Part shown: positions 1 through 64,000 of the stretch, in pieces
Layout: each line of letters opens with the position of its first letter
Numbering within the stretch: the stretch's first letter is position 1
Assembly (NCBI GenBank): GCA_003054655.1
Contig: QAYZ01000015.1
Coordinates: 496,001 to 560,000, forward strand
Origin: Spartobacteria bacterium LR76
GTDB lineage: Bacteria > Verrucomicrobiota > Verrucomicrobiia > Chthoniobacterales > Terrimicrobiaceae
Reading direction: 5' to 3'
DNA length: 64,000 bases
The notes under the pieces: model-generated
Seen by the model: only the letters and a program-made list of their open reading frames with translations
What the model was told of the DNA's origin: nothing
The model's database searches: none
Translations under genes and position numbers: made by a program

Positions 1-1
1 A

Positions 2-1390
2 TCTCCCGTCACTTTTGACACTTTTTTCCAGGAACTCTCTCCCTATGGGGACTGGATAAACGTCGAAGGATACGGCATGAGCTGGCAGCCGAGGGTGGAT
101 TCCGACTGGCGTCCCTATGGGGATGGCCGCTGGGCGCAGACCGATGCGGGGTGGACGTGGATGTCGAACGAACCCTGGGGGTGGATCACGTATCACTATG
201 GGCGCTGGACCACCCTGGAGGACGGGGGGTGGATCTGGGTGCCGGGGTATGAATGGGCTCCGGCCTGGGTTTCCTGGCGGACGAATGACGACTACGTCGG
301 CTGGGCGCCGCTGCCCCCGGAGGCAGTATGGGAGCCCTCCACAGGGTTCACTGCCTCGGTCGACGTTTCCTACGGGATCGGGGTGCAGGTTTACACCTTC
401 TGTCCGATCCAATATTTCGGCTGGCCCGCGCTGCGCCCCGTCCTGATGCCGGTGGCGCAAAATGCCACGATTCTCCCGCACACGACCAATGTCACAACAG
501 TGAGCATGCGCAACAATACGATCTATTGCGGCGGCCCGGACTACGCACAGATCAATCACCGGGGGCAATATGCCGTGCCGCAATATCAGCTTCAGCGGAG
601 CCAGGCGGCGGGAACATGGCCCGGCACCGGGGAGCAGCAAGCTCTCCTGAAACAGGGGGTGCTGGCGGTGCGCTCCCCCAAGGTATACCCTATCTTTTCC
701 GCCACGAGCCAGAGGAGTGTGACCACTCAGGTGCCGCGACCTCGGACACAGCCCGACCGGCGGCCCGGTACCCCGCCGGCCCCGGTGGTGCAGGTCACAG
801 CTCAACCGACCCCTGTCGCCACACAGACAGCCCAGCCCGCCCCGGCGGTTCAAGCTGGACCGATCTACGACGTAACAGTCGGACAGCAACCCGGGCAACT
901 CCCCGCCTATACGGTCACTGGGGCCCAAGTCGTCTCGCCGCAGCAAAACCCATCGACCGTCCCATCGCCGCAGCCGCAGGCTGGTTATCGCGTCGGCGAC
1001 GCCCCATATCGCCAGCAACAGGCGCAACAAGCGCAGATCGACGCCACGCGCCAGCAACGCCAGGCTCAACAAGAGCAGCCTCCCCAGAGCGAGACCGAAT
1101 CCCGGATCCAGCAGCAGCAGCAACAGTTGCAGGACCGAACCCGCCAGATTCAGGAGGCTCAGCAGGAGCGCATGCGTCAGATCCAGCAAAGCCAGACCGC
1201 GCAACAACAACAAGCGGAAGCGCTTCAGCAGCAGCGGGAGGCCATGCAGCGCCAGCTCCAGCAGCAGCAAGACCGCCAGCGTCAACAACAGCAGTCCCAG
1301 CAACAGCCGCAATCCGGGTCACAATATCAACCGAGATCGCAGCAGACACCGCCGCCGGGAAGCGGATGGAAAACCCTCAATACCCAGTAA
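2..1390 (+). CDS. DUF6600-like Trp/Tyr-rich protein with Gln-rich tail, 5' partial
   Basis: The reading frame is open to the left edge of the window, so the gene starts upstream; the first visible ATG (77) is internal, because the codons before it already read PYGDWINVEGYG, the usual opening of this family. The N-terminal 110 residues are packed with Trp, Tyr and Gly in repeats such as WRPYGDGRW, WGWITYHYGRW and DGGWIWVPGYEWAPAWVSWR, which I associate with the DUF6600 family of envelope-associated proteins. The last 150 residues are dominated by Gln with CAG/CAA codon runs and probably form an extended or coiled region. Proteins of this family are usually exported, but the signal peptide would lie outside the window. 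Function is unknown. The next gene is convergent. Confidence 0.7.
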   Translation, partial: SPVTFDTFFQELSPYGDWINVEGYGMSWQPRVDSDWRPYGDGRWAQTDAGWTWMSNEPWGWITYHYGRWTTLEDGGWIWVPGYEWAPAWVSWRTNDDYVGWAPLPPEAVWEPSTGFTASVDVSYGIGVQVYTFCPIQYFGWPALRPVLMPVAQNATILPHTTNVTTVSMRNNTIYCGGPDYAQINHRGQYAVPQYQLQRSQAAGTWPGTGEQQALLKQGVLAVRSPKVYPIFSATSQRSVTTQVPRPRTQPDRRPGTPPAPVVQVTAQPTPVATQTAQPAPAVQAGPIYDVTVGQQPGQLPAYTVTGAQVVSPQQNPSTVPSPQPQAGYRVGDAPYRQQQAQQAQIDATRQQRQAQQEQPPQSETESRIQQQQQQLQDRTRQIQEAQQERMRQIQQSQTAQQQQAEALQQQREAMQRQLQQQQDRQRQQQQSQQQPQSGSQYQPRSQQTPPPGSGWKTLNTQ

Positions 1391-1417
1391 CCCGACGGAA
1401 AACTCCGAGCGGAACCT

Positions 1418-2251
1418 TTAGCGACGGGCGCCGTAGGCGTTGTTGCGGTCGACGAGGAAGAGATTCGCGCCGCGGCGCTGGAGGACGAAGGTGTTGTTGT
1501 CACCGTACTTCGTCCAGGGGCCGGCGGGGACATCTCGGGCCTCGACGAACTTCCAGTCGGTCACATCCTTGTTGCCCATGCCGAGGTAATCGCGCACGGC
1601 GGGCGAGATATCGAGTCCGGCTCCCTGGTTGAGGTTCGGGCGGGGACGATCGTTGCCGAAAACGTACTGGAAATGATCCGTGCGGAACGGACCGCAATCC
1701 TCCCACTGGGCGTAGCAGATGCGGTTGCCGAATCGGATGGCGATCCAGCGGCCCTTGCAAACTGATTTGCCGGGACGCTCAAAGGCCTGCTTGAACCACG
1801 GGATGACCTTGCGGGATTCGGGCTTGGTCGTGCCCCTCGTCACATCGTTGTACGGCAGGGCGACATAAAAGGGATTTTGGCGGGGAACGAACTTGGCCGG
1901 GAGAAAATTGCGGCGGCGGGAGGCATCCGGGTCGTCGTAGCCACCGTAGTTGCGGGCCCACTGCGGGTCCCACGAGCTTTTGTAGTTGGGCACCGGATTG
2001 TTGACCGTAGGGCGCTCACCGACCCAGAAAACCGTGGTCATGATATTGCGTTTCCACGGATAGCGGTTGAATCCGGCTCCCGGACTCGACGGCGTAACCA
2101 CCTGGGGCGCAACCTGCAACAGGGCATTTTCGCGAAGTTTCATCGCGAATTTCTGGAAATCCAGACTCGAGGCAATAGGCGACTGAGCCTCAGCCGCAAA
2201 AACCGACGAGATCATAGCCAGTGCCAATACTGTTGGTGCAAGCAGCTTCAT
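1418..2251 (-). CDS. Secreted protein of unknown function
   Basis: A 277-residue protein. I chose the ATG at 2251 because it opens a clean signal peptide (MKLLAPTVLALAMISSVFAAEAQ) with an Ala-x-Ala type cleavage zone; the frame extends 23 codons further upstream without such a feature. The mature part has many aromatic and basic residues (KRNIMTTVFWVGERPTV, FQYVFGNDRPRPNLNQG, DYLGMGNKDVTDWKFVE) and two Cys pairs (CKGRW, CYAQWEDCGPF), suggesting an extracytoplasmic disulfide-stabilised fold. I do not recognise the family with certainty. It is convergent with the DUF6600-like gene and divergent from kdpA, with 182 bases between it and kdpA. Confidence 0.7.
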   Translation of the reverse strand: MKLLAPTVLALAMISSVFAAEAQSPIASSLDFQKFAMKLRENALLQVAPQVVTPSSPGAGFNRYPWKRNIMTTVFWVGERPTVNNPVPNYKSSWDPQWARNYGGYDDPDASRRRNFLPAKFVPRQNPFYVALPYNDVTRGTTKPESRKVIPWFKQAFERPGKSVCKGRWIAIRFGNRICYAQWEDCGPFRTDHFQYVFGNDRPRPNLNQGAGLDISPAVRDYLGMGNKDVTDWKFVEARDVPAGPWTKYGDNNTFVLQRRGANLFLVDRNNAYGARR

Positions 2252-2433
2252 GCCCTGGGAAAAGAACGGGCAGTATCGTAGCGACGATTGCCCGCCGCAA
2301 CCGAAAAAATTCCCACGCACCTGGTTGCCTGTGGTGATTAAAACCCACGAACCGGCGGCATTTACGTTTTTTTAACGCCCGGAGGAGGGCCTTTAACTCA
2401 CACCTGAGAGCGAGATTGCCGAAAAGTGACGGC

Positions 2434-4113
2434 ATGTTCGCATTGGACATTCTTCAGGCGGCGCTCTTCGCCGCGGCACTCATTCTATTGACTCCCCCGC
2501 TGGGCTTGTACATGGCCCTGGTATTGGAAGGGCGGTGGCGGTTTCTCGCCCCGGTCGAGACGGCGATCTACCGGCTCTGCGGCATCCGCGAGCTACGGGA
2601 GATGAGCTGGAGGCAATACACGGGAGCGCTCATCGCCTTCAACGTGATCGGGCTGGCGGTGCTCCTCGCCATCCTGATGGGGCAGGGTTTCCTGCCGCTG
2701 AATCCGCAAAATCTGCCGGGGATGAAGTTCTTCCTCGCGCTGAATACCGCGATCAGCTTCGTGACGAATACAAACTGGCAGGCGTACTCAGGCGAGGCTG
2801 CGCTGAGCTACTTCAGCCAGATGGCGGGCCTGACGGTGCAGAATTTCGTAAGCCCCGCCGTGGGCGTGGCCGTGATGCTCGGGCTCATCCGGGGATTCGT
2901 CCGCCGCACCGGCACGACGGTGGGAAATCTCTGGGCCGACCTTGTGAGATCCGTTCTGTATATCCTGCTCCCGCTGGCGATCCTGTTTGCCATCGTACTG
3001 GCCGGCCAGGGCGTGGTGCAGAACCTCTCCGGCTACGTGACGGCGACGACCGTGGAGGGAGCGCAGCAGGCGATTCCCATGGGGCCGGCCGCTTCGCAGA
3101 TCGCGATCAAGCAGCTCGGGACAAATGGCGGCGGGTTCTTCGGCGTGAACAGCGCCCATCCCTTTGAGAATCCGACACCGCTGACGAACTTCCTTGAGCT
3201 GCTCGCGATCTTCCTCATTCCCGCCTCGCTGACCTACACCTTTGGCATCATGGTCGGCGACCGGCGCCAGGGGTGGGCGCTCTTTGGCGCGATGTTCATC
3301 CTTTTCCTTGCGGGCTTCACGGCAAGCTGGTGGGCGGAAAGCCAGCCCAACCCGATCACTCATGTCCCCATCAACATGGAGGGCAAGGAGCAACGCTTCG
3401 GCGTGATGAACAGCGTCCTCTGGTCGACCGTCACGACAGACGCCTCGAACGGGTCGGTCAATTCCATGCACGACAGCCTCTCCCCCATGGCCGGGATGGT
3501 GGCGATGCTCAACATCAAGCTCGGCGAGGTGATCTACGGCGGCGTGGGCGCGGGCATGTACGGCATGCTCATGTATGTCCTGCTGACGGTCTTCATCGCG
3601 GGGCTCATGGTGGGCCGCACGCCGGAGTACCTGGGCAAGAAGATCGAGGCGCGCGAGGTGCGGCTCGCCGTCATCGCGCTCTTCGTCCCGAGCGGCCTGA
3701 TCCTCGTCGCCGCGGCCATTGCCTCGTCGATTCCCGCCGGGCTTTCCAGCCTGGCCAACGCCGGGCCGCATGGCCTGAGCGAGATCCTGTATGCCTTCGC
3801 CTCGGCGCTGGGCAACAATGGCAGCGCCTTTGCCGGACTCACCGTCGACACGCCGTTTTACAATCTCATGCTCGGCGCGGGCATGCTGGTCGGGCGGTTC
3901 ATCGTCATCATCCCGGCCCTGATGATCGCGGGCAGCATGGTGCGCAAAACCGCCGCGCCACCCTCGCCCGGCACCTTCCCGACGAACACGCCGCTCTTCG
4001 CCGTGCTCCTCGTGAGCGTGATCCTGATCGTGAGCGCGCTGTTCTTCCTGCCCGCCCTGACTCTCGGCCCCATCTCGGAGCACATGGTGATGCTCCAGGG
4101 CCGCACGTTCTAA
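2434..4113 (+). CDS. kdpA: Potassium-transporting ATPase potassium-binding subunit KdpA
   Basis: The channel-like subunit of the Kdp P-type ATPase in the inner membrane, which binds K+ from the periplasmic side. The protein has about ten hydrophobic segments and the selectivity-filter stretch [20 protein letters not shown] (from about residue 229), diagnostic of KdpA; the 559-residue length matches the family. I prefer the ATG at 2434 ([12 protein letters not shown]) over an upstream TTG at 2416, because KdpA proteins begin a few residues before the first helix. It heads kdpABCDE, with 16 bases to kdpB. No kdpF-like small ORF is visible in the 180 bases upstream. Expression is presumably controlled by KdpDE encoded in the same cluster. 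Confidence 0.97.
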
Positions 4114-4129
4114 CCCATCGACTCGATAT

Positions 4130-6211
4130 ATGAGTGCTTCCAAGACTGACTACTCCCAGCTGATCCCCGCGGCCATCCGCGACTCGTTCCTCAAGCTCGA
4201 TCCGCGCGAGCAGGTGAAAAATCCCGTCATGCTCGTGGTGTTCCTCGGGGCCATCTGGACGACGATCACGCTGTTCACGAGCTTCTCGGGCTTCAACCTG
4301 CAAATCGCGCTCTGGCTGTGGTTCACCGTGCTCTTTGCCAACTTCGCCGAGGCCATGGCGGAGGGGCGCGGCAAGGCTCAGGCCAATGCCCTGCGCCAGG
4401 CGCGCACGCAGACCATGGCGCGCCGTCTCCGCAACGGCGCGGAGGAGCGGGTCGCCTCGACGGAACTTCGCAAGGGCGACCTCGTGGTATGCGAGGCGAA
4501 CGACCCGATTCCCGCCGACGGCGAAGTGATCGAGGGCGTGGCGTCGGTTGACGAGGCAGCCATCACCGGGGAATCCGCTCCGGTCATTCGCGAGAGCGGC
4601 GGCGACCATAGCGCCGTGACGGGCGGAACCCGCGTACTGAGTGATCGCATCGTCATCCGTATCAGCGCCGATCCGGGCGCGGGCTTCCTCGATCGCATGA
4701 TCTCGATGGTCGAGGGTGCTCGCCGCCAGAAAACGCCGAACGAAATCGCCCTCGGCATCCTGCTTGTCAGCATCACGGTGCTGTTTCTCTTCGCGGTCTT
4801 CACCCTGCCCGCCTTCTCCGCCTACAGCGAACAGGCGGCGGGACAGCAGGGCGTCGTCAATACCAGCGCGCCGGTTCTGGTTTCGCTTCTGGTGTGCCTG
4901 ATTCCCACGACCATCGGCGCGCTGCTCAGCGCCATCGGCATCAGCGGCATCGACCGCATGATCCGCCGCAATGTCATCGCCACGAGCGGCCGCGCGGTCG
5001 AGGCGGCGGGTGACATTGACGTGTTGCTGCTGGACAAGACGGGCACGATCACTCTGGGCAACCGCATGGCGACCTCCTTCCACCCCGCTCCTGGCGTGGA
5101 AGAACGCCAGCTCGCGGAGGCGGCGCAGCTTTCCTCGCTGGCAGATGAAACCCCGGAGGGCCGCTCCATTGTCGTGCTGGCGAAGGATCTCCACGGCCTG
5201 CGCGCCCGGGATTTTCACCCCTCTCATGTTGACTTCGTGCCCTTTACCGCACAGACGCGCATGAGCGGCATCAACATCAAAGTCGACGACCACGGCGCGC
5301 CCATGACGACCCGCTGCATTCGCAAGGGCGCGGCGGAGGCCATTCGCCAGGAGGTCGAGCGACAGGGTGGAAAATTCCCCTCGCAAGTGCGAAACGCCGT
5401 GGAGGCGATTTCCAAGGCGGGCGGCACGCCGCTCGTCGTGGCGGAGGGAGTGACCGTGCTGGGTGTGATCCATCTCAAGGATGTGGTGAAGGGTGGTATC
5501 AAGGAGCGCTTTAGCCAGCTCCGCAAAATGGGCATCCGCACCGTGATGATCACGGGCGACAATCCGACCACCGCCGCGGCCATCGCAGCCGAGGCGGGAG
5601 TCGATGAGTTCATGGCCGAGGCCACGCCGGAGATGAAGCTCCAGCGCATCCGCGCCGAGCAGGCCGAGGGCCATCTCGTGGCCATGACCGGCGATGGCAC
5701 GAACGACGCGCCCGCCCTGGCCCAGGCCGACGTGGGCGTGGCGATGAACACCGGAACGCAAGCCGCTCGCGAAGCAGGCAACATGGTCGACCTCGACAGC
5801 AACCCGACGAAACTCATCGAGGTCGTCGAGATCGGCAAGCAGCTCCTCATGACGCGCGGCGCGCTGACCACCTTCAGCATCGCGAACGACGTGGCGAAGT
5901 ATTTCGCCATCCTGCCCGCGATGTTCGCGGCATTGTATGCCCTGAAACCCGGCGCGCCTGGTCCCCTCGCCGCGCTGAACATCATGGGCCTGCATTCGCC
6001 AGAGAGCGCGATCCTGAGCGCGGTGATTTTCAATGCGCTCATCATCATCGCCCTTATCCCGCTCGCCCTGCGCGGCGTGGCCTACCGGGCCACCGGAGCC
6101 TCCCAGGTGCTCCTGCGCAATATCATCATCTACGGCCTCGGCGGCGTCATCGCCCCCTTCGTCGGCATCAAGCTGATCGACATGCTCCTCGTGGCCCTGC
6201 ACCTCGCCTAA
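4130..6211 (+). CDS. kdpB: Potassium-transporting P-type ATPase catalytic subunit KdpB
   Basis: The ATP-hydrolysing subunit of the Kdp pump. It has the phosphorylation motif DKTGTIT with the acceptor Asp at residue 302, the actuator loop TGES at 146-149, and the hinge [20 protein letters not shown] near residue 525. Hydrophobic segments lie at about residues 35-80, 210-270 and 580-690. At 693 residues it is full length for the family. It sits 16 bases after kdpA and 4 bases before kdpC, consistent with one transcript and a stoichiometric complex. Confidence 0.98.
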
Positions 6212-6215
6212 ATCC

Positions 6216-6767
6216 ATGAAATCCATCCTCACTGATTATCTCGTCGCGCTCCGGGCCATCGTGGTCTTCACGGTGCTGACCGGCCTCGCCTACCCGCTGG
6301 CCATGACCGGACTCGCCCAGGCGCTCTTCCCGCAGGCGGCGAATGGCAGCCTCATCGGCCCGGCGGCACAGCCCGCCGGCTCGGCGCTGATCGCACAGAA
6401 GTTCACCGCGCCGAAATACTTCTGGCCGCGCCCGTCGGCTTCTGATTTCGGAGCCGTGCCTTCCGGTGCCAGCAACCAGGGGTTCACCAGTGCAAAGCTG
6501 GCGGCGGCGGTGGAGGAACGCCGCGCCGCGCTCGGTTCCAATGCACCCTCGGACCTGCTCTACGCCTCCGGCAGCGGGCTCGATCCGCATATTTCGCCGG
6601 AAGCGGCAGAGTATCAGGTCGCCCGCGTCGCAGAAGCCCGCCAGCTCCCGCCGGAACTCGTCCGCCACCTCGTCGCGGCGGCAACCGAGGGGCCGCAGTT
6701 CGGTTTCCTTGGCCAGGCGCGGGTGAATGTTTTGCTGCTGAACCGTTCGCTGGATGCGCTAAAGTAG
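6216..6767 (+). CDS. kdpC: Potassium-transporting ATPase subunit KdpC
   Basis: The small subunit that stabilises the KdpA-KdpB complex. The 183-residue protein has one N-terminal membrane helix (about residues 10-32, [20 protein letters not shown]), followed by a periplasmic part with the family motifs [42 protein letters not shown] and a C-terminal [11 protein letters not shown]. The family-typical order of motifs is complete, so no truncation is suspected. It follows kdpB by 4 bases and is followed by the GTG start of kdpD after 4 bases. Confidence 0.97.
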
Positions 6768-6771
6768 CTCC

Positions 6772-9408
6772 GTGAACGACGAACGGCGGCCCGATCCCGA
6801 CGCCCTGCTGGCCGGAATCGCCAAAGCGGAAAGCACCCGGGGACGGCTCAAGGTCTTCCTCGGGATGTGCCCCGGCGTGGGCAAGACCTACGCCATGCTG
6901 CTGGCCGCGCAGCAGCGGCAGGAGGAGGGTGTGCGCGTCACGATCGGCTATGTGGAAACCCATGGCCGCATCGAGACCATCGCGCTGACCACCGGTCTGC
7001 CGCATATCCCGCGCCGCCAGATCACCCATCGCGGCGTGCAGATCGAGGAGTTCGATCTCGACGCCTTGCTCGCCGCCCGGCCGCAACTCGCCGTCATCGA
7101 CGAACTCGCGCACACCAACGCCCCCGGTTCCCGCCACCCCAAGCGCTGGCAGGACGTGGAGGAGATCCTCGCCGCCGGGATCGACGTCTACACCACGCTC
7201 AACGTCCAGCACGTCGAGAGCTACCGCGATGTGGTGGCGCAAATCACCGGAGCACCCGCCCGCGAGGCCGTCCCGGATTCGCTCCTCGATCAGGCGACGG
7301 AACTTGAGCTGATCGACATTTCCCCCACCGAACTCCGCAAGCGACTCGGCGAAGGCAAGGTCTACCTCGGCGAACGCGCCGTCACCGCCTCCGACAATTT
7401 TTTCCGCGAGGGCAACCTGAAGGCCCTGCGCGAAATCGCCCTGCGCATTTCCGCCGAGCGGGCAGATCGCGATGTGCGCGACTACCTTCGCACGCAAAGC
7501 ATCAGCGGCCCGTGGAAATCCAACGAACGCTATCTCGTCGCCGTCGGCCCCAGCCCGTTCTCCGGCCATCTCATCCGGTGGACGCGACGGATATGCAGCC
7601 TCACGCACGGGACGTGGATGGCGGCCTTCATCGACAGCGGGCGCGCGCTTTCCGACGAGGAACGGACCCGCCTCGAGCGCAATCTCGCGCTGGCGCGTTC
7701 GCTCGGCGCGGAGGTCGTCACCTACGGCGGCGAGGACGTGACCGAAACGCTGCTACGCGTCGCCCGCGAGCACAACGTCACCCAGATCGTCGTGGGCAAG
7801 CCACTCAATCATCCGCTCCTGGATCTCCTGCGCGGCGGCTCGCTCGTGGACAAGCTCATACGCCGCAGCGGCGACATCGACATCTACGTCGTTCGCGCGG
7901 AGAAAAGCGCAAGCGGTTGGCGGTTTGACCTGTCGGATTTCCGGCGTCCGAGATTCGCCCGCGAGCTTGGCATCGGCGCTCTGATCGTGCTGGCGACGAC
8001 CGTGCTCGGGCTGATCATCCGGGATTCCGTCGGCTACATCACAGTCGGCCTCATCTATCTGTTGTCGGTCATCATCGGATCGACCGTGCTCTCGCGCACA
8101 CCCACCATCGCAATGGCGGCGCTGACGGCCCTGGTTTGGAACTACCTCTTCATCAAGCCGTACTACACCTTTTACATCCGCGCTCCGCATGACGTGATCC
8201 TCTTCGCGACGTACTTCATCGTCGCCCTCGTCATGGGACACCTCAACGCCCGGCTGCGCCAGCGGGAGAGTGCCGAGCGGCGACGTGAGCAGCAGGCGGT
8301 GGCGCTGTATGAATTCAGCCGCGACATCGCCGCGGCAGAAAGCTCCGAGGCGGCGGCGCAGCATCTCGCAGCGCACTGCGCCAGCCTGCTCAACACCTCC
8401 GCCACCGTATCGCTGGAAAATGATGGCGCACTGGCGGAAGTCGCAGGGCCAAAACTGGAGGCGAACGAAATCGCCGTGGCCGAGTGGTGCCTGAGCCATC
8501 GCGAAGCGGCAGGCAAGTTCACCAACACGCTGCCGCAGGCCACCCATTTTCACCTGCCGCTGAAGAACGCCGACCGCAGCTCCGGCGTGCTTTCGCTCCA
8601 GCTCGCACGTCCACTCACGTTGGCCGAGCGTCAGCTCGTGGAGACATTCATCACGCAGTTCGCCCTCGTGCGGGAACGTGATCAGCTCCTGCGGCAGGCG
8701 CAATCCGCCGCCGTGGAGGCGCGCTCACGGGAATTGCAAAAGACGCTCCTCGACAGCGTGTCGCACGAGTTTCGCACTCCCCTCGCCGCGATCTCTACCG
8801 CTGCGGATGGATTGTCGAATGGCATCGGCGATCGCCGTGCGCTGGTGGGAGAGATTCAGATTGCCTCGACCCGCCTCAACCGCATCGTGAGCAACCTCCT
8901 CGACATCACGCGGATCGAAACCGGCGCGGTGCAGCCCCGACTGGAATGGTGCGACCTTTCCGAGATCGTGGATGAGTCGATACTGCGCGGTGGCGATGAG
9001 GTGCGCGGCTGCAAGATCGACGTGTCCATCGCGCCCGGCGCGGCCTTGGCGCGCGTCGATGCCGCGCTGATGGAGGAGATATTGACAAACCTGATCCGCA
9101 ACGCCGCCCAGCACGGCAGCGGCGCTCCCATCACGCTTGAGGCGGACCGGGACGGCGGCAGTCTACGAATCACGGTGAGCGATGCGGGACCGGGCCTCGG
9201 CGAAAACCCGGAAGCGGTGTTTGAGAAGTTCCGTCGCGGCTCCTCGACCGCGTCGAAAGGCCTGGGACTGGGACTGTCCATCGTTCGCGGATTCGCAGGC
9301 GCGCTCGGGGGGACCGTGACGGCGGAAAATCGCGCGGAAGGCGGAGCGCGCTTCATCCTGCGCTTGCCGGTCGAGACCCGATCTGCGGAGAATCTCATCA
9401 CGCCATGA
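6772..9408 (+). CDS. kdpD: Sensor histidine kinase KdpD
   Basis: Membrane sensor of K+ limitation that phosphorylates KdpE. The 878-residue protein shows the full KdpD order: an N-terminal KdpD domain with Walker A (GMCPGVGKT, about residue 31) and Walker-B-like [20 protein letters not shown]; a universal-stress-protein-like domain (about 250-370); four membrane helices of the DUF4118 type (about 395-500); a GAF-like region; then the dimerisation box [10 protein letters not shown] with the phosphoacceptor His at about residue 665 and the ATPase boxes ([30 protein letters not shown]). The start is a GTG at 6772, 4 bases after kdpC. Its stop overlaps the kdpE start (ATGA), so the two are probably translationally coupled. 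Confidence 0.97.
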
Positions 9409-10094
9409 GCAACATCCTCGTCATCGACGACGAACCGCAAATCCGGCGGCTCGTTCGCCTCGTGCTGGAAGGCGTCGGCCACAAGGTCCGCGAGGCCGCG
9501 ACCGGCCAGGATGGTTTGGTGGAGGCCGCATCGCGGCAACCCGATGCGATCATTCTCGATCTCGGCCTGCCCGACATCGATGGCATCACGATGCTGCGCC
9601 GCCTGCGCGAGTGGACATTGCTGCCTGTGCTCATCCTCTCCGTACGCGACGCGGAGGAGGACAAGGTGCTGGCTCTCGACGCCGGAGCGGATGATTATGT
9701 GACAAAGCCCTTTAGCAGCGCGGAGCTGCTCGCCCGTCTGCGTGTGGCCCTGCGCCGCGCCACGCCCGCGAATGATCCCGTGATCGAGTGCGGCCCGCTG
9801 CGCCTGGACGCCGCGGCGCGCCTCGCGTGGGTCAATGGCGAGGAGCTTCCTCTCTCCGCCACGGAATACTCCCTGCTCCGCGAACTCGCACGGCACGCCG
9901 GAAAAATCGTCACGCACAAGCATCTGCTCGCCACGGTATGGGGACCCAACGCGACCTCGCAGAGCCAATACCTGCGCGTCTACGTGAGCCATCTCCGCAA
10001 AAAGCTCACGGAGCGAGGATTTCCCGCCGACGGTTTGCGTACCGAAACCGGCATCGGATACCGCCTGCAGGACACGACGCAAGAAGGTCGCTGA
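9405..10094 (+). CDS. kdpE: Response regulator KdpE
   Basis: OmpR-type transcriptional activator of the kdp operon. The receiver domain has the acidic pocket D8/D9, phosphoacceptor D52 ([10 protein letters not shown]) and switch Lys K101 (DDYVTKPF). The C-terminal winged-helix DNA-binding domain (about residues 125-225) includes [18 protein letters not shown]-like residues and the end motif [10 protein letters not shown]. It is 229 residues, normal for the family, and overlaps kdpD by four bases. A terminator follows 8 bases after its stop, closing the kdp cluster. Confidence 0.97.
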
Positions 10095-10102
10095 CGGAAT
10101 TT

Positions 10103-10135
10103 GTTCCACGCGATTCTCCATCGTGGAACTTTTTT
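10103..10135 (+). terminator. Rho-independent terminator after kdpE
   Basis: Perfect 8-bp stem GTTCCACG (10103-10110) with CGTGGAAC (10122-10129), an 11-base loop and an immediate run of six T. It lies directly behind kdpE and isolates the kdp cluster from nrdR. Confidence 0.85.
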
Positions 10136-10221
10136 GCGCCGATGAGGGCTGCGAAGGGTAGTCTGCGATTGACATCCCTAGATGTTGTGGTGAATTCAGA
10201 TTTAATTCTCCACGGACCACA

Positions 10222-10713
10222 ATGCGTTGTCCCAAATGCGGCTCTCTTGAAGATAAAGTGATCGATTCCCGCCTGTCGAAAGACGGAGCTAGCATTCGAC
10301 GCCGTCGCGAGTGCCTTGATTGCGAGACACGCTACACGACGTACGAGGAAATCGAGCGCATCGAATTGCGCGCGATCAAACGCGATGGACGGCACGAACC
10401 CTTTGACCGCCACAAGCTGAAAACCAGCCTGGTCAAGGCCTGCGAAAAGCGCCCCATCGGACTCGATCTCATCGAGAAGGCCGTGGAGGACATCATGCAG
10501 GAGCTGGAGACCGAGCAGAAGCGAGAAATCCCCACCCGCGAGATTGGCGCGAAGGTGATGGAGCGTCTGCACCTCCTCGATCCCATCGCCTACGTGCGAT
10601 ATGCATCCGTTTACCGGCAGTTCCAGGAGATCGGGGATTTCATCGAGGAAATCCAGAGCTTCGAAAAACGCGCCGTTCGCACCCAGGCACAGCCCGAACT
10701 CTTCAAGGCATGA
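10222..10713 (+). CDS. nrdR: Transcriptional repressor NrdR
   Basis: ATP/dATP-sensing zinc-ribbon repressor of ribonucleotide reductase genes. The N-terminal zinc ribbon has all four ligands, C3, C6, C31 and C34 (MRCPKCG, ECLDCETRYTTYE), followed by the ATP-cone (about residues 49-139) with KRDGRHEPFDRHKLKTSLVK. At 163 residues the length is typical. No ribonucleotide reductase gene lies in the window, so its targets are elsewhere. The stop overlaps the start of the next gene (ATGA), which itself looks like an ATP-cone protein. Confidence 0.97.
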   Translation: MRCPKCGSLEDKVIDSRLSKDGASIRRRRECLDCETRYTTYEEIERIELRAIKRDGRHEPFDRHKLKTSLVKACEKRPIGLDLIEKAVEDIMQELETEQKREIPTREIGAKVMERLHLLDPIAYVRYASVYRQFQEIGDFIEEIQSFEKRAVRTQAQPELFKA

Positions 10714-11267
10714 TCGCACTCCGCAACAACCTCCCGCTCGTTTGCTTCCCTGATGGCCGCATCATGAACTTCGAACGCACGTGGCTCGCGACTTCGCTGG
10801 CCAAGGCGGCCGAGCGCGCCGGGTATAAGAAGTGGTGGCTCGCCTCGCACGTGACGGAGAGCGTGACCAGCTACTTCGAGCAGGATTTCGGCGAGAATAC
10901 CGTGACGATCACCGGCCTGGAGAAGGCGGTGCAGTCCGTGCTTCAGGTCATCGGCTACAGCGATGTGGCCGGGGAATTCGCCGCCAGCCCGCCGCCCGCA
11001 CGTATTTCGCTCGAGGAACTGGCCCGCAATGCCGGTCACGGGTACGAGCTCGCCTTCTTTGACCTGCTCCGCGGCCGCGTACGCGAGGCGCTTGATGCCA
11101 AGGCCCAGCGCCTGGAAATCTGCGACGCCCACAGCGGCGTGAAGCTTCTCCGCTCGGCCAAGGTATGGCGGCGCGACTGCTCCGGCCTGCTCGAGGAAAT
11201 CGTGAATTTCGTACGCGAGGAAGTCGTCTCCGCCCGCAAGGAGGAGATGGAGATGCAGTTGTCATGA
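10710..11267 (+). CDS. Protein with an ATP-cone-like N-terminal domain, unknown function
   Basis: A 185-residue protein translationally coupled to nrdR by an ATGA overlap and to the following HIT gene by an overlap of its stop. Residues about 12-95 follow the ATP-cone pattern: FPDGRIMNFERTWLATSLAK aligns by eye with the cone of the neighbouring NrdR (KRDGRHEPFDRHKLKTSLVK), followed by a predicted helix, a TITG.EKAVQSVLQ segment at the position of the cone's EIPTREIG...V helix, and a closing Asp-Ala pair. There is no zinc ribbon. The C-terminal half (about 100-185) is helical and charged and unrecognised. Function is inferred only as nucleotide-linked regulation; the domain call is a visual alignment, not a search. 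Confidence 0.75.
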   Translation: MIALRNNLPLVCFPDGRIMNFERTWLATSLAKAAERAGYKKWWLASHVTESVTSYFEQDFGENTVTITGLEKAVQSVLQVIGYSDVAGEFAASPPPARISLEELARNAGHGYELAFFDLLRGRVREALDAKAQRLEICDAHSGVKLLRSAKVWRRDCSGLLEEIVNFVREEVVSARKEEMEMQLS

Positions 11268-11599
11268 CGCTTTTTGAAAAGATCATCGCCCGGGAGATTC
11301 CCGCGCAGATTGTTTACGAGGACGACCTGAGCATCGCCATTCGCGACATCAACCCGCAGGCACCGGTCCACGTGCTCGTCATTCCCAAAAAGCCGATCGC
11401 CCGTGTCGGCGAGGCCCAGCCGGACGATCAGTCTCTCCTCGGCCATCTGCTGCTCACCGCCGCCAGGGTGGCGAAGCAGGAGGGACTGGAAAATGGTTTC
11501 CGCATCACGATCAACCAGGGTGTGGATGGCGGGGAAACCGTTCCCCACATGCACGTGCATGTGCTCGGCGGACGTTCCCTCGGCTGGCCTCCGGGCTAG
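11264..11599 (+). CDS. HIT family protein (histidine triad nucleotide-binding protein)
   Basis: Small nucleotide hydrolase or phosphoramidase of the HINT branch. The 111-residue protein begins MTLFEKIIAREIPAQIVYED, the usual opening, and ends with the histidine triad HMHVHVLGG. I chose the ATG at 11264 because it matches family starts and overlaps the preceding stop; a longer frame upstream reads through the previous gene. Exact substrate cannot be inferred. It is the third member of the nrdR unit; 45 bases separate it from the next gene. Confidence 0.93.
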   Translation: MTLFEKIIAREIPAQIVYEDDLSIAIRDINPQAPVHVLVIPKKPIARVGEAQPDDQSLLGHLLLTAARVAKQEGLENGFRITINQGVDGGETVPHMHVHVLGGRSLGWPPG

Positions 11600-11644
11600 G
11601 CGAAATCCTCTTGCCTGTTCCTCCCGGCGCGTCTCTCTTTCCTT

Positions 11645-11989
11645 ATGCCGCCGATCGTTACGACCACCCTGCTGCTGATTCTTTCGAATCTCTTCATGAC
11701 CTTCGCGTGGTACGGCCACCTGAAGACGATGAAGACGCAGCCGCTCATCTACGCGATCCTGGTGAGCTGGGGCATCGCGTTCTTCGAGTACATGCTCCAG
11801 GTGCCGGCCAATCGCATCGGCTCCAGCATGCTCACCCTGCCACAGCTCAAGATCATGCAGGAGGTGATCACGCTCTCGGTCTTCGTGCCGTTCGCAATCT
11901 TCTACATGGGCCAGCCGATCAAGCTCGACTACCTCTGGGCCGGCCTTTGCATGGTCGGCGCTGTGTTCTTTATCTTCCGCTCGGCGTAG
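11645..11989 (+). CDS. DUF486 / DMT-family small membrane protein
   Basis: A 114-residue integral membrane protein with four predicted helices (about 5-25, 37-55, 70-90, 95-113). Motifs such as TFAWYGHLK, LVSWGIAFFEYMLQVPANRIG and QEVITLSVFVPFAIFYMGQP are those of the DUF486 family, which is related to small drug/metabolite transporters. The substrate is unknown. It lies 45 bases after the HIT gene and is convergent with the cytochrome c peroxidase gene, so it may be the last gene of the nrdR unit. Confidence 0.85.
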   Translation: MPPIVTTTLLLILSNLFMTFAWYGHLKTMKTQPLIYAILVSWGIAFFEYMLQVPANRIGSSMLTLPQLKIMQEVITLSVFVPFAIFYMGQPIKLDYLWAGLCMVGAVFFIFRSA

Positions 11990-12063
11990 CCGGGACTTTC
12001 TCGTTCCCCTGGACCCGGAGTTTAAGAAGTGCCCGCTTTGCGAAACTCCGCGGCTTGAAGATG

Positions 12064-13269
12064 TCAGGGCTCTTCAATCGCTTCCTCGACCGCCTGGACG
12101 GGTGCGTCCGTTCTGTTGATGGGAGGCACCGGCGGAGTGAGCAGGCGAAAAGGCGGTTCGTCCAGAGTGAGAAGGAAGGCTTGCAGATCAGCGAGCTCCT
12201 CCGCAGACAGTTTCAAGGGTTTCAAATGCTCGCTGGTCACGGGAAATAAAGGGTCACCTGCTTGCTGGGGCTTGGGTTTGGGCCGGGGCATGCCGGCATT
12301 GTACAGGCGCAGGACACCGTCGAGACGCGGGAAGACGCCGTTGTGCATATACGGGGCGGTGCGCCCGATGTTGCGCAGCGTCGGCGTGCGGAAGCGTCCC
12401 ACGTCCGTGATTTCCCCGGTGATCTTGTAGCGCCCGAGATCCTCCAGCTTGCGGCCGTAATAGGTCATGCCGACGTTGTGGAATTCCTCGTCGGAAAAGG
12501 TGGGGCCCATGTGACAGTTCATGCACCGCGCCTTGGTCCGGAAAAGATGCAACCCGGCGAGTTCCTGTTCGGTGAAGGCCCGCATATCCCCCGCAGCGAA
12601 TTTGTCGAATTTCGACCGTCCCGCCGGAATGTTGCGCTCAAATGTGGCGATGGCCTGCACGATGCGGTCAAAGGTGATCCGGGCGTCGCCAAATGCCTTT
12701 TCAAACAGGGGGCGGTAATAATCGCCCGCGCGCTCCAGCCGGGAGATAATCTCCTCGGGCTGGCCGTTCATTTCCACCGGATTGAGGATCACGGCCCGGG
12801 CCTGCTGCTCGAGGGTGTCCACCCGACCGTCCCAAAAGAGCTTGGAATGAACTCCCACGCCGATGAGGGTAGGCGGATGGCGGGTGGTTTGCTGGCGGTT
12901 TTCCCCAAAGGAGAAGGCGACGCCGTTGGACCATCCCAGTTGCGGCTCATGACAGGAGGCGCAGGATACGCCCTGAGACTTGGAGAGTCTGGGGTCAAAG
13001 AACAGGCTGAGACCGAGTCGGCGCTCATCGGGCGTGCCGGTGGGCTCGATCTTGAGAATGCCGATCTCGCGGTGGGGCCGTCCGGCGTCGAGATCCGGCG
13101 CGGGCCATTGGGAGGCGGGCCTGGCGTAGGCCTCTTTCAGCCACTCGGCCAGGGAGGCACGGTCGGGAAACTCCCCCGTCTTCACGCCGGTCTCCTGGGC
13201 GGAAAGGGGGAGGAAATACAGGCTCCAGGCGAGGCCGAGAGCGAGGGATCTCTTGAGCGCGGGCTTCAC
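12064..13269 (-). CDS. Di-heme cytochrome c peroxidase family protein
   Basis: Periplasmic di-heme protein of the CcpA/MauG superfamily, which reduces peroxide or carries out related oxidations. Two c-type heme sites are visible: CASCH (residues about 103-107) and CMNCH (about 249-253). Other family marks are GLSLFFDPRLS, WDGRVDTLEQQA and TPTLRNIGRTAPYMHNG. I take the GTG at 13269 as start because it opens a signal peptide (VKPALKRSLALGLAWSLYFLPLSAQ) 7 bases after the pseudopilin stop; a further upstream start would overlap that gene. It is the last gene of a three-gene minus-strand unit. Peroxidase versus another oxidase cannot be decided from sequence. Confidence 0.92.
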   Translation of the reverse strand: MKPALKRSLALGLAWSLYFLPLSAQETGVKTGEFPDRASLAEWLKEAYARPASQWPAPDLDAGRPHREIGILKIEPTGTPDERRLGLSLFFDPRLSKSQGVSCASCHEPQLGWSNGVAFSFGENRQQTTRHPPTLIGVGVHSKLFWDGRVDTLEQQARAVILNPVEMNGQPEEIISRLERAGDYYRPLFEKAFGDARITFDRIVQAIATFERNIPAGRSKFDKFAAGDMRAFTEQELAGLHLFRTKARCMNCHMGPTFSDEEFHNVGMTYYGRKLEDLGRYKITGEITDVGRFRTPTLRNIGRTAPYMHNGVFPRLDGVLRLYNAGMPRPKPKPQQAGDPLFPVTSEHLKPLKLSAEELADLQAFLLTLDEPPFRLLTPPVPPINRTDAPVQAVEEAIEEP

Positions 13270-13276
13270 CGGACGT

Positions 13277-13888
13277 CTATTTGGCGGCAGTCGCGCCGCA
13301 TACCACGCTGCCGTCGGCATAGCCCCAGTTCGCCGCCGTTTTCCGCTTGTGCGGTTTCGAATGATATTTCGTATTCAGCGCGGTCGGTCCTGTGGCGGAG
13401 GTGCCGTCGCCCTTGAAATCCTCCGAGGCGTTGTACATGGAGGGCAGCGAGTAGTTGTAGGTGTCCCACACGAGGAGCGGGAAGCTCTTCATGATGATGT
13501 AGTTGTCCTCCTCCAGCGATTTCGTGGCGTTCCACGTGTAGTTGTTGCCAAATTTGGTCAGCGACTTGCGCCCGCTGGGACACAGCCAGACTTTTTTGCT
13601 GACATATTCCTTGAGCAGCTCCGGCAGCCCGAGGGGATCGTCGACCATGCGGTACTTGGAATAGCCGACCTCCGCCCGGGTCCAGTACCGCCCGTCGCGT
13701 TCCGTGGCGAAAATGACCGCCGCGTTGACGATGGCGCGCAGGTTGCCGGTGCACTTGACTGTATTGGCTCGGTCCATGGTGTTCGAGTACCAGCCGATCC
13801 CCATCAGGGTCACCACCCCGGCGAGGAGCACGGCGGAAACCGTCTCGACCAGGGTAAAGCCGCCATCTCTTTGGAACGCTGCCTTCAT
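13277..13888 (-). CDS. Type II secretion-like pseudopilin (prepilin-type N-terminal domain)
   Basis: A 203-residue protein with a class III signal: short basic leader MKAAFQRDGG followed by FTLVETVSAVLLAGVVTLMG, the prepilin peptidase site and hydrophobic spine. The body resembles the large verrucomicrobial/planctomycete pseudopilin family (YADGSVV near the end). I chose the ATG at 13888; it overlaps the stop of the upstream PEP-CTERM gene in a TGATG arrangement, implying coupling, although GTG codons at 13891 and 13900 are in frame. The location between a PEP-CTERM protein and a c-type peroxidase suggests a role in surface display or electron transfer, but this is inference. Confidence 0.88.
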   Translation of the reverse strand: MKAAFQRDGGFTLVETVSAVLLAGVVTLMGIGWYSNTMDRANTVKCTGNLRAIVNAAVIFATERDGRYWTRAEVGYSKYRMVDDPLGLPELLKEYVSKKVWLCPSGRKSLTKFGNNYTWNATKSLEEDNYIIMKSFPLLVWDTYNYSLPSMYNASEDFKGDGTSATGPTALNTKYHSKPHKRKTAANWGYADGSVVCGATAAK

Positions 13889-15279
13889 CACAGAGCGCAC
13901 ACGCGTCCCTGGCGAAAACGACGAACGAGGATGGCAGCGACCGCTCCCGCGATAAGGAGGCCGATGACGGACGGCTCGGGCACCACCGTTATCTCCAGCC
14001 GGTAGAGGGCCCCGAGGTCAGTCCCCACGGTATCCGACGCCGTGAGGAAGTAGAGCACCTCCTTGCCGTCCTCCAGCACCACGCTGAGCGTGCCGGACTG
14101 GCTGGATGCCTTGCCGCCGAAGTCTTTCAGATTGTACAGCAGCTCGATGTACTCCGAGTCCAGGTCATAGCGCCAGATCTGGCCGCCCGAGTTGTCTCCG
14201 GAGCCGGAGCTCTGTTTGACGTAATAGATCGAGTCCCCAAAGAGAATGGGGTCGGCAAAATTGCCGGCGGCTCCGTCTGAGCTGTTGGGCAGGAGCGACT
14301 GGGGATCGACGACGCCGGTGGTCAGGTCCCACTTCAGGATGCCGCCACTGAGCGCCAGGCTGTAGATCGCGTTGCGCTCCGAGTCATAGAGGGGTGTGCT
14401 CCACGCGCCATTGCTGCCTCCTGTCGTCCAGGTCGTGGAAAGCACCGAGACCGTGTCGGTGGTGGTATCGAGGACCTGCAGCGTTGCAGCCGAGCCGCCT
14501 GCGGTCGACGCCGTCGCATAGTAAATCTTTTCCCCGACCTGGACCATTCCGCCCTGGGGCTGGCGTCCGGAGTTAGGCGAGCTGTTTCCTGCCGTGAACT
14601 GCGTGATCTGCGTGACTCCGGTGGTATTGCCCGAGGCATCCAGGGAGACTTTCTGGATCGTCCCCCAGTCGCTGGTGCCTCCCGCATAGGTCGTAAAGTA
14701 GACGGATGCTCCGCCGCCCGCCTGGGCCACGTAGATCGGGGAGGTGTATCCGAGATTGCGAGGTTGATTCGAGGCGACCTGTCCGCTCCAGACGACATTG
14801 ACGCCTGTGGTCTGAACCGTCGATGGGTCGAATGACCCGATGGCTCCGCCGTTTGATTCGCTCGTCCAGGAAGCACCCCCGAATTGCGCGGCATAATACA
14901 CCAGGCCGTCGTCTCCCAGTGTCAGCGTCGTTTTCCACGGCTGATAACCGTCATAACGGGTCTGCGTGAGGTCGTCGGGGTTGGGAAGACCGAAGGAGTG
15001 CTGGGTCGTGAAAGTGCCCGTCTCCATGCTATAGGAAACGATGGCACCCACCGAGTTCTCTCCTCCTCCGTAGGTGGTGAACCACAACTCGTTGCCGATT
15101 TGCAATATGCCTCCTCGCGGACTCTGCGGACTCGTGATGGCTCCACCGGACCCGGAAATCGGCAGATCCGCCACTTTGGTGAGCGATGTCGTAATGGTCT
15201 CTCCGTGGGAGAGAAGCGGCAGGCCGGCACAAGCCAGCGCCATGAAGGGAGCTGATAAGAACTTTCTGATTTCTAGCAT
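13888..15279 (-). CDS. PEP-CTERM protein with GloVer-type beta-propeller repeats
   Basis: A 463-residue exported surface protein. The N-terminus is a signal peptide (about residues 1-27, ending LLSHGETI). The body carries four or more repeats of a propeller-like unit, for example LWFTTYGGGENSVGAIVSY, LVYYAAQFGGASWTSESNGG, VYFTTYAGGTSDWGTIQKVS and YYATASTAGGSAATLQVLD, which match the GloVer tandem repeat class. The C-terminus is a PEP-CTERM sorting signal: VPEPS, a hydrophobic stretch (VIGLLIAGAVAAILV) and basic RRFRQGR. The family is linked to the exosortase system; no exosortase gene is in the window. It is the first gene of the unit and is preceded by a plausible sigma70-type promoter. Confidence 0.9.
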   Translation of the reverse strand: MLEIRKFLSAPFMALACAGLPLLSHGETITTSLTKVADLPISGSGGAITSPQSPRGGILQIGNELWFTTYGGGENSVGAIVSYSMETGTFTTQHSFGLPNPDDLTQTRYDGYQPWKTTLTLGDDGLVYYAAQFGGASWTSESNGGAIGSFDPSTVQTTGVNVVWSGQVASNQPRNLGYTSPIYVAQAGGGASVYFTTYAGGTSDWGTIQKVSLDASGNTTGVTQITQFTAGNSSPNSGRQPQGGMVQVGEKIYYATASTAGGSAATLQVLDTTTDTVSVLSTTWTTGGSNGAWSTPLYDSERNAIYSLALSGGILKWDLTTGVVDPQSLLPNSSDGAAGNFADPILFGDSIYYVKQSSGSGDNSGGQIWRYDLDSEYIELLYNLKDFGGKASSQSGTLSVVLEDGKEVLYFLTASDTVGTDLGALYRLEITVVPEPSVIGLLIAGAVAAILVRRFRQGRVCAL

Positions 15280-15333
15280 CTTGCGTAATATTTTCTTCGT
15301 TTTCCGAATGCCGTTCAGGCGGGCAGCAGTCGG

Positions 15334-15362
15334 ATATAATGAGACGGGTCACCATTCCGCAA
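15334..15362 (-). promoter_or_regulatory. Sigma70-like promoter for the PEP-CTERM/pseudopilin/peroxidase unit
   Basis: On the minus strand TTGCGG (15357-15362) and TTATAT (15334-15339) are separated by exactly 17 bases, 55 bases upstream of the start codon at 15279. A palindrome (15374-15386) lies just upstream and could be an operator. Pattern match only. Confidence 0.45.
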
Positions 15363-15495
15363 GCTCTTTTGCGATTGAGTCTCAATATCAATACAGGAAG
15401 GATGCCAGGTCTGAATGACGGAAAGCACCACGGGGTCGCCCGCGAATTTCTTTACGACGAAACCGGCGCTATAGAGCGTTCGTCATACCTGGCGC

Positions 15496-15615
15496 TCACA
15501 GAGGAAAAGAGGAAAGGAACATTCCGATCACGCCTTCGATCCGGGGATCGACGACCTTATCTCCCTTAACCGCGTCGAAAGAGAAACTTCCTACCTGAGA
15601 ACCGACGAAAGTCAC
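15496..15615 (-). CDS. Possible small ORF of 39 codons downstream of nuoD
   Basis: A GTG start preceded by CAGGAAT at Shine-Dalgarno distance opens a frame reading VTFVGSQVGSFSFDAVKGDK and ending ...GVIGMFLSSFPL. Its composition looks protein-like (third codon positions rich in G/C, alternating hydrophobic pattern), and it lies just beyond the nuoD terminator. It may be a small peptide gene or the 3' remnant of a larger secreted protein. No family is recognised. Confidence 0.22.
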   Translation of the reverse strand: MTFVGSQVGSFSFDAVKGDKVVDPRIEGVIGMFLSSFPL

Positions 15616-15631
15616 ATTCCTGGGGTTTGTT

Positions 15632-15674
15632 CCGGGAAAAGAGCAGGGGCGGTGAACTCGTCGTCCACCGCCCC
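15632..15674 (-). terminator. Rho-independent terminator of nuoD
   Basis: A perfect 9-bp stem GGGGCGGTG (15646-15654) with CACCGCCCC (15666-15674), followed on the minus strand by a T-rich tract (complement of 15633-15643). It begins 37 bases after the nuoD stop, marking nuoD as a single-gene transcript at its 3' side. Confidence 0.75.
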
Positions 15675-15710
15675 TCACACACCAATGTTGTAACAGGTGT
15701 CGCGCGCCGG

Positions 15711-16958
15711 CTAGCGGTCGCACTCGCCCATCACAAAGTCGAACGATCCCAGGATGGTCACGACGTCGCTGACGAGGTGGCCGGGCAGGATCTTGGGAAG
15801 GATGCTGAGATTCACGAAGCTTGGGCTGCGAATCTTGAGGCGATACGGGACGCCGCCGCCCTTGGAGTGAATAAAGAAACCGAGTTCGCCCTTCGGGTTT
15901 TCCGCGCCGAAATACACCTCGCCCGCAGGGGCGTCGACACCCTCGGTGACACGGATGAAGTGGTGGATGAGTTCTTCCATCTTCGTCAGCACGTCGGTTT
16001 TGACCGGAAGCATCTGCTTCGGGTCGATGACATTGATCGGGCCGGTCGGGAGCTTGTCGATAACCTGCTCGAGGATGCGAATGCTCTGGCGCATCTCCTC
16101 CATGCGGACGAGATAGCGGTCGTAGCTGTCGCCCACGGTGCCGACGGGAACCTCGAAGTCGTATTTCTCGTAATCGAGATACGGATTCTTGCGGCGCAGG
16201 TCATGGTCGATGCCGGAGCCGCGGAGATTGGGGCCGGAAAGAGCGTAGGCGATGGCGTCCTCCTTGGAGATCACGCCGACGTCCTTGCATCGGTCCACGA
16301 AGATGCGATTGCGGGTGAGCAGGCCATCGGTCTCCTCGAGAGCGGGCTTGAAGGTGCGGATGAACTCCTTGAGCTGCGGGATGAAGGTCTCCGGGAGGTC
16401 ATGGGTCTGGCCGCCGACGCGGGTGTAGCTCGTGGTGAAGCGCGCGCCGCTGAGGAGCTCGACGAGGTTGTAGATCTTTTCGCGCTCGGTGAAGGTGTAA
16501 AGGAAGACAGTGATGGCACCGATGTCCATCGCCATGCAGCCCACGCCGAGGAGGTGCGAGGAAATGCGGGCCAGTTCGCAACAGATCACGCGGATGGCCT
16601 TGCCACGGGGCGGGAGTTCCCAGCCCATGAGCTTCTCCACCGCGAGCGCGTAGGCGACGTTGTTGGCGATGGGAGCGAGATAGTCCAGGCGGTCCGTATA
16701 GGGGACGAACTGGTTGTACTGCATGTTCTCGGCGATTTTTTCATCGCCGCGATGCAGGTAGCCGACGTCGGGCATGCCGCGCTTGATGACTTCGCCATCG
16801 AGATCGAGGACGATGCGGAGCACGCCATGGGTGGAGGGGTGCGACGGCCCCATGTTCAGAGTCAGCGTCTCGCCGAGGAGTTCTCCGACTTCCTGTGCGT
16901 CACGCACGCTCTGAAGGCCCCTGGAAAGAGCATCGGGATGTTCAATTGTCGTCGCCAT
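15711..16958 (-). CDS. nuoD: NADH-quinone oxidoreductase subunit D
   Basis: The 49-kDa subunit of the peripheral arm of complex I, which forms part of the quinone site. At 415 residues it is full length and starts normally (NMGPSHPSTHGVLRIVLDLDGE at about residues 34-55), with later conserved stretches MGWELPPRGKAIRVICCELA, TSYTRVGGQTHDLPE and the C-terminal end VMGECDR. The upstream AAGGAA is a plausible ribosome-binding site. Normally nuoD sits within nuoA-N; here it is alone, with its own terminator and a divergent NDH-2 gene. The other subunits must be elsewhere if complex I is assembled. Confidence 0.96.
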   Translation of the reverse strand: MATTIEHPDALSRGLQSVRDAQEVGELLGETLTLNMGPSHPSTHGVLRIVLDLDGEVIKRGMPDVGYLHRGDEKIAENMQYNQFVPYTDRLDYLAPIANNVAYALAVEKLMGWELPPRGKAIRVICCELARISSHLLGVGCMAMDIGAITVFLYTFTEREKIYNLVELLSGARFTTSYTRVGGQTHDLPETFIPQLKEFIRTFKPALEETDGLLTRNRIFVDRCKDVGVISKEDAIAYALSGPNLRGSGIDHDLRRKNPYLDYEKYDFEVPVGTVGDSYDRYLVRMEEMRQSIRILEQVIDKLPTGPINVIDPKQMLPVKTDVLTKMEELIHHFIRVTEGVDAPAGEVYFGAENPKGELGFFIHSKGGGVPYRLKIRSPSFVNLSILPKILPGHLVSDVVTILGSFDFVMGECDR

Positions 16959-17041
16959 TTTTCAAAAATTCCTTATCCGTGTCGGAGTATCGTTTTCTGT
17001 GAGAGATTCAAAGAAACTCTTACCAGAGGAATACCGCAATC

Positions 17042-18346
17042 ATGAATATTTCTTCGACTGAAAAAGCATGCCCCCCCGTGCTCGTCGTCGTAGGTGGAGG
17101 TTTTGGGGGGCTGTCGGCCGTCAAGGAACTGGACGGCAAGCCGGTCAAAATCATCCTCATCGACCGGAGCAATCACCATCTCTTTCAACCCCTCCTGTAC
17201 CAGGTGGCCACGGCGGGTCTGTCCCCGGCGGATATCGCCCAGCCGATCCGCGCCATCCTGCGGAACCAGGAGAATGTCACCGTCGTGCTCGACGAGGTGA
17301 AGGAAATCCGCACCGACACCCGCGAGGTGGCCACAGGCGACCTGACCTTTCACTACGACTACCTCCTCGTGGCCGCAGGGGCGCGACATCATTATTTTGG
17401 CAACACCGACTGGGAACCCCTCGCCCCGGGCCTGAAGAGCCTCGAAGACGCGGTGGAACTCCGCCGCCGCGTGCTGCTGGCCTTTGAGGTGGCGGAAAAG
17501 GCACCGACACCCGCGCTGCGCGAAGCCGCCATGACCTTTGTCGTGGTGGGAGCGGGACCAACCGGCGTGGAAATGGCGGGTGCCATCTCCGAGCTGGCGC
17601 GGTTCACCCTGCGCAAGGACTTCCGCCGCATCAACCCAGCCGAGGCCAGGGTGATTCTCATCGAGGCCGGACCGCGTGTGCTGCCCACCTTTGACCCATC
17701 GCTCTCCGAGAGCGCCATGAGACAGTTGAAAAACCTGCATGTCGACGTGCGGGTGAGCAGTGCGGTGAAGCGCATTGCCGAGGGCGAGGTGCAGGTCGAT
17801 GAAACCGTCATCCCGACGCGCACGGTCATCTGGGCTGCGGGCAACAAGGCGTCGCCGCTGGCGGCCATGCTGGGCGGAGAAGTCGACCGCCAGGGGCGCG
17901 TGAAGGTCAATGCCGACCTGAGCATCCCCGGCCAGCCTCACATTTTCGCCATCGGGGATATGATCACCACGACCTTCGACGGCGGCAAGCCGGTTCCCGG
18001 GGTCAGCCCGGCGGCCATGCAGGCCGGACGGCATGCGGCAAAGAACATCCTGCACCTCATCCAGCGGGAGGCGACGGAGCCGTGGAATTACTTCGACAAG
18101 GGCAGCATGGCCACGATCGGGCGCAATGCCGCCGTGGCCCAGATCGGGGCCTTCAAATTTGGCGGGCTGCTGGCCTGGGCGGCGTGGGTTTTCGTCCACC
18201 TGCTCTTCCTCATCGGCTTCCGCAACCGCTCGGCGGTCTTCCTCCAGTGGACGTGGGCGTATTTCACCTACGGAAAAGGCGCACGGCTCATCTCCGGTCC
18301 CGTTGGCCGCTGGGGCACTCTGCCCGCCACGAAAAAAGACTCATGA
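17042..18346 (+). CDS. ndh: Type II NADH dehydrogenase (NAD(P)/FAD-dependent oxidoreductase)
   Basis: Single-subunit, non-proton-pumping NADH:quinone oxidoreductase. The FAD-binding Rossmann motif is VVVGGGFGGLSAVKEL (about residues 17-32); the second dinucleotide motif for NADH is VVVGAGPTGVEMAGAISEL (about 170); IFAIGDM near residue 300 contacts FAD. A hydrophobic C-terminal region (about 365-410) is the usual membrane anchor. Length 434 is typical. AGAGGAAT upstream is a ribosome-binding site. It diverges from nuoD across only 83 bases, so the two NADH dehydrogenase genes share a control region; its stop overlaps the next start (ATGA). Confidence 0.94.
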   Translation: MNISSTEKACPPVLVVVGGGFGGLSAVKELDGKPVKIILIDRSNHHLFQPLLYQVATAGLSPADIAQPIRAILRNQENVTVVLDEVKEIRTDTREVATGDLTFHYDYLLVAAGARHHYFGNTDWEPLAPGLKSLEDAVELRRRVLLAFEVAEKAPTPALREAAMTFVVVGAGPTGVEMAGAISELARFTLRKDFRRINPAEARVILIEAGPRVLPTFDPSLSESAMRQLKNLHVDVRVSSAVKRIAEGEVQVDETVIPTRTVIWAAGNKASPLAAMLGGEVDRQGRVKVNADLSIPGQPHIFAIGDMITTTFDGGKPVPGVSPAAMQAGRHAAKNILHLIQREATEPWNYFDKGSMATIGRNAAVAQIGAFKFGGLLAWAAWVFVHLLFLIGFRNRSAVFLQWTWAYFTYGKGARLISGPVGRWGTLPATKKDS

Positions 18347-19269
18347 TCCCAGGACGCATCGGCATCATCGGCTCGGGATCCATCGGGCTGTATTACGGCG
18401 CAAAGCTGGCCGCGACCGGCCATGACGTCGCCTTTCTCATGCGCAGCGGGCTGGATGAGGCGCGAAGCGAGGGAATCCGCGTCTACTCCGAGACAACGGG
18501 CGACGTACACCTCGCCAAGCCAGCCGTCTTCGCAACGGCGGAGGAAATTGGCCCCTGCAGCCTCGTGATCAACTCCCTAAAGGCTACATCCAACGACGTG
18601 CTGGCGCGGGCGATACCTCCCCTGCTCGGCCCCGAGACCGCGCTGCTAACGCTCCAAAACGGACTCGGTGGCGACGAATTACTCGCCAGTCAGTTCGGCG
18701 CGGAGCGGGTGCTGGGCGGACTGTGTTTCATCTGCCTCACCCGCAAGACACCCGCCAGCGTGAACCACGTCGGCAAAGGCAAGCTCTCGGTCGGCGAGTT
18801 TGGCCGTCCGGTCTCGGACCGTCTCCGCACGATCACCGAGGCCTTCAACACCGCCCGCGTCCACACCGACGCGGTGGAACATCTCGCCGAGGAGCGCTGG
18901 CGAAAGCTGGTCTGGAACATCCCCTTCAACGGCCTCTCCGTGGCGGCCGGGGGCATCACGGTCGACGCCATCCTGGCCGACCCGGCGCTGCACCAGCGCT
19001 GCCGCGGGCTCATGGAGGAGACCATCGCCACCGCCGATGCCCTGGGGTTTCCCATCGAAAAAACGTACGCCGATTTCCAGATCGAGCGCACCTATCCGAT
19101 GGGTCCGTACGCCCCCTCGACACTCATCGACTGGCGGGCCGGCCAAAAGCTCGAGGTGGAGCCGATCTGGGGTGAACCGCTTCGTCGTGCCCAAGCCGCC
19201 GGGGTAAGCACCCCGCTGCTCGAAACCCTTTACGCCGAGCTCGCCGCCATCAACGCCGCGCTGCCGTAA
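18343..19269 (+). CDS. panE: 2-dehydropantoate 2-reductase family protein (ketopantoate reductase)
   Basis: NADPH-dependent reductase giving pantoate for coenzyme A synthesis. The 308-residue protein begins RIGIIGSGSIGLYYGAKLA (nucleotide-binding fold), has the conserved Lys in WRKLVWNIPFNGLSVAAGG and a C-terminal ApbA domain ending in the substrate region YAPSTLIDWRAGQKLEVEPI. I use the ATG at 18343, which overlaps the ndh stop and fits family length; an upstream extension lies in another frame over ndh. Together with panC at 33 kb it would cover two steps of pantothenate synthesis, though paralogues of this family have other substrates. Confidence 0.88.
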   Translation: MIPGRIGIIGSGSIGLYYGAKLAATGHDVAFLMRSGLDEARSEGIRVYSETTGDVHLAKPAVFATAEEIGPCSLVINSLKATSNDVLARAIPPLLGPETALLTLQNGLGGDELLASQFGAERVLGGLCFICLTRKTPASVNHVGKGKLSVGEFGRPVSDRLRTITEAFNTARVHTDAVEHLAEERWRKLVWNIPFNGLSVAAGGITVDAILADPALHQRCRGLMEETIATADALGFPIEKTYADFQIERTYPMGPYAPSTLIDWRAGQKLEVEPIWGEPLRRAQAAGVSTPLLETLYAELAAINAALP

Positions 19270-19372
19270 CAAATACCCGCGTTATTCCCTCATGGAGTGC
19301 GATTTGTGAGGGAGGAACGTAATTTCCGGTGCGCTTCGCGGAAAAATTCTGTTAAGCGTGCGGGCTCGCTTC

Positions 19373-19960
19373 ATGCCAGACGAACCCGAGATTCCTGATG
19401 AAGAGCTAGTCGCCCGCACACGCGCGGGTGACCCCGATGCATTCTCGGATCTCGTCGTGCGCTACAGTCCGCGCCTCTACGGCCTCGTGTACAACATGAC
19501 CTCCAACCACGAGGACACGAACGATCTGTTGCAGGAGGTTTTTGCCAAGGCCTATCGGTCGATCAATGGCTTCCGGGGAAATTCCTCGTTCTACACGTGG
19601 ATGCACTCGATCGCCGTGAATATGACGATCAACTTCCTCAAAAAGCGGGGCCGCCGGCAGGGAATGAGCCTGGATGATATCGACTCCAACATCCAGAATG
19701 ACCGGGAGTTCATCGAAATCACCTCGGGGAACGACCCTCGCCACGAGGCAAACCTGAGCGAACTGCAACAAAGATTGAACGAGGCCATGCTGAAGCTGTC
19801 TCATGAACATAGAGCGGTCGTTACGATGTTCGACATTCAAGGCATGCCGCACGCGGAAATCGCCAAGGTGCTCGGGATATCGGAAGGAACCGTAAGATCA
19901 CGACTGTTTTACGCACACCGCCAGTTGCAAAATTACCTGGAAGAGTTTATCAAACGCTGA
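19373..19960 (+). CDS. ECF-type RNA polymerase sigma factor
   Basis: A sigma70-family factor with regions 2 and 4 only. Region 2 (about residues 20-90) includes DLLQEVFAKAYRSINGFRG and FYTWMHSIAVNMTINFLKKR; region 4 (about 130-190) includes HEHRAVVTMFDIQGMPHAEI and the helix-turn-helix VLGISEGTVRSRLFYAHRQL. Length 195. I use the ATG at 19373; a GTG at 19358 is also in frame. It is followed 8 bases later by a membrane protein that is likely its partner and then by an HtrA-like protein, a sigma/anti-sigma/effector layout. The trigger is unknown. Confidence 0.93.
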   Translation: MPDEPEIPDEELVARTRAGDPDAFSDLVVRYSPRLYGLVYNMTSNHEDTNDLLQEVFAKAYRSINGFRGNSSFYTWMHSIAVNMTINFLKKRGRRQGMSLDDIDSNIQNDREFIEITSGNDPRHEANLSELQQRLNEAMLKLSHEHRAVVTMFDIQGMPHAEIAKVLGISEGTVRSRLFYAHRQLQNYLEEFIKR

Positions 19961-19968
19961 CCACTGCC

Positions 19969-20403
19969 ATGGGAGAAAATCCTGACATTTCGAAGTTACT
20001 GCGAATGAAGCGGTACGAGCAACCTCCTCCGGGATATTTCGAGGACTTTGTTCAGGAATTTCACCGCCGCCAGAGGGCGGAGCTTCTGCGTCGTCCGACG
20101 TGGAAAATCGTCTGGGATCGCATCTCGGCCATTGCTCCGGGCTTCCATGTGCCGCAGTACGCCTATGCGACGATCGCAGCGCTGGCAGTCTGCGCGTCCG
20201 TCGTCATCATATCCCCGCGCTCCGTCTCGCCGACGACCTCGCTGGCCAAGGCGGAATCGGGCGCTCAGGCGATTTCCCTGACCTCGCGGCCTGTAACCAT
20301 CGGCGACACCCTACCGGTCTCGGCACGAGCTGATGGGTCGCTCCCTCCGCATTACGTGCTTCAGGCCCGCCCCGTGAGTAATGAGCAACCGCTCAGTTTC
20401 TAA
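19969..20403 (+). CDS. Probable single-pass anti-sigma partner, unknown family
   Basis: A 144-residue protein with an N-terminal cytosolic part rich in charged residues (about 1-58), one membrane helix (about 62-82, YATIAALAVCASVVIIS) and a short extracytoplasmic tail. PPPGYFEDFVQEFHRRQRAE near residue 20 is a recurring pattern in small membrane proteins encoded after ECF factors in this phylum. No zinc-binding HxxxCxxC anti-sigma motif is present. The role as anti-sigma factor is inferred from position and topology. Its 3' end overlaps the next gene by 23 bases. Confidence 0.75.
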   Translation: MGENPDISKLLRMKRYEQPPPGYFEDFVQEFHRRQRAELLRRPTWKIVWDRISAIAPGFHVPQYAYATIAALAVCASVVIISPRSVSPTTSLAKAESGAQAISLTSRPVTIGDTLPVSARADGSLPPHYVLQARPVSNEQPLSF

Positions 20404-21418
20404 ACTCACGCTCCCGGGCACCCCGCTCTGGGCCGCTGCGGCAGTCGTCCTGCTGTCCAGTCTCGGCGCTCAATGTCAGGACGATCTCGGCGACAAGATC
20501 ACCTGCGAGGTCAACCGCGTCTTTCAGGAACGCCGCAATGCCGTCGTCCGCGTCGAGGCGCTCGACCATCATGGTCGCCTGACAGGCACGGGATTCTTCA
20601 CCGACCCTTCCGGCACGATTTACACTCTCTCCTATATCGTCGCCAACGCCCAGGAGATCACGGTCATGTACGGGGATGAAAAGATTCCCGCCAAGGTACT
20701 GGTGGCCGATCCGCGCAGCGGTATCGCCCTGCTGAAGGCGGATATCTCCTCGCCGTTCATTCCCCAGGGCAGTTCGCGCAAGCTCGCCCTCTCCACCCCG
20801 GTCCTGACCATCGGCTATACGCCTGGATTCTCCGACACGCCGAGCTTCGGCATCGTCGGCGGATTTGACCGCAAATTTCTCGGCAAGTATTTCACCACGA
20901 CGCACATCCGCGCCAACCTGCCTGTGCAGGCCGGATTTGGCGGCGCACCGCTCCTGAATCTCAACGGCGAGGTGGTGGGCATCATCATTGCCGGAGTCGG
21001 CGGAGGGGCCTCCTGCTACGCCGTGCCGATCGAGGCGGCGGAAAAGATTCGCATGGACTACGCACGCTATGGCGAACCCCGCCATGGCTGGCTCGGTGTC
21101 AAAGCGGAAGAGCAGAACGATAAAGTCGACGGATCGAACGTTCGCATCTCCGAAATCGGCGCCAACACTCCGGCGGCACAAGCCGGCCTGAAGCCCGGCG
21201 ACATATTGCTCCAGATCGGAGCGGTGAAAATCACGGAACCCGAGGACATTATCGACGCCAGCTATTTCCTCACCGCCGGAGACAAGGTGGCAGTGGAAAT
21301 CGTGCGTGACGGGCAGAAAAAGACCATCGAGGTCGAGTCCGCCCAGCACCCGGCCACCGGAGTCCCCTCCTCCCCGAACGAACTCGTGGGACAGGTGCCG
21401 ATGTTTATCTTCCAGTAA
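20381..21418 (+). CDS. HtrA-like protein with PDZ domain and substituted catalytic triad (pseudoprotease)
   Basis: A 345-residue exported protein: signal peptide (about 1-32), a trypsin-like domain (about 50-225) and a PDZ domain (about 232-325, EIGANTPAAQAGLKPGDILL). The fold markers of HtrA are clear (GTGFFTDPSGTIYT, DPRSGIALLKAD, LLNLNGEVVGIIIAG), but all three catalytic positions differ: the His position is Tyr85 (TLSYIV in place of TNNHVV), the Asp position is Gly114 (RSGIALLK in place of TDIALLK) and the Ser position is Gly187 (GFGGAPL in place of GNSGGPL). It is therefore probably a non-proteolytic binding or sensing protein. The start overlaps the preceding gene, so it belongs to the sigma factor unit. 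Confidence 0.9.
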   Translation: MSNRSVSKLTLPGTPLWAAAAVVLLSSLGAQCQDDLGDKITCEVNRVFQERRNAVVRVEALDHHGRLTGTGFFTDPSGTIYTLSYIVANAQEITVMYGDEKIPAKVLVADPRSGIALLKADISSPFIPQGSSRKLALSTPVLTIGYTPGFSDTPSFGIVGGFDRKFLGKYFTTTHIRANLPVQAGFGGAPLLNLNGEVVGIIIAGVGGGASCYAVPIEAAEKIRMDYARYGEPRHGWLGVKAEEQNDKVDGSNVRISEIGANTPAAQAGLKPGDILLQIGAVKITEPEDIIDASYFLTAGDKVAVEIVRDGQKKTIEVESAQHPATGVPSSPNELVGQVPMFIFQ

Positions 21419-21435
21419 GACCCTGACCCCAGAGC

Positions 21436-21722
21436 TTTCACAGAAGGAAGCAAAGGAAACGAAGGGGAAGGCAGAGAAGATTCTACCGAGTCCGATCTGC
21501 AAGACAGGGAGCGTCGGAATCGTAAAAGACAGTTCTCTCATCGCGAAAATACGCCGTAACAAGGGCGTTTCCAGCCGATGTTTTTCCGCCCCGCCCCAGT
21601 TCGCCGCTTCTCTCGAAAAACGCCCCTCGGCGAATTCGCAAAGCATCCCTTTGTGGCCTTTGCGACCTTCTGTAAAGGTCTTCTGGCCGTCCTCTTTGTT
21701 TCCTTTGCTTCCTTCTGTGAAA
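21436..21722. repeat. Three copies of a ~45-base pyrimidine/purine-asymmetric repeat, two tandem and one inverted
   Basis: This fills the 316 bases between the pseudo-HtrA and dus stops. A 29-base unit at 21436-21464 is the inverse complement of 21694-21722 with 28 of 29 matches (core TTTCCTTTGCTTCCTTCTG). Similarity extends inward to about 45 bases. A third, degenerate copy lies at 21649-21676, in direct orientation 45 bases before the right copy. No coding frame of note, no transposase, and no clear target duplication. Such CTTTG/CCTTC repeats are, from memory, widespread in related genomes; copy number here cannot be checked. Confidence 0.7.
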
Positions 21723-21734
21723 AAATCTTCCGTC

Positions 21735-22706
21735 TCAGACCTCGATCCCGGCCAGGTGGGCGAGATGGGTCGCCGCAATATCATCCAACTGGGCGATGCT
21801 CTCGACGTGGGAAAGACGTTCGCGCAGGCGCGCCCCCTCGGGCATTCCCCGGGTGTAGGCCATCAGCCGCGCACGCATCGCCTTCATCGCGATTTTCTCC
21901 TCGCGCCTCCAGATGATCTCCCCCTCGCAATGTTCGCGGATCATTTTCCAACGCTCCTCCATGGTCGGGGGAGCAGGAGATTCCACCCCGGCAAGGGCGG
22001 CCCGGATTTCCTCAAAAATCCACGGCGAAGCCATCGCGGCCCGGCCGATCATCACTCCGGAGACGCCGGTTTCCCGCTTGCGGCGCAGGACGTCGGCGGC
22101 GCTTGTGATGTCGCCATTACCGATCACCGGCACCTTCACGGCAGAGGCCACCTGGGCGATGACATTCCAATCCGCCTCGCCGGAATAGCCCTGCTCCTTG
22201 GTGCGGCCATGCACGGCGATGCGCTGAATGCCGGATTGTTCGAGAATCGCGGCGGTCTGGGTGGCGTTGACGGAATGGCGATCCCACCCGATGCGGATTT
22301 TCGCCGTCACGGGCACTGGAGCCGAGGCCTTCACCACCGCCTCGGCCACGCGGGAAAGGAGCGGGCAATCCCGCAGGAGGGCTGATCCGCCGTTTTTGCA
22401 GACCACCTTGTTCACCGGGCAGCCGAAATTCAGATCGAGAAAATCGGGCCGCACCCAGTCGATGACGGCACGTGCCGCCTCGGCGAGACGCTCGGGTTCC
22501 GCACCGAAGAGCTGTACACCGAGCGGACGCTCCTCCTCCATGAACTCGAGGTAATACTTCGTGCGCTCGTTGCGATGCAGGATGCCCTCGGCGGAGACAA
22601 ACTCCGTCGTAAGCACATCGGCACCCTTCGCCCGGCAGATGCGGCGAAAAACGGTATTGGTCACGCCCGCCATGGGCGCGAGAAAGATGGGAAAATCCGC
22701 CGACAT
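21735..22706 (-). CDS. dus: tRNA-dihydrouridine synthase
   Basis: FMN-dependent enzyme reducing uridine in the tRNA D-loop. The 323-residue TIM-barrel protein begins IFLAPMAGVTNTVFRRICR, carries the active-site Cys in LNFGCPVNKVVCKNGGSALL (about residues 95-114) and the FMN phosphate site VIGNGDITSAADVL / GVMIGRAAMASPWIF. Which Dus subclass (A, B or C) is not certain; the motifs favour the DusB-like branch. It is the last gene of a minus-strand unit, 8 bases after the preceding stop. Confidence 0.94.
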   Translation of the reverse strand: MSADFPIFLAPMAGVTNTVFRRICRAKGADVLTTEFVSAEGILHRNERTKYYLEFMEEERPLGVQLFGAEPERLAEAARAVIDWVRPDFLDLNFGCPVNKVVCKNGGSALLRDCPLLSRVAEAVVKASAPVPVTAKIRIGWDRHSVNATQTAAILEQSGIQRIAVHGRTKEQGYSGEADWNVIAQVASAVKVPVIGNGDITSAADVLRRKRETGVSGVMIGRAAMASPWIFEEIRAALAGVESPAPPTMEERWKMIREHCEGEIIWRREEKIAMKAMRARLMAYTRGMPEGARLRERLSHVESIAQLDDIAATHLAHLAGIEV

Positions 22707-22714
22707 GCGGCAGC

Positions 22715-23200
22715 CTAACCTGCAATCAGCAACTCGCCAACCTCTTGCTGAATCGCGGGAATCTGCTCGAGCGAAAGGTGCGGGTTGCGCAGGACAAAGG
22801 TCTCGCCCGTACCGGCGCGCTCATAGACGAGCATGTCCTCGTCGGACGACTCCACGGGACGCAGCACGCGCTTGCGCTCCAGCATGAGAGCGAGGATGTA
22901 GCAGATGTTGTTTCGCTCGGGATTCTGCTCGGCCAGCATGCGGCGCAGCAGGCTCTCGGCGTCGTCCTTGGGCAGCGGCTCCGGCGGCGGCGGGGTCGGC
23001 GGCTCATAGCGTGACCGCCAGAAGGAAAACGGCTGGATATTGTCATTGCGGGACTGCCATGCCTCCTCCGAGAGGTCCTCTCGCCGAAAGCCGTCGCCGT
23101 CGCGATACAGCAGGGTGTAAAAGAAATCGCCCTCGGCAAATTCCTTCCCGGTCTGAGCACACGTATGGGCGCGCGATTTGATATCCCAGTCAGCTTGCAT
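22715..23200 (-). CDS. Conserved hypothetical protein between lptF and dus
   Basis: A 161-residue cytosolic protein. The N-terminal part has CAQTGKEFAEGDFFYTLLYR followed by a charged segment with Trp (EEAWQSR, FSFWRSRY), then a proline stretch (PPTPPPPEPLP) and a helical C-terminal part (LLRRMLAEQNPERNNICYIL, then LMLERKRVLRP). A Cys-x2-Thr-Gly opening followed by GDFFYT is, from memory, shared by many small proteins of Planctomycetes and Verrucomicrobia with no assigned function. It starts immediately after the lptF stop and ends 8 bases before dus, so the three genes form one unit. Confidence 0.8.
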   Translation of the reverse strand: MQADWDIKSRAHTCAQTGKEFAEGDFFYTLLYRDGDGFRREDLSEEAWQSRNDNIQPFSFWRSRYEPPTPPPPEPLPKDDAESLLRRMLAEQNPERNNICYILALMLERKRVLRPVESSDEDMLVYERAGTGETFVLRNPHLSLEQIPAIQQEVGELLIAG

Positions 23201-24331
23201 TTAAGACATCCAGGGCAGTTTGAGCTTTGGCAGGTCGCGATTTGTCGACCGCAGCCAGAGCAGGTATAATCCGATCACGCCAAAGATGGCAAGAGGCCCC
23301 CAGGTGGCAAAGTACGGGTTCATCCGATCGCCCTTGCCGAGCGCCACGAAGAGGCTGCTGACGAAGACCAGTCCAAAAAACAACCCGATCGCAAGCGCCA
23401 CGCCGCCGAGGATACCCCGGCGGGAATAGACGATGCCCATGGGCGCGGCAATGAGCACCACGACGAGACAGACCCAGGGCAAGGCCCAGCGGTATTGAAG
23501 GTGCGTGGTGAATGGAGCGAGACGCCGCTCGGGAAAGTCGCTGTTGAAAAACAGATACTCCTTCAGCTCAGGGACGGAGAGATATTCCGGCTTCATGACC
23601 GAGCTGGCGATGCGCGGAGGAGTCTCACTCCAACCAGAGAGTACGATCTCGTCCTTGAACTCCGATTTGACGATATCGCCCGAGGGCGTCATCTCGACGG
23701 AGCGGGCACGGGAGAGAATCCAGTTTTTTGTGATCGGATCGAACGTGCCGCGGTTCGCATACCAGATCTGGACGATCTTGCCATCGGCGTTCTGCTGGAC
23801 GATCTCCAGGTCGTCGAGGCGGTTGTCATTCACGTAGACGCGCCGGATGAACCACGTGCGGTTGTCATCGCGGTTGCGGAAGAGGTGGGCATTGATGCCG
23901 CCAATGAGCTTTTTGCCTCGCTTGATCTCGCGCAGCATCTGCTTTTTGATCTGCTCGGCATGGGGAGCAGACTCGTAATTGAAATAAGCGGTGATGGCCG
24001 TGAGCACGAGCCCCACGGCAAAGAGCGGCAGAAGAATGCGCACCACGCTCTGCCCTGCGCCCAGCATCGAGATGATCTCGTTTGTACGGGACATCGAGGT
24101 CAGCGAATACAGCAGCGCGAGCAACAAACCGATCGGCAGACAGATCACCACGATCTGAGGGATCTGGGACATGTAGTAGGCGAGGAGGATCTCAAAGCCA
24201 GCCTTGCCCTGCATGAAATCCTGGAGATTGTCGCTGAGGTCAAAAATAAACCAGATGGCGATGAAGCCGAAAAAGCAGTAGATGAACGGCAGCAAAAATT
24301 TCTGCAGCACGTATCGGTCGAGTATTTTCAT
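23201..24331 (-). CDS. LptF/LptG family permease (YjgP/YjgQ)
   Basis: Membrane subunit of the LptBFG exporter that extracts lipopolysaccharide from the inner membrane. The 376-residue protein starts MKILDRYVLQKFLLPFIYCF and has three N-terminal helices, a large periplasmic beta-jellyroll-like part (about 130-270) and three C-terminal helices, as in the family. I use the ATG at 24331; the open frame continues upstream without a credible start. Presence of an Lpt permease indicates a Gram-negative envelope. It heads lptF-hypothetical-dus. Whether it is LptF or LptG cannot be decided, and the partner is not in the window. Confidence 0.92.
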   Translation of the reverse strand: MKILDRYVLQKFLLPFIYCFFGFIAIWFIFDLSDNLQDFMQGKAGFEILLAYYMSQIPQIVVICLPIGLLLALLYSLTSMSRTNEIISMLGAGQSVVRILLPLFAVGLVLTAITAYFNYESAPHAEQIKKQMLREIKRGKKLIGGINAHLFRNRDDNRTWFIRRVYVNDNRLDDLEIVQQNADGKIVQIWYANRGTFDPITKNWILSRARSVEMTPSGDIVKSEFKDEIVLSGWSETPPRIASSVMKPEYLSVPELKEYLFFNSDFPERRLAPFTTHLQYRWALPWVCLVVVLIAAPMGIVYSRRGILGGVALAIGLFFGLVFVSSLFVALGKGDRMNPYFATWGPLAIFGVIGLYLLWLRSTNRDLPKLKLPWMS

Positions 24332-24403
24332 CAAGTACGAACTCCTACCCTTAATGTCCGCCGTTAGCCCCGTCAACTTCCCGCACCCCTCGCTCGTAAT
24401 CCC

Positions 24404-26401
24404 ATGATCTCCCTTGACCCTGATGAAGGACGGGCCGGAGAGGGTGTTTTCGAGCGGGAGGTCCGCGAGATTTTCTCGCCGAATGGCCTCCTGGCCGCCG
24501 CCTCGAACTACGAATATCGCGCCGAGCAGCAGGAAATGGCCACGGAAGTGGCCCGCGTGCTGGAGCAGGGCGGCCATCTCGTGGTCGAGGCAGGCACGGG
24601 CGTCGGCAAATCGCTGGCCTACCTCATTCCCGCCGCCCTGCATGCGGCGGCGACCAAGCGCAAGGCGGTCATCTCGACCCATACCATCGCTCTCCAGGAA
24701 CAGCTCATCTACAAGGATATCCCGCTGGTCCAGAAGCTCTTGCCTGTCGAATTCGAGGCCGCCCTGCTGAAGGGTCGCCATAATTATGTCTGCGGCACCC
24801 GGCTCGACCGGGCGATGACGCAATCCGGCGATTTATTTTCCCCGGAGCAGCGGAAGGAGCTGGAGCGCATCCACGAGTGGAGCCTCACGACGAAAGACGG
24901 CTCGCTGAGCGACTTCATCGAGCAGCCCGACCCGGCGATCTGGGAGGAAATCCGCAGCGAGCAGCACCTTTGCTCGGCCAAAATCTGCGGGCGCAACCCC
25001 CGGTGTTTTTACCAGGCTCTGCGCCGCCGCATCCTCTCCGCCGACATGGTGGTGCTCAACCATGCGCTGCTTTTTACCCTGCTGGGCGGCGTCGATGAGG
25101 GCGAGGACCGGGCGAGCGGCATCCTGTTCTCCAATGATTTCGTGATCTTCGACGAGGCTCACACCCTCGAGGATGTGGCCTCGCGCCATATTGGGATCGA
25201 GATTTCCCAGTTGGGCCTGAAACGCTCTCTCCAGCGGCTCTACAACCCGCGCACCCGCAAGGGTCTCTTTCAGGCCATGAAGGACGGCTCCGCGTGCAGC
25301 GTGGTGGCGGAACTGCTGCCCAAGTCCGACGCGTTCTTTGATTCGGTCTCGGAAAACTGCGAGTTCCGCAAAGGGCGGGAGTTTCGCGTCCGCGAGCCCG
25401 GCCTCGCCGATGCTTCAGAGCTCAGCGACGGGCTCGTGCGCATGAGTGAGTTCCTGAAAATCCAGGCGGGCAAGACCGAGGACGAGGTGCGGAAATCCGA
25501 GCTTCAGGACGCTGCACGAAAGATCCGCGAGGCCCGGCGGGGCATCGTCGATTTCCTCGAGGTGGGCCACGAGGATTACGTCTACTGGGTCGAGCAATCC
25601 GGCCGCCGCGAGACGTACTGCAACCTCCGCGCCGCTCCGGTCGACCTGGCCGAAACTCTGAGGAGACTGCTCTTCCGCGACAACGCCTGCACCATCATGA
25701 CCAGCGCGACGCTTTCCGTTGGCGCGGGAAATCTCGGGTACTTCCGCAATCGCGTCGGAGCGCAGGACGCTCGCGCCGTCCAGATCGGCAGCCCTTTTGA
25801 TTACCAAAAGCAGATGTCGCTGCATCTGGTGAAGCAGATGCCGGAGCCGAAAGATGCGGGGTATAACAAGGCGCTGGAGAAATGGATCGCGCACTTCGCC
25901 GACCAGAGCAAGGCGCGCGCCTTCGTCCTTTTCACCAGCTACCAGACGATGCGCCATGCCGCGGAAGCTCTGGAGGGCCATTTCGCCGACAAGGGCTGGA
26001 CGCTGCTGGTTCAAGGCACGGGAATGCCCGCCGTACGGATGGTGAAGGAATTCCGCGAAAACCCGCACAGCGTGCTCTTCGGCGTGGATAGTTTCTGGGC
26101 CGGGGTGGACGTGCCGGGCGACGCCCTTTCCAATGTCATCATCACCCGCCTGCCCTTTGCCACGCCGGACCATCCGCTCACGGAAGCCCGCCTGGAGGTG
26201 ATCGAGTCCCAGGGCGGACGCGCCTTTGAGCAATATTCGCTGCCCGAGGCCATCCTGAAGCTCCGCCAGGGCGTGGGCCGGCTAATCCGGACGAAGTCGG
26301 ATACCGGGATGATCGTCATCCTCGACAGCCGCATCCTCAGCAAGCCCTACGGCCGGTCTTTCCTTCGCGCCCTGCCCGAATGCCCGACGCACATCCACTA
26401 G
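24404..26401 (+). CDS. DinG/YoaA-type ATP-dependent DNA helicase
   Basis: XPD-like superfamily 2 helicase with an iron-sulfur cluster, acting in repair of stalled replication. The 665-residue protein has Walker A GTGVGKSLAYLIPAAL (about residue 66), the DEAH box VIFDEAHTLEDVA (about 247), and four spaced Cys in NYVCGTR...HLCSAKICGRNPRCFYQ that fit the 4Fe-4S ligands. C-terminal helicase motifs include FGVDSFWAGVDVPGDALSNV and the arginine motif RQGVGRLIRTKSDTG. Divergent from lptF with 72 bases between starts. Its end overlaps the next gene by 22 bases. Confidence 0.94.
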   Translation: MISLDPDEGRAGEGVFEREVREIFSPNGLLAAASNYEYRAEQQEMATEVARVLEQGGHLVVEAGTGVGKSLAYLIPAALHAAATKRKAVISTHTIALQEQLIYKDIPLVQKLLPVEFEAALLKGRHNYVCGTRLDRAMTQSGDLFSPEQRKELERIHEWSLTTKDGSLSDFIEQPDPAIWEEIRSEQHLCSAKICGRNPRCFYQALRRRILSADMVVLNHALLFTLLGGVDEGEDRASGILFSNDFVIFDEAHTLEDVASRHIGIEISQLGLKRSLQRLYNPRTRKGLFQAMKDGSACSVVAELLPKSDAFFDSVSENCEFRKGREFRVREPGLADASELSDGLVRMSEFLKIQAGKTEDEVRKSELQDAARKIREARRGIVDFLEVGHEDYVYWVEQSGRRETYCNLRAAPVDLAETLRRLLFRDNACTIMTSATLSVGAGNLGYFRNRVGAQDARAVQIGSPFDYQKQMSLHLVKQMPEPKDAGYNKALEKWIAHFADQSKARAFVLFTSYQTMRHAAEALEGHFADKGWTLLVQGTGMPAVRMVKEFRENPHSVLFGVDSFWAGVDVPGDALSNVIITRLPFATPDHPLTEARLEVIESQGGRAFEQYSLPEAILKLRQGVGRLIRTKSDTGMIVILDSRILSKPYGRSFLRALPECPTHIH

Positions 26402-27075
26402 AAGCACCGCGTCCGCCGCGAAAGATCTGGCGCACCGCGCTCGCGGTCATCGCCGCCGCGCTCGCGCTGGTCGTGCTCATCGCAGCCGCGACGACCTGGT
26501 GGATGACGCATCGGGTGACCACCGAGGCGCGCGGCGTGGCCCGGGCCATCGCGGAGGAGTTTCGCCAGGCCCTGCAACTCACCCCCGAGGTGCGCATCAA
26601 CTCTCTCGTCGTGGTGGCCGCCAATACCCCGGTCGCGGAACTGGTGACGATGCAAAAACAGGCCCGCGTGCGCCACGTCTGGAGCCAGACATGGATGCAT
26701 AGCACGAAGGCCATCGAGGTCGAGGCGACCTTCACGGCGCGGGCGGGCTTCGACCTGCACGAGCCTTTTCGCATCACCATCGACCCAGCCACAGGCACGG
26801 TCATTACGCAACTCCCCCCGGCCCGCATCCTCTCCCTCGGCATGAGCGACGTGAGCATTCCCCGGGACGAGGACGGGTACTGGAACAAACTGACGCCGCA
26901 GGACAGGGAGCAGGCATTTCGCGAGCTGGAGGATGCCGCGCGAAAGCAATTTGCCGAATCCGACCTGGTCGCAGAGGCCGCGCGCGAGGGGGAAATCCGC
27001 GTCCGCGACCTCATCCGCAAGGCGATTTATCCGGGTGCTCCGATCATCACAACTCCCGCTCCTGCGGCGCGTTAA
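26380..27075 (+). CDS. DUF4230 domain-containing membrane protein
   Basis: A 231-residue protein with a Pro-rich cytosolic start, one membrane helix (about residues 17-42, TALAVIAAALALVVLIAAA) and an extracytoplasmic domain. LVTMQKQARVRHVWSQTWM followed by AIEVEATFTARAGFDL fits the DUF4230 family, whose role is unknown. A C-terminal helical region (RELEDAARKQFAESDLV) precedes RVRDLIRKAIYPG. The ATG at 26380 lies inside the 3' end of the helicase gene, implying coupling, although no functional link between the two is known. Confidence 0.8.
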   Translation: MPDAHPLEAPRPPRKIWRTALAVIAAALALVVLIAAATTWWMTHRVTTEARGVARAIAEEFRQALQLTPEVRINSLVVVAANTPVAELVTMQKQARVRHVWSQTWMHSTKAIEVEATFTARAGFDLHEPFRITIDPATGTVITQLPPARILSLGMSDVSIPRDEDGYWNKLTPQDREQAFRELEDAARKQFAESDLVAEAAREGEIRVRDLIRKAIYPGAPIITTPAPAAR

Positions 27076-27199
27076 CGAGAGGGCCTACCCCGCGGCAAGG
27101 CGATTTTCCCTGACCCCGTGCTTGCAACGGAGTGGCCTCCGGGGCGAAAATGGCTCGACTCGGCACAGAGGCCCGTTCAGGGTCACCGACCCATTTTCC

Positions 27200-27550
27200 A
27201 TGAAACATCGTCTCCAAAGAGTGTGCGAAGTGATCAAGCGTGAGCTGGGCCTTATCATGGTCCGGGAACTCACGTTCTCCTCGCCATTGGTCACCATCAG
27301 CGCCGTCGACATCACGCCGGATCTGAAACAGGCGCATATCTTTGTGAGCGCAATAGGCAGCGCGTCCGACCGGAAGAACGCGCTGAGCGTCCTCGAGAGC
27401 AATCGCGTACTGTTGCAGCACGAGCTATCGAAGCGCGTGATCCTGAAAAACACGCCGCACCTGTACTTCAAGTTTGATGATTCCATCGAGCGCGGCTCGC
27501 GGGTCCTGAATATCCTTGAGGAACTGGACCTGAACGAGCCGGAGAAATGA
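27200..27550 (+). CDS. rbfA: Ribosome-binding factor A
   Basis: KH-fold factor for maturation of the 30S subunit. The 116-residue protein reads HRLQRVCEVIKRELGLIMVR, then ITPDLKQAHIFVSAIG and the end region LYFKFDDSIERGSRVLNILE, all family motifs. I place the start at the ATG at 27200; a longer frame upstream is noncoding. rbfA, nrnA, truB and ribF are strung together with overlaps, the tail half of the classical nusA-infB-rbfA-truB-ribF cluster; nusA and infB are not upstream here. Confidence 0.96.
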   Translation: MKHRLQRVCEVIKRELGLIMVRELTFSSPLVTISAVDITPDLKQAHIFVSAIGSASDRKNALSVLESNRVLLQHELSKRVILKNTPHLYFKFDDSIERGSRVLNILEELDLNEPEK

Positions 27551-28524
27551 ACGCCACGTTCGCGGAAATCGCCTCCGCCCTCTCCGACAGGCAGCGCGTC
27601 CTCGTCGTCAGCCACCTGCGCCCCGACGGCGACGCCCTCGGCTGCACCATCGCCTTTGCCCTGTGGCTCAAGAGCCTCGGCAAGGAGGTCGTCACGTGGA
27701 ACGAGGACGGCATGCTCGATAAATTCCGCTACCTCCCCGGCCACGAGATGGTAACGACTCCTCCCGAGGAGCCGCAGGCCTTTGATGCCGTGGTAGCGCT
27801 GGATAACTCGGTCAAGAAGCGCCTGGGCACGGTCATTCCCGCCATCAAGGATGGCGCATTGTGGATCAATATCGACCACCACGTGAGCAACGACCGGTAC
27901 GGCGACCTGAACTATATCGACCCGTCGGCTCCGGCCACCGGGCAGATCCTTTGCGAGTTCTTCCGTGATCGGCAGATTTCCATCACGCCCGAGCAGGCGG
28001 CCAATCTTTACGCCGCCATCTCGACGGATACCGGTTCCTTTCAATATGCCGGCACAGGCCCACGCACCTTCCAGGCCGCGATGGAACTCGTCGCCGCCGG
28101 AGTAAACGTCGCGCAAATCTCGCGCGACATGTACGAGAACCAGCCCCGCCGCCGTCTCGAACTGCTGCGCCACGCGCTGAACGGGGCGGAGTTTTCCTGC
28201 GAGGGGCGTGTCGCCTGTTTTTCCCTCACCCTGGCCGATGTCGATCGCCTCGGCGTATTACCCGAGGACAACGAGGGCATCATCGACCACCTGCGCTCCG
28301 TCGAGGGCGTCATCGCGGCGGTTTTCTTTGAGGAACTGCCCGAGGCCAAGGTGCGCGTGAGCGCACGGTCCAAGGACCCAAGCGTCGACGTGTGCAAAAT
28401 CTGCGCCCACTTCAAAGGGGGCGGCCACCCCCTCGCTGCCGGTGCCCGTGTGCGCGGCGGACTCGAGGAAGTCAAAGAACGTTTTTTAGAAGCTGTTTGT
28501 CATGAAATCCGCAACCGAAATTGA
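27547..28524 (+). CDS. nrnA: DHH/DHHA1 phosphoesterase (NrnA-like oligoribonuclease / pAp phosphatase)
   Basis: Hydrolyses short RNA oligonucleotides and 3'-phosphoadenosine 5'-phosphate. Metal-binding motifs: VSHLRPDGDALGC (about residues 21-33), VVALDNS (about 80), NIDHHVSND (the DHH motif, about 112) and STDTGSFQYAG (about 158). The DHHA1 domain ends in FKGGGHPLAAGARV. Length 325. It overlaps rbfA by ATGA and truB by 23 bases, so it is embedded in the ribosome-maturation operon, a placement common to many bacteria. Confidence 0.94.
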   Translation: MNATFAEIASALSDRQRVLVVSHLRPDGDALGCTIAFALWLKSLGKEVVTWNEDGMLDKFRYLPGHEMVTTPPEEPQAFDAVVALDNSVKKRLGTVIPAIKDGALWINIDHHVSNDRYGDLNYIDPSAPATGQILCEFFRDRQISITPEQAANLYAAISTDTGSFQYAGTGPRTFQAAMELVAAGVNVAQISRDMYENQPRRRLELLRHALNGAEFSCEGRVACFSLTLADVDRLGVLPEDNEGIIDHLRSVEGVIAAVFFEELPEAKVRVSARSKDPSVDVCKICAHFKGGGHPLAAGARVRGGLEEVKERFLEAVCHEIRNRN

Positions 28525-29224
28525 CGGCGTTCTCCTGGTCGACAAGGCCCAGGGAATGACGTCGCACGACGTTGTTGCCATCGCCCGCCGTGTCCTGAAC
28601 ACAAAGAAGGTGGGCCACTGCGGCACGCTCGACCCGATGGCCACCGGCCTGCTCATCATCACCGTGGGCCGTGGCACCAAGATCCAGGACCTCCTCATGA
28701 GTGAGGACAAGGAATACTACGGCACGCTCAAGCTGGGCGAGACCACGAACAGCCAGGACGCCGAGGGCGACATCCTTGAGACCCGTCCGGTGCCCGATCT
28801 TTCCCGCTTCGACATCGACGAGGCGTTCGCCAAGTTCCGCGGCGATTTCTACCAGACACCGCCCATGGTGAGCGCGATCAAGAAGGACGGCGTGCCGCTC
28901 TACAAGCTGGCCCGCCAGGGCAAGGAGGTCGAGCGTGAGCCACGTTTCGTGCGCGTCTACGCCTACGCAGTCAATGAGGTTCGCCTGCCGGAGATCGATT
29001 TCCGCGTCGTGTGCAGCAAGGGCTTCTACGTCCGCACCTACGCCCACGACATCGGCGAGACCCTCGGCTGCGGAGCGCACCTCTCGGGCCTTCGCCGCAC
29101 CAAGTCGGGCCGCTTCGTGGTCGATGGCGCGGTGACGGTCGACGAACTCAAGACGCTGCCGCGCGAGGAGCTGTATTCCCGCATCCTCACGCTGCCCCAG
29201 GTTTCCCGTCTGCGCGGCGCCTGA
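28502..29224 (+). CDS. truB: tRNA pseudouridine(55) synthase TruB
   Basis: Converts U55 to pseudouridine in the tRNA T-loop. The 240-residue protein shows GVLLVDKAQGMTSHDVV, the catalytic GTLDPMATG with Asp44, EYYGTLKLGETTNSQDAEG and GFYVRTYAHDIGETLG. The C-terminal PUA extension present in E. coli TruB is absent or minimal, as in many short TruB proteins. It starts within the end of nrnA and is followed after 27 bases by ribF. Confidence 0.96.
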   Translation: MKSATEIDGVLLVDKAQGMTSHDVVAIARRVLNTKKVGHCGTLDPMATGLLIITVGRGTKIQDLLMSEDKEYYGTLKLGETTNSQDAEGDILETRPVPDLSRFDIDEAFAKFRGDFYQTPPMVSAIKKDGVPLYKLARQGKEVEREPRFVRVYAYAVNEVRLPEIDFRVVCSKGFYVRTYAHDIGETLGCGAHLSGLRRTKSGRFVVDGAVTVDELKTLPREELYSRILTLPQVSRLRGA

Positions 29225-29251
29225 TCCTCAAAACCCAAACTGAATCCCACC

Positions 29252-30175
29252 ATGCGCGTCCTGCATTCCGTCGATGAACTGAGCGGAGTGCCGGGGCCGC
29301 ATTGCATCGCGATCGGGGCGTTTGACGGCATCCATCTCGGCCACCAGGCGCTGATCGGCCAGATGCTCAGCCGCGCCCGCACGCTGCGAGCGACTCCGGT
29401 GGTGTTGACGTTCGATCCACACCCGAGCCGCATCCTGCGCCCGGACCATGCCCCGCGTCTGCTCACCTCGACGCCGCACAAGCTGCGCCTCATTGAGTCG
29501 CTGGGCTGTCCGAATATCCTGCTCATTCCTTTCAACGCAGCCTTCGCCGCGCAGGACCCGGAGGTTTTTGTGGAAAACCTTGCCCGACATGGACTCGCTC
29601 TCGTCTGCGTGGGCCGCGACTGGGCCTTTGGCCGCAACCGCTCAGGGAATGTCGACCTGCTGCGCCAGCTCGGCGCAAGGCTGGGCTTTGAGACAATGGA
29701 GATCCCGCCCGTGTCCGTCGGCACGGAAATGGTGAGCAGCACGCGCATCCGCCGCGCGGTGGAGGAGGGCGACCTCGACACCGCGAAGCTCCTGTTGGGA
29801 CGAGACTATACCATCCTCGGCACGGTCGAGCATGGGGCAAACCTCGGTGGGCGCATCGGCTTTCCCACCGCCAATCTCTCCGCCCACAATGAGCAGTTCC
29901 CGCCCAATGGCGTCTATGCCGTGCGCATCCTGCGCCAGGGCCGGTGGCTCGACGGCGTGGCCAACGTCGGTGTACGCCCCACGGTGGACCAGGCGGGCCA
30001 GCGCAAGCTGGAGGTGCACATCTTTGATTTCACCGATGACTGCTACGGCGAGGACGTGGAGGTGCGTTTCGAGCACTTCCTGCGGCCGGAGAAGAAATTC
30101 GATTCGCTCGACGAACTCGTGGCGCAGATCCGGAGCGATTCCGCCCAGGCCCGCGAGTTGCTCGCCCGCCACTAG
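29252..30175 (+). CDS. ribF: Bifunctional riboflavin kinase / FAD synthetase
   Basis: Makes FMN and FAD from riboflavin. The N-terminal FAD synthetase domain has the nucleotidyl transferase signature AIGAFDGIHLGHQALIG (about residues 23-39) and SSTRIRRAVEEGD; the C-terminal kinase domain has GRIGFPTANLS (about 200) and NGVYAVRIL. At 307 residues it is complete. It ends the rbfA operon. Its TAG stop and the stop of the convergent aroE lie on the same CTAG, so the two genes overlap by four bases. Confidence 0.96.
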   Translation: MRVLHSVDELSGVPGPHCIAIGAFDGIHLGHQALIGQMLSRARTLRATPVVLTFDPHPSRILRPDHAPRLLTSTPHKLRLIESLGCPNILLIPFNAAFAAQDPEVFVENLARHGLALVCVGRDWAFGRNRSGNVDLLRQLGARLGFETMEIPPVSVGTEMVSSTRIRRAVEEGDLDTAKLLLGRDYTILGTVEHGANLGGRIGFPTANLSAHNEQFPPNGVYAVRILRQGRWLDGVANVGVRPTVDQAGQRKLEVHIFDFTDDCYGEDVEVRFEHFLRPEKKFDSLDELVAQIRSDSAQARELLARH

Positions 30176-31092
30176 CTGGCCGCCAACGCGGCGCGCATGG
30201 CTTCGATGGGCGCGGGCCGGTTGAACCAGATCTCAAACGACAGCGCACCCTGGTGCAGGAGCATCGACATGCCATTGGCGGTGCGGGCTCCGGCAGCTTG
30301 CGCATCCTCCAGCAAGCGGCTGCGGCCTGCGGCGTAGACGGTATCGTAAACGAGCAGGTTGGCCGTGAGCAGATGCGCGGGAATGACCGGAGGATCGCTG
30401 CGCTTCATGCCGACCGAGGTGGCGTTGATCACGAGATCGACCTGCTCGATTTGCGAACGCAGGGCGGACTCGTCCAAAGAAATCGCCTGGATGCGCTCGG
30501 CGGGACCGATGAGGCGGTCGGAACGAAAATACGGCGAGAGTTCGGTGGCGAGTTCCCGCGCCCTGTCAACGGTGCGGTTGGCGAGCACGAGACGCTCACA
30601 GCCCTCACGGGCGCATTGCACGGCGATGGCGCGGCCCGCTCCCCCGCCCGCTCCGAGCAGGAGCACACGCAGGTCGCGCAAATCGACGAAAAATTCCTCC
30701 CGCAACGCACGCACGAGACCAGGGCCGTCGGTATTGAAACCCAGCAGCTTCCCGCCATCGACCACCACTGTATTGACCGCGCCTGACTGGCGGGCATATT
30801 CATCCGCCTCGTCGACGGTGGCAAGGGCGGCGGCCTTGTGCGGGATGGTGACATTGGTCCCGAGGAACCCGGCGGCAGGCAGGGCGCGGAACGCCTCGGC
30901 GGCCTGATCGGGCGTGACGTGAATCTTCACATACTGCGCGGCGATGCCGCAGGCCTTCAGCGCGGCGTTGTGGAAACCGGGTGACTTCGAGTGAGCCACG
31001 GGATCGCCGAAGACGGAAAGGCGCGCTGGCGGGTCCAGCTTTTGCAATACGCCGGACTGGAGATCGGAAAGGGTGTAGATGTCTTGCGTCAC
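30172..31092 (-). CDS. aroE: Shikimate dehydrogenase
   Basis: NADPH-dependent reduction of 3-dehydroshikimate in aromatic amino acid synthesis. The 306-residue protein has the substrate site LSVFGDPVAHSKSPGFHNAA, catalytic Lys in NVTIPHKAAALATVDE, GAVNTVV and the glycine-rich cofactor loop LLGAGGGAGRAIAVQCA, with NATSVGM after it. The start is a GTG at 31092; the first 20 residues precede the family start and might be shorter in vivo, but no better codon is obvious. It stands alone on the minus strand, sharing its stop with ribF. Confidence 0.94.
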   Translation of the reverse strand: MTQDIYTLSDLQSGVLQKLDPPARLSVFGDPVAHSKSPGFHNAALKACGIAAQYVKIHVTPDQAAEAFRALPAAGFLGTNVTIPHKAAALATVDEADEYARQSGAVNTVVVDGGKLLGFNTDGPGLVRALREEFFVDLRDLRVLLLGAGGGAGRAIAVQCAREGCERLVLANRTVDRARELATELSPYFRSDRLIGPAERIQAISLDESALRSQIEQVDLVINATSVGMKRSDPPVIPAHLLTANLLVYDTVYAAGRSRLLEDAQAAGARTANGMSMLLHQGALSFEIWFNRPAPIEAMRAALAAS

Positions 31093-31154
31093 GGTAGGGT
31101 TCCCTGGGAGAGCGTGTAGTATTCCCTACCGGGGAACGCTCGACAACCCCCGTT

Positions 31155-32747
31155 TCAAATCCGCCGCATCGTCGTTTCCTTCTGGAAACGCTTTTCGTCG
31201 GGATCGAGGTAGTCGAGCGTGTAGTGGAGGCCGCGGCTCTCGCGGCGCTTCATCGCGCAATCCACGATGAGCGAGGCCACATCGACGAGGTTGCGGAGCT
31301 CCAGCACCTCCTCGGTGATGGTGAAGTTCCAGTAAAACTCCTGGATTTCCGCATGGAGATTGCGCAGGCGCGCGGCGGCGCGCTGCAGGCGCTTCGTCGT
31401 GCGGACGATGCCGACGTAGTCCCACATGAGACGGCGAATCTCGTCCCAGTTGTGATACACGACGACCATCTCGTCGACATCCTGCACCTGGCCGGGACGC
31501 CACTCGGGGAGATTGAAATCGACGCTCTTCGGGCGGCGGCGGCTGGTTTTTTCGTAGGCGCGATGCGCGAGAACGAGCCCCTCGAGGAGGGAATTGCTCG
31601 CGAGCCGGTTCGCCCCGTGGAGTCCGGTGCAGGCGACCTCGCCGATGGCGTAGAGCCCGCGCACGGAGGTCTCGCCGTAGAGGTCGGTCTTCACGCCGCC
31701 GCACTGGTAATGCGCCGCCGGAACGACCGGGATCGGCTGCTTCGTGATGTCGATGCCGAACTTCAGGCAGGTCTCGTAGATCTTGGGGAAGCGGTGCTGG
31801 ATGAAATCGGCAGGCTTGTGCGTGATGTCGAGGTAGACGCACTTGCTGCCGGTGCGCTTCATCTCGGCGTCGATGGCCCGGGCCACGATGTCGCGCGGAG
31901 CAAGCTCCTTGCGGGCATGGTGGCGCTCCATGAAGCGGCGGCCCTTTTCATCGCGCAGGATCGCGCCCTCGCCGCGCACAGCCTCGGAGATGAGAAACGA
32001 CTTGGCCTCGGGATGATAGAGACAGGTCGGGTGAAACTGGACGAACTCCATGTTGGCGATCATCGCGCCTGCGCGCCAGGCCATGGCCACGCCATCGCCC
32101 GTGGCGACTGCTGGGTTGGTAGTGTAAAGGTAGACCTTGCCGCATCCGCCGGTGGCGAGCACCGTCACGTCGCTGCGGAAGGTGTGCACCTGGCCCGTCT
32201 TTTCATCGAGCACATAGACGCCCACGCAGGCATTCTGCATGGCATAGCCGAGCTTGCCGGTGGTGATGAAATCCACCGCCATGTGATGCTCGAAGACGGT
32301 GATATTCGGGTGATCGTGGATGCGGGCGACGAGCGTGTTTTCGATCTGCCAGCCGGTGGAGTCCTGAAAATGGAGCACACGGCGCTTCGAGTGGCCGCCC
32401 TCGCGGCCGAGATCGAGTTCGCGCTCGCCGTTCTCGAGCTCGCGCTCGTCGAACTGCATGCCGAGATCCATCAGCTCCTTGATGCGGGCCGGGCCTTCCG
32501 TCACGACGACACGCACAGCGTCCTCGTCGCACAATCCCGCTCCGGCCACGAGCGTATCCTGGATATGCAGGTCGAAGGAATCCTCGTTGCTGATGACGCA
32601 GGCGACGCCGCCCTGCGCCCAGGCAGTATTGGAATCAAAGAGTTCGCGCTTGGTAATCAGCGCGACGGTTCCCTTTTGGGCGGCCTTGAGGGCAAACGAG
32701 ATGCCCGCGATGCCGCTGCCGATGACGATATAGTCGAATTCCTTCAT
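31155..32747 (-). CDS. nadB: L-aspartate oxidase
   Basis: FAD enzyme that oxidises L-aspartate to iminoaspartate, the first step of NAD synthesis. Length 530. FAD-binding VIGSGIAGISFALKAA (about residues 8-23), NTAWAQGGVACV (about 42), active-site region VQFHPTCLYHPEAKSFLISE and GEVACTGLHGANRLASNSLLE. Residues HYQCGGVKTD mark the succinate dehydrogenase-like fold. It follows panC with a four-base overlap (32744-32747), so NAD and pantothenate synthesis share a transcript. Confidence 0.96.
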   Translation of the reverse strand: MKEFDYIVIGSGIAGISFALKAAQKGTVALITKRELFDSNTAWAQGGVACVISNEDSFDLHIQDTLVAGAGLCDEDAVRVVVTEGPARIKELMDLGMQFDERELENGERELDLGREGGHSKRRVLHFQDSTGWQIENTLVARIHDHPNITVFEHHMAVDFITTGKLGYAMQNACVGVYVLDEKTGQVHTFRSDVTVLATGGCGKVYLYTTNPAVATGDGVAMAWRAGAMIANMEFVQFHPTCLYHPEAKSFLISEAVRGEGAILRDEKGRRFMERHHARKELAPRDIVARAIDAEMKRTGSKCVYLDITHKPADFIQHRFPKIYETCLKFGIDITKQPIPVVPAAHYQCGGVKTDLYGETSVRGLYAIGEVACTGLHGANRLASNSLLEGLVLAHRAYEKTSRRRPKSVDFNLPEWRPGQVQDVDEMVVVYHNWDEIRRLMWDYVGIVRTTKRLQRAAARLRNLHAEIQEFYWNFTITEEVLELRNLVDVASLIVDCAMKRRESRGLHYTLDYLDPDEKRFQKETTMRRI

Positions 32748-33583
32748 GGACGCGGAAGCACCGCGATATTGTCGATAAGACGAGCCTTTCCGAGATACAC
32801 GGCCGCTGCCAGGCGGGCCGGGCGGCGGAGGGATTTTGCGTCCTCCAGCGTCTCGGCATCGACAAGCTTCAGGTAATCGATGCGGGCGCCCGGGATGCGG
32901 GAAATGAGCTTCAGCCCCGTGTTGAGGATTGCGGCAGGCGTCTTGCGCAGCGAGGCCTCCTGCAGGGCGGCCTGGATGCCCGGAGCAACGGTGCGCTCCT
33001 CCGGTGTGAGGTAGGCATTGCGCGAACTGGTGGCCAGTCCGTCGGCTTCGCGCATGGTGGGATGGCCTACGATCTCGATGGGAAAATTCAGGTCGCGCAC
33101 CATGCGGCGCAGGATGGCGAGTTGCTGGTAATCCTTTTCGCCAAAGATCGCAATGTCGGGCTGGACGATGAGGAAGAGCTTGGCCACGACCGTACAGACG
33201 CCGCGGAAATGCCCCGGGCGCGACGCGCCGCAGAGATGGGCAGAGAGGCTGCCCTCGTCGACGATGACGGAACGGTCTCCGGCGTACATCTCCTCGGGTG
33301 TGGGAGCAAAGACGAGATCGGCTCCGCTTTCCCGGCAGACCTTCACGTCACGAGCGAAGGGACGCGGATAAGAGGCAAAGTCCTCCCTGGGGCCGAACTG
33401 GATCGGGTTGACGAAGATCGAGACGACGACCGTGCCCTTGCGGCCCGCGAGCCGGCGGGCCTGACGAATGAGGGCGGCGTGACCATGATGAAGCGCGCCC
33501 ATGGTGGGCACGAGGACAACCGGGGCGCTGCGCGCCGCTCGCAGGGAGCGACGGGCCACGGCGACGGTCTGGGCGATTTTCAC
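32744..33583 (-). CDS. panC: Pantothenate synthetase
   Basis: Condenses pantoate with beta-alanine using ATP. The 279-residue protein has PTMGALHHGHAALIRQARR with the nucleotidyl transferase HxGH-type motif, SIFVNPIQFGPREDF, VAKLFLIVQPDIAIFGEKDYQQ and the KMSKS-like region SSRNAYLTPEER. The start is a GTG at 33583 with no clear ribosome-binding site. It overlaps nadB by four bases and lies 15 bases downstream of secG, so secG-panC-nadB may be one transcript. panB and panD are not in the window. Confidence 0.95.
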   Translation of the reverse strand: MKIAQTVAVARRSLRAARSAPVVLVPTMGALHHGHAALIRQARRLAGRKGTVVVSIFVNPIQFGPREDFASYPRPFARDVKVCRESGADLVFAPTPEEMYAGDRSVIVDEGSLSAHLCGASRPGHFRGVCTVVAKLFLIVQPDIAIFGEKDYQQLAILRRMVRDLNFPIEIVGHPTMREADGLATSSRNAYLTPEERTVAPGIQAALQEASLRKTPAAILNTGLKLISRIPGARIDYLKLVDAETLEDAKSLRRPARLAAAVYLGKARLIDNIAVLPRP

Positions 33584-33598
33584 GGAAACCGCAGGAAA

Positions 33599-34054
33599 CT
33601 ACGGGGTCGCCACCGGCGAAGCGGCCGGAGCCGCGCTGGCAGCCGGGGAGGCCGAGGCCTCCGGGGCGGGCGTCGCTGCGGTCTCGACCGGAGTCGCCGC
33701 CGGAACAGCCGAGGCGGCGGGTTCCGCAGCAGGCGTGCCGGCGACAGCAGGAGCCGTGACAGCCGGGGCAGCGGCGGCGGCCTTGAGTTGACGCTGGACG
33801 GCAGTCTCACCGGCGTCCTTGCGGGCATAGGCGACCGCGAGGATCAAAGTGAGAACGAAGAAAGCGATGCCGAGCCAGACGGTGAACCTGGCGAGGACGT
33901 TGGTGGTCTGGGCGCCAAAGATATCCTGGGTGACGGACCCGCCGAATGCGGCACCGAGACCTTCACTACGAGGGAGCTGCATGAGTACCGCCAGCACGAG
34001 AAGCAGGCACACGATCACGTGCACGGTAAGCAGGAAAGAAATGAGCAACGACAT
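33599..34054 (-). CDS. secG: Preprotein translocase subunit SecG with Ala/Pro-rich tail
   Basis: Accessory subunit of the SecYEG channel. Two membrane helices lie at about residues 3-24 and 52-73, with the family segment LMQLPRSEGLGAAFGGSVTQ between them and DIFGAQTTNVLARFTVWLG leading the second helix. I use the ATG at 34054. The protein continues about 75 residues past the second helix in a low-complexity tail of Ala, Pro, Val and Thr (repeats such as PAVTAPAVAGTPAAEPAASA), unusual for its length but common in high-GC relatives. It diverges from accB. Confidence 0.9.
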   Translation of the reverse strand: MSLLISFLLTVHVIVCLLLVLAVLMQLPRSEGLGAAFGGSVTQDIFGAQTTNVLARFTVWLGIAFFVLTLILAVAYARKDAGETAVQRQLKAAAAAPAVTAPAVAGTPAAEPAASAVPAATPVETAATPAPEASASPAASAAPAASPVATP

Positions 34055-34170
34055 AACTGGAGCAGCAAAAAATGAGGGAACTTTGCCTGTTTGTAAAGGC
34101 CCTTCCCTCGAAACTCTTGACCCCACGAAATCCGCATGAGAACCTCCCCGTTCCTCAAATCTTACCAAAC

Positions 34171-34620
34171 GTGGACCTTAAAGAGATTCGCACATTGATC
34201 GACCTCATGAAGAAGAACGGCCTCGCCGTCTTCAAAATGGAGCGTGAAGGATTCAAAATCACCCTGAAGACCGCTGGCGCCGAAGGTCCGACCCAGATCA
34301 TCACGAGCGGCGTCGCGCCCGCTCCGGTGGCAGTCGCCGCCGCTCCCTCCGCCCCGGTCGCTGCCGCCGCGGAAGCCCCGTCGAATCTCACGGAAATCAC
34401 GAGCCCGATGGTCGGCACGTTCTACGCATCGCCCTCGCCCGACTCCCCGGCCTACGTCTCCGTCGGCCAGGCGGTCACCCCGGATACCGTCGTCTGCATC
34501 GTCGAGGCGATGAAGGTGATGAATGAGATCAAGGCCGAAGTGTCCGGCGTCATCGCCGAGATCGCGGCTGAGAACGGCAAGCCGGTACAGTTTGGACAGG
34601 CGCTCTTCCGCGTCAAATAA
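34171..34620 (+). CDS. accB: Acetyl-CoA carboxylase biotin carboxyl carrier protein
   Basis: Carries biotin between the carboxylase and transferase of fatty acid synthesis. The N-terminal helix DLKEIRTLIDLMKKNGLAVF is the family start, so I take the GTG at 34171; the frame upstream is a leader. An Ala/Pro-rich linker (about 45-75) precedes the biotinyl domain with SPMVGTFYASPSPDSPAYV and the attachment site EAMKVM, Lys at residue 115. At 149 residues it is typical. accC follows after 30 bases. Confidence 0.95.
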   Translation: MDLKEIRTLIDLMKKNGLAVFKMEREGFKITLKTAGAEGPTQIITSGVAPAPVAVAAAPSAPVAAAAEAPSNLTEITSPMVGTFYASPSPDSPAYVSVGQAVTPDTVVCIVEAMKVMNEIKAEVSGVIAEIAAENGKPVQFGQALFRVK

Positions 34621-34650
34621 CCTCCCGTCCGGCCACGTCGCCGTCCGCCC

Positions 34651-36000
34651 ATGTTTAAAAAAATCCTGATCGCCAACCGCGGCGAAATCGCGCTGCGCAT
34701 CATCCGCGCCTGCAAGGAACTCGGCATCCAGACGGTCGCCGTCTACTCCGAGCCCGACATCGAGAGCCTCCACGTCCAGCTCGCCGACGAGGCCATCTGC
34801 ATCGGCAAGGCCCCGAGCTCCGAGAGCTATCTCAAGATCGACCGCATCATCAGCGCGGCGGAGATCGCCGATGCGGACGCGATTCACCCCGGCTACGGAT
34901 TCCTGGCGGAGAATGCTCATTTCGCCGACGTCTGCGCGAGCTGCAACATCAAGTTCATCGGACCCCCGGCCAACGCGATTCGCCTCATGGGCGACAAAAA
35001 CAGCGCCCGCGAATGCGCTCGCAAGGCCGGCGTCCCGGTCTCTCCCGGCAGTGACGGCACCGTCGACACCGAGTCCGAGGCTCTCAAGATTGCCAAAAAG
35101 ATCGGCTACCCCGTGATGATCAAGGCGGTGGCTGGCGGCGGCGGACGCGGCATGCGCATCGCCACGGACGATGCTTCGCTGGTGAACGGATACCATTCCG
35201 CCCGTCATGAAGCCGAAAAGGCTTTCGGCAATGCGGCGGTGTACATCGAGAAGTTCATCGTCAACCCGCACCATATTGAGTTTCAGGTCTTCGGCGACGA
35301 GCACGGCCGCATCGTTCACCTCGGTGAGCGCGATTGTTCGCTCCAGCGCCGCAACCAGAAGATCGTCGAGGAATGCCCCTCCCCGCTCATGCGCCAGGAA
35401 CTCCGCGATCTCATGGGCAACGCCTCGATCCGCCTCGCCGAGACGGTCGGCTACGCCAACGCGGGCACCATGGAGTTCCTCGTCGATGATGACGGGAATT
35501 TCTATTTCATGGAGATGAACACGCGCATCCAGGTCGAGCACCCGATCACTGAGGAAGTGTATGGTTGCGACCTCGTGAAGCAGCAGATCCAGGTCGCCGC
35601 AGGCGAGCATCTCTCGGAGCACGTGATCAACGCCAAGCCGCGCCATCATGCCATCGAGTGCCGCATCAACGCGGAAGACCCGGAGCGCAATTTCATGCCC
35701 TCCCCCGGTTCGATCGAGCTGTACTACGCTCCCGGCGGCCGCGGCGTGCGCATCGACTCCCACGCCTACGCAGGCTATCCCATCCCGCCGAACTACGACT
35801 CCATGATCGCCAAGGTCATCACGACCGCCTCGACCCGCAAGGCGTGCATCGCCCGCATGTCCCGCGCGCTCAACGAGTACATGATCACCGGCGTGAAAAC
35901 GACCATCCCCTTCCAGCAGCAGATCATGCAGAACGCAGACTTCCAGGCTGGCAAGTACAACACGGGATTCGTCGAAAAACTGCTCCAGGTAGGCCGCTAA
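34651..36000 (+). CDS. accC: Acetyl-CoA carboxylase biotin carboxylase subunit
   Basis: ATP-grasp enzyme that carboxylates the biotin of AccB. Length 449. It begins [20 protein letters not shown], has the glycine-rich ATP loop [17 protein letters not shown] (about residues 159-175), [39 protein letters not shown] with the catalytic Glu/Arg residues, and [20 protein letters not shown]. It forms a pair with accB; ilvN follows after 91 bases without an obvious terminator. Confidence 0.97.
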
Positions 36001-36091
36001 AGGGTCAAAACCCGCCATTTCGAGGGGAGTTGTCGCCTGTTTCGATTTGACAGAAACGGCCAACTCTCCACTATCAACGTTTCCTCTTTTC

Positions 36092-36571
36092 ATGCGTCAT
36101 ACCATATCCATCCTCGTTGAGAACAAGACCGGCGCTCTGGCGCGCATCGCCGGCATGTTCAGCGGCCGCGGCTTCAACATCGACACGTTGAACGTCGGCC
36201 CCACCCTCGACTCCTCCGCCTCCCGTATGACGATCGTTGTGCGCGGCGACGACAAGGTGCTCGAACAGGTCACCAAGCAGCTCAACAAACTGGTGGATGT
36301 CATCGACGTCCAGGATTTCCATGATGAGGAATACGTCGACCGCGAGCTCGTGCTCCTGCGTGTGACGGCGACCTCCAAGACCCGCCCCGAGGTCATGCAG
36401 ATCTGCGACATCTTCCGTGCGAAGATCATCGACGTGCAGGCCGACACGCTCGCCATCGAGCTCACCGGCAGCGATAACAAGATCCGCAAGTTTCTCACGC
36501 TGATGGATCGCTTCGGCATCAAGGAACTCACCCGCACCGGCAAGGTCGCCCTGCCGCGCTCCAACGACTAA
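36092..36571 (+). CDS. ilvN: Acetolactate synthase small (regulatory) subunit
   Basis: ACT-domain regulatory subunit that gives valine feedback to acetolactate synthase. The 159-residue protein starts RHTISILVENKTGALARIAG, followed by FSGRGFNIDTLNVG, then a C-terminal domain with RELVLLRVTATSKTRPEVMQ and LELTGSDNKI-like residues. I use the ATG at 36092, which fits the family; upstream codons in frame are not conserved. The catalytic subunit ilvB, normally adjacent, is missing here, while ilvC follows after 24 bases. Confidence 0.94.
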   Translation: MRHTISILVENKTGALARIAGMFSGRGFNIDTLNVGPTLDSSASRMTIVVRGDDKVLEQVTKQLNKLVDVIDVQDFHDEEYVDRELVLLRVTATSKTRPEVMQICDIFRAKIIDVQADTLAIELTGSDNKIRKFLTLMDRFGIKELTRTGKVALPRSND

Positions 36572-36595
36572 TTTCCCCTCCAATCATTCCATTCC

Positions 36596-37621
36596 ATGGC
36601 TAAAATCTACACCGACAAAGACGCAGACCTGAAAGTATTCAAAGGCAAGACCCTCGCCGTACTCGGCTTCGGCTCGCAGGGACACGCCCACGCCCTCAAC
36701 CTCAAGGAGAGCGGTGCCAAGGTCATCATCGGTCTCTATCCCGGCAGCAAGAGCCGCAAGGTTGCCGAAGACTACGGATTCAAGGTCTATGACACCGCCG
36801 AGGCTGTGAAGCTCGCCGACGTCATCTTTGTCGCCCTGCCCGACACCAAGCAGGCCGCCGTTTATAAGAAGGACATCGAGCCCAACCTGACCAAGGGCAA
36901 GACCCTCCTCTTCAGCCACGGCTTCGCCATCCATTTCAAGACCATCGTTCCGCCGAAAGACGTGAACGTGATCATGGTCGCCCCGAAAGGCCCGGGCCAC
37001 ATCGTCCGCCGCCAGTTCACCGAGGGCAAGGGCGTTCCGGCGCTCATCGCCATCTACCAAAACCCCGGCAAGGACGCGAAGAAGATCGCTCTCGCCTGGG
37101 CCAAGGGCGTCGGCGGCACCCGCGGCGGCGTGATCGAGACCTCCTTCAAGGAAGAGACCGAGACCGACCTCTTCGGCGAGCAGACCGTGCTCTGCGGCGG
37201 CGCTTCCGCCCTCGTCCAGGCTGGATTCGAGACCCTCGTCGAGGCGGGATACTCGCCCGAGATGGCGTACTTCGAGTGCCTGCATGAGCTCAAGCTCATC
37301 GTCGACCTCATGAACGAGGCTGGCATCGCTGGCATGCGCTTCTCCATCAGCGAGACCGCCAAGTGGGGCGACGTGACCGTCGGCCCGAAGATCATCGACG
37401 CTTCCGTCAAGAAGCGCATGAAGGCGGCCCTCAAGGACATCCAGACCGGCAAATTCGCCAAGGATTGGGTCAAGGAGTACGAAGGCGGCTACAAGAAGTA
37501 CAACGCCCTCCTCAAGGCCGGCGAGAAGCACCCGATCGAGAAGACGGGGACCAAGCTCCGCTCGCTCATGCCGTGGATCAAGAAGCGCGACATCAAGGGC
37601 GCCCAGGCTTCCTACAAATAA
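36596..37621 (+). CDS. ilvC: Ketol-acid reductoisomerase (class I)
   Basis: NAD(P)H- and Mg-dependent step of branched-chain amino acid synthesis. At 341 residues it is the short class I form. The cofactor loop is [18 protein letters not shown] (about residues 23-40); the catalytic region has [15 protein letters not shown] and [19 protein letters not shown]; the C-terminal part has [18 protein letters not shown] and the metal-site [10 protein letters not shown]. The leader before the ATG is pyrimidine-rich with no Shine-Dalgarno. A strong terminator follows. Confidence 0.97.
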
Positions 37622-37641
37622 GCGTTTCGTAAAACCCTTCA

Positions 37642-37678
37642 AAACCCCGCGATGGAGTCCCTCTGTCGCGGGGTTTTT
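37642..37678 (+). terminator. Rho-independent terminator after ilvC
   Basis: Stem CCCCGCGA (37645-37652) with TCGCGGGG (37666-37673), a 13-base loop and five T; flanking A/T bases extend the stem. It begins 20 bases after the ilvC stop. The remaining 230 bases up to the next gene hold a hairpin ATGCCTC-GAAAT-GAGGCAT (37878-37896) and the promoter described below; no gene is supported there. Confidence 0.9.
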
Positions 37679-37908
37679 CCGTTTGGAGCCAGGCAAAGAG
37701 ATCCGAAACACTTCTGCAGGTGCGGAAGTTTTGGAAAAATCCCCAAAAGCGTTTATACTCCTTTCATGCGGTGAATTTCTCGCCCGAATAAAGGGCGACT
37801 TTGATCCATGGATTTTCCGATATCCCCCACTGAAAACGGGGAAAAAATCCGCGAAAAGCTCCTGGCGAAATGTCCTAATGCCTCGAAATGAGGCATTTGA
37901 AATTTCCC

Positions 37909-37937
37909 ATGACACGCTGCCAAGCGTGTGCTAGACT
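37909..37937 (+). promoter_or_regulatory. Sigma70-like promoter with palindromic spacer
   Basis: ATGACA (37909-37914) and TAGACT (37932-37937) are separated by 17 bases. The spacer carries most of a perfect inverted repeat ACACGC-TGCCAA-GCGTGT (37912-37929), so a repressor bound there would block the polymerase. The start codon follows at 37952, leaving a leader of only a few bases. Confidence 0.5.
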
Positions 37938-37951
37938 AAAAACTCGTATTT

Positions 37952-38284
37952 ATGCAAAGAAAAAGTGCGTTCTCTCGTCGTCTTCCGGATCTGGTGACTG
38001 AAGAGTTGGTAGCCGCTCTATCAAAGAAAGGAGCTTCCTTCGAATTCAAGCAACTCTTTGACGTCGTTCATGAGCGCCTGCGGGCTCGCAATGCCGCCAG
38101 CGGAGGTGAAGAAATGCTTCGTCTGCGCGCCTATGAAAAGCTTCAAAATCTCGTCTCTCGCGGAATGGTGAAAAAGACAGGCAAGAAGTACCGCGGCCTG
38201 GCCTCGCTCGCGAAGGCTCTTACGCCTCCCGAGGGCGCACCCGCTGCGCCAGCGGCTCCTGCTGCCGCAGCCACCGCGAAGTAG
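37952..38284 (+). CDS. Small basic protein of unknown function
   Basis: A 110-residue protein: basic and helical over residues 1-85 (VTEELVAALSKKGASFEFKQ, KLQNLVSRGMVKKTGKKYRG), then an Ala/Pro tail (PAAPAAPAAAATAK). The helix-turn-helix-like run LVSRGMVKKTGKKYRGLASL resembles a small winged-helix wing, so it may bind nucleic acid, but no family is recognised. It is a single-gene transcript with its own promoter (37909-37937) and terminator (38317-38349), which argues that it is a real and regulated gene. Confidence 0.8.
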   Translation: MQRKSAFSRRLPDLVTEELVAALSKKGASFEFKQLFDVVHERLRARNAASGGEEMLRLRAYEKLQNLVSRGMVKKTGKKYRGLASLAKALTPPEGAPAAPAAPAAAATAK

Positions 38285-38316
38285 TCGCTTCCGGGATTTC
38301 GTTTTCCAACACAGCA

Positions 38317-38349
38317 AAAGGCGGGCCTATAGGCTCGCCTTTTGTTTTT
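38317..38349 (+). terminator. Rho-independent terminator of the small basic protein gene
   Basis: Stem AAAGGCGGGCC / GGCTCGCCTTT (one G-T pair) with a 4-base loop, followed by TTG and a run of T up to 38350, 33 bases after the stop codon. Confidence 0.8.
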
Positions 38350-38392
38350 TCCACACGCGACCGGGAAGGACTTTCCCGACCTCCGCGGGAAT

Positions 38393-38496
38393 CGTAGGGC
38401 CAGCGTCCCGCTGGCCTGCAAGTGTGAAGGACGAAATCGACGTTCTTTTGTTCTCGGTCCATCCAGCGAACAGGTCGGCGGGACGCCGACCCTACG
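38393..38496. repeat. Pair of REP-like hairpin elements in inverted orientation
   Basis: Lies in the 313-base gap between the small basic gene and the minus-strand operon. Left element 38393-38418 contains GGCCAGCG-TCC-CGCTGGCC; right element 38471-38496 read on the minus strand contains GGTCGGCG-TCC-CGCCGACC. Both sit in the same 26-base frame (CGTAGGG....CCTG) and differ at four bases that form two compensatory pairs, so each keeps a perfect 8-bp stem with a TCC loop. Outside the elements I see nothing coding up to 38597. Confidence 0.8.
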
Positions 38497-38597
38497 GGGA
38501 TGCAGTAATCGAGCGAATATCGCGCTCCACGCCGGGGCCGAACGCAGCGTGCCGTCCCCCGCTTAGGCCCAGCGGCTCGGATGCCTCTTTTGCCGCT

Positions 38598-39182
38598 TTA
38601 TTCCTGAAACCCCTTGGGCCTGCCTAGGATCTCCGTGAGGATGACGGCGTCGCGGAGCGATTCCGGCTGCCGGAGCATCTGGCGTGCGCGAGAGGGCTTT
38701 ACCGTGCGGGAAGCCTCGGCTGCAGCAGACGCCTCAAGTGCCTTCGCTGCCTTGCGCTGCCAGTCGTGGAGCTTCGGACGCTGAGCCGGAGTGGCGGCCA
38801 CGGGCGGCGGCATCTCTCCCCGTTCCTCCATTTCGCGTACCGTGCGCACGAGCGGAGGCGGTTGCATCATCTCCCGCGGCTGGGTCGGAAGCGGAGGCGG
38901 CGTGGTTTGCTGACGCTGAACGGGCTGAGGCGGGGCGTCCTCCAGCGGAAGACCGAGCGCCTCCATGAGTCGGCGCATGTTCTCCGCAGGGTCGCCCTCG
39001 GCTTCCGGCTCCTCGTCAGAGCGGTCGTAACGGCGTGCGGCCATCGGCTGCGAGGATTCCACCTCGCCGCGGTCGATCCGCTCCTGCATCTGCCGCTTTT
39101 TTCGAGCCTCGGCAGACTTTTGAATCATCCAGTTGACCAGGCTGATGAGCCCGATCACCAAAAGGAGGATGACTTGTTCCAT
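38598..39182 (-). CDS. Membrane-anchored Pro/Gln-rich protein downstream of floA
   Basis: A 194-residue protein with one N-terminal membrane helix (about 3-20, QVILLLVIGLISLVNWMI), a basic stretch, then a long acidic and Pro/Gln-rich region (about 45-150) with few hydrophobic residues, and a conserved-looking C-terminal helix LRDAVILTEILGRPKGFQ. The layout suggests an anchor with a flexible cytosolic linker and a short docking end. It is the last gene of the nfeD-floA operon, 12 bases after floA. Function unknown. Confidence 0.75.
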   Translation of the reverse strand: MEQVILLLVIGLISLVNWMIQKSAEARKKRQMQERIDRGEVESSQPMAARRYDRSDEEPEAEGDPAENMRRLMEALGLPLEDAPPQPVQRQQTTPPPLPTQPREMMQPPPLVRTVREMEERGEMPPPVAATPAQRPKLHDWQRKAAKALEASAAAEASRTVKPSRARQMLRQPESLRDAVILTEILGRPKGFQE

Positions 39183-39194
39183 GGCTCGAGCGGC

Positions 39195-40217
39195 TTATGC
39201 GCCAGGCTGGGACTTCTCAGGAGCAGCGATGGACTCGCGCATGCTGGTATCGGACTGGAGATTCTTCATCTTCAGGTAATCCATGATGCCGAGATTGCCG
39301 CTGCGGAAAGCCTCGGCCATGGCCATGGGCACCTGGGCCTCGGACTCGACGACCTTGGCGCGCATTTCCTGCGTGCGGGCCTTCATTTCCTGCTCGCTGG
39401 CGACGGCGGCGGCGCGGCGCATCTCGGCCTTCGCCTGGGCGACGACCTTGTCGGCCTCGGCCTGCTCGGCCTGGAGCTTGGCGCCCACGTTGTCGCCGAT
39501 GTCCACGTCGGCGATATCGACCGAGAGAATCTCAAAGGCGGTGCCGCTATCGAGGCCCTTCTGGAGCACGACCTTGGAAATGCGGTCGGGATTTTCCAAT
39601 ACGTCCTTGTACGAAACCGCCGAACCAATCGAGGTCACGATACCCTCGCCGACACGGGCGATGATGGTTTCCTCGGTGGCACCGCCAACGAAGCGATCGA
39701 GATTCGAGCGCACCGTGACCCGGGCGCGGACCTTCACGCCGATACCGTCGCGAGCCACGGCGTCGATGGTCGTGCGACCGCCGCTCTGCTGCGGATTCGG
39801 GCAATCGATCACCTTTGGATTGATGCTGGTGCGCACGGCCTCCAGCACGGTCTTGCTCGTGCCCTTGATGGCGAGGTCGATGGCGCAGGCGCGGTCAAAG
39901 TCGAGCACGATGCCCGCCTTGTGCGCCGCGATGAGGGCGAGGACGACATTGGTGACATTGCCGCCCGAGAGGTAGTGAGCCTCCAGCGCATCGGTCTGGA
40001 GCGGGATGCCCGCCTGGACGGAGGTAATACGATTGTCGACGATGAGCGCGACGGGGACGCGACGCAGGCGCATGCCGATGAGCTTTGAGAAGGGAACCGG
40101 CGATCCGGCGATCTTGGCGCGCAGCCAGACTCCGAAGAAGTTGGCCAGTACGAGCACCAAAACAAGGAATACGACCGCGACAACTCCGACGATGATATAG
40201 GTGAAGAGGGGTAACAT
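39195..40217 (-). CDS. floA: Flotillin-like protein FloA (SPFH family)
   Basis: Scaffold of membrane microdomains. The 340-residue protein has an N-terminal hairpin-like hydrophobic region (about 5-30, [19 protein letters not shown]), the FloA-specific [20 protein letters not shown] and [20 protein letters not shown], and a C-terminal helical segment with [20 protein letters not shown] and the end [20 protein letters not shown]. Upstream nfeD (30 bases) is the standard partner. Length and motif order are complete. Confidence 0.95.
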
Positions 40218-40247
40218 AAGCGTGGTTGGCTAAGTTCGGGCGGGAGC

Positions 40248-40739
40248 TTATGCAGATTCGCCGACTGCGCCAGTGGTTTTTCTCACAATCGTTCTCAGCC
40301 CCTCGTGGCGAATGATCTCCACGGCATCCCCAGCCTCCACTAATTCCCCCTCGGAAATGACGTCCAGCTTGCGCCCGCCTAGCAGGATCGTCCCGGCGGG
40401 ACGCAGCGGGGTGAGCGCCTCGCCAATCTGCCCGAGCAGACAGTCGACGGCGGATTTATCGGCCTTGTCGGGCGCTGAGGTGAGGATCAATCTGCGTCCG
40501 ATGGACGTGCGGGGAAAAAGCGCCATCCACGCCAGAAATCCCGCCATCGACCCAAAGAGCACAATCACCAGCGTGATTGAGCCTACGAAGGCCCCATGCT
40601 GAAGATAAGCGATAACGACCGATGCAACCAGACTGAGCGTACCCAGGATACCCAGCACCATGCCCGGCACAAAAACCTCGGCCGCGAGGAGCAGGAACCC
40701 CGCGATCCCGAGCACGATGATCCACTCAAGCCCGGCCAT
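40248..40739 (-). CDS. NfeD-like membrane protein (short form)
   Basis: Partner of flotillin-like proteins. The 163-residue protein has three or four hydrophobic helices in the first 90 residues (EWIIVLGIAGFLLLAAEVFV, LGTLSLVASVVIAYL, LVIVLFGSMAGFLAWMALF) and a C-terminal OB-fold (GEALTPLRPAGTILLGGRKL, then SEGELVEAGDAVEIIRHEG). The N-terminal ClpP-like protease domain of long NfeD proteins is absent. It starts 2 bases after the upstream gene's stop. Confidence 0.92.
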   Translation of the reverse strand: MAGLEWIIVLGIAGFLLLAAEVFVPGMVLGILGTLSLVASVVIAYLQHGAFVGSITLVIVLFGSMAGFLAWMALFPRTSIGRRLILTSAPDKADKSAVDCLLGQIGEALTPLRPAGTILLGGRKLDVISEGELVEAGDAVEIIRHEGLRTIVRKTTGAVGESA

Positions 40740-40741
40740 GG

Positions 40742-41470
40742 CTAGTTGCTCTCCTCATCGTCCTTGGGGCCGATCGTCCGCTCACCAGTCAATACCTCCT
40801 GCACGGTGCCGACCGTGCGCAAGGTGACGTTTTTCACATTGTTCGCCGTACGCCCGACGATACCGGCTGCAGTGCCGAGCACGCCGCCCAGGCGACGGGT
40901 GGGACCGTCGGAGTCCCCGCCGGGCGAGGAATGCCTCACGACAGGCGTCCCCTCGAGCGGCTGAACGACTGAGCCATCCTGAGCGGAGACCTTGAGGGTT
41001 CCCACGGGAGCGCCCATGTGGTCAAAGAGCTTCAGCGTCCAGATGGGAGCGCCGGAGACGTTTTCCGACTGAAGGTTGTAGTCGATCCAGTTGAATCCGA
41101 TGCCCTGGTTGCGCGCCTGCTGGTTGGCGATGGTGAATGCCGCGTCGGAGTCGGTATTGAGCTGGGTGAGTTTCACCGGCGGCAGGGCGGAAACGCCGCT
41201 AAAACCCCGCAAGGGCGTACGCTGGGAGACCACCACGTCGCCTGAAACCACGACCTCGCGCACACCACCCCGAGCTTGGGGATCGCTAAACAGGATCGTC
41301 CACTCCGAGGGGCGAGGCTCGCCTCGCGTGCCAGTCATCTGCACCAACGAACCGGACGGTGCCACCTTCTGCGCGGTGCGCAGCGCGGTGAAGGCGTTGC
41401 CGCCATCCGCCGCAGGAGAGGAGAGAACGGACATTGCGAAGACCGACAGAATGACAAGACCGCGCAGCAT
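40742..41470 (-). CDS. Secreted protein of unknown function heading the nfeD-floA operon
   Basis: A 242-residue protein with a signal peptide (MLRGLVILSVFAMSVLSSPAADG); I use the ATG at 41470 because the frame upstream lacks a signal. The central part (about 95-170) alternates hydrophobic and polar residues around AFTIANQQARNQGIGFNWID and APIWTLKLFDHMGAPVGTLK, resembling a PepSY-like two-layer beta unit ending in DGSVV. A basic C-terminal segment follows. The family is not recognised with confidence; the operon context suggests an envelope role. Confidence 0.75.
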   Translation of the reverse strand: MLRGLVILSVFAMSVLSSPAADGGNAFTALRTAQKVAPSGSLVQMTGTRGEPRPSEWTILFSDPQARGGVREVVVSGDVVVSQRTPLRGFSGVSALPPVKLTQLNTDSDAAFTIANQQARNQGIGFNWIDYNLQSENVSGAPIWTLKLFDHMGAPVGTLKVSAQDGSVVQPLEGTPVVRHSSPGGDSDGPTRRLGGVLGTAAGIVGRTANNVKNVTLRTVGTVQEVLTGERTIGPKDDEESN

Positions 41471-41553
41471 GGGCGGAATATCCCGCAGAGACGGAAGTTT
41501 TCCAATGGAAATTCGACACTGGAAACCGGGCGCGTGAAGTGCCAAGGTGCGGC

Positions 41554-42837
41554 ATGCCGACGTCCGAGGTCGATTCTCTCCGCCGATCCGTCCAGATTTA
41601 CAAAGGACTGGTCGAGGTGAGCGGGCTGATCAACTCCATCACCGACTACGACGAACTGCTGCGCGCCGTGCTGAATGTCGCGCGCCGCGTCATGCGCGCC
41701 GAGGCCGCGTCGCTGTTCTTCTGCGAGGAGAACGAGGACTGCATGGAACTCGCCATTTCCTCCTCGGCTGACGGTGAGTACGTAGCGCCAAAGATCCGCG
41801 TGCCGCGCGGGAGGGGCATTGCCGGCTGGGTGGTCGAGCATGGCCAGAGCCTGCTCATTCCCGACGCCTACGCAGACGACCGGTTTTACAAGGAGGCCGA
41901 CAAGCAGACGGGATTCCGCACCCGCTCGATCCTGTGCGCTCCGCTCAAGCAGGACTCCAAGATCATCGGAGTCCTCCAGGTGCTCAATCCCACGGACAAG
42001 GAGAGCTTTGACGAGCAGGACCTCGAGAGCTTCACCGCGTACTCCGACCTCACCGCCACGGCGATCGAGAAGCTGCGCACCATCGAGCGTTCCCGCGCCC
42101 AGGAACGGGTGGAGCGCGACCTTTCCATCGCGGCGGAAATCCAGCATGAACTGCTCTCCCGCGCCCTGCCGAGCAAGCTGCCGGGGGCGCTCTTTGCCGC
42201 CCATGCCACGCCCGCATCGAATGTCGGCGGAGATTTCTATAACTTTTTTGTACGCCAGGGAGAGGACATCTACTTCGCCATTGGCGACGTGTCTGGCAAG
42301 GGCATCCCCGCCTCGCTCCTGATGGCCCAGACGCTGAGCGCGATGCAGTTTGTCTTCGCCGCCGCGACCACTCCGAGCGAAGCCCTCTCGACGCTCAACT
42401 CCACGCTCCACGACCAGATCGTGCGGGGAATGTTCATCACCTCGCTCATCGGACGCCTCACCCCCGCCGAGCAACGCCTGGAAATCGCCAGCGCCGGGCA
42501 TTGCAAGCCGATCCTCATCCATGGCAATGGCGAGGCGGAGGAAATCGCGGTGGAACCCGCCCTGCCCATGGGAATTCTGCCCTCGGTGAACTATCGCCAG
42601 CTCACGTTGGATTTGCACAAAGGCGATTGGTTGGTTTGTTATACGGATGGTCTGTCGGAGTCCCGTGATGAACAGAATGGCCAGTTTTTTGGAGACACCA
42701 TCGTGGAGCGCCTCAGAGCGACTCCCTATCTCAACCCGCAGCAAATCGTCGACCGTCTGGTCGACCTGGAGGCGGCCCATCGCGGAGACGGCGGACGTCT
42801 CGATGACCTGACGATCATCGCCGGAGGAATCGCATGA
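41554..42837 (+). CDS. GAF-domain PP2C-type serine phosphatase (RsbU/SpoIIE family)
   Basis: Signalling phosphatase of partner-switching systems. The 427-residue protein has an N-terminal GAF domain (about 25-170, RVPRGRGIAGWVVEHGQSLL, LCAPLKQDSKIIGVLQVLNP) and a C-terminal SpoIIE domain with metal sites GGDFYNFF, IGDVSGKGIPASLLMAQ, GHCKPIL, YTDGLSE and DDLTII. I take the ATG at 41554 with AAGGTG upstream; a GTG at 41539 is in frame. Its stop overlaps the kinase gene (ATGA). The usual antagonist (STAS) protein and target sigma factor are not adjacent. Confidence 0.94.
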   Translation: MPTSEVDSLRRSVQIYKGLVEVSGLINSITDYDELLRAVLNVARRVMRAEAASLFFCEENEDCMELAISSSADGEYVAPKIRVPRGRGIAGWVVEHGQSLLIPDAYADDRFYKEADKQTGFRTRSILCAPLKQDSKIIGVLQVLNPTDKESFDEQDLESFTAYSDLTATAIEKLRTIERSRAQERVERDLSIAAEIQHELLSRALPSKLPGALFAAHATPASNVGGDFYNFFVRQGEDIYFAIGDVSGKGIPASLLMAQTLSAMQFVFAAATTPSEALSTLNSTLHDQIVRGMFITSLIGRLTPAEQRLEIASAGHCKPILIHGNGEAEEIAVEPALPMGILPSVNYRQLTLDLHKGDWLVCYTDGLSESRDEQNGQFFGDTIVERLRATPYLNPQQIVDRLVDLEAAHRGDGGRLDDLTIIAGGIA

Positions 42838-43253
42838 AAAACACCGTGGCGTTTGAGAGTGATACCTGCCGGCTGGCGGAGGTGCGTCACTCCGCCCGGG
42901 CCTTTCTGGAGAAGTGCGGTTTCGAGGAATGCGCCACGGAACTGCTTGTGCTGGCCATTGATGAGGCGTGCACCAATGTCATTCGGTACGCCTACGCCAA
43001 CCAATGCCGGCCGGTGCGCCTTGAGATGGAGAGCCTGACCGACCGGGTGCGATTCACCCTGCGGGATTACGGCCAGCAGTGCGACCCGAAGCTCATCCGG
43101 GGACGAGATCTCGAGGACGTACGTCCCGGCGGACTCGGCGTTCACATCATCAAGCACGTCTTTGACTTTGTGGAGTACCAGCCCTGCGCCAAGGGGACGC
43201 GGCTCGTCATGGAGAAGCGCCTCCCCCAGCCCGCCGAGGGGACCTGCTGCTGA
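42834..43253 (+). CDS. RsbW-like anti-sigma factor / serine kinase
   Basis: A 139-residue GHKL ATPase domain protein. The N box LVLAIDEACTNVIRYAYANQ (about residues 37-56) and the G-box GGLGVHIIKHVFDFVEY (about 102-118) are intact; the D-x-G motif is DYGQQCDP. It is coupled to the SpoIIE-type phosphatase, forming the kinase half of a partner-switching module. Its 3' end lies 5 bases from the convergent Gfo/Idh gene. Confidence 0.93.
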   Translation: MKNTVAFESDTCRLAEVRHSARAFLEKCGFEECATELLVLAIDEACTNVIRYAYANQCRPVRLEMESLTDRVRFTLRDYGQQCDPKLIRGRDLEDVRPGGLGVHIIKHVFDFVEYQPCAKGTRLVMEKRLPQPAEGTCC

Positions 43254-43258
43254 AAAAA

Positions 43259-44362
43259 TCAGTCGTCGATCTGCCCCGGAGCCAGCCCGAGCGGGAGCGG
43301 AGCAGGGCGCACCATGGCGCTCTTCATCTCCACATGGCGACCGCTTTCCGAAGCGTCGATGATCGAGTGCATGAGATCGAGCACATGGTAGGCGACACGT
43401 TCATTGGCGCGATGCTCGCGGCCCGAAACGAGGGCGGCAGCCATGTCGGCCACGCCGAGTCCGCGGCTGTTTTCCGCATAGCCGAACTCAAGCGGCACCG
43501 TGTGCCAGTCATTGTCGCCGCGGCGACGCAGCCAGACTTCGCCGCCGAAGGTATTCGGGTCCGGCACGCTGAGAGTTCCCTCGGAGCCGTAAATCTCGAT
43601 GCGCGGAAGGCGTGACGCCTCGACATCGAAGCTCGTCGTGAGCGTGACGACCGGACCGGATTCAAAATCCATCACGGCCGAGACATGCGTGGGCACCTCG
43701 ACATCGATCATCTGCCCGGCCAGGGGCTGGCTGGAAATCTCGCGGCGCTTGAAGCTCACGCGAGCAGAGGCGGTGACCCGGCGAACGGGGCCGAGCAGAG
43801 TCGTGAGGGCCGTGAGATAATACGGCCCCATGTCGAAAAGCGGACCTGCTCCCTTTTGGTAGAAAAAGGCGGGATTGGGGTGCCAGGATTCCGGCCCGCT
43901 ACCGAGCATGAAGGCCGATCCTGCGACGGGTACACCGATCACGCCCTCATCGATCAGGTGGCGGCAGGTCTGCAGGCCTGCGCCCAGGAAGGTATCGGGC
44001 GCGCAGCCGATGCGAAGGCCCTTGTCCCGGGCGAGGCCGATGAGGTCGCGAGCCTCGCGGCGACGGAGGGCGAGCGGCTTCTCGTTGTAAACGTGTTTGC
44101 CCTTCTTCAAGGCCGCCCAGGCGACATCGGCGTGGGCGGCGGGCACGGTGAGATTGATGACGAGGGCGACATCCGGCGAAGCCAGCAACTCCTCGACCTC
44201 CAACACCTTGGGAATGCCGTACTCCTGCGCAAGCGCCTCGGCTCGCGAACGGTCCAGATCGGCACACGCCACGATGGCGAGATTGTCAAAATTCCCTCCC
44301 GCCTGCGCGTAGATCCTGCTGATGTTCCCACACCCGATAATGCCAACCGGTAACCTGCTCAT
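43259..44362 (-). CDS. Gfo/Idh/MocA family oxidoreductase
   Basis: NAD(P)-dependent sugar or polyol dehydrogenase of unknown substrate. The 367-residue protein begins LPVGIIGCGNISRIYAQAGG (Rossmann fold) and has the family motif YNEKPLALRRREARDLI (about residues 90-107). The C-terminal domain contains SQPLAGQMIDVEVPTHVSAV and a substrate-side region FGYAENSRGLGVADMAAAL. I use the ATG at 44362. It stands alone on the minus strand beside glpF. Verrucomicrobial genomes carry many paralogues, so the substrate cannot be assigned. Confidence 0.92.
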   Translation of the reverse strand: MSRLPVGIIGCGNISRIYAQAGGNFDNLAIVACADLDRSRAEALAQEYGIPKVLEVEELLASPDVALVINLTVPAAHADVAWAALKKGKHVYNEKPLALRRREARDLIGLARDKGLRIGCAPDTFLGAGLQTCRHLIDEGVIGVPVAGSAFMLGSGPESWHPNPAFFYQKGAGPLFDMGPYYLTALTTLLGPVRRVTASARVSFKRREISSQPLAGQMIDVEVPTHVSAVMDFESGPVVTLTTSFDVEASRLPRIEIYGSEGTLSVPDPNTFGGEVWLRRRGDNDWHTVPLEFGYAENSRGLGVADMAAALVSGREHRANERVAYHVLDLMHSIIDASESGRHVEMKSAMVRPAPLPLGLAPGQIDD

Positions 44363-44473
44363 GGAGTTGCCAAAAAATTCTCGCTCAGGGCTAAAGAATT
44401 CCCCCGGTGGACGCGAGCGTATTTTCATCACAGACTCGACAAACTGCCCAAACAGGCTAAGCTAAGAATTGCA

Positions 44474-45220
44474 GTGTCCCATCCCCTCGCAGAATTCCTG
44501 GGCACAATGCTGCTCGTCCTCCTGGGCGACGGCGTCGTTGCGAATGTATTACTAGAGAAATCCAAGGGCCAGAACTCCGGCTGGATCGTGATCACAGCAG
44601 GCTGGGCGTTTGCCGTGTTTATCGCGGTGGCCGTCGTCGGTCGCATCAGCGGTGGTCATTTGAATCCGGCAGTGACCATCGCGCTGGCGACCACGGGTGC
44701 GTTTCCGTGGGCCAGTGTGCCGGGGTATATCGTGGCGCAGATGGCCGGGGCCTTCGTCGGCGCCGCCCTCGTCTGGATCATGTACTACCCGCATTGGGCA
44801 GGAACGCCTTCCGGCGAGTTGAAGCGGGCGATTTTCTGCACGGCGCCAGCGATCCGTAACGCCCCGGCGAACTTCACCGCGGAAGTGATCGGCACGTTTG
44901 TCCTGCTTTTTGGCGTCCTTGCCTTCCCCAAGGGAGCATTTGTCACACCTCCCACCGGATCTGTAATGATGGTTGACCTCGGCGCATTCGGAGCGCTACC
45001 CGTCGCCCTGCTCGTCTGGGCCATCGGTCTCTCCCTCGGCGGTCCCACCGGGTACGCCATCAACCCCGCCCGCGACCTCGGCCCGCGCCTCGCGCATTTT
45101 GTCTTACCCATTCCCGGCAAAGCCGACAGCGACTGGGGCTACGCCTGGATACCCGTCGTCGGTCCCATCGTCGGCGGCGTGCTGGCGGCGATCCTCTACA
45201 TGGCACTGGGCAAATACTAA
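44474..45220 (+). CDS. glpF: Glycerol facilitator (aquaporin family)
   Basis: Channel for glycerol uptake. The 248-residue protein has six membrane helices and both half-helix motifs: GGHLNPAVTIA (about residues 59-69) and GYAINPARDLGPRLAH (about 195-210), where the Asp after NPAR and a Gly-rich constriction favour the glycerol branch. The start is a GTG at 44474. It is followed after 20 bases by glpK, which supports glycerol as substrate. Confidence 0.93.
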   Translation: MSHPLAEFLGTMLLVLLGDGVVANVLLEKSKGQNSGWIVITAGWAFAVFIAVAVVGRISGGHLNPAVTIALATTGAFPWASVPGYIVAQMAGAFVGAALVWIMYYPHWAGTPSGELKRAIFCTAPAIRNAPANFTAEVIGTFVLLFGVLAFPKGAFVTPPTGSVMMVDLGAFGALPVALLVWAIGLSLGGPTGYAINPARDLGPRLAHFVLPIPGKADSDWGYAWIPVVGPIVGGVLAAILYMALGKY

Positions 45221-45240
45221 CCCCCCTCCAACTCTCCCCC

Positions 45241-46743
45241 ATGAAATACATCCTCTCCCTCGACCAGGGCACGACGAGCTCGCGTGCCATCGTGTACGAC
45301 CAGAACTGCAAGGCCGTGGCGGTCGCGCAGCAGGAGTTCACCCAGCACTTTCCCCAGCCCGGCTGGGTGGAGCATGACGCCAATGAGATATGGGACTCCG
45401 TGGTCAAGACCTCGCGCGAAGCCATCGAGAAAGCCGGGATCAAGGCGAAAGACATCGCGGGCCTCGGCATCACGAACCAGCGCGAGACGGTCGTCCTGTG
45501 GGATCGCAAGACGGGCGAACCCGTGGCCCCGGCCATCGTGTGGCAGGACCGGCGAACCAGCGATTACATGTCGGCCCTGCGCGAAGCGGGGAAGGAGCCT
45601 GTCATCCAGCAAAAGAGCGGCCTGCTGCTCGACTCGTATTTTTCCGCGAGCAAGCTGCATTGGCTGCTCCGACAGGTGCCCAACGGCCATGCCCGGGCGG
45701 ATGCCGGGGAGCTGGCCGCCGGCACGATCGACTCCTGGCTCATCTACAAGCTCACCAGCGGCAAGACGCATGTGACCGACGTGACGAACGCCTGCCGCAC
45801 GATGCTGATGAACATCCGCACGGGCGAGTGGGACCCTGAGTTGATGCAGCTCTTTGCGGTCAATCCCTCGTTGCTTCCAAAGATCCTGCCAAGCAGCGGA
45901 CTTTTCGGCGTGTGCGACGCCAGCCTGTACGGGCATGAGATTCCCATCACGGGGGTGGCGGGTGACCAGCAGGCGGCGCTCTTCGGCCAGCTCTGCGCGA
46001 AGCCGGGATTAGTCAAATGCACGTACGGCACCGGGTGCTTCATGCTTCAATTCACCGGCACCGATCCCATGGCGAGCCACAACCGTCTGCTTACGACTGT
46101 CGCATGGAAAATCGGCGACGGACCGCTCGAGTATGCGCTGGAGGGCAGTGTCTTCGTCGGCGGCGCGGCGATCCAATGGCTGCGCGACGGCTTGAAAATC
46201 ATCCGCACCGCGCCGGAGGTAAATGAACTCGCCGAGCAGGTGGCGGACTCCGGCGGCGTGTACCTCGTGCCGGCCTTCACCGGCCTCGGTGCACCGTATT
46301 GGGATTCCACCGCTCGCGGAGCATTGCTGGGCATCACGCGCGGCACCACGGCGGCGCATCTCGCCCGCGCCACGCTCGAGGGCATCGCCTTTGAGGTGAC
46401 GGACCTGCTTTCGGCGATGGAAAAAGACTCCGGCCGCAAGATCACAACGCTGCGCGTGGACGGCGGCGCGAGCGCGAGCAACCTCCTCATGCAGATGCAG
46501 GCCGACTCGATCGGTGTGAAAGTCGAGCGCCCGAAAAATCTCGAAACCACCGCGCTCGGCGCAGCCATGATGGCTGGCCTCGGCTGCAAGCTCTGGAAGG
46601 ACGTCGACGAACTCAATGCCATTCGCGAGGTCGACCGGCTCTTCACCCCCATGACCGATGCGCGCCAGCGCAAAGCCCGGCTCGCCACCTGGCGCAAGGC
46701 CGTCAAGCGCGCGCGCGGCTGGGAGACCTCACACACTTTATGA
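45241..46743 (+). CDS. glpK: Glycerol kinase
   Basis: Phosphorylates glycerol to glycerol-3-phosphate, trapping it in the cell. The 500-residue FGGY-family protein starts YILSLDQGTTSSRAIVYDQN, has GWVEHDANEIWDSV, TYGTGCFMLQFTG, FTGLGAPYWDSTARGALLGI and the second signature ALGAAMMAGLGCKLWKDVDE. All family regions are present. The leader before the ATG is C-rich without a Shine-Dalgarno. The stop overlaps glpD (ATGA). Confidence 0.97.
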   Translation: MKYILSLDQGTTSSRAIVYDQNCKAVAVAQQEFTQHFPQPGWVEHDANEIWDSVVKTSREAIEKAGIKAKDIAGLGITNQRETVVLWDRKTGEPVAPAIVWQDRRTSDYMSALREAGKEPVIQQKSGLLLDSYFSASKLHWLLRQVPNGHARADAGELAAGTIDSWLIYKLTSGKTHVTDVTNACRTMLMNIRTGEWDPELMQLFAVNPSLLPKILPSSGLFGVCDASLYGHEIPITGVAGDQQAALFGQLCAKPGLVKCTYGTGCFMLQFTGTDPMASHNRLLTTVAWKIGDGPLEYALEGSVFVGGAAIQWLRDGLKIIRTAPEVNELAEQVADSGGVYLVPAFTGLGAPYWDSTARGALLGITRGTTAAHLARATLEGIAFEVTDLLSAMEKDSGRKITTLRVDGGASASNLLMQMQADSIGVKVERPKNLETTALGAAMMAGLGCKLWKDVDELNAIREVDRLFTPMTDARQRKARLATWRKAVKRARGWETSHTL

Positions 46744-48314
46744 ACCGGAATCACTTGATCAGCCGCCTCTCGGCGGAACCCGAATGGGATGTCGCCATCG
46801 TCGGCGGTGGCGCGACGGGGTTGGGCGTGGCAGTCGATGCCGCCACGCGAGGACTACGCACCCTGCTACTGGAGGCGGACGACTTTGCCAAGGGCACATC
46901 CAGCCGCAGCACGAAACTCGTCCATGGCGGTGTGCGCTATCTGGAGCAGGGCGACATTCCCCTCGTGCTGGAAGCCCTGCGCGAGCGCGGCCTACTGCAT
47001 CGCAATGCCCCGCAGCTCGTGCATCACCTGTCCTTCATCGTTCCCCGCTACCAGTGGTGGGAGGGGCCGTTCTTCGGCATCGGCCTGAAGGTCTATGATG
47101 CCCTCGCCGGGCGGCTGAATCTCGCGCCATCGAAGCTCCTTTCCCGCGAGGAAACGCTCACGCGCATCCCGAATATCGAGCCGGATCATCTGCTCGGCGG
47201 CGTGGAGTATTTTGACGGGCAGTTCGACGACTCCCGCCTCGCGGTGAGTCTCGCCCAGTCGGCGGTGGATCATGGCGCCTGCGTACTGAATTACTTTCGC
47301 GTCACCGGCCTGCTCAAGGAGAAGGACATGGTCAGCGGCCTCGTCTGCGAGGATCAGGAAACACGCACGCGGTATGAAATCCGCGCGAAGGTGGTGATCA
47401 ACGCCACGGGCATCTTTGCCGATTCCATCCGCAAGATGGATGATGCCGCCGCCATCCCCGCCATCCAGCCCAGCCAGGGCGTGCATCTCGTCTTCGAGCG
47501 CGACTTCCTGCAGGGCGACTCGGCCATCATGGTGCCGCACACGGACGACGGGCGCGTGCTTTTCGTCATTCCGTGGCACGGCAAGGTGCTGGTCGGCACG
47601 ACCGACACCGCCATGCAGACGCCGGAGCTGGAACCCAAGGCGCTCGACGAGGAGATCGGTTTCATCCTGCGCAATGCCGCGCGCTACCTTGCCCGCGACC
47701 CGCAGCGTTCCGATATCCTGAGCGTTTTCGCCGGGCAGCGCCCGCTGGTGCGGCCTCCGGGCAAGGACGGATCGGCCACCAAGGCGATTTCGCGCAATCA
47801 CGAGGTGCTCGTCTCGGATTCCGGTCTCGTCACCATCGTGGGCGGCAAGTGGACGACGTACCGCAAGATGGCCGAGGACACGCTGAACCACGCCTCGCTG
47901 ATCGGGGGCTTCGACAATCGCCCGTGCGTGACGGAAAACCTCCACCTCCATGGCTGGCGCAGCCCGCACGCGGAGGAACTGCCGATTTACCTGGAGGTCT
48001 ACGGTTCCGATGCCACCAAGATCGAGCAGCTCGTGGCTGCCGAGCCTGCACTGGGCGAGAAGATCCACCCGAGGCTCCCGTACATCCTCGCCAACGTCGC
48101 CTGGGCGGCTCGCAACGAGTCGGCCCGCACGCTGGAGGACGTGCTCTCCCGCCGCACCCGCGCACTGCTGCTCGATGCCCAGGCATCCAGCGAAGCCGCG
48201 CCCGCCGTGGCGAAGCTCCTCGCCGCCGAACTCGGCAAGGACGACGCCTGGGCAGCGGAGCAGGTGGCGATCTTCCAGAAGCTGGCGGCGGATTACCTCC
48301 CAAAGACAGCCTGA
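46740..48314 (+). CDS. glpD: Glycerol-3-phosphate dehydrogenase (aerobic, FAD-dependent)
   Basis: Oxidises glycerol-3-phosphate to dihydroxyacetone phosphate and feeds electrons to quinone at the inner membrane. Length 524. FAD motif WDVAIVGGGATGLGVAVDAA (about residues 15-34), family signatures DFAKGTSSRSTKLVHGGVRY and LFVIPWHGKVLVGTTDT, and GGKWTTYRKMAEDTLNHA near residue 370, with a C-terminal helical domain. Coupled to glpK, giving glpF-glpK-glpD as one unit with no glpR nearby. Confidence 0.96.
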   Translation: MNRNHLISRLSAEPEWDVAIVGGGATGLGVAVDAATRGLRTLLLEADDFAKGTSSRSTKLVHGGVRYLEQGDIPLVLEALRERGLLHRNAPQLVHHLSFIVPRYQWWEGPFFGIGLKVYDALAGRLNLAPSKLLSREETLTRIPNIEPDHLLGGVEYFDGQFDDSRLAVSLAQSAVDHGACVLNYFRVTGLLKEKDMVSGLVCEDQETRTRYEIRAKVVINATGIFADSIRKMDDAAAIPAIQPSQGVHLVFERDFLQGDSAIMVPHTDDGRVLFVIPWHGKVLVGTTDTAMQTPELEPKALDEEIGFILRNAARYLARDPQRSDILSVFAGQRPLVRPPGKDGSATKAISRNHEVLVSDSGLVTIVGGKWTTYRKMAEDTLNHASLIGGFDNRPCVTENLHLHGWRSPHAEELPIYLEVYGSDATKIEQLVAAEPALGEKIHPRLPYILANVAWAARNESARTLEDVLSRRTRALLLDAQASSEAAPAVAKLLAAELGKDDAWAAEQVAIFQKLAADYLPKTA

Positions 48315-48325
48315 TTTGCTCTCCC

Positions 48326-48353
48326 GGGACGGCGGGCCGGAAACCCGCCTCCC
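48326..48353. repeat. GC-rich hairpin between glpD and the ABC permease gene
   Basis: GGCGGG (48331-48336) pairs with CCCGCC (48344-48349), with outer GGG/CCC adding to the stem. It lacks a T run, so it is either a weak terminator for glpFKD or a solitary REP-like element; from memory, similar GGCGGGTTTCC hairpins recur in related genomes. Confidence 0.4.
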
Positions 48354-48398
48354 GCTTGGGCTTGTGCGAAAGCTCCCCGGCCTTTACACGAGGGGCGG

Positions 48399-49319
48399 AT
48401 GATTGCTTTTTTCCTGCGCAGACTGGTCTCCGCCGTAGCGGTGCTCCTCTGCGTAGTGACCATCACGTTTCTGCTCATCCGCATCGCTCCGGGCAGTCCC
48501 TTCGATGCGGAGCGCAAGCTGCCGCCTGCGGTCGAGAAGCAGTTGATGGCGAAGTACAATCTCGACGGCTCGCTTTGGGACCAATACCGCAGCTACCTCG
48601 GCAAGCTCCTGAGCGGCGACCTCGGGGATTCGCTCAAGTACCGCAACCGCACCGTGGCGGAAATTCTGAGCCAGACTCTCCCGGCCACCATGCTCCTCGG
48701 CAGCGTGGCCCTCGTCATCGCAGTAACGGGCGGAGTGGTCATCGGTGTGACGGCAGCAGCCGGGCAGCATACGTGGCGGGATGCGGTGGCGATGCTCATC
48801 GCGCTGGCGGGCATTTCCCTGCCGACCTTCATCATCGGGCCGATTCTCGTGCTCATCTTTGGCCTGTGGTTGAAATGGCTGCCCGTGGGCGGCTGGGGTT
48901 CGCTCGCGGCGTTGATCCTGCCGGCGGTGACGCTGGCCATTCCCTACATCGCCTACGTCGCCCGGCTGCTGCGCGGCAGTATGATTGAGACACTGGGGCA
49001 GGATTTCGTCCGCACCGCCCGGGCCAAGGGCCTGCGCGAGTACGTCGTGCTCTACAAGCACGCCCTGCGGGTGGCCATCCTGCCCGTCGTCTCCTACCTC
49101 GGGCCGCTCGCCGCGCATCTGCTCACGGGCTCGATCGTGGTGGAAACCATTTTCAATATCCCGGGCGCGGGCGGGTTTTTCGTGAACTCGATCCTCAACC
49201 GCGACGGCTTCCTGCTGGGCGGCGTGGTGATCGTGTATTGCGCGCTGCTTGTAGCGTTCAACCTGATCGTCGACTGCCTGTATTCCGCGCTGGATAGGAG
49301 GATTCGTCTCGATGGCTAG
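48399..49319 (+). CDS. Peptide/nickel-type ABC transporter permease (DppB/OppB family)
   Basis: Inner-membrane permease. The 306-residue protein starts FFLRRLVSAVAVLLCVVTITF, has six helices, the periplasmic APGSPFDAERKLPP motif, LPATMLLGSVALVIAVTGGV, and the ATPase-contact loop DFVRTARAKGLREYVVLYKHALR. GAGGGG before the ATG is a good ribosome-binding site. It overlaps the next permease by 8 bases. No binding protein or ATPase subunit is adjacent, so the substrate is open; peptides, nickel or oligosaccharides are all known for this family. Confidence 0.93.
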   Translation: MIAFFLRRLVSAVAVLLCVVTITFLLIRIAPGSPFDAERKLPPAVEKQLMAKYNLDGSLWDQYRSYLGKLLSGDLGDSLKYRNRTVAEILSQTLPATMLLGSVALVIAVTGGVVIGVTAAAGQHTWRDAVAMLIALAGISLPTFIIGPILVLIFGLWLKWLPVGGWGSLAALILPAVTLAIPYIAYVARLLRGSMIETLGQDFVRTARAKGLREYVVLYKHALRVAILPVVSYLGPLAAHLLTGSIVVETIFNIPGAGGFFVNSILNRDGFLLGGVVIVYCALLVAFNLIVDCLYSALDRRIRLDG

Positions 49320-50208
49320 CGCGATCCGTTTCTTTCGTCAGAAACCCCTCGCCGCCGTCGCCACCGGCGTACTGGTTGTTATTGCACTGGCTTCGTTCCT
49401 TGGGCCATGGCTGCTGCCTGCGTCGTATGCGATGACGAGTCCGGAATCCTTCGCTCCGCCAAGCTGGAGGCATCCCTTTGGCACCGACCTGCTTGGGCGG
49501 GACATGTTTTACCGGGTGCTCTCGGGGGGGCAAATCTCGCTCATTGTCGGCACGGCGGGGGCACTCGTCTCACTCGTCATCGGCACGGCCTATGGACTCA
49601 TCGCCGGGTACATGGGCGGGCGCATCGACAATATCATGATGCGCATCGTCGATGTGCTCTACTCCGTGCCCCGGCTGATCTTCATCCTCGTCTGCATCAA
49701 CGCCTTCAATGCCAAGCTCCAGGGCCTCGCCGAGACGCTGGGGTTTGACTGGATCGTGGGCTCTTCGCGCATCGTCATCCTCGTCCTCTCCCTCGGCGTG
49801 ATCGAGTGGCTCACTCTCGCCCGCATCGTGCGCGGGCAGACACTGGCCCTGAAAAATCGCGCCTTTGTCACCGCTGCGGTGGCCCTCGGGCAGACCACCC
49901 CGGTCATCATGTGGCGGCATATCCTGCCCAACCTGATCGGCGTGGTGCTCATCTACCTCACGCTTACGATTCCGGCGGTCATCATTGACGAATCATTCCT
50001 GAGCTTCCTGGGCCTCGGCGTCCAGTCCCCGCAGGCGAGTTGGGGGTCGCTCCTGGCCGATGGTGCGGGGGCGCTGAATCCGTTGCGCATCCGCTGGTGG
50101 CTCATCGTCTTCCCGGCCGGAATGATGGCTCTGACCCTCCTCGCCCTCAATCTCCTCGGTGATGCCCTGCGAGATTCCACCGATCCCAAGGCCCTGAAGC
50201 ACAATTAG
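49312..50208 (+). CDS. Peptide/nickel-type ABC transporter permease (DppC/OppC family)
   Basis: Second permease of the pair, 298 residues. N-terminal helix LAAVATGVLVVIALASFLGP, the OppC motif HPFGTDLLGRDMFYRVLSGG (about residues 59-78), GLIAGYMGGRIDNIMMRIVD, and the ATPase-contact loop FVTAAVALGQTTPVIMWRHI followed by PAVIIDESFLSFLGLGVQSP. It completes the heterodimeric channel with the preceding gene. The operon ends here; a hybrid sensor kinase starts 77 bases later on the same strand. Confidence 0.93.
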   Translation: MASAIRFFRQKPLAAVATGVLVVIALASFLGPWLLPASYAMTSPESFAPPSWRHPFGTDLLGRDMFYRVLSGGQISLIVGTAGALVSLVIGTAYGLIAGYMGGRIDNIMMRIVDVLYSVPRLIFILVCINAFNAKLQGLAETLGFDWIVGSSRIVILVLSLGVIEWLTLARIVRGQTLALKNRAFVTAAVALGQTTPVIMWRHILPNLIGVVLIYLTLTIPAVIIDESFLSFLGLGVQSPQASWGSLLADGAGALNPLRIRWWLIVFPAGMMALTLLALNLLGDALRDSTDPKALKHN

Positions 50209-50285
50209 TCCCGTCATCCCTCTACGCAACCAGTTACAAAAACCATTGCAACCGGTAGCTTTCCACTCCAGAATATGGGGTGGGC

Positions 50286-52976
50286 ATGGATAATGCGTTA
50301 AAGCACCGACGCGAAACTGCGGCCCGGGCCTCCCTGCGCGAACACGTTCCCGGCTTTCTCCGGGATTCCGTAGTCTGGGGTCTGGTCCTGTTTCTATTGG
50401 TGGGCGGAATCACCTTCATGGTCTTCGCCCGGCAGAGTGACTCCCGCATCACGGAGCGGCTCGAGCAGCTTCGCGCCCAGGGGCAATATGCCTCCTCGCT
50501 CATCGACCTGCGGGCGCACTCCTGGTTGCGGGAGGCCAGCCAGACGACATCGCAGCCTTTCACCGCGCTGGCCGAGCGCCTGCAGCGCATCCGCGACTAC
50601 TACCCAGGCATCGGCAATCTTTTCACCGGTCGGCTGGAAAATGGCCAGGTGCACGTGATCCTGAAAACCTATGATCCCTCCAGCGGTCCTGATCGCGACC
50701 ATGCGGTAGGCAAGCCCTTGGAGCCAGCCCTGCCGGCCGACAGCCCGGAGTATCAGGCGATCGCAGACAAGCAGCTCTACACGACGGCGACCCCGGCCCT
50801 CCACCCCGGCTCTCACTGGCTGACGGTGATCGTGCCCTTGCAGAATCCGGAAACCGGCATCCGGGACTTTGTTTACCTCGATGTCAACATGGCCGACATC
50901 GACGAGCAGGCAGCAGCAGCCCGCAAGCAGCGGGACATCGCGATCCTCCTCGCAGCGGTGCTGGCCACGATCGCCGGAGCGGCGGCCTTTTCCTGGCGCT
51001 CGCAGTCGTTTTACCGTCAGGCCCTGGCCACGGCAGGCCAGCGCGAGAATGAAGAGCTCTTCCGCAGCACCTATGAGCTTTCCCCGGTGGCGATGTACCT
51101 CACGCAGAAAGACGGCAGAATCATCCGGGCCAACGCAGCCTTTTGCCAGCTCACGGGCTACACCGAGGAGGAATTGCGCGACCTCGACCTCGCGAAGCTC
51201 CTGCCCAAGGAGGATCTGAAAAAGGAAGCCATGAAGCTTCTCGACATGGAGACGCACCAGATCTCGCAGTACCAGATCGAGCGTCGCTATGTCCGCAAAG
51301 ACGGCAGCTATGTCTGGGGCCTCGCCAGCGTGGCCATCGTACGCGATAGCGACCTGAACATCTCGCACTACATGGCGCAGGTGGTCGACATCTCCGAGCG
51401 CATCGAGGCCGAGGAGGTCCTGCGCCTGAGCGAGGAGCGGCTACTCCTGGCCACGGAAGCCGGCAGCGTCGGCACGTGGGACTACAATCCGCGCAAGCGC
51501 ACCTTTGTCTGGAACGCGGTGATGCATGAGATTTACCGGATGGACGCGACCGAAAAGCCGCCGACATTCGACAAATTCCTGCTTTACGTGCATCCCGAGG
51601 ATCGCAGCGCGGTCGAGGGCCGGTTCCTGCACTGCCTGAACTCCGGCGAACCTTACCGGCAGGAGTTTCGCATCATGGTGAAAGACAAGGTCCGCCACCT
51701 CCGCGAGCATGCCGTGATTTTCCGCGATACCGAAGGACGCGCCATCCGCGCCGTCGGTACGGCCATCGACATCACCGACGAAAAAGAGGAATCCGAGGAG
51801 CTCATCCGAGCCAAGGAAGCCGCCATGGCGGCCGACAAGGCCAAGAGCGAATTCCTCGCCGTGATGAGCCACGAAATACGCACCCCGCTCAACGGCGTGC
51901 TCGGGTTTGTCTCGATGCTGAAGAACACTCCGCTCGACAGCGAGCAGCAGAGCTACGTCGAGACGATGGAATCCAGCGGCCAGGGCCTTCTTTCCCTCGT
52001 GAATGACATCCTCGACCTCTCCAAGATCGAATCGAAGGAGATTCACGTCGAAAGCTCGACCTTCGAGATCCGCCCCTTCATTCGCCGCATCCACCAGCAG
52101 CTCCAGGCCCAGGCCATGCAGCGCGGACTGAAGTACGACTACTTCGTCGAGTACGCGGTACCGAAGAACATCCACACCGACCAGATGCGGCTCGGCCAGA
52201 TCCTCACCAACATCCTGGGCAATGCCCTGAAATTCACCGAGGAGGGCACAGTCGATCTTGCGGTCTCCGCCAGGCCGCTCGGGGTCTTTCAGAAGAACTG
52301 GGAGTGGCGATTCACCGTCCGCGACACCGGCCCGGGCATTCCTGAGGAGGGGCTGAAGAATCTGTTCAAGCTCTTCTACCAGGTCGACAGCTCCGCCACC
52401 CGCCGCCACGGCGGCACCGGGCTGGGACTCGCCATCTCGCAGCGGCTGGTCAAACTCCTCGGCGGCGACATCGAGGTGCGCAGCGAGATCGGCTACGGCT
52501 CGGAGTTTACCGTGGTGTTCACCGCTCCGCGCGGTGCCAGCACGAACGCCCTCGAGGTGCTGGCTCCCCCGGTCAAGATTCGCGAACCCGTCCAGACCAG
52601 CAATATCACCGGCAAGCGCATCCTCGTGGTGGAGGACAACCCCGTGAACCGCAAGCTTTGCGCCCTCCAGCTCAAGCGCCTTGGCTGTGAAGTGGAGTTT
52701 GCCGAGACCGGTCTGGAGGCCATCGAGAAAGTTCGCCGCGCCAGCTACGACGCCGTGCTCATGGACATGCAGCTCCCGGACCTCGACGGCTGCGGCACCA
52801 CCCGGCGCATCCGCCGCGAAATCCTCGGCGGCGACCGCCTCAGCATCATCGCCCTCACCGCCAACGCCATGCCCGAGGACCGCAAACGCTGCCTCGACGC
52901 CGGCATGGACGATTTTCTCAGCAAGCCGCTCCAATACGAAACGCTCGCCTCAACGCTCTCGAAGTGGGTGAAGTAA
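50286..52976 (+). CDS. Hybrid sensor histidine kinase with extracytoplasmic sensor, two PAS domains and receiver
   Basis: An 896-residue membrane signalling protein. Order: membrane helix (about 26-48), extracytoplasmic sensor (about 50-215), second helix (about 218-238), PAS (about 255-375), PAS/PAC (about 385-500), a coiled segment, histidine kinase dimerisation box MSHEIRTPLNG with His at residue 529, ATPase boxes (LGNALKFTEEG, DTGPGIPEEGL, GGTGLGLAISQRLV), then a receiver with ILVVEDNPVNRK and phosphoacceptor Asp827 in LMDMQLPDLDG. No output domain, so it must signal through phosphotransfer or partner regulators. I use the ATG at 50286 rather than the GTG two codons earlier. No cognate regulator is adjacent. 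Confidence 0.95.
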   Translation: MDNALKHRRETAARASLREHVPGFLRDSVVWGLVLFLLVGGITFMVFARQSDSRITERLEQLRAQGQYASSLIDLRAHSWLREASQTTSQPFTALAERLQRIRDYYPGIGNLFTGRLENGQVHVILKTYDPSSGPDRDHAVGKPLEPALPADSPEYQAIADKQLYTTATPALHPGSHWLTVIVPLQNPETGIRDFVYLDVNMADIDEQAAAARKQRDIAILLAAVLATIAGAAAFSWRSQSFYRQALATAGQRENEELFRSTYELSPVAMYLTQKDGRIIRANAAFCQLTGYTEEELRDLDLAKLLPKEDLKKEAMKLLDMETHQISQYQIERRYVRKDGSYVWGLASVAIVRDSDLNISHYMAQVVDISERIEAEEVLRLSEERLLLATEAGSVGTWDYNPRKRTFVWNAVMHEIYRMDATEKPPTFDKFLLYVHPEDRSAVEGRFLHCLNSGEPYRQEFRIMVKDKVRHLREHAVIFRDTEGRAIRAVGTAIDITDEKEESEELIRAKEAAMAADKAKSEFLAVMSHEIRTPLNGVLGFVSMLKNTPLDSEQQSYVETMESSGQGLLSLVNDILDLSKIESKEIHVESSTFEIRPFIRRIHQQLQAQAMQRGLKYDYFVEYAVPKNIHTDQMRLGQILTNILGNALKFTEEGTVDLAVSARPLGVFQKNWEWRFTVRDTGPGIPEEGLKNLFKLFYQVDSSATRRHGGTGLGLAISQRLVKLLGGDIEVRSEIGYGSEFTVVFTAPRGASTNALEVLAPPVKIREPVQTSNITGKRILVVEDNPVNRKLCALQLKRLGCEVEFAETGLEAIEKVRRASYDAVLMDMQLPDLDGCGTTRRIRREILGGDRLSIIALTANAMPEDRKRCLDAGMDDFLSKPLQYETLASTLSKWVK

Positions 52977-52996
52977 CCCGCCTCGTCTCGCCGGGG

Positions 52997-53042
52997 TAAA
53001 AAAAGAGCGTCTCGTCCGATCCACCGGATCCCGACGAGACGC
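52997..53042 (-). terminator. Strong rho-independent terminator on the minus strand
   Basis: A 10-bp perfect stem GCGTCTCGTC (53007-53016) with GACGAGACGC (53033-53042) encloses a second stem GATCC/GGATC (53018-53022, 53026-53030). On the minus strand it is followed by a T run (complement of the seven A at 52998-53004). It serves transcripts arriving from the right, not the sensor kinase. Confidence 0.85.
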
Positions 53043-53336
53043 TGCCGTGCATGAAGAGTGAGGCCACAAGGTGGCTCAATCCGTCTTTCCCGTCTATCAG
53101 GAGAGGCCCTGAATGGGGAATCAGTGACGTACATCAGCGTGCGGCCAGGACGTATCACCTCATCCCCGCAGCACTGGGTTTCACCACGCAGCGCCGTCAA
53201 TCGCCAGGCGGGGAGTTCAGACTCTGGAGTCCCGGCTCTCCAATCTCTCGATCACACCGAGAATGGCGGCACACCGAGGATAGCCACCCACGATGTCGCA
53301 TCTCCATGCCGGTGCCGGCCCGAATTCCGGCCTCCC
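53043..53336 (-). ncRNA. Unassigned transcribed region, candidate small RNA or long 3' UTR
   Basis: Together with the terminator this fills the 360 bases between the sensor kinase and the lipoprotein gene. No frame is convincing; the best minus-strand frames are short and broken. The minus strand contains several local stems, for example GAGCCAC-CTT-GTGGC (53065-53083) and two near-repeats of TCTCGGTGTG/CCTCGGTGTG (about 53253-53283). With the strong minus-strand terminator at its end, it is either a structured RNA or an unusually long 3' untranslated region of the lipoprotein gene. Signatures of tmRNA, RNase P RNA and 4.5S RNA were not found. Confidence 0.3.
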
Positions 53337-54554
53337 CTACTCGGCCGGGGCGAGTGAGGCGGGGCGGGTATTGCCTGACCTGTCGATGAAGCGACCGTCG
53401 AGGCGGAGATCCCGGCCCTCTCCCTCAACCTGGAAGACGCCGACGCCGCCCGAGACGGCGGTGGCGAAGCTGTTGGCCAGCAGCAACCCGCGGCCCTGGA
53501 CCACGGTGCCGTCCGTGGTGACCTTGACCGATTTCAAGGTATCGTCGCCCGTCACGGCGACTTTGGCCGAGACATGGACGCCGGGCTGGCCTTGCAGGGT
53601 GCCGACGTAGTTTCCATTGATCCTCGCGGGGGAAAACCGGAAGCTGGGCTGTTCCGGTGAGCCGATGCGGATGGTTTCCGAACCGGCGCGCTCGGAATTT
53701 TCCGACGACCAGACGCCGACGAGCGTCTTGCCCTCGGCCTGCGGCACGATCTGGTAGAGCGCCAGCCCGCCCTCGCGGGAGACGCCGAGCGTGGTGCCGA
53801 TGAGCAGCCCCCTGCCCTGCGTAACCTGTCCGCCGCAATTCCACTCCATCGTCACGATGTTGCCATGGGCATCGATGCGGACCGCGCCCTCGTAAATCCG
53901 GCCATCGGCAGGATCGACCCCCCAGCAGGGGAACTCTCCCACGAGCGAAGAGGCATCGATCGGCACGCTGCGGGCCTCGCCATTTTCGTCGCCCGCCTCG
54001 GGCTTGCGCTCAGAGACATTCGTCACCTTGGCCAAAAGAGCGTCCACCTCGAGATTGGCGGAGAGATCGACCGGGGCGGAATCCGAATGCAGCGGGTCGA
54101 TACTCGACGCCCAGATGCGCAGTTCCAGAGAACGATCAGCCGTCCAGCCTACCGCCTCGATCCCATCCGCCACGATGTTGCCGCGCAGCTTCTCGATGGC
54201 CGCCGTCTGCCTTTTCGTCATCGGCTGGATGGTTACGGCATCGATATCGCGCTTCGACACACGGTAGATAAAAAGCTGGCGGTCGTGAACCGAACCGCCA
54301 TTGACCGCCAGATAGGCGCGGTCCGGCGACCAAAAAAACTCCGGGGTTACGTCTCCCTCGGCAAAGTAGGCGTATTCGCTCTCGCGGGCTTTTTCGTCCC
54401 AAAGGAGCCCGATGGCGCGATTCGGGTTCCCGTTATCGACGATGTAGTAGCGCCGCTCGCCGGGAGCGCCGGACGTCTGCACATCGAGGCAGGCGAAAAG
54501 CGTCGTCGCGCTGACGGCGGCCAATCCTGCGAGGATCCAGCGGGCAAATCTCAT
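53337..54554 (-). CDS. Probable lipoprotein with internal repeat, unknown function
   Basis: A 405-residue exported protein. I use the ATG at 54554, which has GGGAG at ribosome-binding distance and opens a signal peptide MRFARWILAGLAAVSATTLF followed by a Cys, a plausible though imperfect lipobox (LFAC). Residues about 30-190 resemble a single propeller-like segment (EFFWSPDRAYLAVNGGSVHD). The C-terminal half holds two copies of one unit: QVTQGRGLLIGTTLGVSREG and TVVQGRGLLLANSFATAVSG, each followed by a valine/glycine-rich strand pair. Function unknown. Promoter and downstream terminator are both visible. Confidence 0.8.
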   Translation of the reverse strand: MRFARWILAGLAAVSATTLFACLDVQTSGAPGERRYYIVDNGNPNRAIGLLWDEKARESEYAYFAEGDVTPEFFWSPDRAYLAVNGGSVHDRQLFIYRVSKRDIDAVTIQPMTKRQTAAIEKLRGNIVADGIEAVGWTADRSLELRIWASSIDPLHSDSAPVDLSANLEVDALLAKVTNVSERKPEAGDENGEARSVPIDASSLVGEFPCWGVDPADGRIYEGAVRIDAHGNIVTMEWNCGGQVTQGRGLLIGTTLGVSREGGLALYQIVPQAEGKTLVGVWSSENSERAGSETIRIGSPEQPSFRFSPARINGNYVGTLQGQPGVHVSAKVAVTGDDTLKSVKVTTDGTVVQGRGLLLANSFATAVSGGVGVFQVEGEGRDLRLDGRFIDRSGNTRPASLAPAE

Positions 54555-54633
54555 CGTTTCTCCCATCATGCTCCCACGCCAGCCGCAGAACCCTCTGAGG
54601 TATCGCGGCATCGCTTTGCGGGAGGATGCTTTT

Positions 54634-54662
54634 TAGTTAAGCATGGTGCGACGGCAAAGCAA
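54634..54662 (-). promoter_or_regulatory. Sigma70-like promoter of the lipoprotein gene
   Basis: On the minus strand TTGCTT (54657-54662) and TAACTA (54634-54639) are 17 bases apart, about 80 bases before the start codon at 54554. Pattern match only. Confidence 0.4.
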
Positions 54663-54712
54663 GGAATCCGCGTAACAGATTGATAAAAAGCAAGTTAAAG
54701 ATCACTGCCTTT

Positions 54713-54761
54713 CCCGGAAAATAAAAAATCCCCAAGGTGACCGGAATCACCCTGGGGATTT
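54713..54761 (-). terminator. Rho-independent terminator of rplU-rpmA
   Basis: A 15-bp stem with one mismatch, AAATCCCCAAGGTGA (54726-54740) and TCACCCTGGGGATTT (54747-54761), six-base loop CCGGAA, followed on the minus strand by a T-rich tract. It lies 22 bases after the rpmA stop. Confidence 0.85.
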
Positions 54762-54783
54762 AAAGTGAGGTAACTGAGTCGTC

Positions 54784-55035
54784 TTAGGCGGCGACGGGCT
54801 CGACGTTCACGCGACGACCTTCACGGTCGAAGGAAACGCGGCCATCGATCAGCGCCCAGATCGTGTAGTCACGTCCGAGACCGACGTTGCGACCGGGGAT
54901 GAACTTCGTGCCACGCTGGCGGAGAATGATGTTGCCAGCGGTCACAGCCTGACCACCGAACTTCTTCACACCAAGACGCTTGCTGATGCTGTCGCGTCCG
55001 TTCTTGACGGAACCTTGTCCTTTTTTATGGGCCAT
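54784..55035 (-). CDS. rpmA: 50S ribosomal protein L27
   Basis: Peptidyl-transferase-centre protein of the large subunit. The 83-residue sequence begins [20 protein letters not shown] and continues [20 protein letters not shown] and [20 protein letters not shown], complete and without the cleavable N-terminal extension of Firmicutes. The conserved N-terminal tail that reaches the tRNA ends is intact. It follows rplU by 9 bases, the universal L21-L27 pair. Confidence 0.98.
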
Positions 55036-55044
55036 AAGCCTGGA

Positions 55045-55359
55045 TTAAGCGGTGATGGATTTGATTTTGAGTTTCGTAAGCTGCCGGCGATGGCCCACGG
55101 TGCGGTGGTAGCCTTTGCGGCGCTTGTATTTGAATGCGATAACCTTGTCGTCTTTGATCTGTTCGACCACTTCAGCGACTACGGCTGCGCCCTGGACGAG
55201 CGGTGCGCCAATGGAGAGGTTCGAGCCGTTGGAAACCAAAAGCACTTCCTCGAACTTCGCCTCCGCGCCCGCGTCGAAATCGAGTTTCTCGACTTCGATC
55301 ACGTCACCTTCCGCGACGCGGTATTGTTTGCCACCTGTTTGAATGACTGCGTATGCCAT
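55045..55359 (-). CDS. rplU: 50S ribosomal protein L21
   Basis: 23S rRNA-binding protein. The 104-residue sequence starts [20 protein letters not shown] and has the C-terminal [21 protein letters not shown] use the ATG at 55359 because it has a perfect AGGAGG ribosome-binding site; the longer open frame upstream is leader. One of few genes in the window with a canonical Shine-Dalgarno. First gene of the rplU-rpmA unit, no obg gene following. Confidence 0.98.
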
Positions 55360-55430
55360 GAAATAACCTCCTCTGTAGGAACTGGCGAAAGTCTCATACT
55401 GAACTTTTTGCAGCAAGCGAAATTTTTACC

Positions 55431-55459
55431 TTGCGAAAACTTTCCCAAAACGCAACATT
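55431..55459 (+). promoter_or_regulatory. Possible promoter of tRNA-Leu
   Basis: TTGCGA (55431-55436) and AACATT (55454-55459) with a 17-base spacer, 14 bases before the mature tRNA 5' end. The -10 box is weak. Confidence 0.35.
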
Positions 55460-55473
55460 GCCACCCCTTTCCC

Positions 55474-55554
55474 GCTCGGGTGGTGAAATGGCAGACACGT
55501 ACGTTTGAGGGGCGTATGCCGCAAGGCATGGGGGTTCAAGTCCCCCCCCGAGCA
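55474..55554 (+). tRNA. tRNA-Leu (anticodon GAG)
   Basis: Full class II cloverleaf: acceptor stem GCTCGGG/CCCGAGC plus discriminator A; D-arm in TGGTGAAATGGCAGACAC; anticodon stem TACGT/GCGTA with loop TTGAGGG, anticodon GAG reading CUC/CUU; long variable arm TGCCGCAAGGCA; T-arm GGGGGTTCAAGTCCCCC. CCA is not encoded. A T-rich tract follows directly and may end the transcript. Confidence 0.96.
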
Positions 55555-55961
55555 CTTTTTTCTTTTTGATGACTCTCCTCCTTCGAGGGAGTCGAGTCCT
55601 CCAAAGGCGGCGACGCCTCCCGCACAATGATGCCGGGGCCAGCCCAGAGTATTGACTCGCAGCGATCCATACTTTTTCCCGTCAAGGCATCCCGAATGCC
55701 GGTTGCTCCTTGGGAATTATCTTTGCCGATACCGGAGGGTCGCTGTTATCGGCGATTACAATGGTTGCCTCGATCTTGGCGGCACAATGCCGTTTCAAAC
55801 CCTTCAGCAGCCGAACCCGGCACCCGGAGGAAAGCCAGCATCTCCTGTGTCAGGAGCGCGCGCCAGCGTCCCCGCTCGATATGCCTGCTCCCGAACGACG
55901 AGCGAAGGAATCTTCCGATGATCCTCGTCGATGCCACCGGGTTTCGGAGGCGGGCAATCGC
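55555..55961. other. Eroded noncoding stretch downstream of tRNA-Leu
   Basis: No intact gene. On the minus strand all three frames contain short protein-like runs (for example GGIDEDHRKIPSLVVREQAY and AKIEATIVIADNSDPPVSAK) interrupted by stops or shifted against each other, as expected for a decayed coding region. A remnant of a sugar-responsive regulator is possible but cannot be shown. The first part (55555-55570) is the T-rich tail of the tRNA gene. Confidence 0.45.
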
Positions 55962-56255
55962 CTACAGATTGAACCCTCCCGCCTGGATCAGGTCACGATA
56001 CCAGTAGGCGGAATCCTTTAGCGTTCGGGTTTGGGTCTCGAAATCGACATGGATGATGCCAAATCGTTCCTTATAGCCTTCCGCCCATTCAAAATTGTCC
56101 AAGACAGACCAGAGAAAGTACCCTCGAACGTCAATGCCATCGGCAATCGCTCGTCCCAGTTCCTTCAGATACCGGGAAAGAAAATCGATTCTTTGCGGAT
56201 CGTGGCATCTTCCGTCCTCGGAGACCCAATCGACACCGGACATGCCGTTCTCCAT
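55962..56255 (-). pseudogene. 3' fragment of a GH1 beta-glucosidase gene
   Basis: The frame encodes the last 97 residues of a glycoside hydrolase family 1 enzyme: the nucleophile motif ENG right at the start, then DGIDVRGYFLWSVLDNFEWA, EGYKERFGIIHVDFETQTRT and a terminal WYRDLIQ. A complete GH1 protein has about 450 residues; here in-frame stops lie just upstream and the catalytic acid/base half is gone. The upstream 400 bases (56265-56667) contain no recognisable GH1 sequence, so the gene was truncated by a rearrangement or deletion. Not functional. Confidence 0.85.
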
Positions 56256-56667
56256 GATGACGTCTCAATCTCAGGAGTGCAAAGCCATTAACAATCCCGC
56301 CTATCTCCGCCTCCGCACCGCTACTGATACACCGATCTACCTGATGCGTCCCGAGGTCACAATGACTGGCGCGGCCACGTTGCGTCCGTTTGGCAACCGG
56401 GATTCCAGCGGAACAGTCACACAGACACCCATGCGGATCCCCTCTCTCGCCAGCTACAATCTCTCCTAGAACTGGGCCATGGTAGACATCGATCAAAAGC
56501 TCTCCCGGGTTCAAAGCTGGGATATTTCCAAGTACCCCAAATCCCCACTGCTCGGCAATGTGCGCATGGCGCTGTATTTCGACTGGCATGTCGGCACCAT
56601 CCCGGCGACGGAAGACCCCTGACGTAAGCAGGGGCAATCCCCACACTGAGGCCGATACCTGACTGGC
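56256..56667. other. Noncoding stretch between GH1 fragment and the SIS isomerase gene
   Basis: No supported gene. The longest minus-strand frame has protein-like pieces (WGFGVLGNIPALNPGELLID) but no recognisable family, and other frames are broken by stops. A hairpin CCCCTG-ACGTAAG-CAGGGG (56616-56634) lies 34 bases behind the SIS gene stop and may be a weak terminator of the sugar operon; it lacks a T run. Confidence 0.45.
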
Positions 56668-57252
56668 TCAGTGTCGAGGCAGATCCCTCTCGACCAGTTC
56701 GCACAGGACATGCAGCAGGAATTTCTGCGCCTCCTGGATGCGGGCAGTCACCGTGCCCGGCGTGAAGATAGTGATATCCGCAGCGTCGCGGGAAAATCCT
56801 CCGTCCCTGCCGAGCAGAGCCACACTGATGACCCTGGCATCCTTCGCAGCCTCCAGCGCGGCCAGAATGTTGCGGGATTTTCCGCTGGTGGATAGAGCGA
56901 TCAGCACGTCGCCCTCCTGCCCGTAAGCCCGCACCTGACGCGCAAAGATCTGCTCAAAGACGTAATCATTGCCGATGGCCGTGAGCAGCCCGCCATCCGC
57001 CGCCAGTGCGAGCGCGGGATACGGTCTCCGGTCCTCCTTGAACCGGCAGGTGAACTCCGAGGCAATATGTCCTGCGTCGGCAGCGCTTCCTCCGTTGCCG
57101 CAAAAGAGAAGCTTGCGGCCCGAGACCAGGCTGCGCGTGATGAGGTCTGCCAGCGCTTGAATTTCCTGCCCCAGCCCGGCGAGGGCCTGGAAGGTCTCCA
57201 GCGCATCGCTGAGGGATTCCAGATAGGCGGAAGCAGAGGGATGAGAGTTCAT
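56668..57252 (-). CDS. SIS-domain sugar isomerase (GmhA-like)
   Basis: A 194-residue single SIS domain protein resembling sedoheptulose-7-phosphate isomerase. The phosphate-binding loop LLFCGNGGSAADAGHIASEF and STSGKSRNI are clear; the GmhA catalytic Glu (ASEFTCRF) and His (KFLLHVL near the end) are both kept. I take the ATG at 57252; a TTG at 57267 is in frame. It is the last gene of the rhamnose-isomerase operon rather than of a heptose or LPS locus, so a sugar-phosphate isomerase of the catabolic pathway is more likely than GmhA itself. Substrate unproven. Confidence 0.85.
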   Translation of the reverse strand: MNSHPSASAYLESLSDALETFQALAGLGQEIQALADLITRSLVSGRKLLFCGNGGSAADAGHIASEFTCRFKEDRRPYPALALAADGGLLTAIGNDYVFEQIFARQVRAYGQEGDVLIALSTSGKSRNILAALEAAKDARVISVALLGRDGGFSRDAADITIFTPGTVTARIQEAQKFLLHVLCELVERDLPRH

Positions 57253-57270
57253 AGTAGAATCGATCAACGG

Positions 57271-58521
57271 TTACCCGCGATGAGCCAGAACGCCAGACTC
57301 ATAGGCTTTCACCGTCTGCATCCACTCGCCATCGGCGGGCTTGTCCTGGCGGCGGCAAAACTCCTCCCAAACCAGACCCCAGGGCAGCGACTTGCTCTCC
57401 TCGAGGAGGGCCAGGCGGGTGGTGAGATCGTTTTCGTTCTCCGCCGCCTGCAGCCGCCCCTGCGGGCGGAGCAGCCCAATGAGGAGGGCTTTCTGCGTAT
57501 TGCGGGTGCCAATGATCCAGGCCGCCACGCGGTTGATGCTGGCGTCGAAAAAGTCGAGGCCGATATGCACGCGGTCGAGCGCATTGCACGCCGCCACCTC
57601 CTCGAGGATCGCCCTGGTGGGATCATCGAGCGAGACCACATGGTCGCTATCCCACCGCACGCCGCGGCTGACGTGCAGCAACAGGCTGGGCACAAATAGC
57701 AGGCAGGAGGAAATCTTGTCCGCTACAGACTCGGTCGGGTGGAAGTGCCCGGCATCGAGGCAGAGCGTCAATCCGCGCCGCGCCGCATAGCCGAGGTAAA
57801 ACTCATGCGATCCCACCGTGTAGGATTCAAAGCCGATGCCGAAGAGCTTGCTCTCGACCGCATCGATATTCCATGCCGATTTCGAGCGGTCCTGGAAAAC
57901 CTCGTCGAGCGATTCCATCAGCCGCTCGCGCGGCGCCAGGCGGTCGGCCGGGGTATCCTTGTAGCCATCCGGTATCCAGACATTGGTCACGACGGGATTC
58001 TTCAACTGCTCGCCGATGGCGGCTCCGATCTCCCGGCTCGCGATGCAATGCTCGATCCAGAATTTCCGGATTGCCGGATCGCGGTGCGACAGGGTGAATC
58101 CCTCGCTCGCGAGCGGATGAGCATAGCAGGTGGGATTGAAGTCGATACCGAAACCGCGCCCCTGCGCCCAGTCGACCCAGCTTTGGAAGTGCTCGATGGT
58201 GAGGGCGTTGCGGTCGACCCTGCGCGACTGGAAGTCCGCATAGCACGCATGGAGGTTCAGCCGCAGCTTTCCCGGGATCAGGGCCGCCGCCGTGTCGAGG
58301 TCGGCGCGGAGTTCGTCGATGTTCCGGGCGCGACCGGGATAGTTCCCCGTGGCCTGGCAGCCTCCGCCGCCGAGCGAAGGGTCCTGCTCCTCGAATCCCC
58401 TCACGTCATCGCCCTGCCAGCACTGGAGCGAGACGGGCGTGGCGGCGAGGCGGTCGAGAGCGGACTCGGTGTCCACCCCGGCCTTGTGAAAGATTTCCCT
58501 GGCGATTGAATAGTGTGACAT
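57271..58521 (-). CDS. rhaA: L-rhamnose isomerase
   Basis: Converts L-rhamnose to L-rhamnulose. The 416-residue protein matches the E. coli-type enzyme throughout: [72 protein letters not shown]-like residues ([20 protein letters not shown]), [36 protein letters not shown] and [20 protein letters not shown], which contain the metal ligands. Fourth gene of the minus operon; 3 bases after the preceding stop. No rhaB or rhaD adjacent. The GH78-like rhamnosidase nearby supports rhamnose as substrate, although this enzyme class also accepts D-allose. Confidence 0.96.
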
Positions 58522-58524
58522 GAC

Positions 58525-59439
58525 TTAGCTTTGAAAAGTTTCCTTCAGCGCGCGCAGCGACTCGCGCAGTTGCGTACCCAGTTCCGGATCGGAGTAGTCG
58601 CGCCCGATCTTCGGCCCGCCGATCTCGAGGTAGCCGATGACGTGCTCGACCGGCCAGCGCGCGGCGTTGGCCTCCACGATCTCCCGGACCTGCGCGAGAT
58701 CGACGATCCCCCGGCGGCGCTCCTCGGGCGAAAAACCAAAGGTGCTGTTGAAGATCGCATCGGTGTTCTTGAAATGAAACTCCGCCATCCAGTCGATCGA
58801 GTATTCAAACAGCTCAAGGTTTCCGTGAATGACCTTCCGGTCGCGGTCGGCGATGCCATGGCTGATGTCGCCGCAAAGGTACACCGGCACCGTGGTGGCC
58901 CGGTTCTCCTGGTGATAGGCCGCCGCCGCCGTCATCATCGCCCGGATCTCGTCCGGCGTGGAGGGCGGCTCGGCCAGGCACGACATGGGTTCCAACGTGA
59001 TCGCCTTCAGCCCGAGGGCATGGGCGCGGTGCATGAGCCCGCAGAGGTTGCGATGGAAACACTCCAGCCCCGCGGCCTTGGAGTCGAGCCGGTCGCGATA
59101 AACCGCCCCGGGGTTCCACCCGCAGTAGTCCACCCCCAGCCGCGCTGCCACCTCCAGCAGCCGTTCGCAGCCGGCCCGCGCGGCTTTCTCCATGTAGGGA
59201 TCGTTGTAAAAAAATCCACCCAGTTCGCGATGGGAAGTAAAGACGCTCTTGAGGATCAGGTCGCGCTGGCGCGCCTCCTCTTTCAGCGCCTCGAACCACT
59301 CCGGGTCGAGCGAGTAAATCTCAAAGAACGAGCCGACCTGCACATAGCGCACGCCCTCCTCCGCGAGCAGGTCAAACAGCCACGGAAAGCTGTAGCGTGT
59401 TTCAATAGGGTCACTCTTCAATCCTAGGTCCAGTTTCAT
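58525..59439 (-). CDS. Sugar phosphate isomerase/epimerase family protein (TIM barrel)
   Basis: A 304-residue xylose-isomerase-like TIM barrel. The divalent metal site of this family is traceable: Glu in KAITLEPMSCLAE, Asp in YLCGDISHG, His in EFHFKNTD and Glu in IGYLEIGGPK, in the usual order. The N-terminus starts LDLGLKSDPIETRYSFPWLF. Members include ketose 3-epimerases and sugar isomerases; the exact reaction is not inferable. Its start overlaps the preceding dehydrogenase stop (ATGA), showing tight coupling in the operon. Confidence 0.88.
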   Translation of the reverse strand: MKLDLGLKSDPIETRYSFPWLFDLLAEEGVRYVQVGSFFEIYSLDPEWFEALKEEARQRDLILKSVFTSHRELGGFFYNDPYMEKAARAGCERLLEVAARLGVDYCGWNPGAVYRDRLDSKAAGLECFHRNLCGLMHRAHALGLKAITLEPMSCLAEPPSTPDEIRAMMTAAAAYHQENRATTVPVYLCGDISHGIADRDRKVIHGNLELFEYSIDWMAEFHFKNTDAIFNSTFGFSPEERRRGIVDLAQVREIVEANAARWPVEHVIGYLEIGGPKIGRDYSDPELGTQLRESLRALKETFQS

Positions 59440-60497
59440 TGGTTCACCTCCGGGGTAATGTCAAAAATCACTTTGTTGTGGAACCCGCGGCCCTGCGCGA
59501 GTTCGTCGAAAATACGGGGACCGTCCTCCAGCGGCAGACGGTCGGTAATGAGCGGCTCGACGATCAGTTGGCGGTCGAGGAACTTCAGGACGGTACTCCA
59601 GTCGTCGCGGCCGATGGGAGACACCTTGCTGTTCCACGTACCGAGGATCGTGAGTTCCTTGCGCAGGATGTCGGAGAAATCCTTTTCCCCGATGCGAAAC
59701 TCGCCCGCGATGTTGCCCATGAAAAGCACCTCGCCAAACGCCCCGGCGACTTTCACCGCCTGGAGAAAGGTCTTGGGCAGTCCGCAGGCTTCGACGCTGC
59801 GAGCCACTCCAGCCCCGTTCGTCGCAGCCTGGATGGCCTCCACGGCATCGGTCTCCACCGCATTGATCGGGAGGAATCCCATCTTCTCCGCGATACCGAG
59901 CTTGCGCTCATCGATATCGACCACGAACACGCGCGAGCAGCCATGGATGCGCAGCCACTGCGCCGCCATGTTGCCGATCGGCCCGGCGCCGAAGACCACC
60001 GCGTCGTCGCCCGCCTGGCAGTGCATGCGCCGGATGCCATGCAGCGCCACCGCCGCTGGCTCCGTCATCGAGGCGTGCAGGAGATTGACCTCGTCGGGCA
60101 CGGGGAAAAGATTCCACTCCGGGATTTCGAGATACTCGGAGAACGCCCCGTCGCGGCGCGAACCGTAGTAATCGTATTTCCTCGCCTGCGCGTAATCACC
60201 CGTCTGGCAGGCCGGATCAGACTCCGCTTCCAGCGGGAGAAGAGGGAATACTGCGACTCGCGCCCCCTTGGCAAAGCGCCCGCCCTCCGCGGGCCGCTCG
60301 ATCACGCCGCTGAATTCATGCCCCATCACCAGCGGATAGTGATAGGCCTTGCCCCGGAATCCCCGGCCGATGTCGCTGCCGCAAATACCGCAGGCCGCGA
60401 CGCGCACGAGGGCGCAGTTGGACTGCGGACCCGGACCCACCGGGAAATCGGTGCGGAACACCAGCCTGCCGTCTGCTTCGAGTACGAGAGCTTTCAT
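59436..60497 (-). CDS. Zinc-type dehydrogenase related to galactitol-1-phosphate 5-dehydrogenase (GatD-like)
   Basis: A 353-residue medium-chain dehydrogenase. Catalytic zinc ligands are in place: Cys in ACGICGSDIG, His-Glu in MGHEFSG and Glu in MTEPAAVALHG; the cofactor loop is VVFGAGPIGNMAAQWLR. KYDYYGSRRDGAFSEYLEIP matches GatD closely. The structural zinc lobe, however, keeps only one of the four Cys of GatD (PLLPLEAESDPACQTGDYAQ), so this enzyme probably lacks the structural zinc. I use the ATG at 60497. Likely oxidises a polyol or deoxy-sugar derivative of the pathway. Confidence 0.9.
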   Translation of the reverse strand: MKALVLEADGRLVFRTDFPVGPGPQSNCALVRVAACGICGSDIGRGFRGKAYHYPLVMGHEFSGVIERPAEGGRFAKGARVAVFPLLPLEAESDPACQTGDYAQARKYDYYGSRRDGAFSEYLEIPEWNLFPVPDEVNLLHASMTEPAAVALHGIRRMHCQAGDDAVVFGAGPIGNMAAQWLRIHGCSRVFVVDIDERKLGIAEKMGFLPINAVETDAVEAIQAATNGAGVARSVEACGLPKTFLQAVKVAGAFGEVLFMGNIAGEFRIGEKDFSDILRKELTILGTWNSKVSPIGRDDWSTVLKFLDRQLIVEPLITDRLPLEDGPRIFDELAQGRGFHNKVIFDITPEVNQ

Positions 60498-60505
60498 AAA
60501 AACGA

Positions 60506-61609
60506 TCAATCCCAGTGCACGATCACCTTGAGGCTGTCGGCGTCGGCCGCCCGCTCCACCGCCTCGCGCAGCTTTGTCGCGGGGAAGCGCTCGGTGTCGT
60601 TGGTCATCCGGTCGAGGAGCGGCAGCCCGCCCTGGCTGAGAAACTGATGCGCCAGCCGGATGCCGTGCATGCTCGATCCATGCGTCGCTTGATAGCACTG
60701 CAGCTTGTAGTGAATGTCGTTGTTCAGGTCGACCTGATGAAGGATGGGCGGCTTTCCGCCGGCGTTCTTCACCCCGGCATGACCGTCCATCACCGTACCG
60801 TGCCCCATGAGCTTCGTCGCGAGTTCGTAGGCGGCCTGGACCGGCGCGTTGACCATGACGAAATGCGGCTCATTGAAGGGCAGGCACTCGCGCCGGACAT
60901 TCTCGATCACTGCGTCATCCCACCTGATCCCCACCACGCGGCTGTCGCCAAAATCCCGCAGCACGCGCTGCAGGCGCTCCTCGCCGCGGTTGACCAGGAT
61001 GACCTTGCGCGCACCCATGCGCTGCACGCTCTGCAGAGCATACGCGCCCTGCGAACCCGCGCCGATGAGAACGACCACGCGGTTCTCGATACAGTTGTTC
61101 ACCCGCGTCAGCCCTTCCAGCGAGCACGCCAGCGGTTCAAGCTGGCAGGCGTGGTCGGGATTGAATCCCGCCGGGAACTTCATGATCGGCCCGAGCTCCA
61201 CGAACCACTGCGGCAGCACGGCATAGCGCCGCGCGAACCCGGGAAACTCATGCCCCGTCGCCTGGGTGTTGGGGCAGCTCGTCCAGTCGCCGGTGCCCTC
61301 GTCCCCGCAGTAGATGCAGGTACGGTCGCCGCACGGGATGTCGCACCCGAGGGCGATCAGGTCGCCCTCAGCAAACTTCGTCACCCCAGCGCCGATGGCA
61401 TCCACCACCCCGCTCATTTCATGCAGCACGATGGCCGGCCATTTTTTGATCCGGGGCAGCCCCGAGCGATAAATGATCACGTCGGACTGACAAATGGATG
61501 TGCGCAGGGTCCGCACTCGGATCTCGCCGGGTCCAGGCTCGGGCAGCGCCTCTTCCACGGCTTCGAACTCTCCACCCGGGCGATTGAGGTAATAAACGAG
61601 GTTTTTCAA
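60506..61609 (-). CDS. Zinc-type medium-chain dehydrogenase
   Basis: First gene of the sugar operon, 367 residues from the TTG at 61609. No ATG is available near the start; the TTG at 61642 in the same frame would put the coding region across the operator repeats, so 61609 (reading LKNLVYYLNRPGG) is preferred. Catalytic residues lie in SICQSDVI and VLHEMSG; the structural zinc Cys are complete (DIPCGDRTCIYCGDEGTGDW, then SCP). Cofactor loop VVLIGAGSQGAYALQSVQRM. It differs clearly from the GatD-like neighbour, so the operon encodes two distinct oxidations. Confidence 0.85.
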   Translation of the reverse strand: MKNLVYYLNRPGGEFEAVEEALPEPGPGEIRVRTLRTSICQSDVIIYRSGLPRIKKWPAIVLHEMSGVVDAIGAGVTKFAEGDLIALGCDIPCGDRTCIYCGDEGTGDWTSCPNTQATGHEFPGFARRYAVLPQWFVELGPIMKFPAGFNPDHACQLEPLACSLEGLTRVNNCIENRVVVLIGAGSQGAYALQSVQRMGARKVILVNRGEERLQRVLRDFGDSRVVGIRWDDAVIENVRRECLPFNEPHFVMVNAPVQAAYELATKLMGHGTVMDGHAGVKNAGGKPPILHQVDLNNDIHYKLQCYQATHGSSMHGIRLAHQFLSQGGLPLLDRMTNDTERFPATKLREAVERAADADSLKVIVHWD

Positions 61610-61616
61610 GGAAAAA

Positions 61617-61686
61617 GGATCGATTAATGATTGATTTAGCAACCTATCGGCCTTAAATCAATCATATATCAATCACTTTTCAATCA
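61617..61686. promoter_or_regulatory. Divergent operator array: ATCAATCA repeats at 11-base period
   Basis: Direct copies ATCAATCA at 61657-61664, ATCAATCA at 61668-61675 and TTCAATCA at 61679-61686 start exactly 11 bases apart, that is, on one face of the helix. On the other side inverted copies TGATTGAT (61628-61635) and the weaker GGATCGAT (61617-61624) are also 11 bases apart. The array fills the gap between the divergent dehydrogenase and epimerase genes; the DeoR-type regulator encoded at 62440 is the natural candidate to bind it. Confidence 0.8.
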
Positions 61687-61689
61687 TTT

Positions 61690-62382
61690 ATGCACTCTCG
61701 CCGTATTCAAATCGCCCCTTCGATGATGTGCGCCGACTTTCTCCATCTGGAGGAGGAGGTCCGCTTTCTGGAGTCTCACGGCGTAGACTGGATGCACGTC
61801 GACATCATGGACGGCCACTACGTCCCAAACTTCACCCTCGGCATTGACTACTGCCAGGCGCTGAGCCGCGCGTGCCGCATGCCTTTCGACGTGCACCTCA
61901 TGGTGGAGCACCCGGAGGCGCACGTGGAGGGCTTCGCCAGCCTCCCAGGAGCCCGTCTGACCTTTCATCCCGAGACCGTCCGGCAGCCGATCCGCCTCAT
62001 CGAGCGGATCCGCGAACTCGGCGCGTCGCCCGGCCTCGCGCTGGACCCCTCGCATACCGTCGACCAGTTCCGCCATCTCTTTCCGCTCGTGGACCAGGTC
62101 CTCGTCATGACGGTGAATCCGGGCTACGCCGGTCAAAAGCTCCAGCCGCATTGCCTCGACAAGATCGCCGAGCTGCGCGCCCTCCTCGATGCCCAGGGGC
62201 TCAAGGCGGAGATCGAGGTGGACGGTAACGTGAGCTGGGATAACATCCCGCGCATGATCGATGCCGGGGCCGACATCCTCGTCGTCGGCACCTCGTCGCT
62301 CTTTCAGAAGGGACTCTCCCGCGAGGACGCCTTCACCAGGCTCGCCCAACTCGTGCAGCCGGATCTCAGCGCGGCGAATTGA
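61690..62382 (+). CDS. Ribulose-phosphate 3-epimerase family protein
   Basis: A 230-residue TIM-barrel epimerase. The family residues are present: Ser in IAPSMMCADF, His and catalytic Asp in HVDIMDGHYVPNFTLG, His in DVHLMVEHPEAH, second catalytic Asp in IEVDGNVSWDNIP, and the phosphate site ADILVVGTSSLF. Within a deoxy-sugar locus it is more likely a pathway-specific epimerase (for example of the allulose-6-phosphate type) than the housekeeping Rpe. It starts 3 bases after the operator array and is followed by the regulator after 57 bases. Confidence 0.9.
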   Translation: MHSRRIQIAPSMMCADFLHLEEEVRFLESHGVDWMHVDIMDGHYVPNFTLGIDYCQALSRACRMPFDVHLMVEHPEAHVEGFASLPGARLTFHPETVRQPIRLIERIRELGASPGLALDPSHTVDQFRHLFPLVDQVLVMTVNPGYAGQKLQPHCLDKIAELRALLDAQGLKAEIEVDGNVSWDNIPRMIDAGADILVVGTSSLFQKGLSREDAFTRLAQLVQPDLSAAN

Positions 62383-62439
62383 TCAAAACCCGGTCATTTT
62401 CCTTGTGATGGCGTGGGAAAATCTGCGTGATTCCGTGAG

Positions 62440-63204
62440 ATGAAACGCTCGGTGCGCCAACGGGAAATTCTGAGACTCCTCCAGGATCGCGAGGAGATCA
62501 GCGTCGAGGAGGCGTGCGAGAGCTTCCAGATTTCCCAGGCGACCGCCCGCCGGGACTTCGCCACTCTGGCTGAGGAAGGCCGCGTGGAGAAAACCTGGGG
62601 CGGCGTGCGCAGCGCCGATCCGCACGCGAATCCCATGCTGCCCAGCGGCCTGCGCGAAAATCTCAACTCCAGCGAGAAACACCGCATCGGCGCACGCGCC
62701 GCGGAGATGTGCCGCGATGGCGACATCGTCTTCGTCGATGGCGGCACCACGACCTCGCAGATGGCCCGCTGGCTGGCCGCCCGCCCGGTGCGGGTGGTGA
62801 CCAACTCCCTTCTCATCGCCCACGAGATCGACCGTCAGCGCACGGATGCGCAGGGCGCGGAGGTGTTTCTCACCGGTGGCTATCTCTACCCCGGCTCCGG
62901 ATTGCTGGTCGGTCCCGAGACAGTGGAAAGCGTTCGCCGCTATCGAGCCGTCACCGCCTTTCTCTCCGTCGGCGGCATCACGGAGGAGGGCTTCGCCAAC
63001 AACCACCACCTCGTCGTCGAGGTCGAGCGGGCCATGATTTCACGTGCCTCGCGGGTCGTCCTGCTGGCAGACCATTCCAAATTTGGTCGGCGCGAACTCG
63101 TCTCCGAATGCTCGTGGGACGAGGTCGACGTCGTCGTCACCGACCGCCCGCCGGACGAGACGTTTCGCAAACTGCTGACCGATCGCGTGGTGGTCGCGGA
63201 GTAA
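62440..63204 (+). CDS. DeoR/GlpR family transcriptional regulator
   Basis: Sugar-phosphate-responsive repressor. The 254-residue protein has the N-terminal DeoR helix-turn-helix (RQREILRLLQDREEISVEEA, then FQISQATARRDFATLAEEGR) and the C-terminal sensor domain with IVFVDGGTTTSQMARWLAAR, FLTGGYLYPGSGLLVGPE, the EGFANNHHLVVEVERAM region and LLADHSKFGRRELVSEC. Regulators of this class bind phased direct repeats, matching the array at 61617-61686, and respond to a phosphorylated intermediate. Co-directional with the epimerase gene. Confidence 0.95.
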   Translation: MKRSVRQREILRLLQDREEISVEEACESFQISQATARRDFATLAEEGRVEKTWGGVRSADPHANPMLPSGLRENLNSSEKHRIGARAAEMCRDGDIVFVDGGTTTSQMARWLAARPVRVVTNSLLIAHEIDRQRTDAQGAEVFLTGGYLYPGSGLLVGPETVESVRRYRAVTAFLSVGGITEEGFANNHHLVVEVERAMISRASRVVLLADHSKFGRRELVSECSWDEVDVVVTDRPPDETFRKLLTDRVVVAE

Positions 63205-63234
63205 CGCCGCCGCGACCACGCTTCCGTCGGGAGA

Positions 63235-64000
63235 TCAGAGAGCGACCGTGTTCGCCCCGGGCTGAAGGGCCGCCACCGCGCCCTTCCAGACAAATTCCCC
63301 GCTCAGGCTGCCGGGCAGGTGGATTTCTCCCTGCGCCTTGCCGCCGGCAAACTGGAGGCGGAGCGCGATCTCGCCCTGCGGATGCCGCACGGAGCACTCC
63401 AGCCATTCCATCTCATGCGGCTGCGGCGCGATGCGCACCTTGGCAAATCCCGGTGCGGCAGGCCGCACTCCGGCGATGCTCGCCAGGGTATGCCAGGCTG
63501 GATGCGCGCCCCAGGGGTGGGAATCACTCCGCGTCGGCTCCGGCTGCTCGGGCGTCGAGGTAAAGCCCAGCGCCGGAAGTCCCCGCCAGAACGCAAGCTG
63601 ACGGTGAAACTCCTCCTCCTCGCCCTGCAGGTACAGCGCCTCGAGCAGATAAAAGGACGCGTAAATCGACGTCTTCGCCATCCCCGGTTCGTTCCGCAGC
63701 GCCGCGAGGCATCGGGCCGCCCGCGCCGGGTCCATCAGGCCGGTGACCAGGGCAAAAGCCTGCGCATGCTCGCTGGTAAGATCGGAAAGCGTCGTGTCGC
63801 GCAGCAATCCCCGCTTCTCATCCCAATACCGGTCGAGCGTCGCGGCGAAAACCCGTTCCGCCCACTCGCGGTTGCGCCGGGCCAGCAGGAGATCGCCATG
63901 CGCCTCCTCCACCTCGGCCGCCGCCAGCAGCGCCAGCACCCACTGGAGATTCACGATGCTGGAGTCTCCCTCCCACACCCCGGGACCGCAGCCCGTATCC
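63235..64000 (-). CDS. Alpha-L-rhamnosidase-like protein (GH78 type), partial
   Basis: The 3' part of a gene that continues past the right edge; the frame is still open at 64000. The visible 255 residues hold the end of an alpha/alpha six-barrel (GPGVWEGDSSIVNLQWVLAL, DLTSEHAQAFALVTGLMDPA, SIYASFYLLEALYLQGEEEE, TRSDSHPWGAHPAWHTLASI) and a C-terminal beta domain (VRIAPQPHEMEWLECSVRHP, GEIALRLQFAGGKAQGEIHL). SDSHPWGAHPAWHTL followed by G.RP..PGF..V.IAP is typical of GH78-like rhamnosidases. It would release L-rhamnose for the isomerase. Convergent with the regulator gene. Confidence 0.82.
   Translation of the reverse strand, partial: DTGCGPGVWEGDSSIVNLQWVLALLAAAEVEEAHGDLLLARRNREWAERVFAATLDRYWDEKRGLLRDTTLSDLTSEHAQAFALVTGLMDPARAARCLAALRNEPGMAKTSIYASFYLLEALYLQGEEEEFHRQLAFWRGLPALGFTSTPEQPEPTRSDSHPWGAHPAWHTLASIAGVRPAAPGFAKVRIAPQPHEMEWLECSVRHPQGEIALRLQFAGGKAQGEIHLPGSLSGEFVWKGAVAALQPGANTVAL

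Follow-up and report, generated by a model that had tools for sequence, protein, structure and literature searches.

What controls the two divergent sugar gene units of Spartobacteria bacterium LR76, whose start codons face each other across a short gap filled with copies of the word TCAATCA? In the 64-kb stretch of DNA analyzed here (the window), the gap is 80 bp long (61610 to 61689; 30% GC), running from the TTG start codon of a zinc-type alcohol dehydrogenase gene (60506 to 61609, minus strand; PF08240) to the ATG of a ribulose-phosphate 3-epimerase family gene (Rpe or allulose-6-P epimerase-like; 61690 to 62382, plus strand; TIGR01163, 225.5 bits with a cutoff of 212.6; PF00834). These are the first genes of the left and right units, respectively. 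We predict that the array of words in this gap (61617 to 61686) is very probably the operator of a DeoR-family repressor encoded behind the epimerase (62440 to 63204, plus strand). The prediction draws on computed features of the DNA, namely, sequence, spacing, uniqueness, conservation, regulator co-occurrence, and start codons.

The left unit continues with a second zinc-type dehydrogenase that resembles galactitol-1-P 5-dehydrogenase in its profile matches (59436 to 60497), a xylose-isomerase-like TIM barrel protein (58525 to 59439; PF01261), and the L-rhamnose isomerase RhaA (57271 to 58521; TIGR01748, 609 bits with a cutoff of 585), all on the minus strand. No kinase or aldolase (rhamnulokinase or rhamnulose-P aldolase) was recognized among the operon genes examined. 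For this reason, we refrain from naming L-rhamnose as the substrate, which may be another compound. Pfam searches of flanking open reading frames in the relatives (longest frames, several of them probably on the wrong strand) mostly returned nothing and did not identify the sugar. A bacterial alpha-L-rhamnosidase C-terminal domain protein is encoded convergently with the regulator and adjoins the rhaA operon in locus L038 (11236 to 13782; from 63235 on the minus strand in the window). The first gene of the left unit had been proposed to start at the TTG at 61609 instead of at 61642, and comparison with homologues supports this: 33 of 42 have a start codon at exactly the 61609 position (30 ATG, 2 GTG, and 1 TTG, the last in L039). 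The whole array therefore lies outside the coding sequence.

The array consists of two arms in opposite orientations. The right arm contains three exact TCAATCA half-sites on the plus strand (61658 to 61664, 61669 to 61675, and 61680 to 61686); with the preceding base included, exact (A/T)TCAATCA words begin at 61657, 61668, and 61679, in the 11-base steps that the initial annotation described. That annotation also listed two inverted copies with the same period. The inner copy of the left arm is indeed exact (TGATTGA at 61628 to 61634 on the minus strand; eight-base word, 61628 to 61635). The outer copy (GGATCGAT; half-site GGATCGA at 61617 to 61623, minus strand) sits 11 bp from its neighbor, as described, but is degenerate, matching (A/T)TCAATCA at 6 of 8 positions and TCRATCA, the consensus of the relatives, at 6 of 7; exact copies occupy the same slot in loci L044 and L059. 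The period proposed for the whole array holds inside each arm, where copies are 11 bp apart, but the two arms do not fall into a common 11-bp register. The inner left copy is 30, 41, and 52 bp from the three right copies. With 10.5 bp per turn, these distances equal 2.86, 3.90, and 4.95 turns, so the copies are all on approximately the same side of the helix without following one 11-bp ruler. The last half-site stops 3 bp before the epimerase ATG (61680 to 61690) and no Shine-Dalgarno sequence is evident, which suggests that the epimerase transcript has a very short leader or none. A scan of the 80-bp gap for promoter and terminator consensus sequences, including sigma-70-like promoters, found nothing.

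The array stands out by its clustering and spacing rather than by the frequency of the single word. WTCAATCA occurs 196 times in the 4.75-Mb genome, and the window holds 5 single words where 3.1 are expected, so the word is not enriched in the window overall. The exact tandem TCAATCAN4TCAATCA, in contrast to these scattered single words, is found in this array only, as two overlapping pairs, and the random scatter that would have spoken against an operator is not what the genome scan for 11-base pairs returned. When one mismatch was allowed, TCRATCAN4TCRATCA matched 12 places genome-wide, 3 of them in the array; in the relaxed scans (one mismatch or facing pairs), the places were scattered and the sole cluster was the array at 61617 to 61686. 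Neither four exact copies nor an 11-bp pair ever arose when the gap was shuffled 20,000 times with its dinucleotide composition preserved.

The word and its spacing are also kept in homologous loci. When named genomes were scanned with an alignment of the dehydrogenase, 43 loci emerged (some records being identical to genomes of our first search, designated G), among them records from Verrucomicrobiota, Planctomycetota, spirochaetes, and Bacteroidetes; those with the same word in the same place were mostly from other Verrucomicrobiota. All seven other examined loci with the same divergent dehydrogenase-epimerase layout contained one or more exact words between the two genes. Pooled without the window and compared with 500 shuffle sets, these seven loci contained 18 exact TCRATCA words (1.28 expected; shuffle maximum, 6), with four same-strand spacings of 11 bp and two, three, and three facing spacings of 21, 32, and 43 bp, respectively (0.0 expected for each class). 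No shuffle set matched these spacing counts. The full lattice is present in L083, with starts at -11, 0, +21, and +32, and L067 (1305 to 1362) carries a perfect 34-bp palindrome across the divergent gap (TTATGATTGACTTATGATCATAAGTCAATCATAA), with a self-symmetric word at its center. The outer left copy overlaps the dehydrogenase ATG in L044 and L059, and the center of the window array is displaced by 2 bp from the lattice of the relatives. The lattice is tight in the close clade only, since the words are 9 bp apart in L047 and the exact word is mostly lost in more distant loci in which DeoR is divergent from the TIM barrel gene. The conserved geometry (two 11-bp half-sites per arm, with arms facing at 21 bp) could conceivably reflect a defined oligomer of the DeoR family that spans the two divergent start codons along one face of the helix, so that the operator of this clade would reach the start codons and leaders would be very short or absent; we offer this more specific reading as a tentative one.

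The candidate binding protein has an N-terminal DeoR-type helix-turn-helix (HTH) domain (PF08220; 60.0 bits, cutoff of 21) and a C-terminal DeoRC sensor domain (PF00455; 154.8 bits, cutoff of 31.8). All NCBIfam equivalog models of named DeoR subfamilies (GlpR, UlaR, AgaR, SrlR, and others) scored far below their cutoffs, the best being GlpR_Halo (165 of 300). In the first search, the nearest orthologues were found in genomes G013, G018, and G090 (54 to 57% identity). The regulator is patchily distributed, because two genomes of the same genus (G001 and G002) lack a close orthologue, their best matches being about 30% identical.

To relate the array to this protein, loci were classified by the identity of their DeoR to that of the window, and the density of the exact word was measured upstream of operon genes. 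Where DeoR was at least 50% identical, the density was 12.0 per kb upstream, compared with 0.138 per kb elsewhere in the same loci. The upstream density was 1.85 per kb for DeoR proteins of 36 to 50% identity and 0.37 per kb in loci in which DeoR was not found. The trend departs from strict monotonicity, because a small set of three loci, with DeoR proteins below 36% identity, had 3.82 per kb. In the rearranged locus L047, and more weakly in L085, DeoR is divergent from the TIM barrel gene and the words adjoin DeoR. Because word density tracks DeoR identity and the words adjoin DeoR in these two loci, the comparison points to the neighboring DeoR protein, inferred from co-occurrence in relatives, as the binder. 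We consider it improbable that some other regulator, encoded elsewhere, binds the array and that the DeoR gene is a mere neighbor. The genome does encode at least two other DeoR homologues (29 to 31% identity), and L059 has the array with no DeoR found on its 7.9-kb contig; however, an unlinked regulator would fit poorly with a motif density that falls to near background where DeoR was not found, with words beside DeoR in rearranged operons, and with an exact 11-bp pair that recurs nowhere else in the genome.

Other DeoR neighborhoods contain the word as well. In the spirochaete metagenome-assembled genomes L049 and L068, TCAATCA precedes operon genes that neighbor a DeoR of 30 to 31% identity, L068 having one TCAATCA and one TGATTGA with starts 21 bp apart. 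In L037 (10990 to 14118), a DeoR of 44% identity and a RhaEW-like aldolase/dehydrogenase gene are transcribed divergently, and the gap between them includes the word TGATTGA; for G046, a DeoR of 44% identity that is divergent from a RhaEW-like gene was recorded.

With the neighboring DeoR protein as the presumed binder, a simple repression mechanism can be proposed. Each TCRATCA word would be a half-site for one HTH domain, and the spacing of about one turn (11 bp) would place neighboring subunits on the same face of the helix. The two oppositely oriented arms would face the two divergent units, and a bound oligomer would span the 80-bp gap from the dehydrogenase TTG to the epimerase ATG. It would block transcription of both units, including the gene of the repressor itself, which we infer to be cotranscribed with the epimerase gene. 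Release of the repressor would follow when a sugar or sugar phosphate derived from the substrate occupies the DeoRC domain. That one regulator could shut off both units, as the initial annotation proposed, is supported by the placement of the array between divergent starts, its conservation in homologous loci, and a word density that follows DeoR orthology. The same protein might instead act on the array as an activator or dual regulator, given that the DeoR family includes a few proteins named as activators and that the L-fucose operon activator model NF007720 gives a weak match. This is unlikely, however, as the array takes up the whole gap and stops so close to the epimerase ATG that a protein bound there would lie over the promoter or start; in Caldicellulosiruptor bescii, moreover, the sites of all 12 LacI- and DeoR-family regulators that were examined overlap promoters or 5' untranslated regions, which was read as repression (PMC8579813). 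Chance repetition without function in an AT-rich intergenic gap, to which the unenriched single word in the window might lend some credit, was rejected as virtually impossible, given the 0 of 20,000 composition-matched shuffles and the words and lattice kept in distant relatives, a conservation that by itself contradicts chance.

The predicted repressor operator has counterparts in known systems. Escherichia coli DeoR, GlpR, and UlaR are oligomeric repressors of sugar genes; they belong to the same family and have the same sensor domain as the 62440 to 63204 product, but their operators are mainly palindromes, in contrast to the 11-bp tandem array here. Bacillus subtilis IolR is a DeoR-family repressor of divergent iol units, reportedly acting at a tandem 11-mer repeat that contains YCAA. 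Both systems pair a DeoR-family protein with divergent units, although the IolR pathway is that of inositol. The nearest likeness is to the DeoR-family RhaR regulators, whose operators are imperfect direct repeats with a 10- to 11-bp periodicity, one of them confirmed by electrophoretic mobility shift assay (EMSA) (Rodionova et al. 2013, PMC3870299). In Chloroflexus aurantiacus, RhaR bound four tandem sites in EMSA, and L-rhamnulose released the protein (PMC3870299). As in those operators, a short word is repeated at 10 to 11 bp upstream of genes that adjoin the regulator, here a DeoR-family protein beside a sugar catabolic locus with rhamnose isomerase, and the repeat is kept in loci that have an orthologous regulator. 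Of the genes by which RhaR control is recognized (rhaA, rhaB, and an aldolase gene, either rhaD or rhaEW), rhaA is present, and the operon genes examined include no kinase or aldolase. The word differs (TCAATCA here and TCGAAA in C. aurantiacus), as does the layout, in which a pair of oppositely oriented arms lies between divergent units. By analogy, the array would be an operator of this direct-repeat kind, set apart by its word and its two arms. We therefore regard it as an ordinary but well-supported candidate for a kind of switch already known.

The array leaves the general picture of DeoR-type regulation unchanged. A literature search for the TCAATCA word together with DeoR gave no useful match, and we found no described operator for this Verrucomicrobiota DeoR clade, for which the array provides a concrete candidate operator word (TCRATCA at 11 bp). 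The word offers a route to predicting the regulon of the clade and to correcting start codons. With its exact spacing kept across several species, the array would also be a useful substrate for studying how a DeoR-family oligomer seats on tandem sites.
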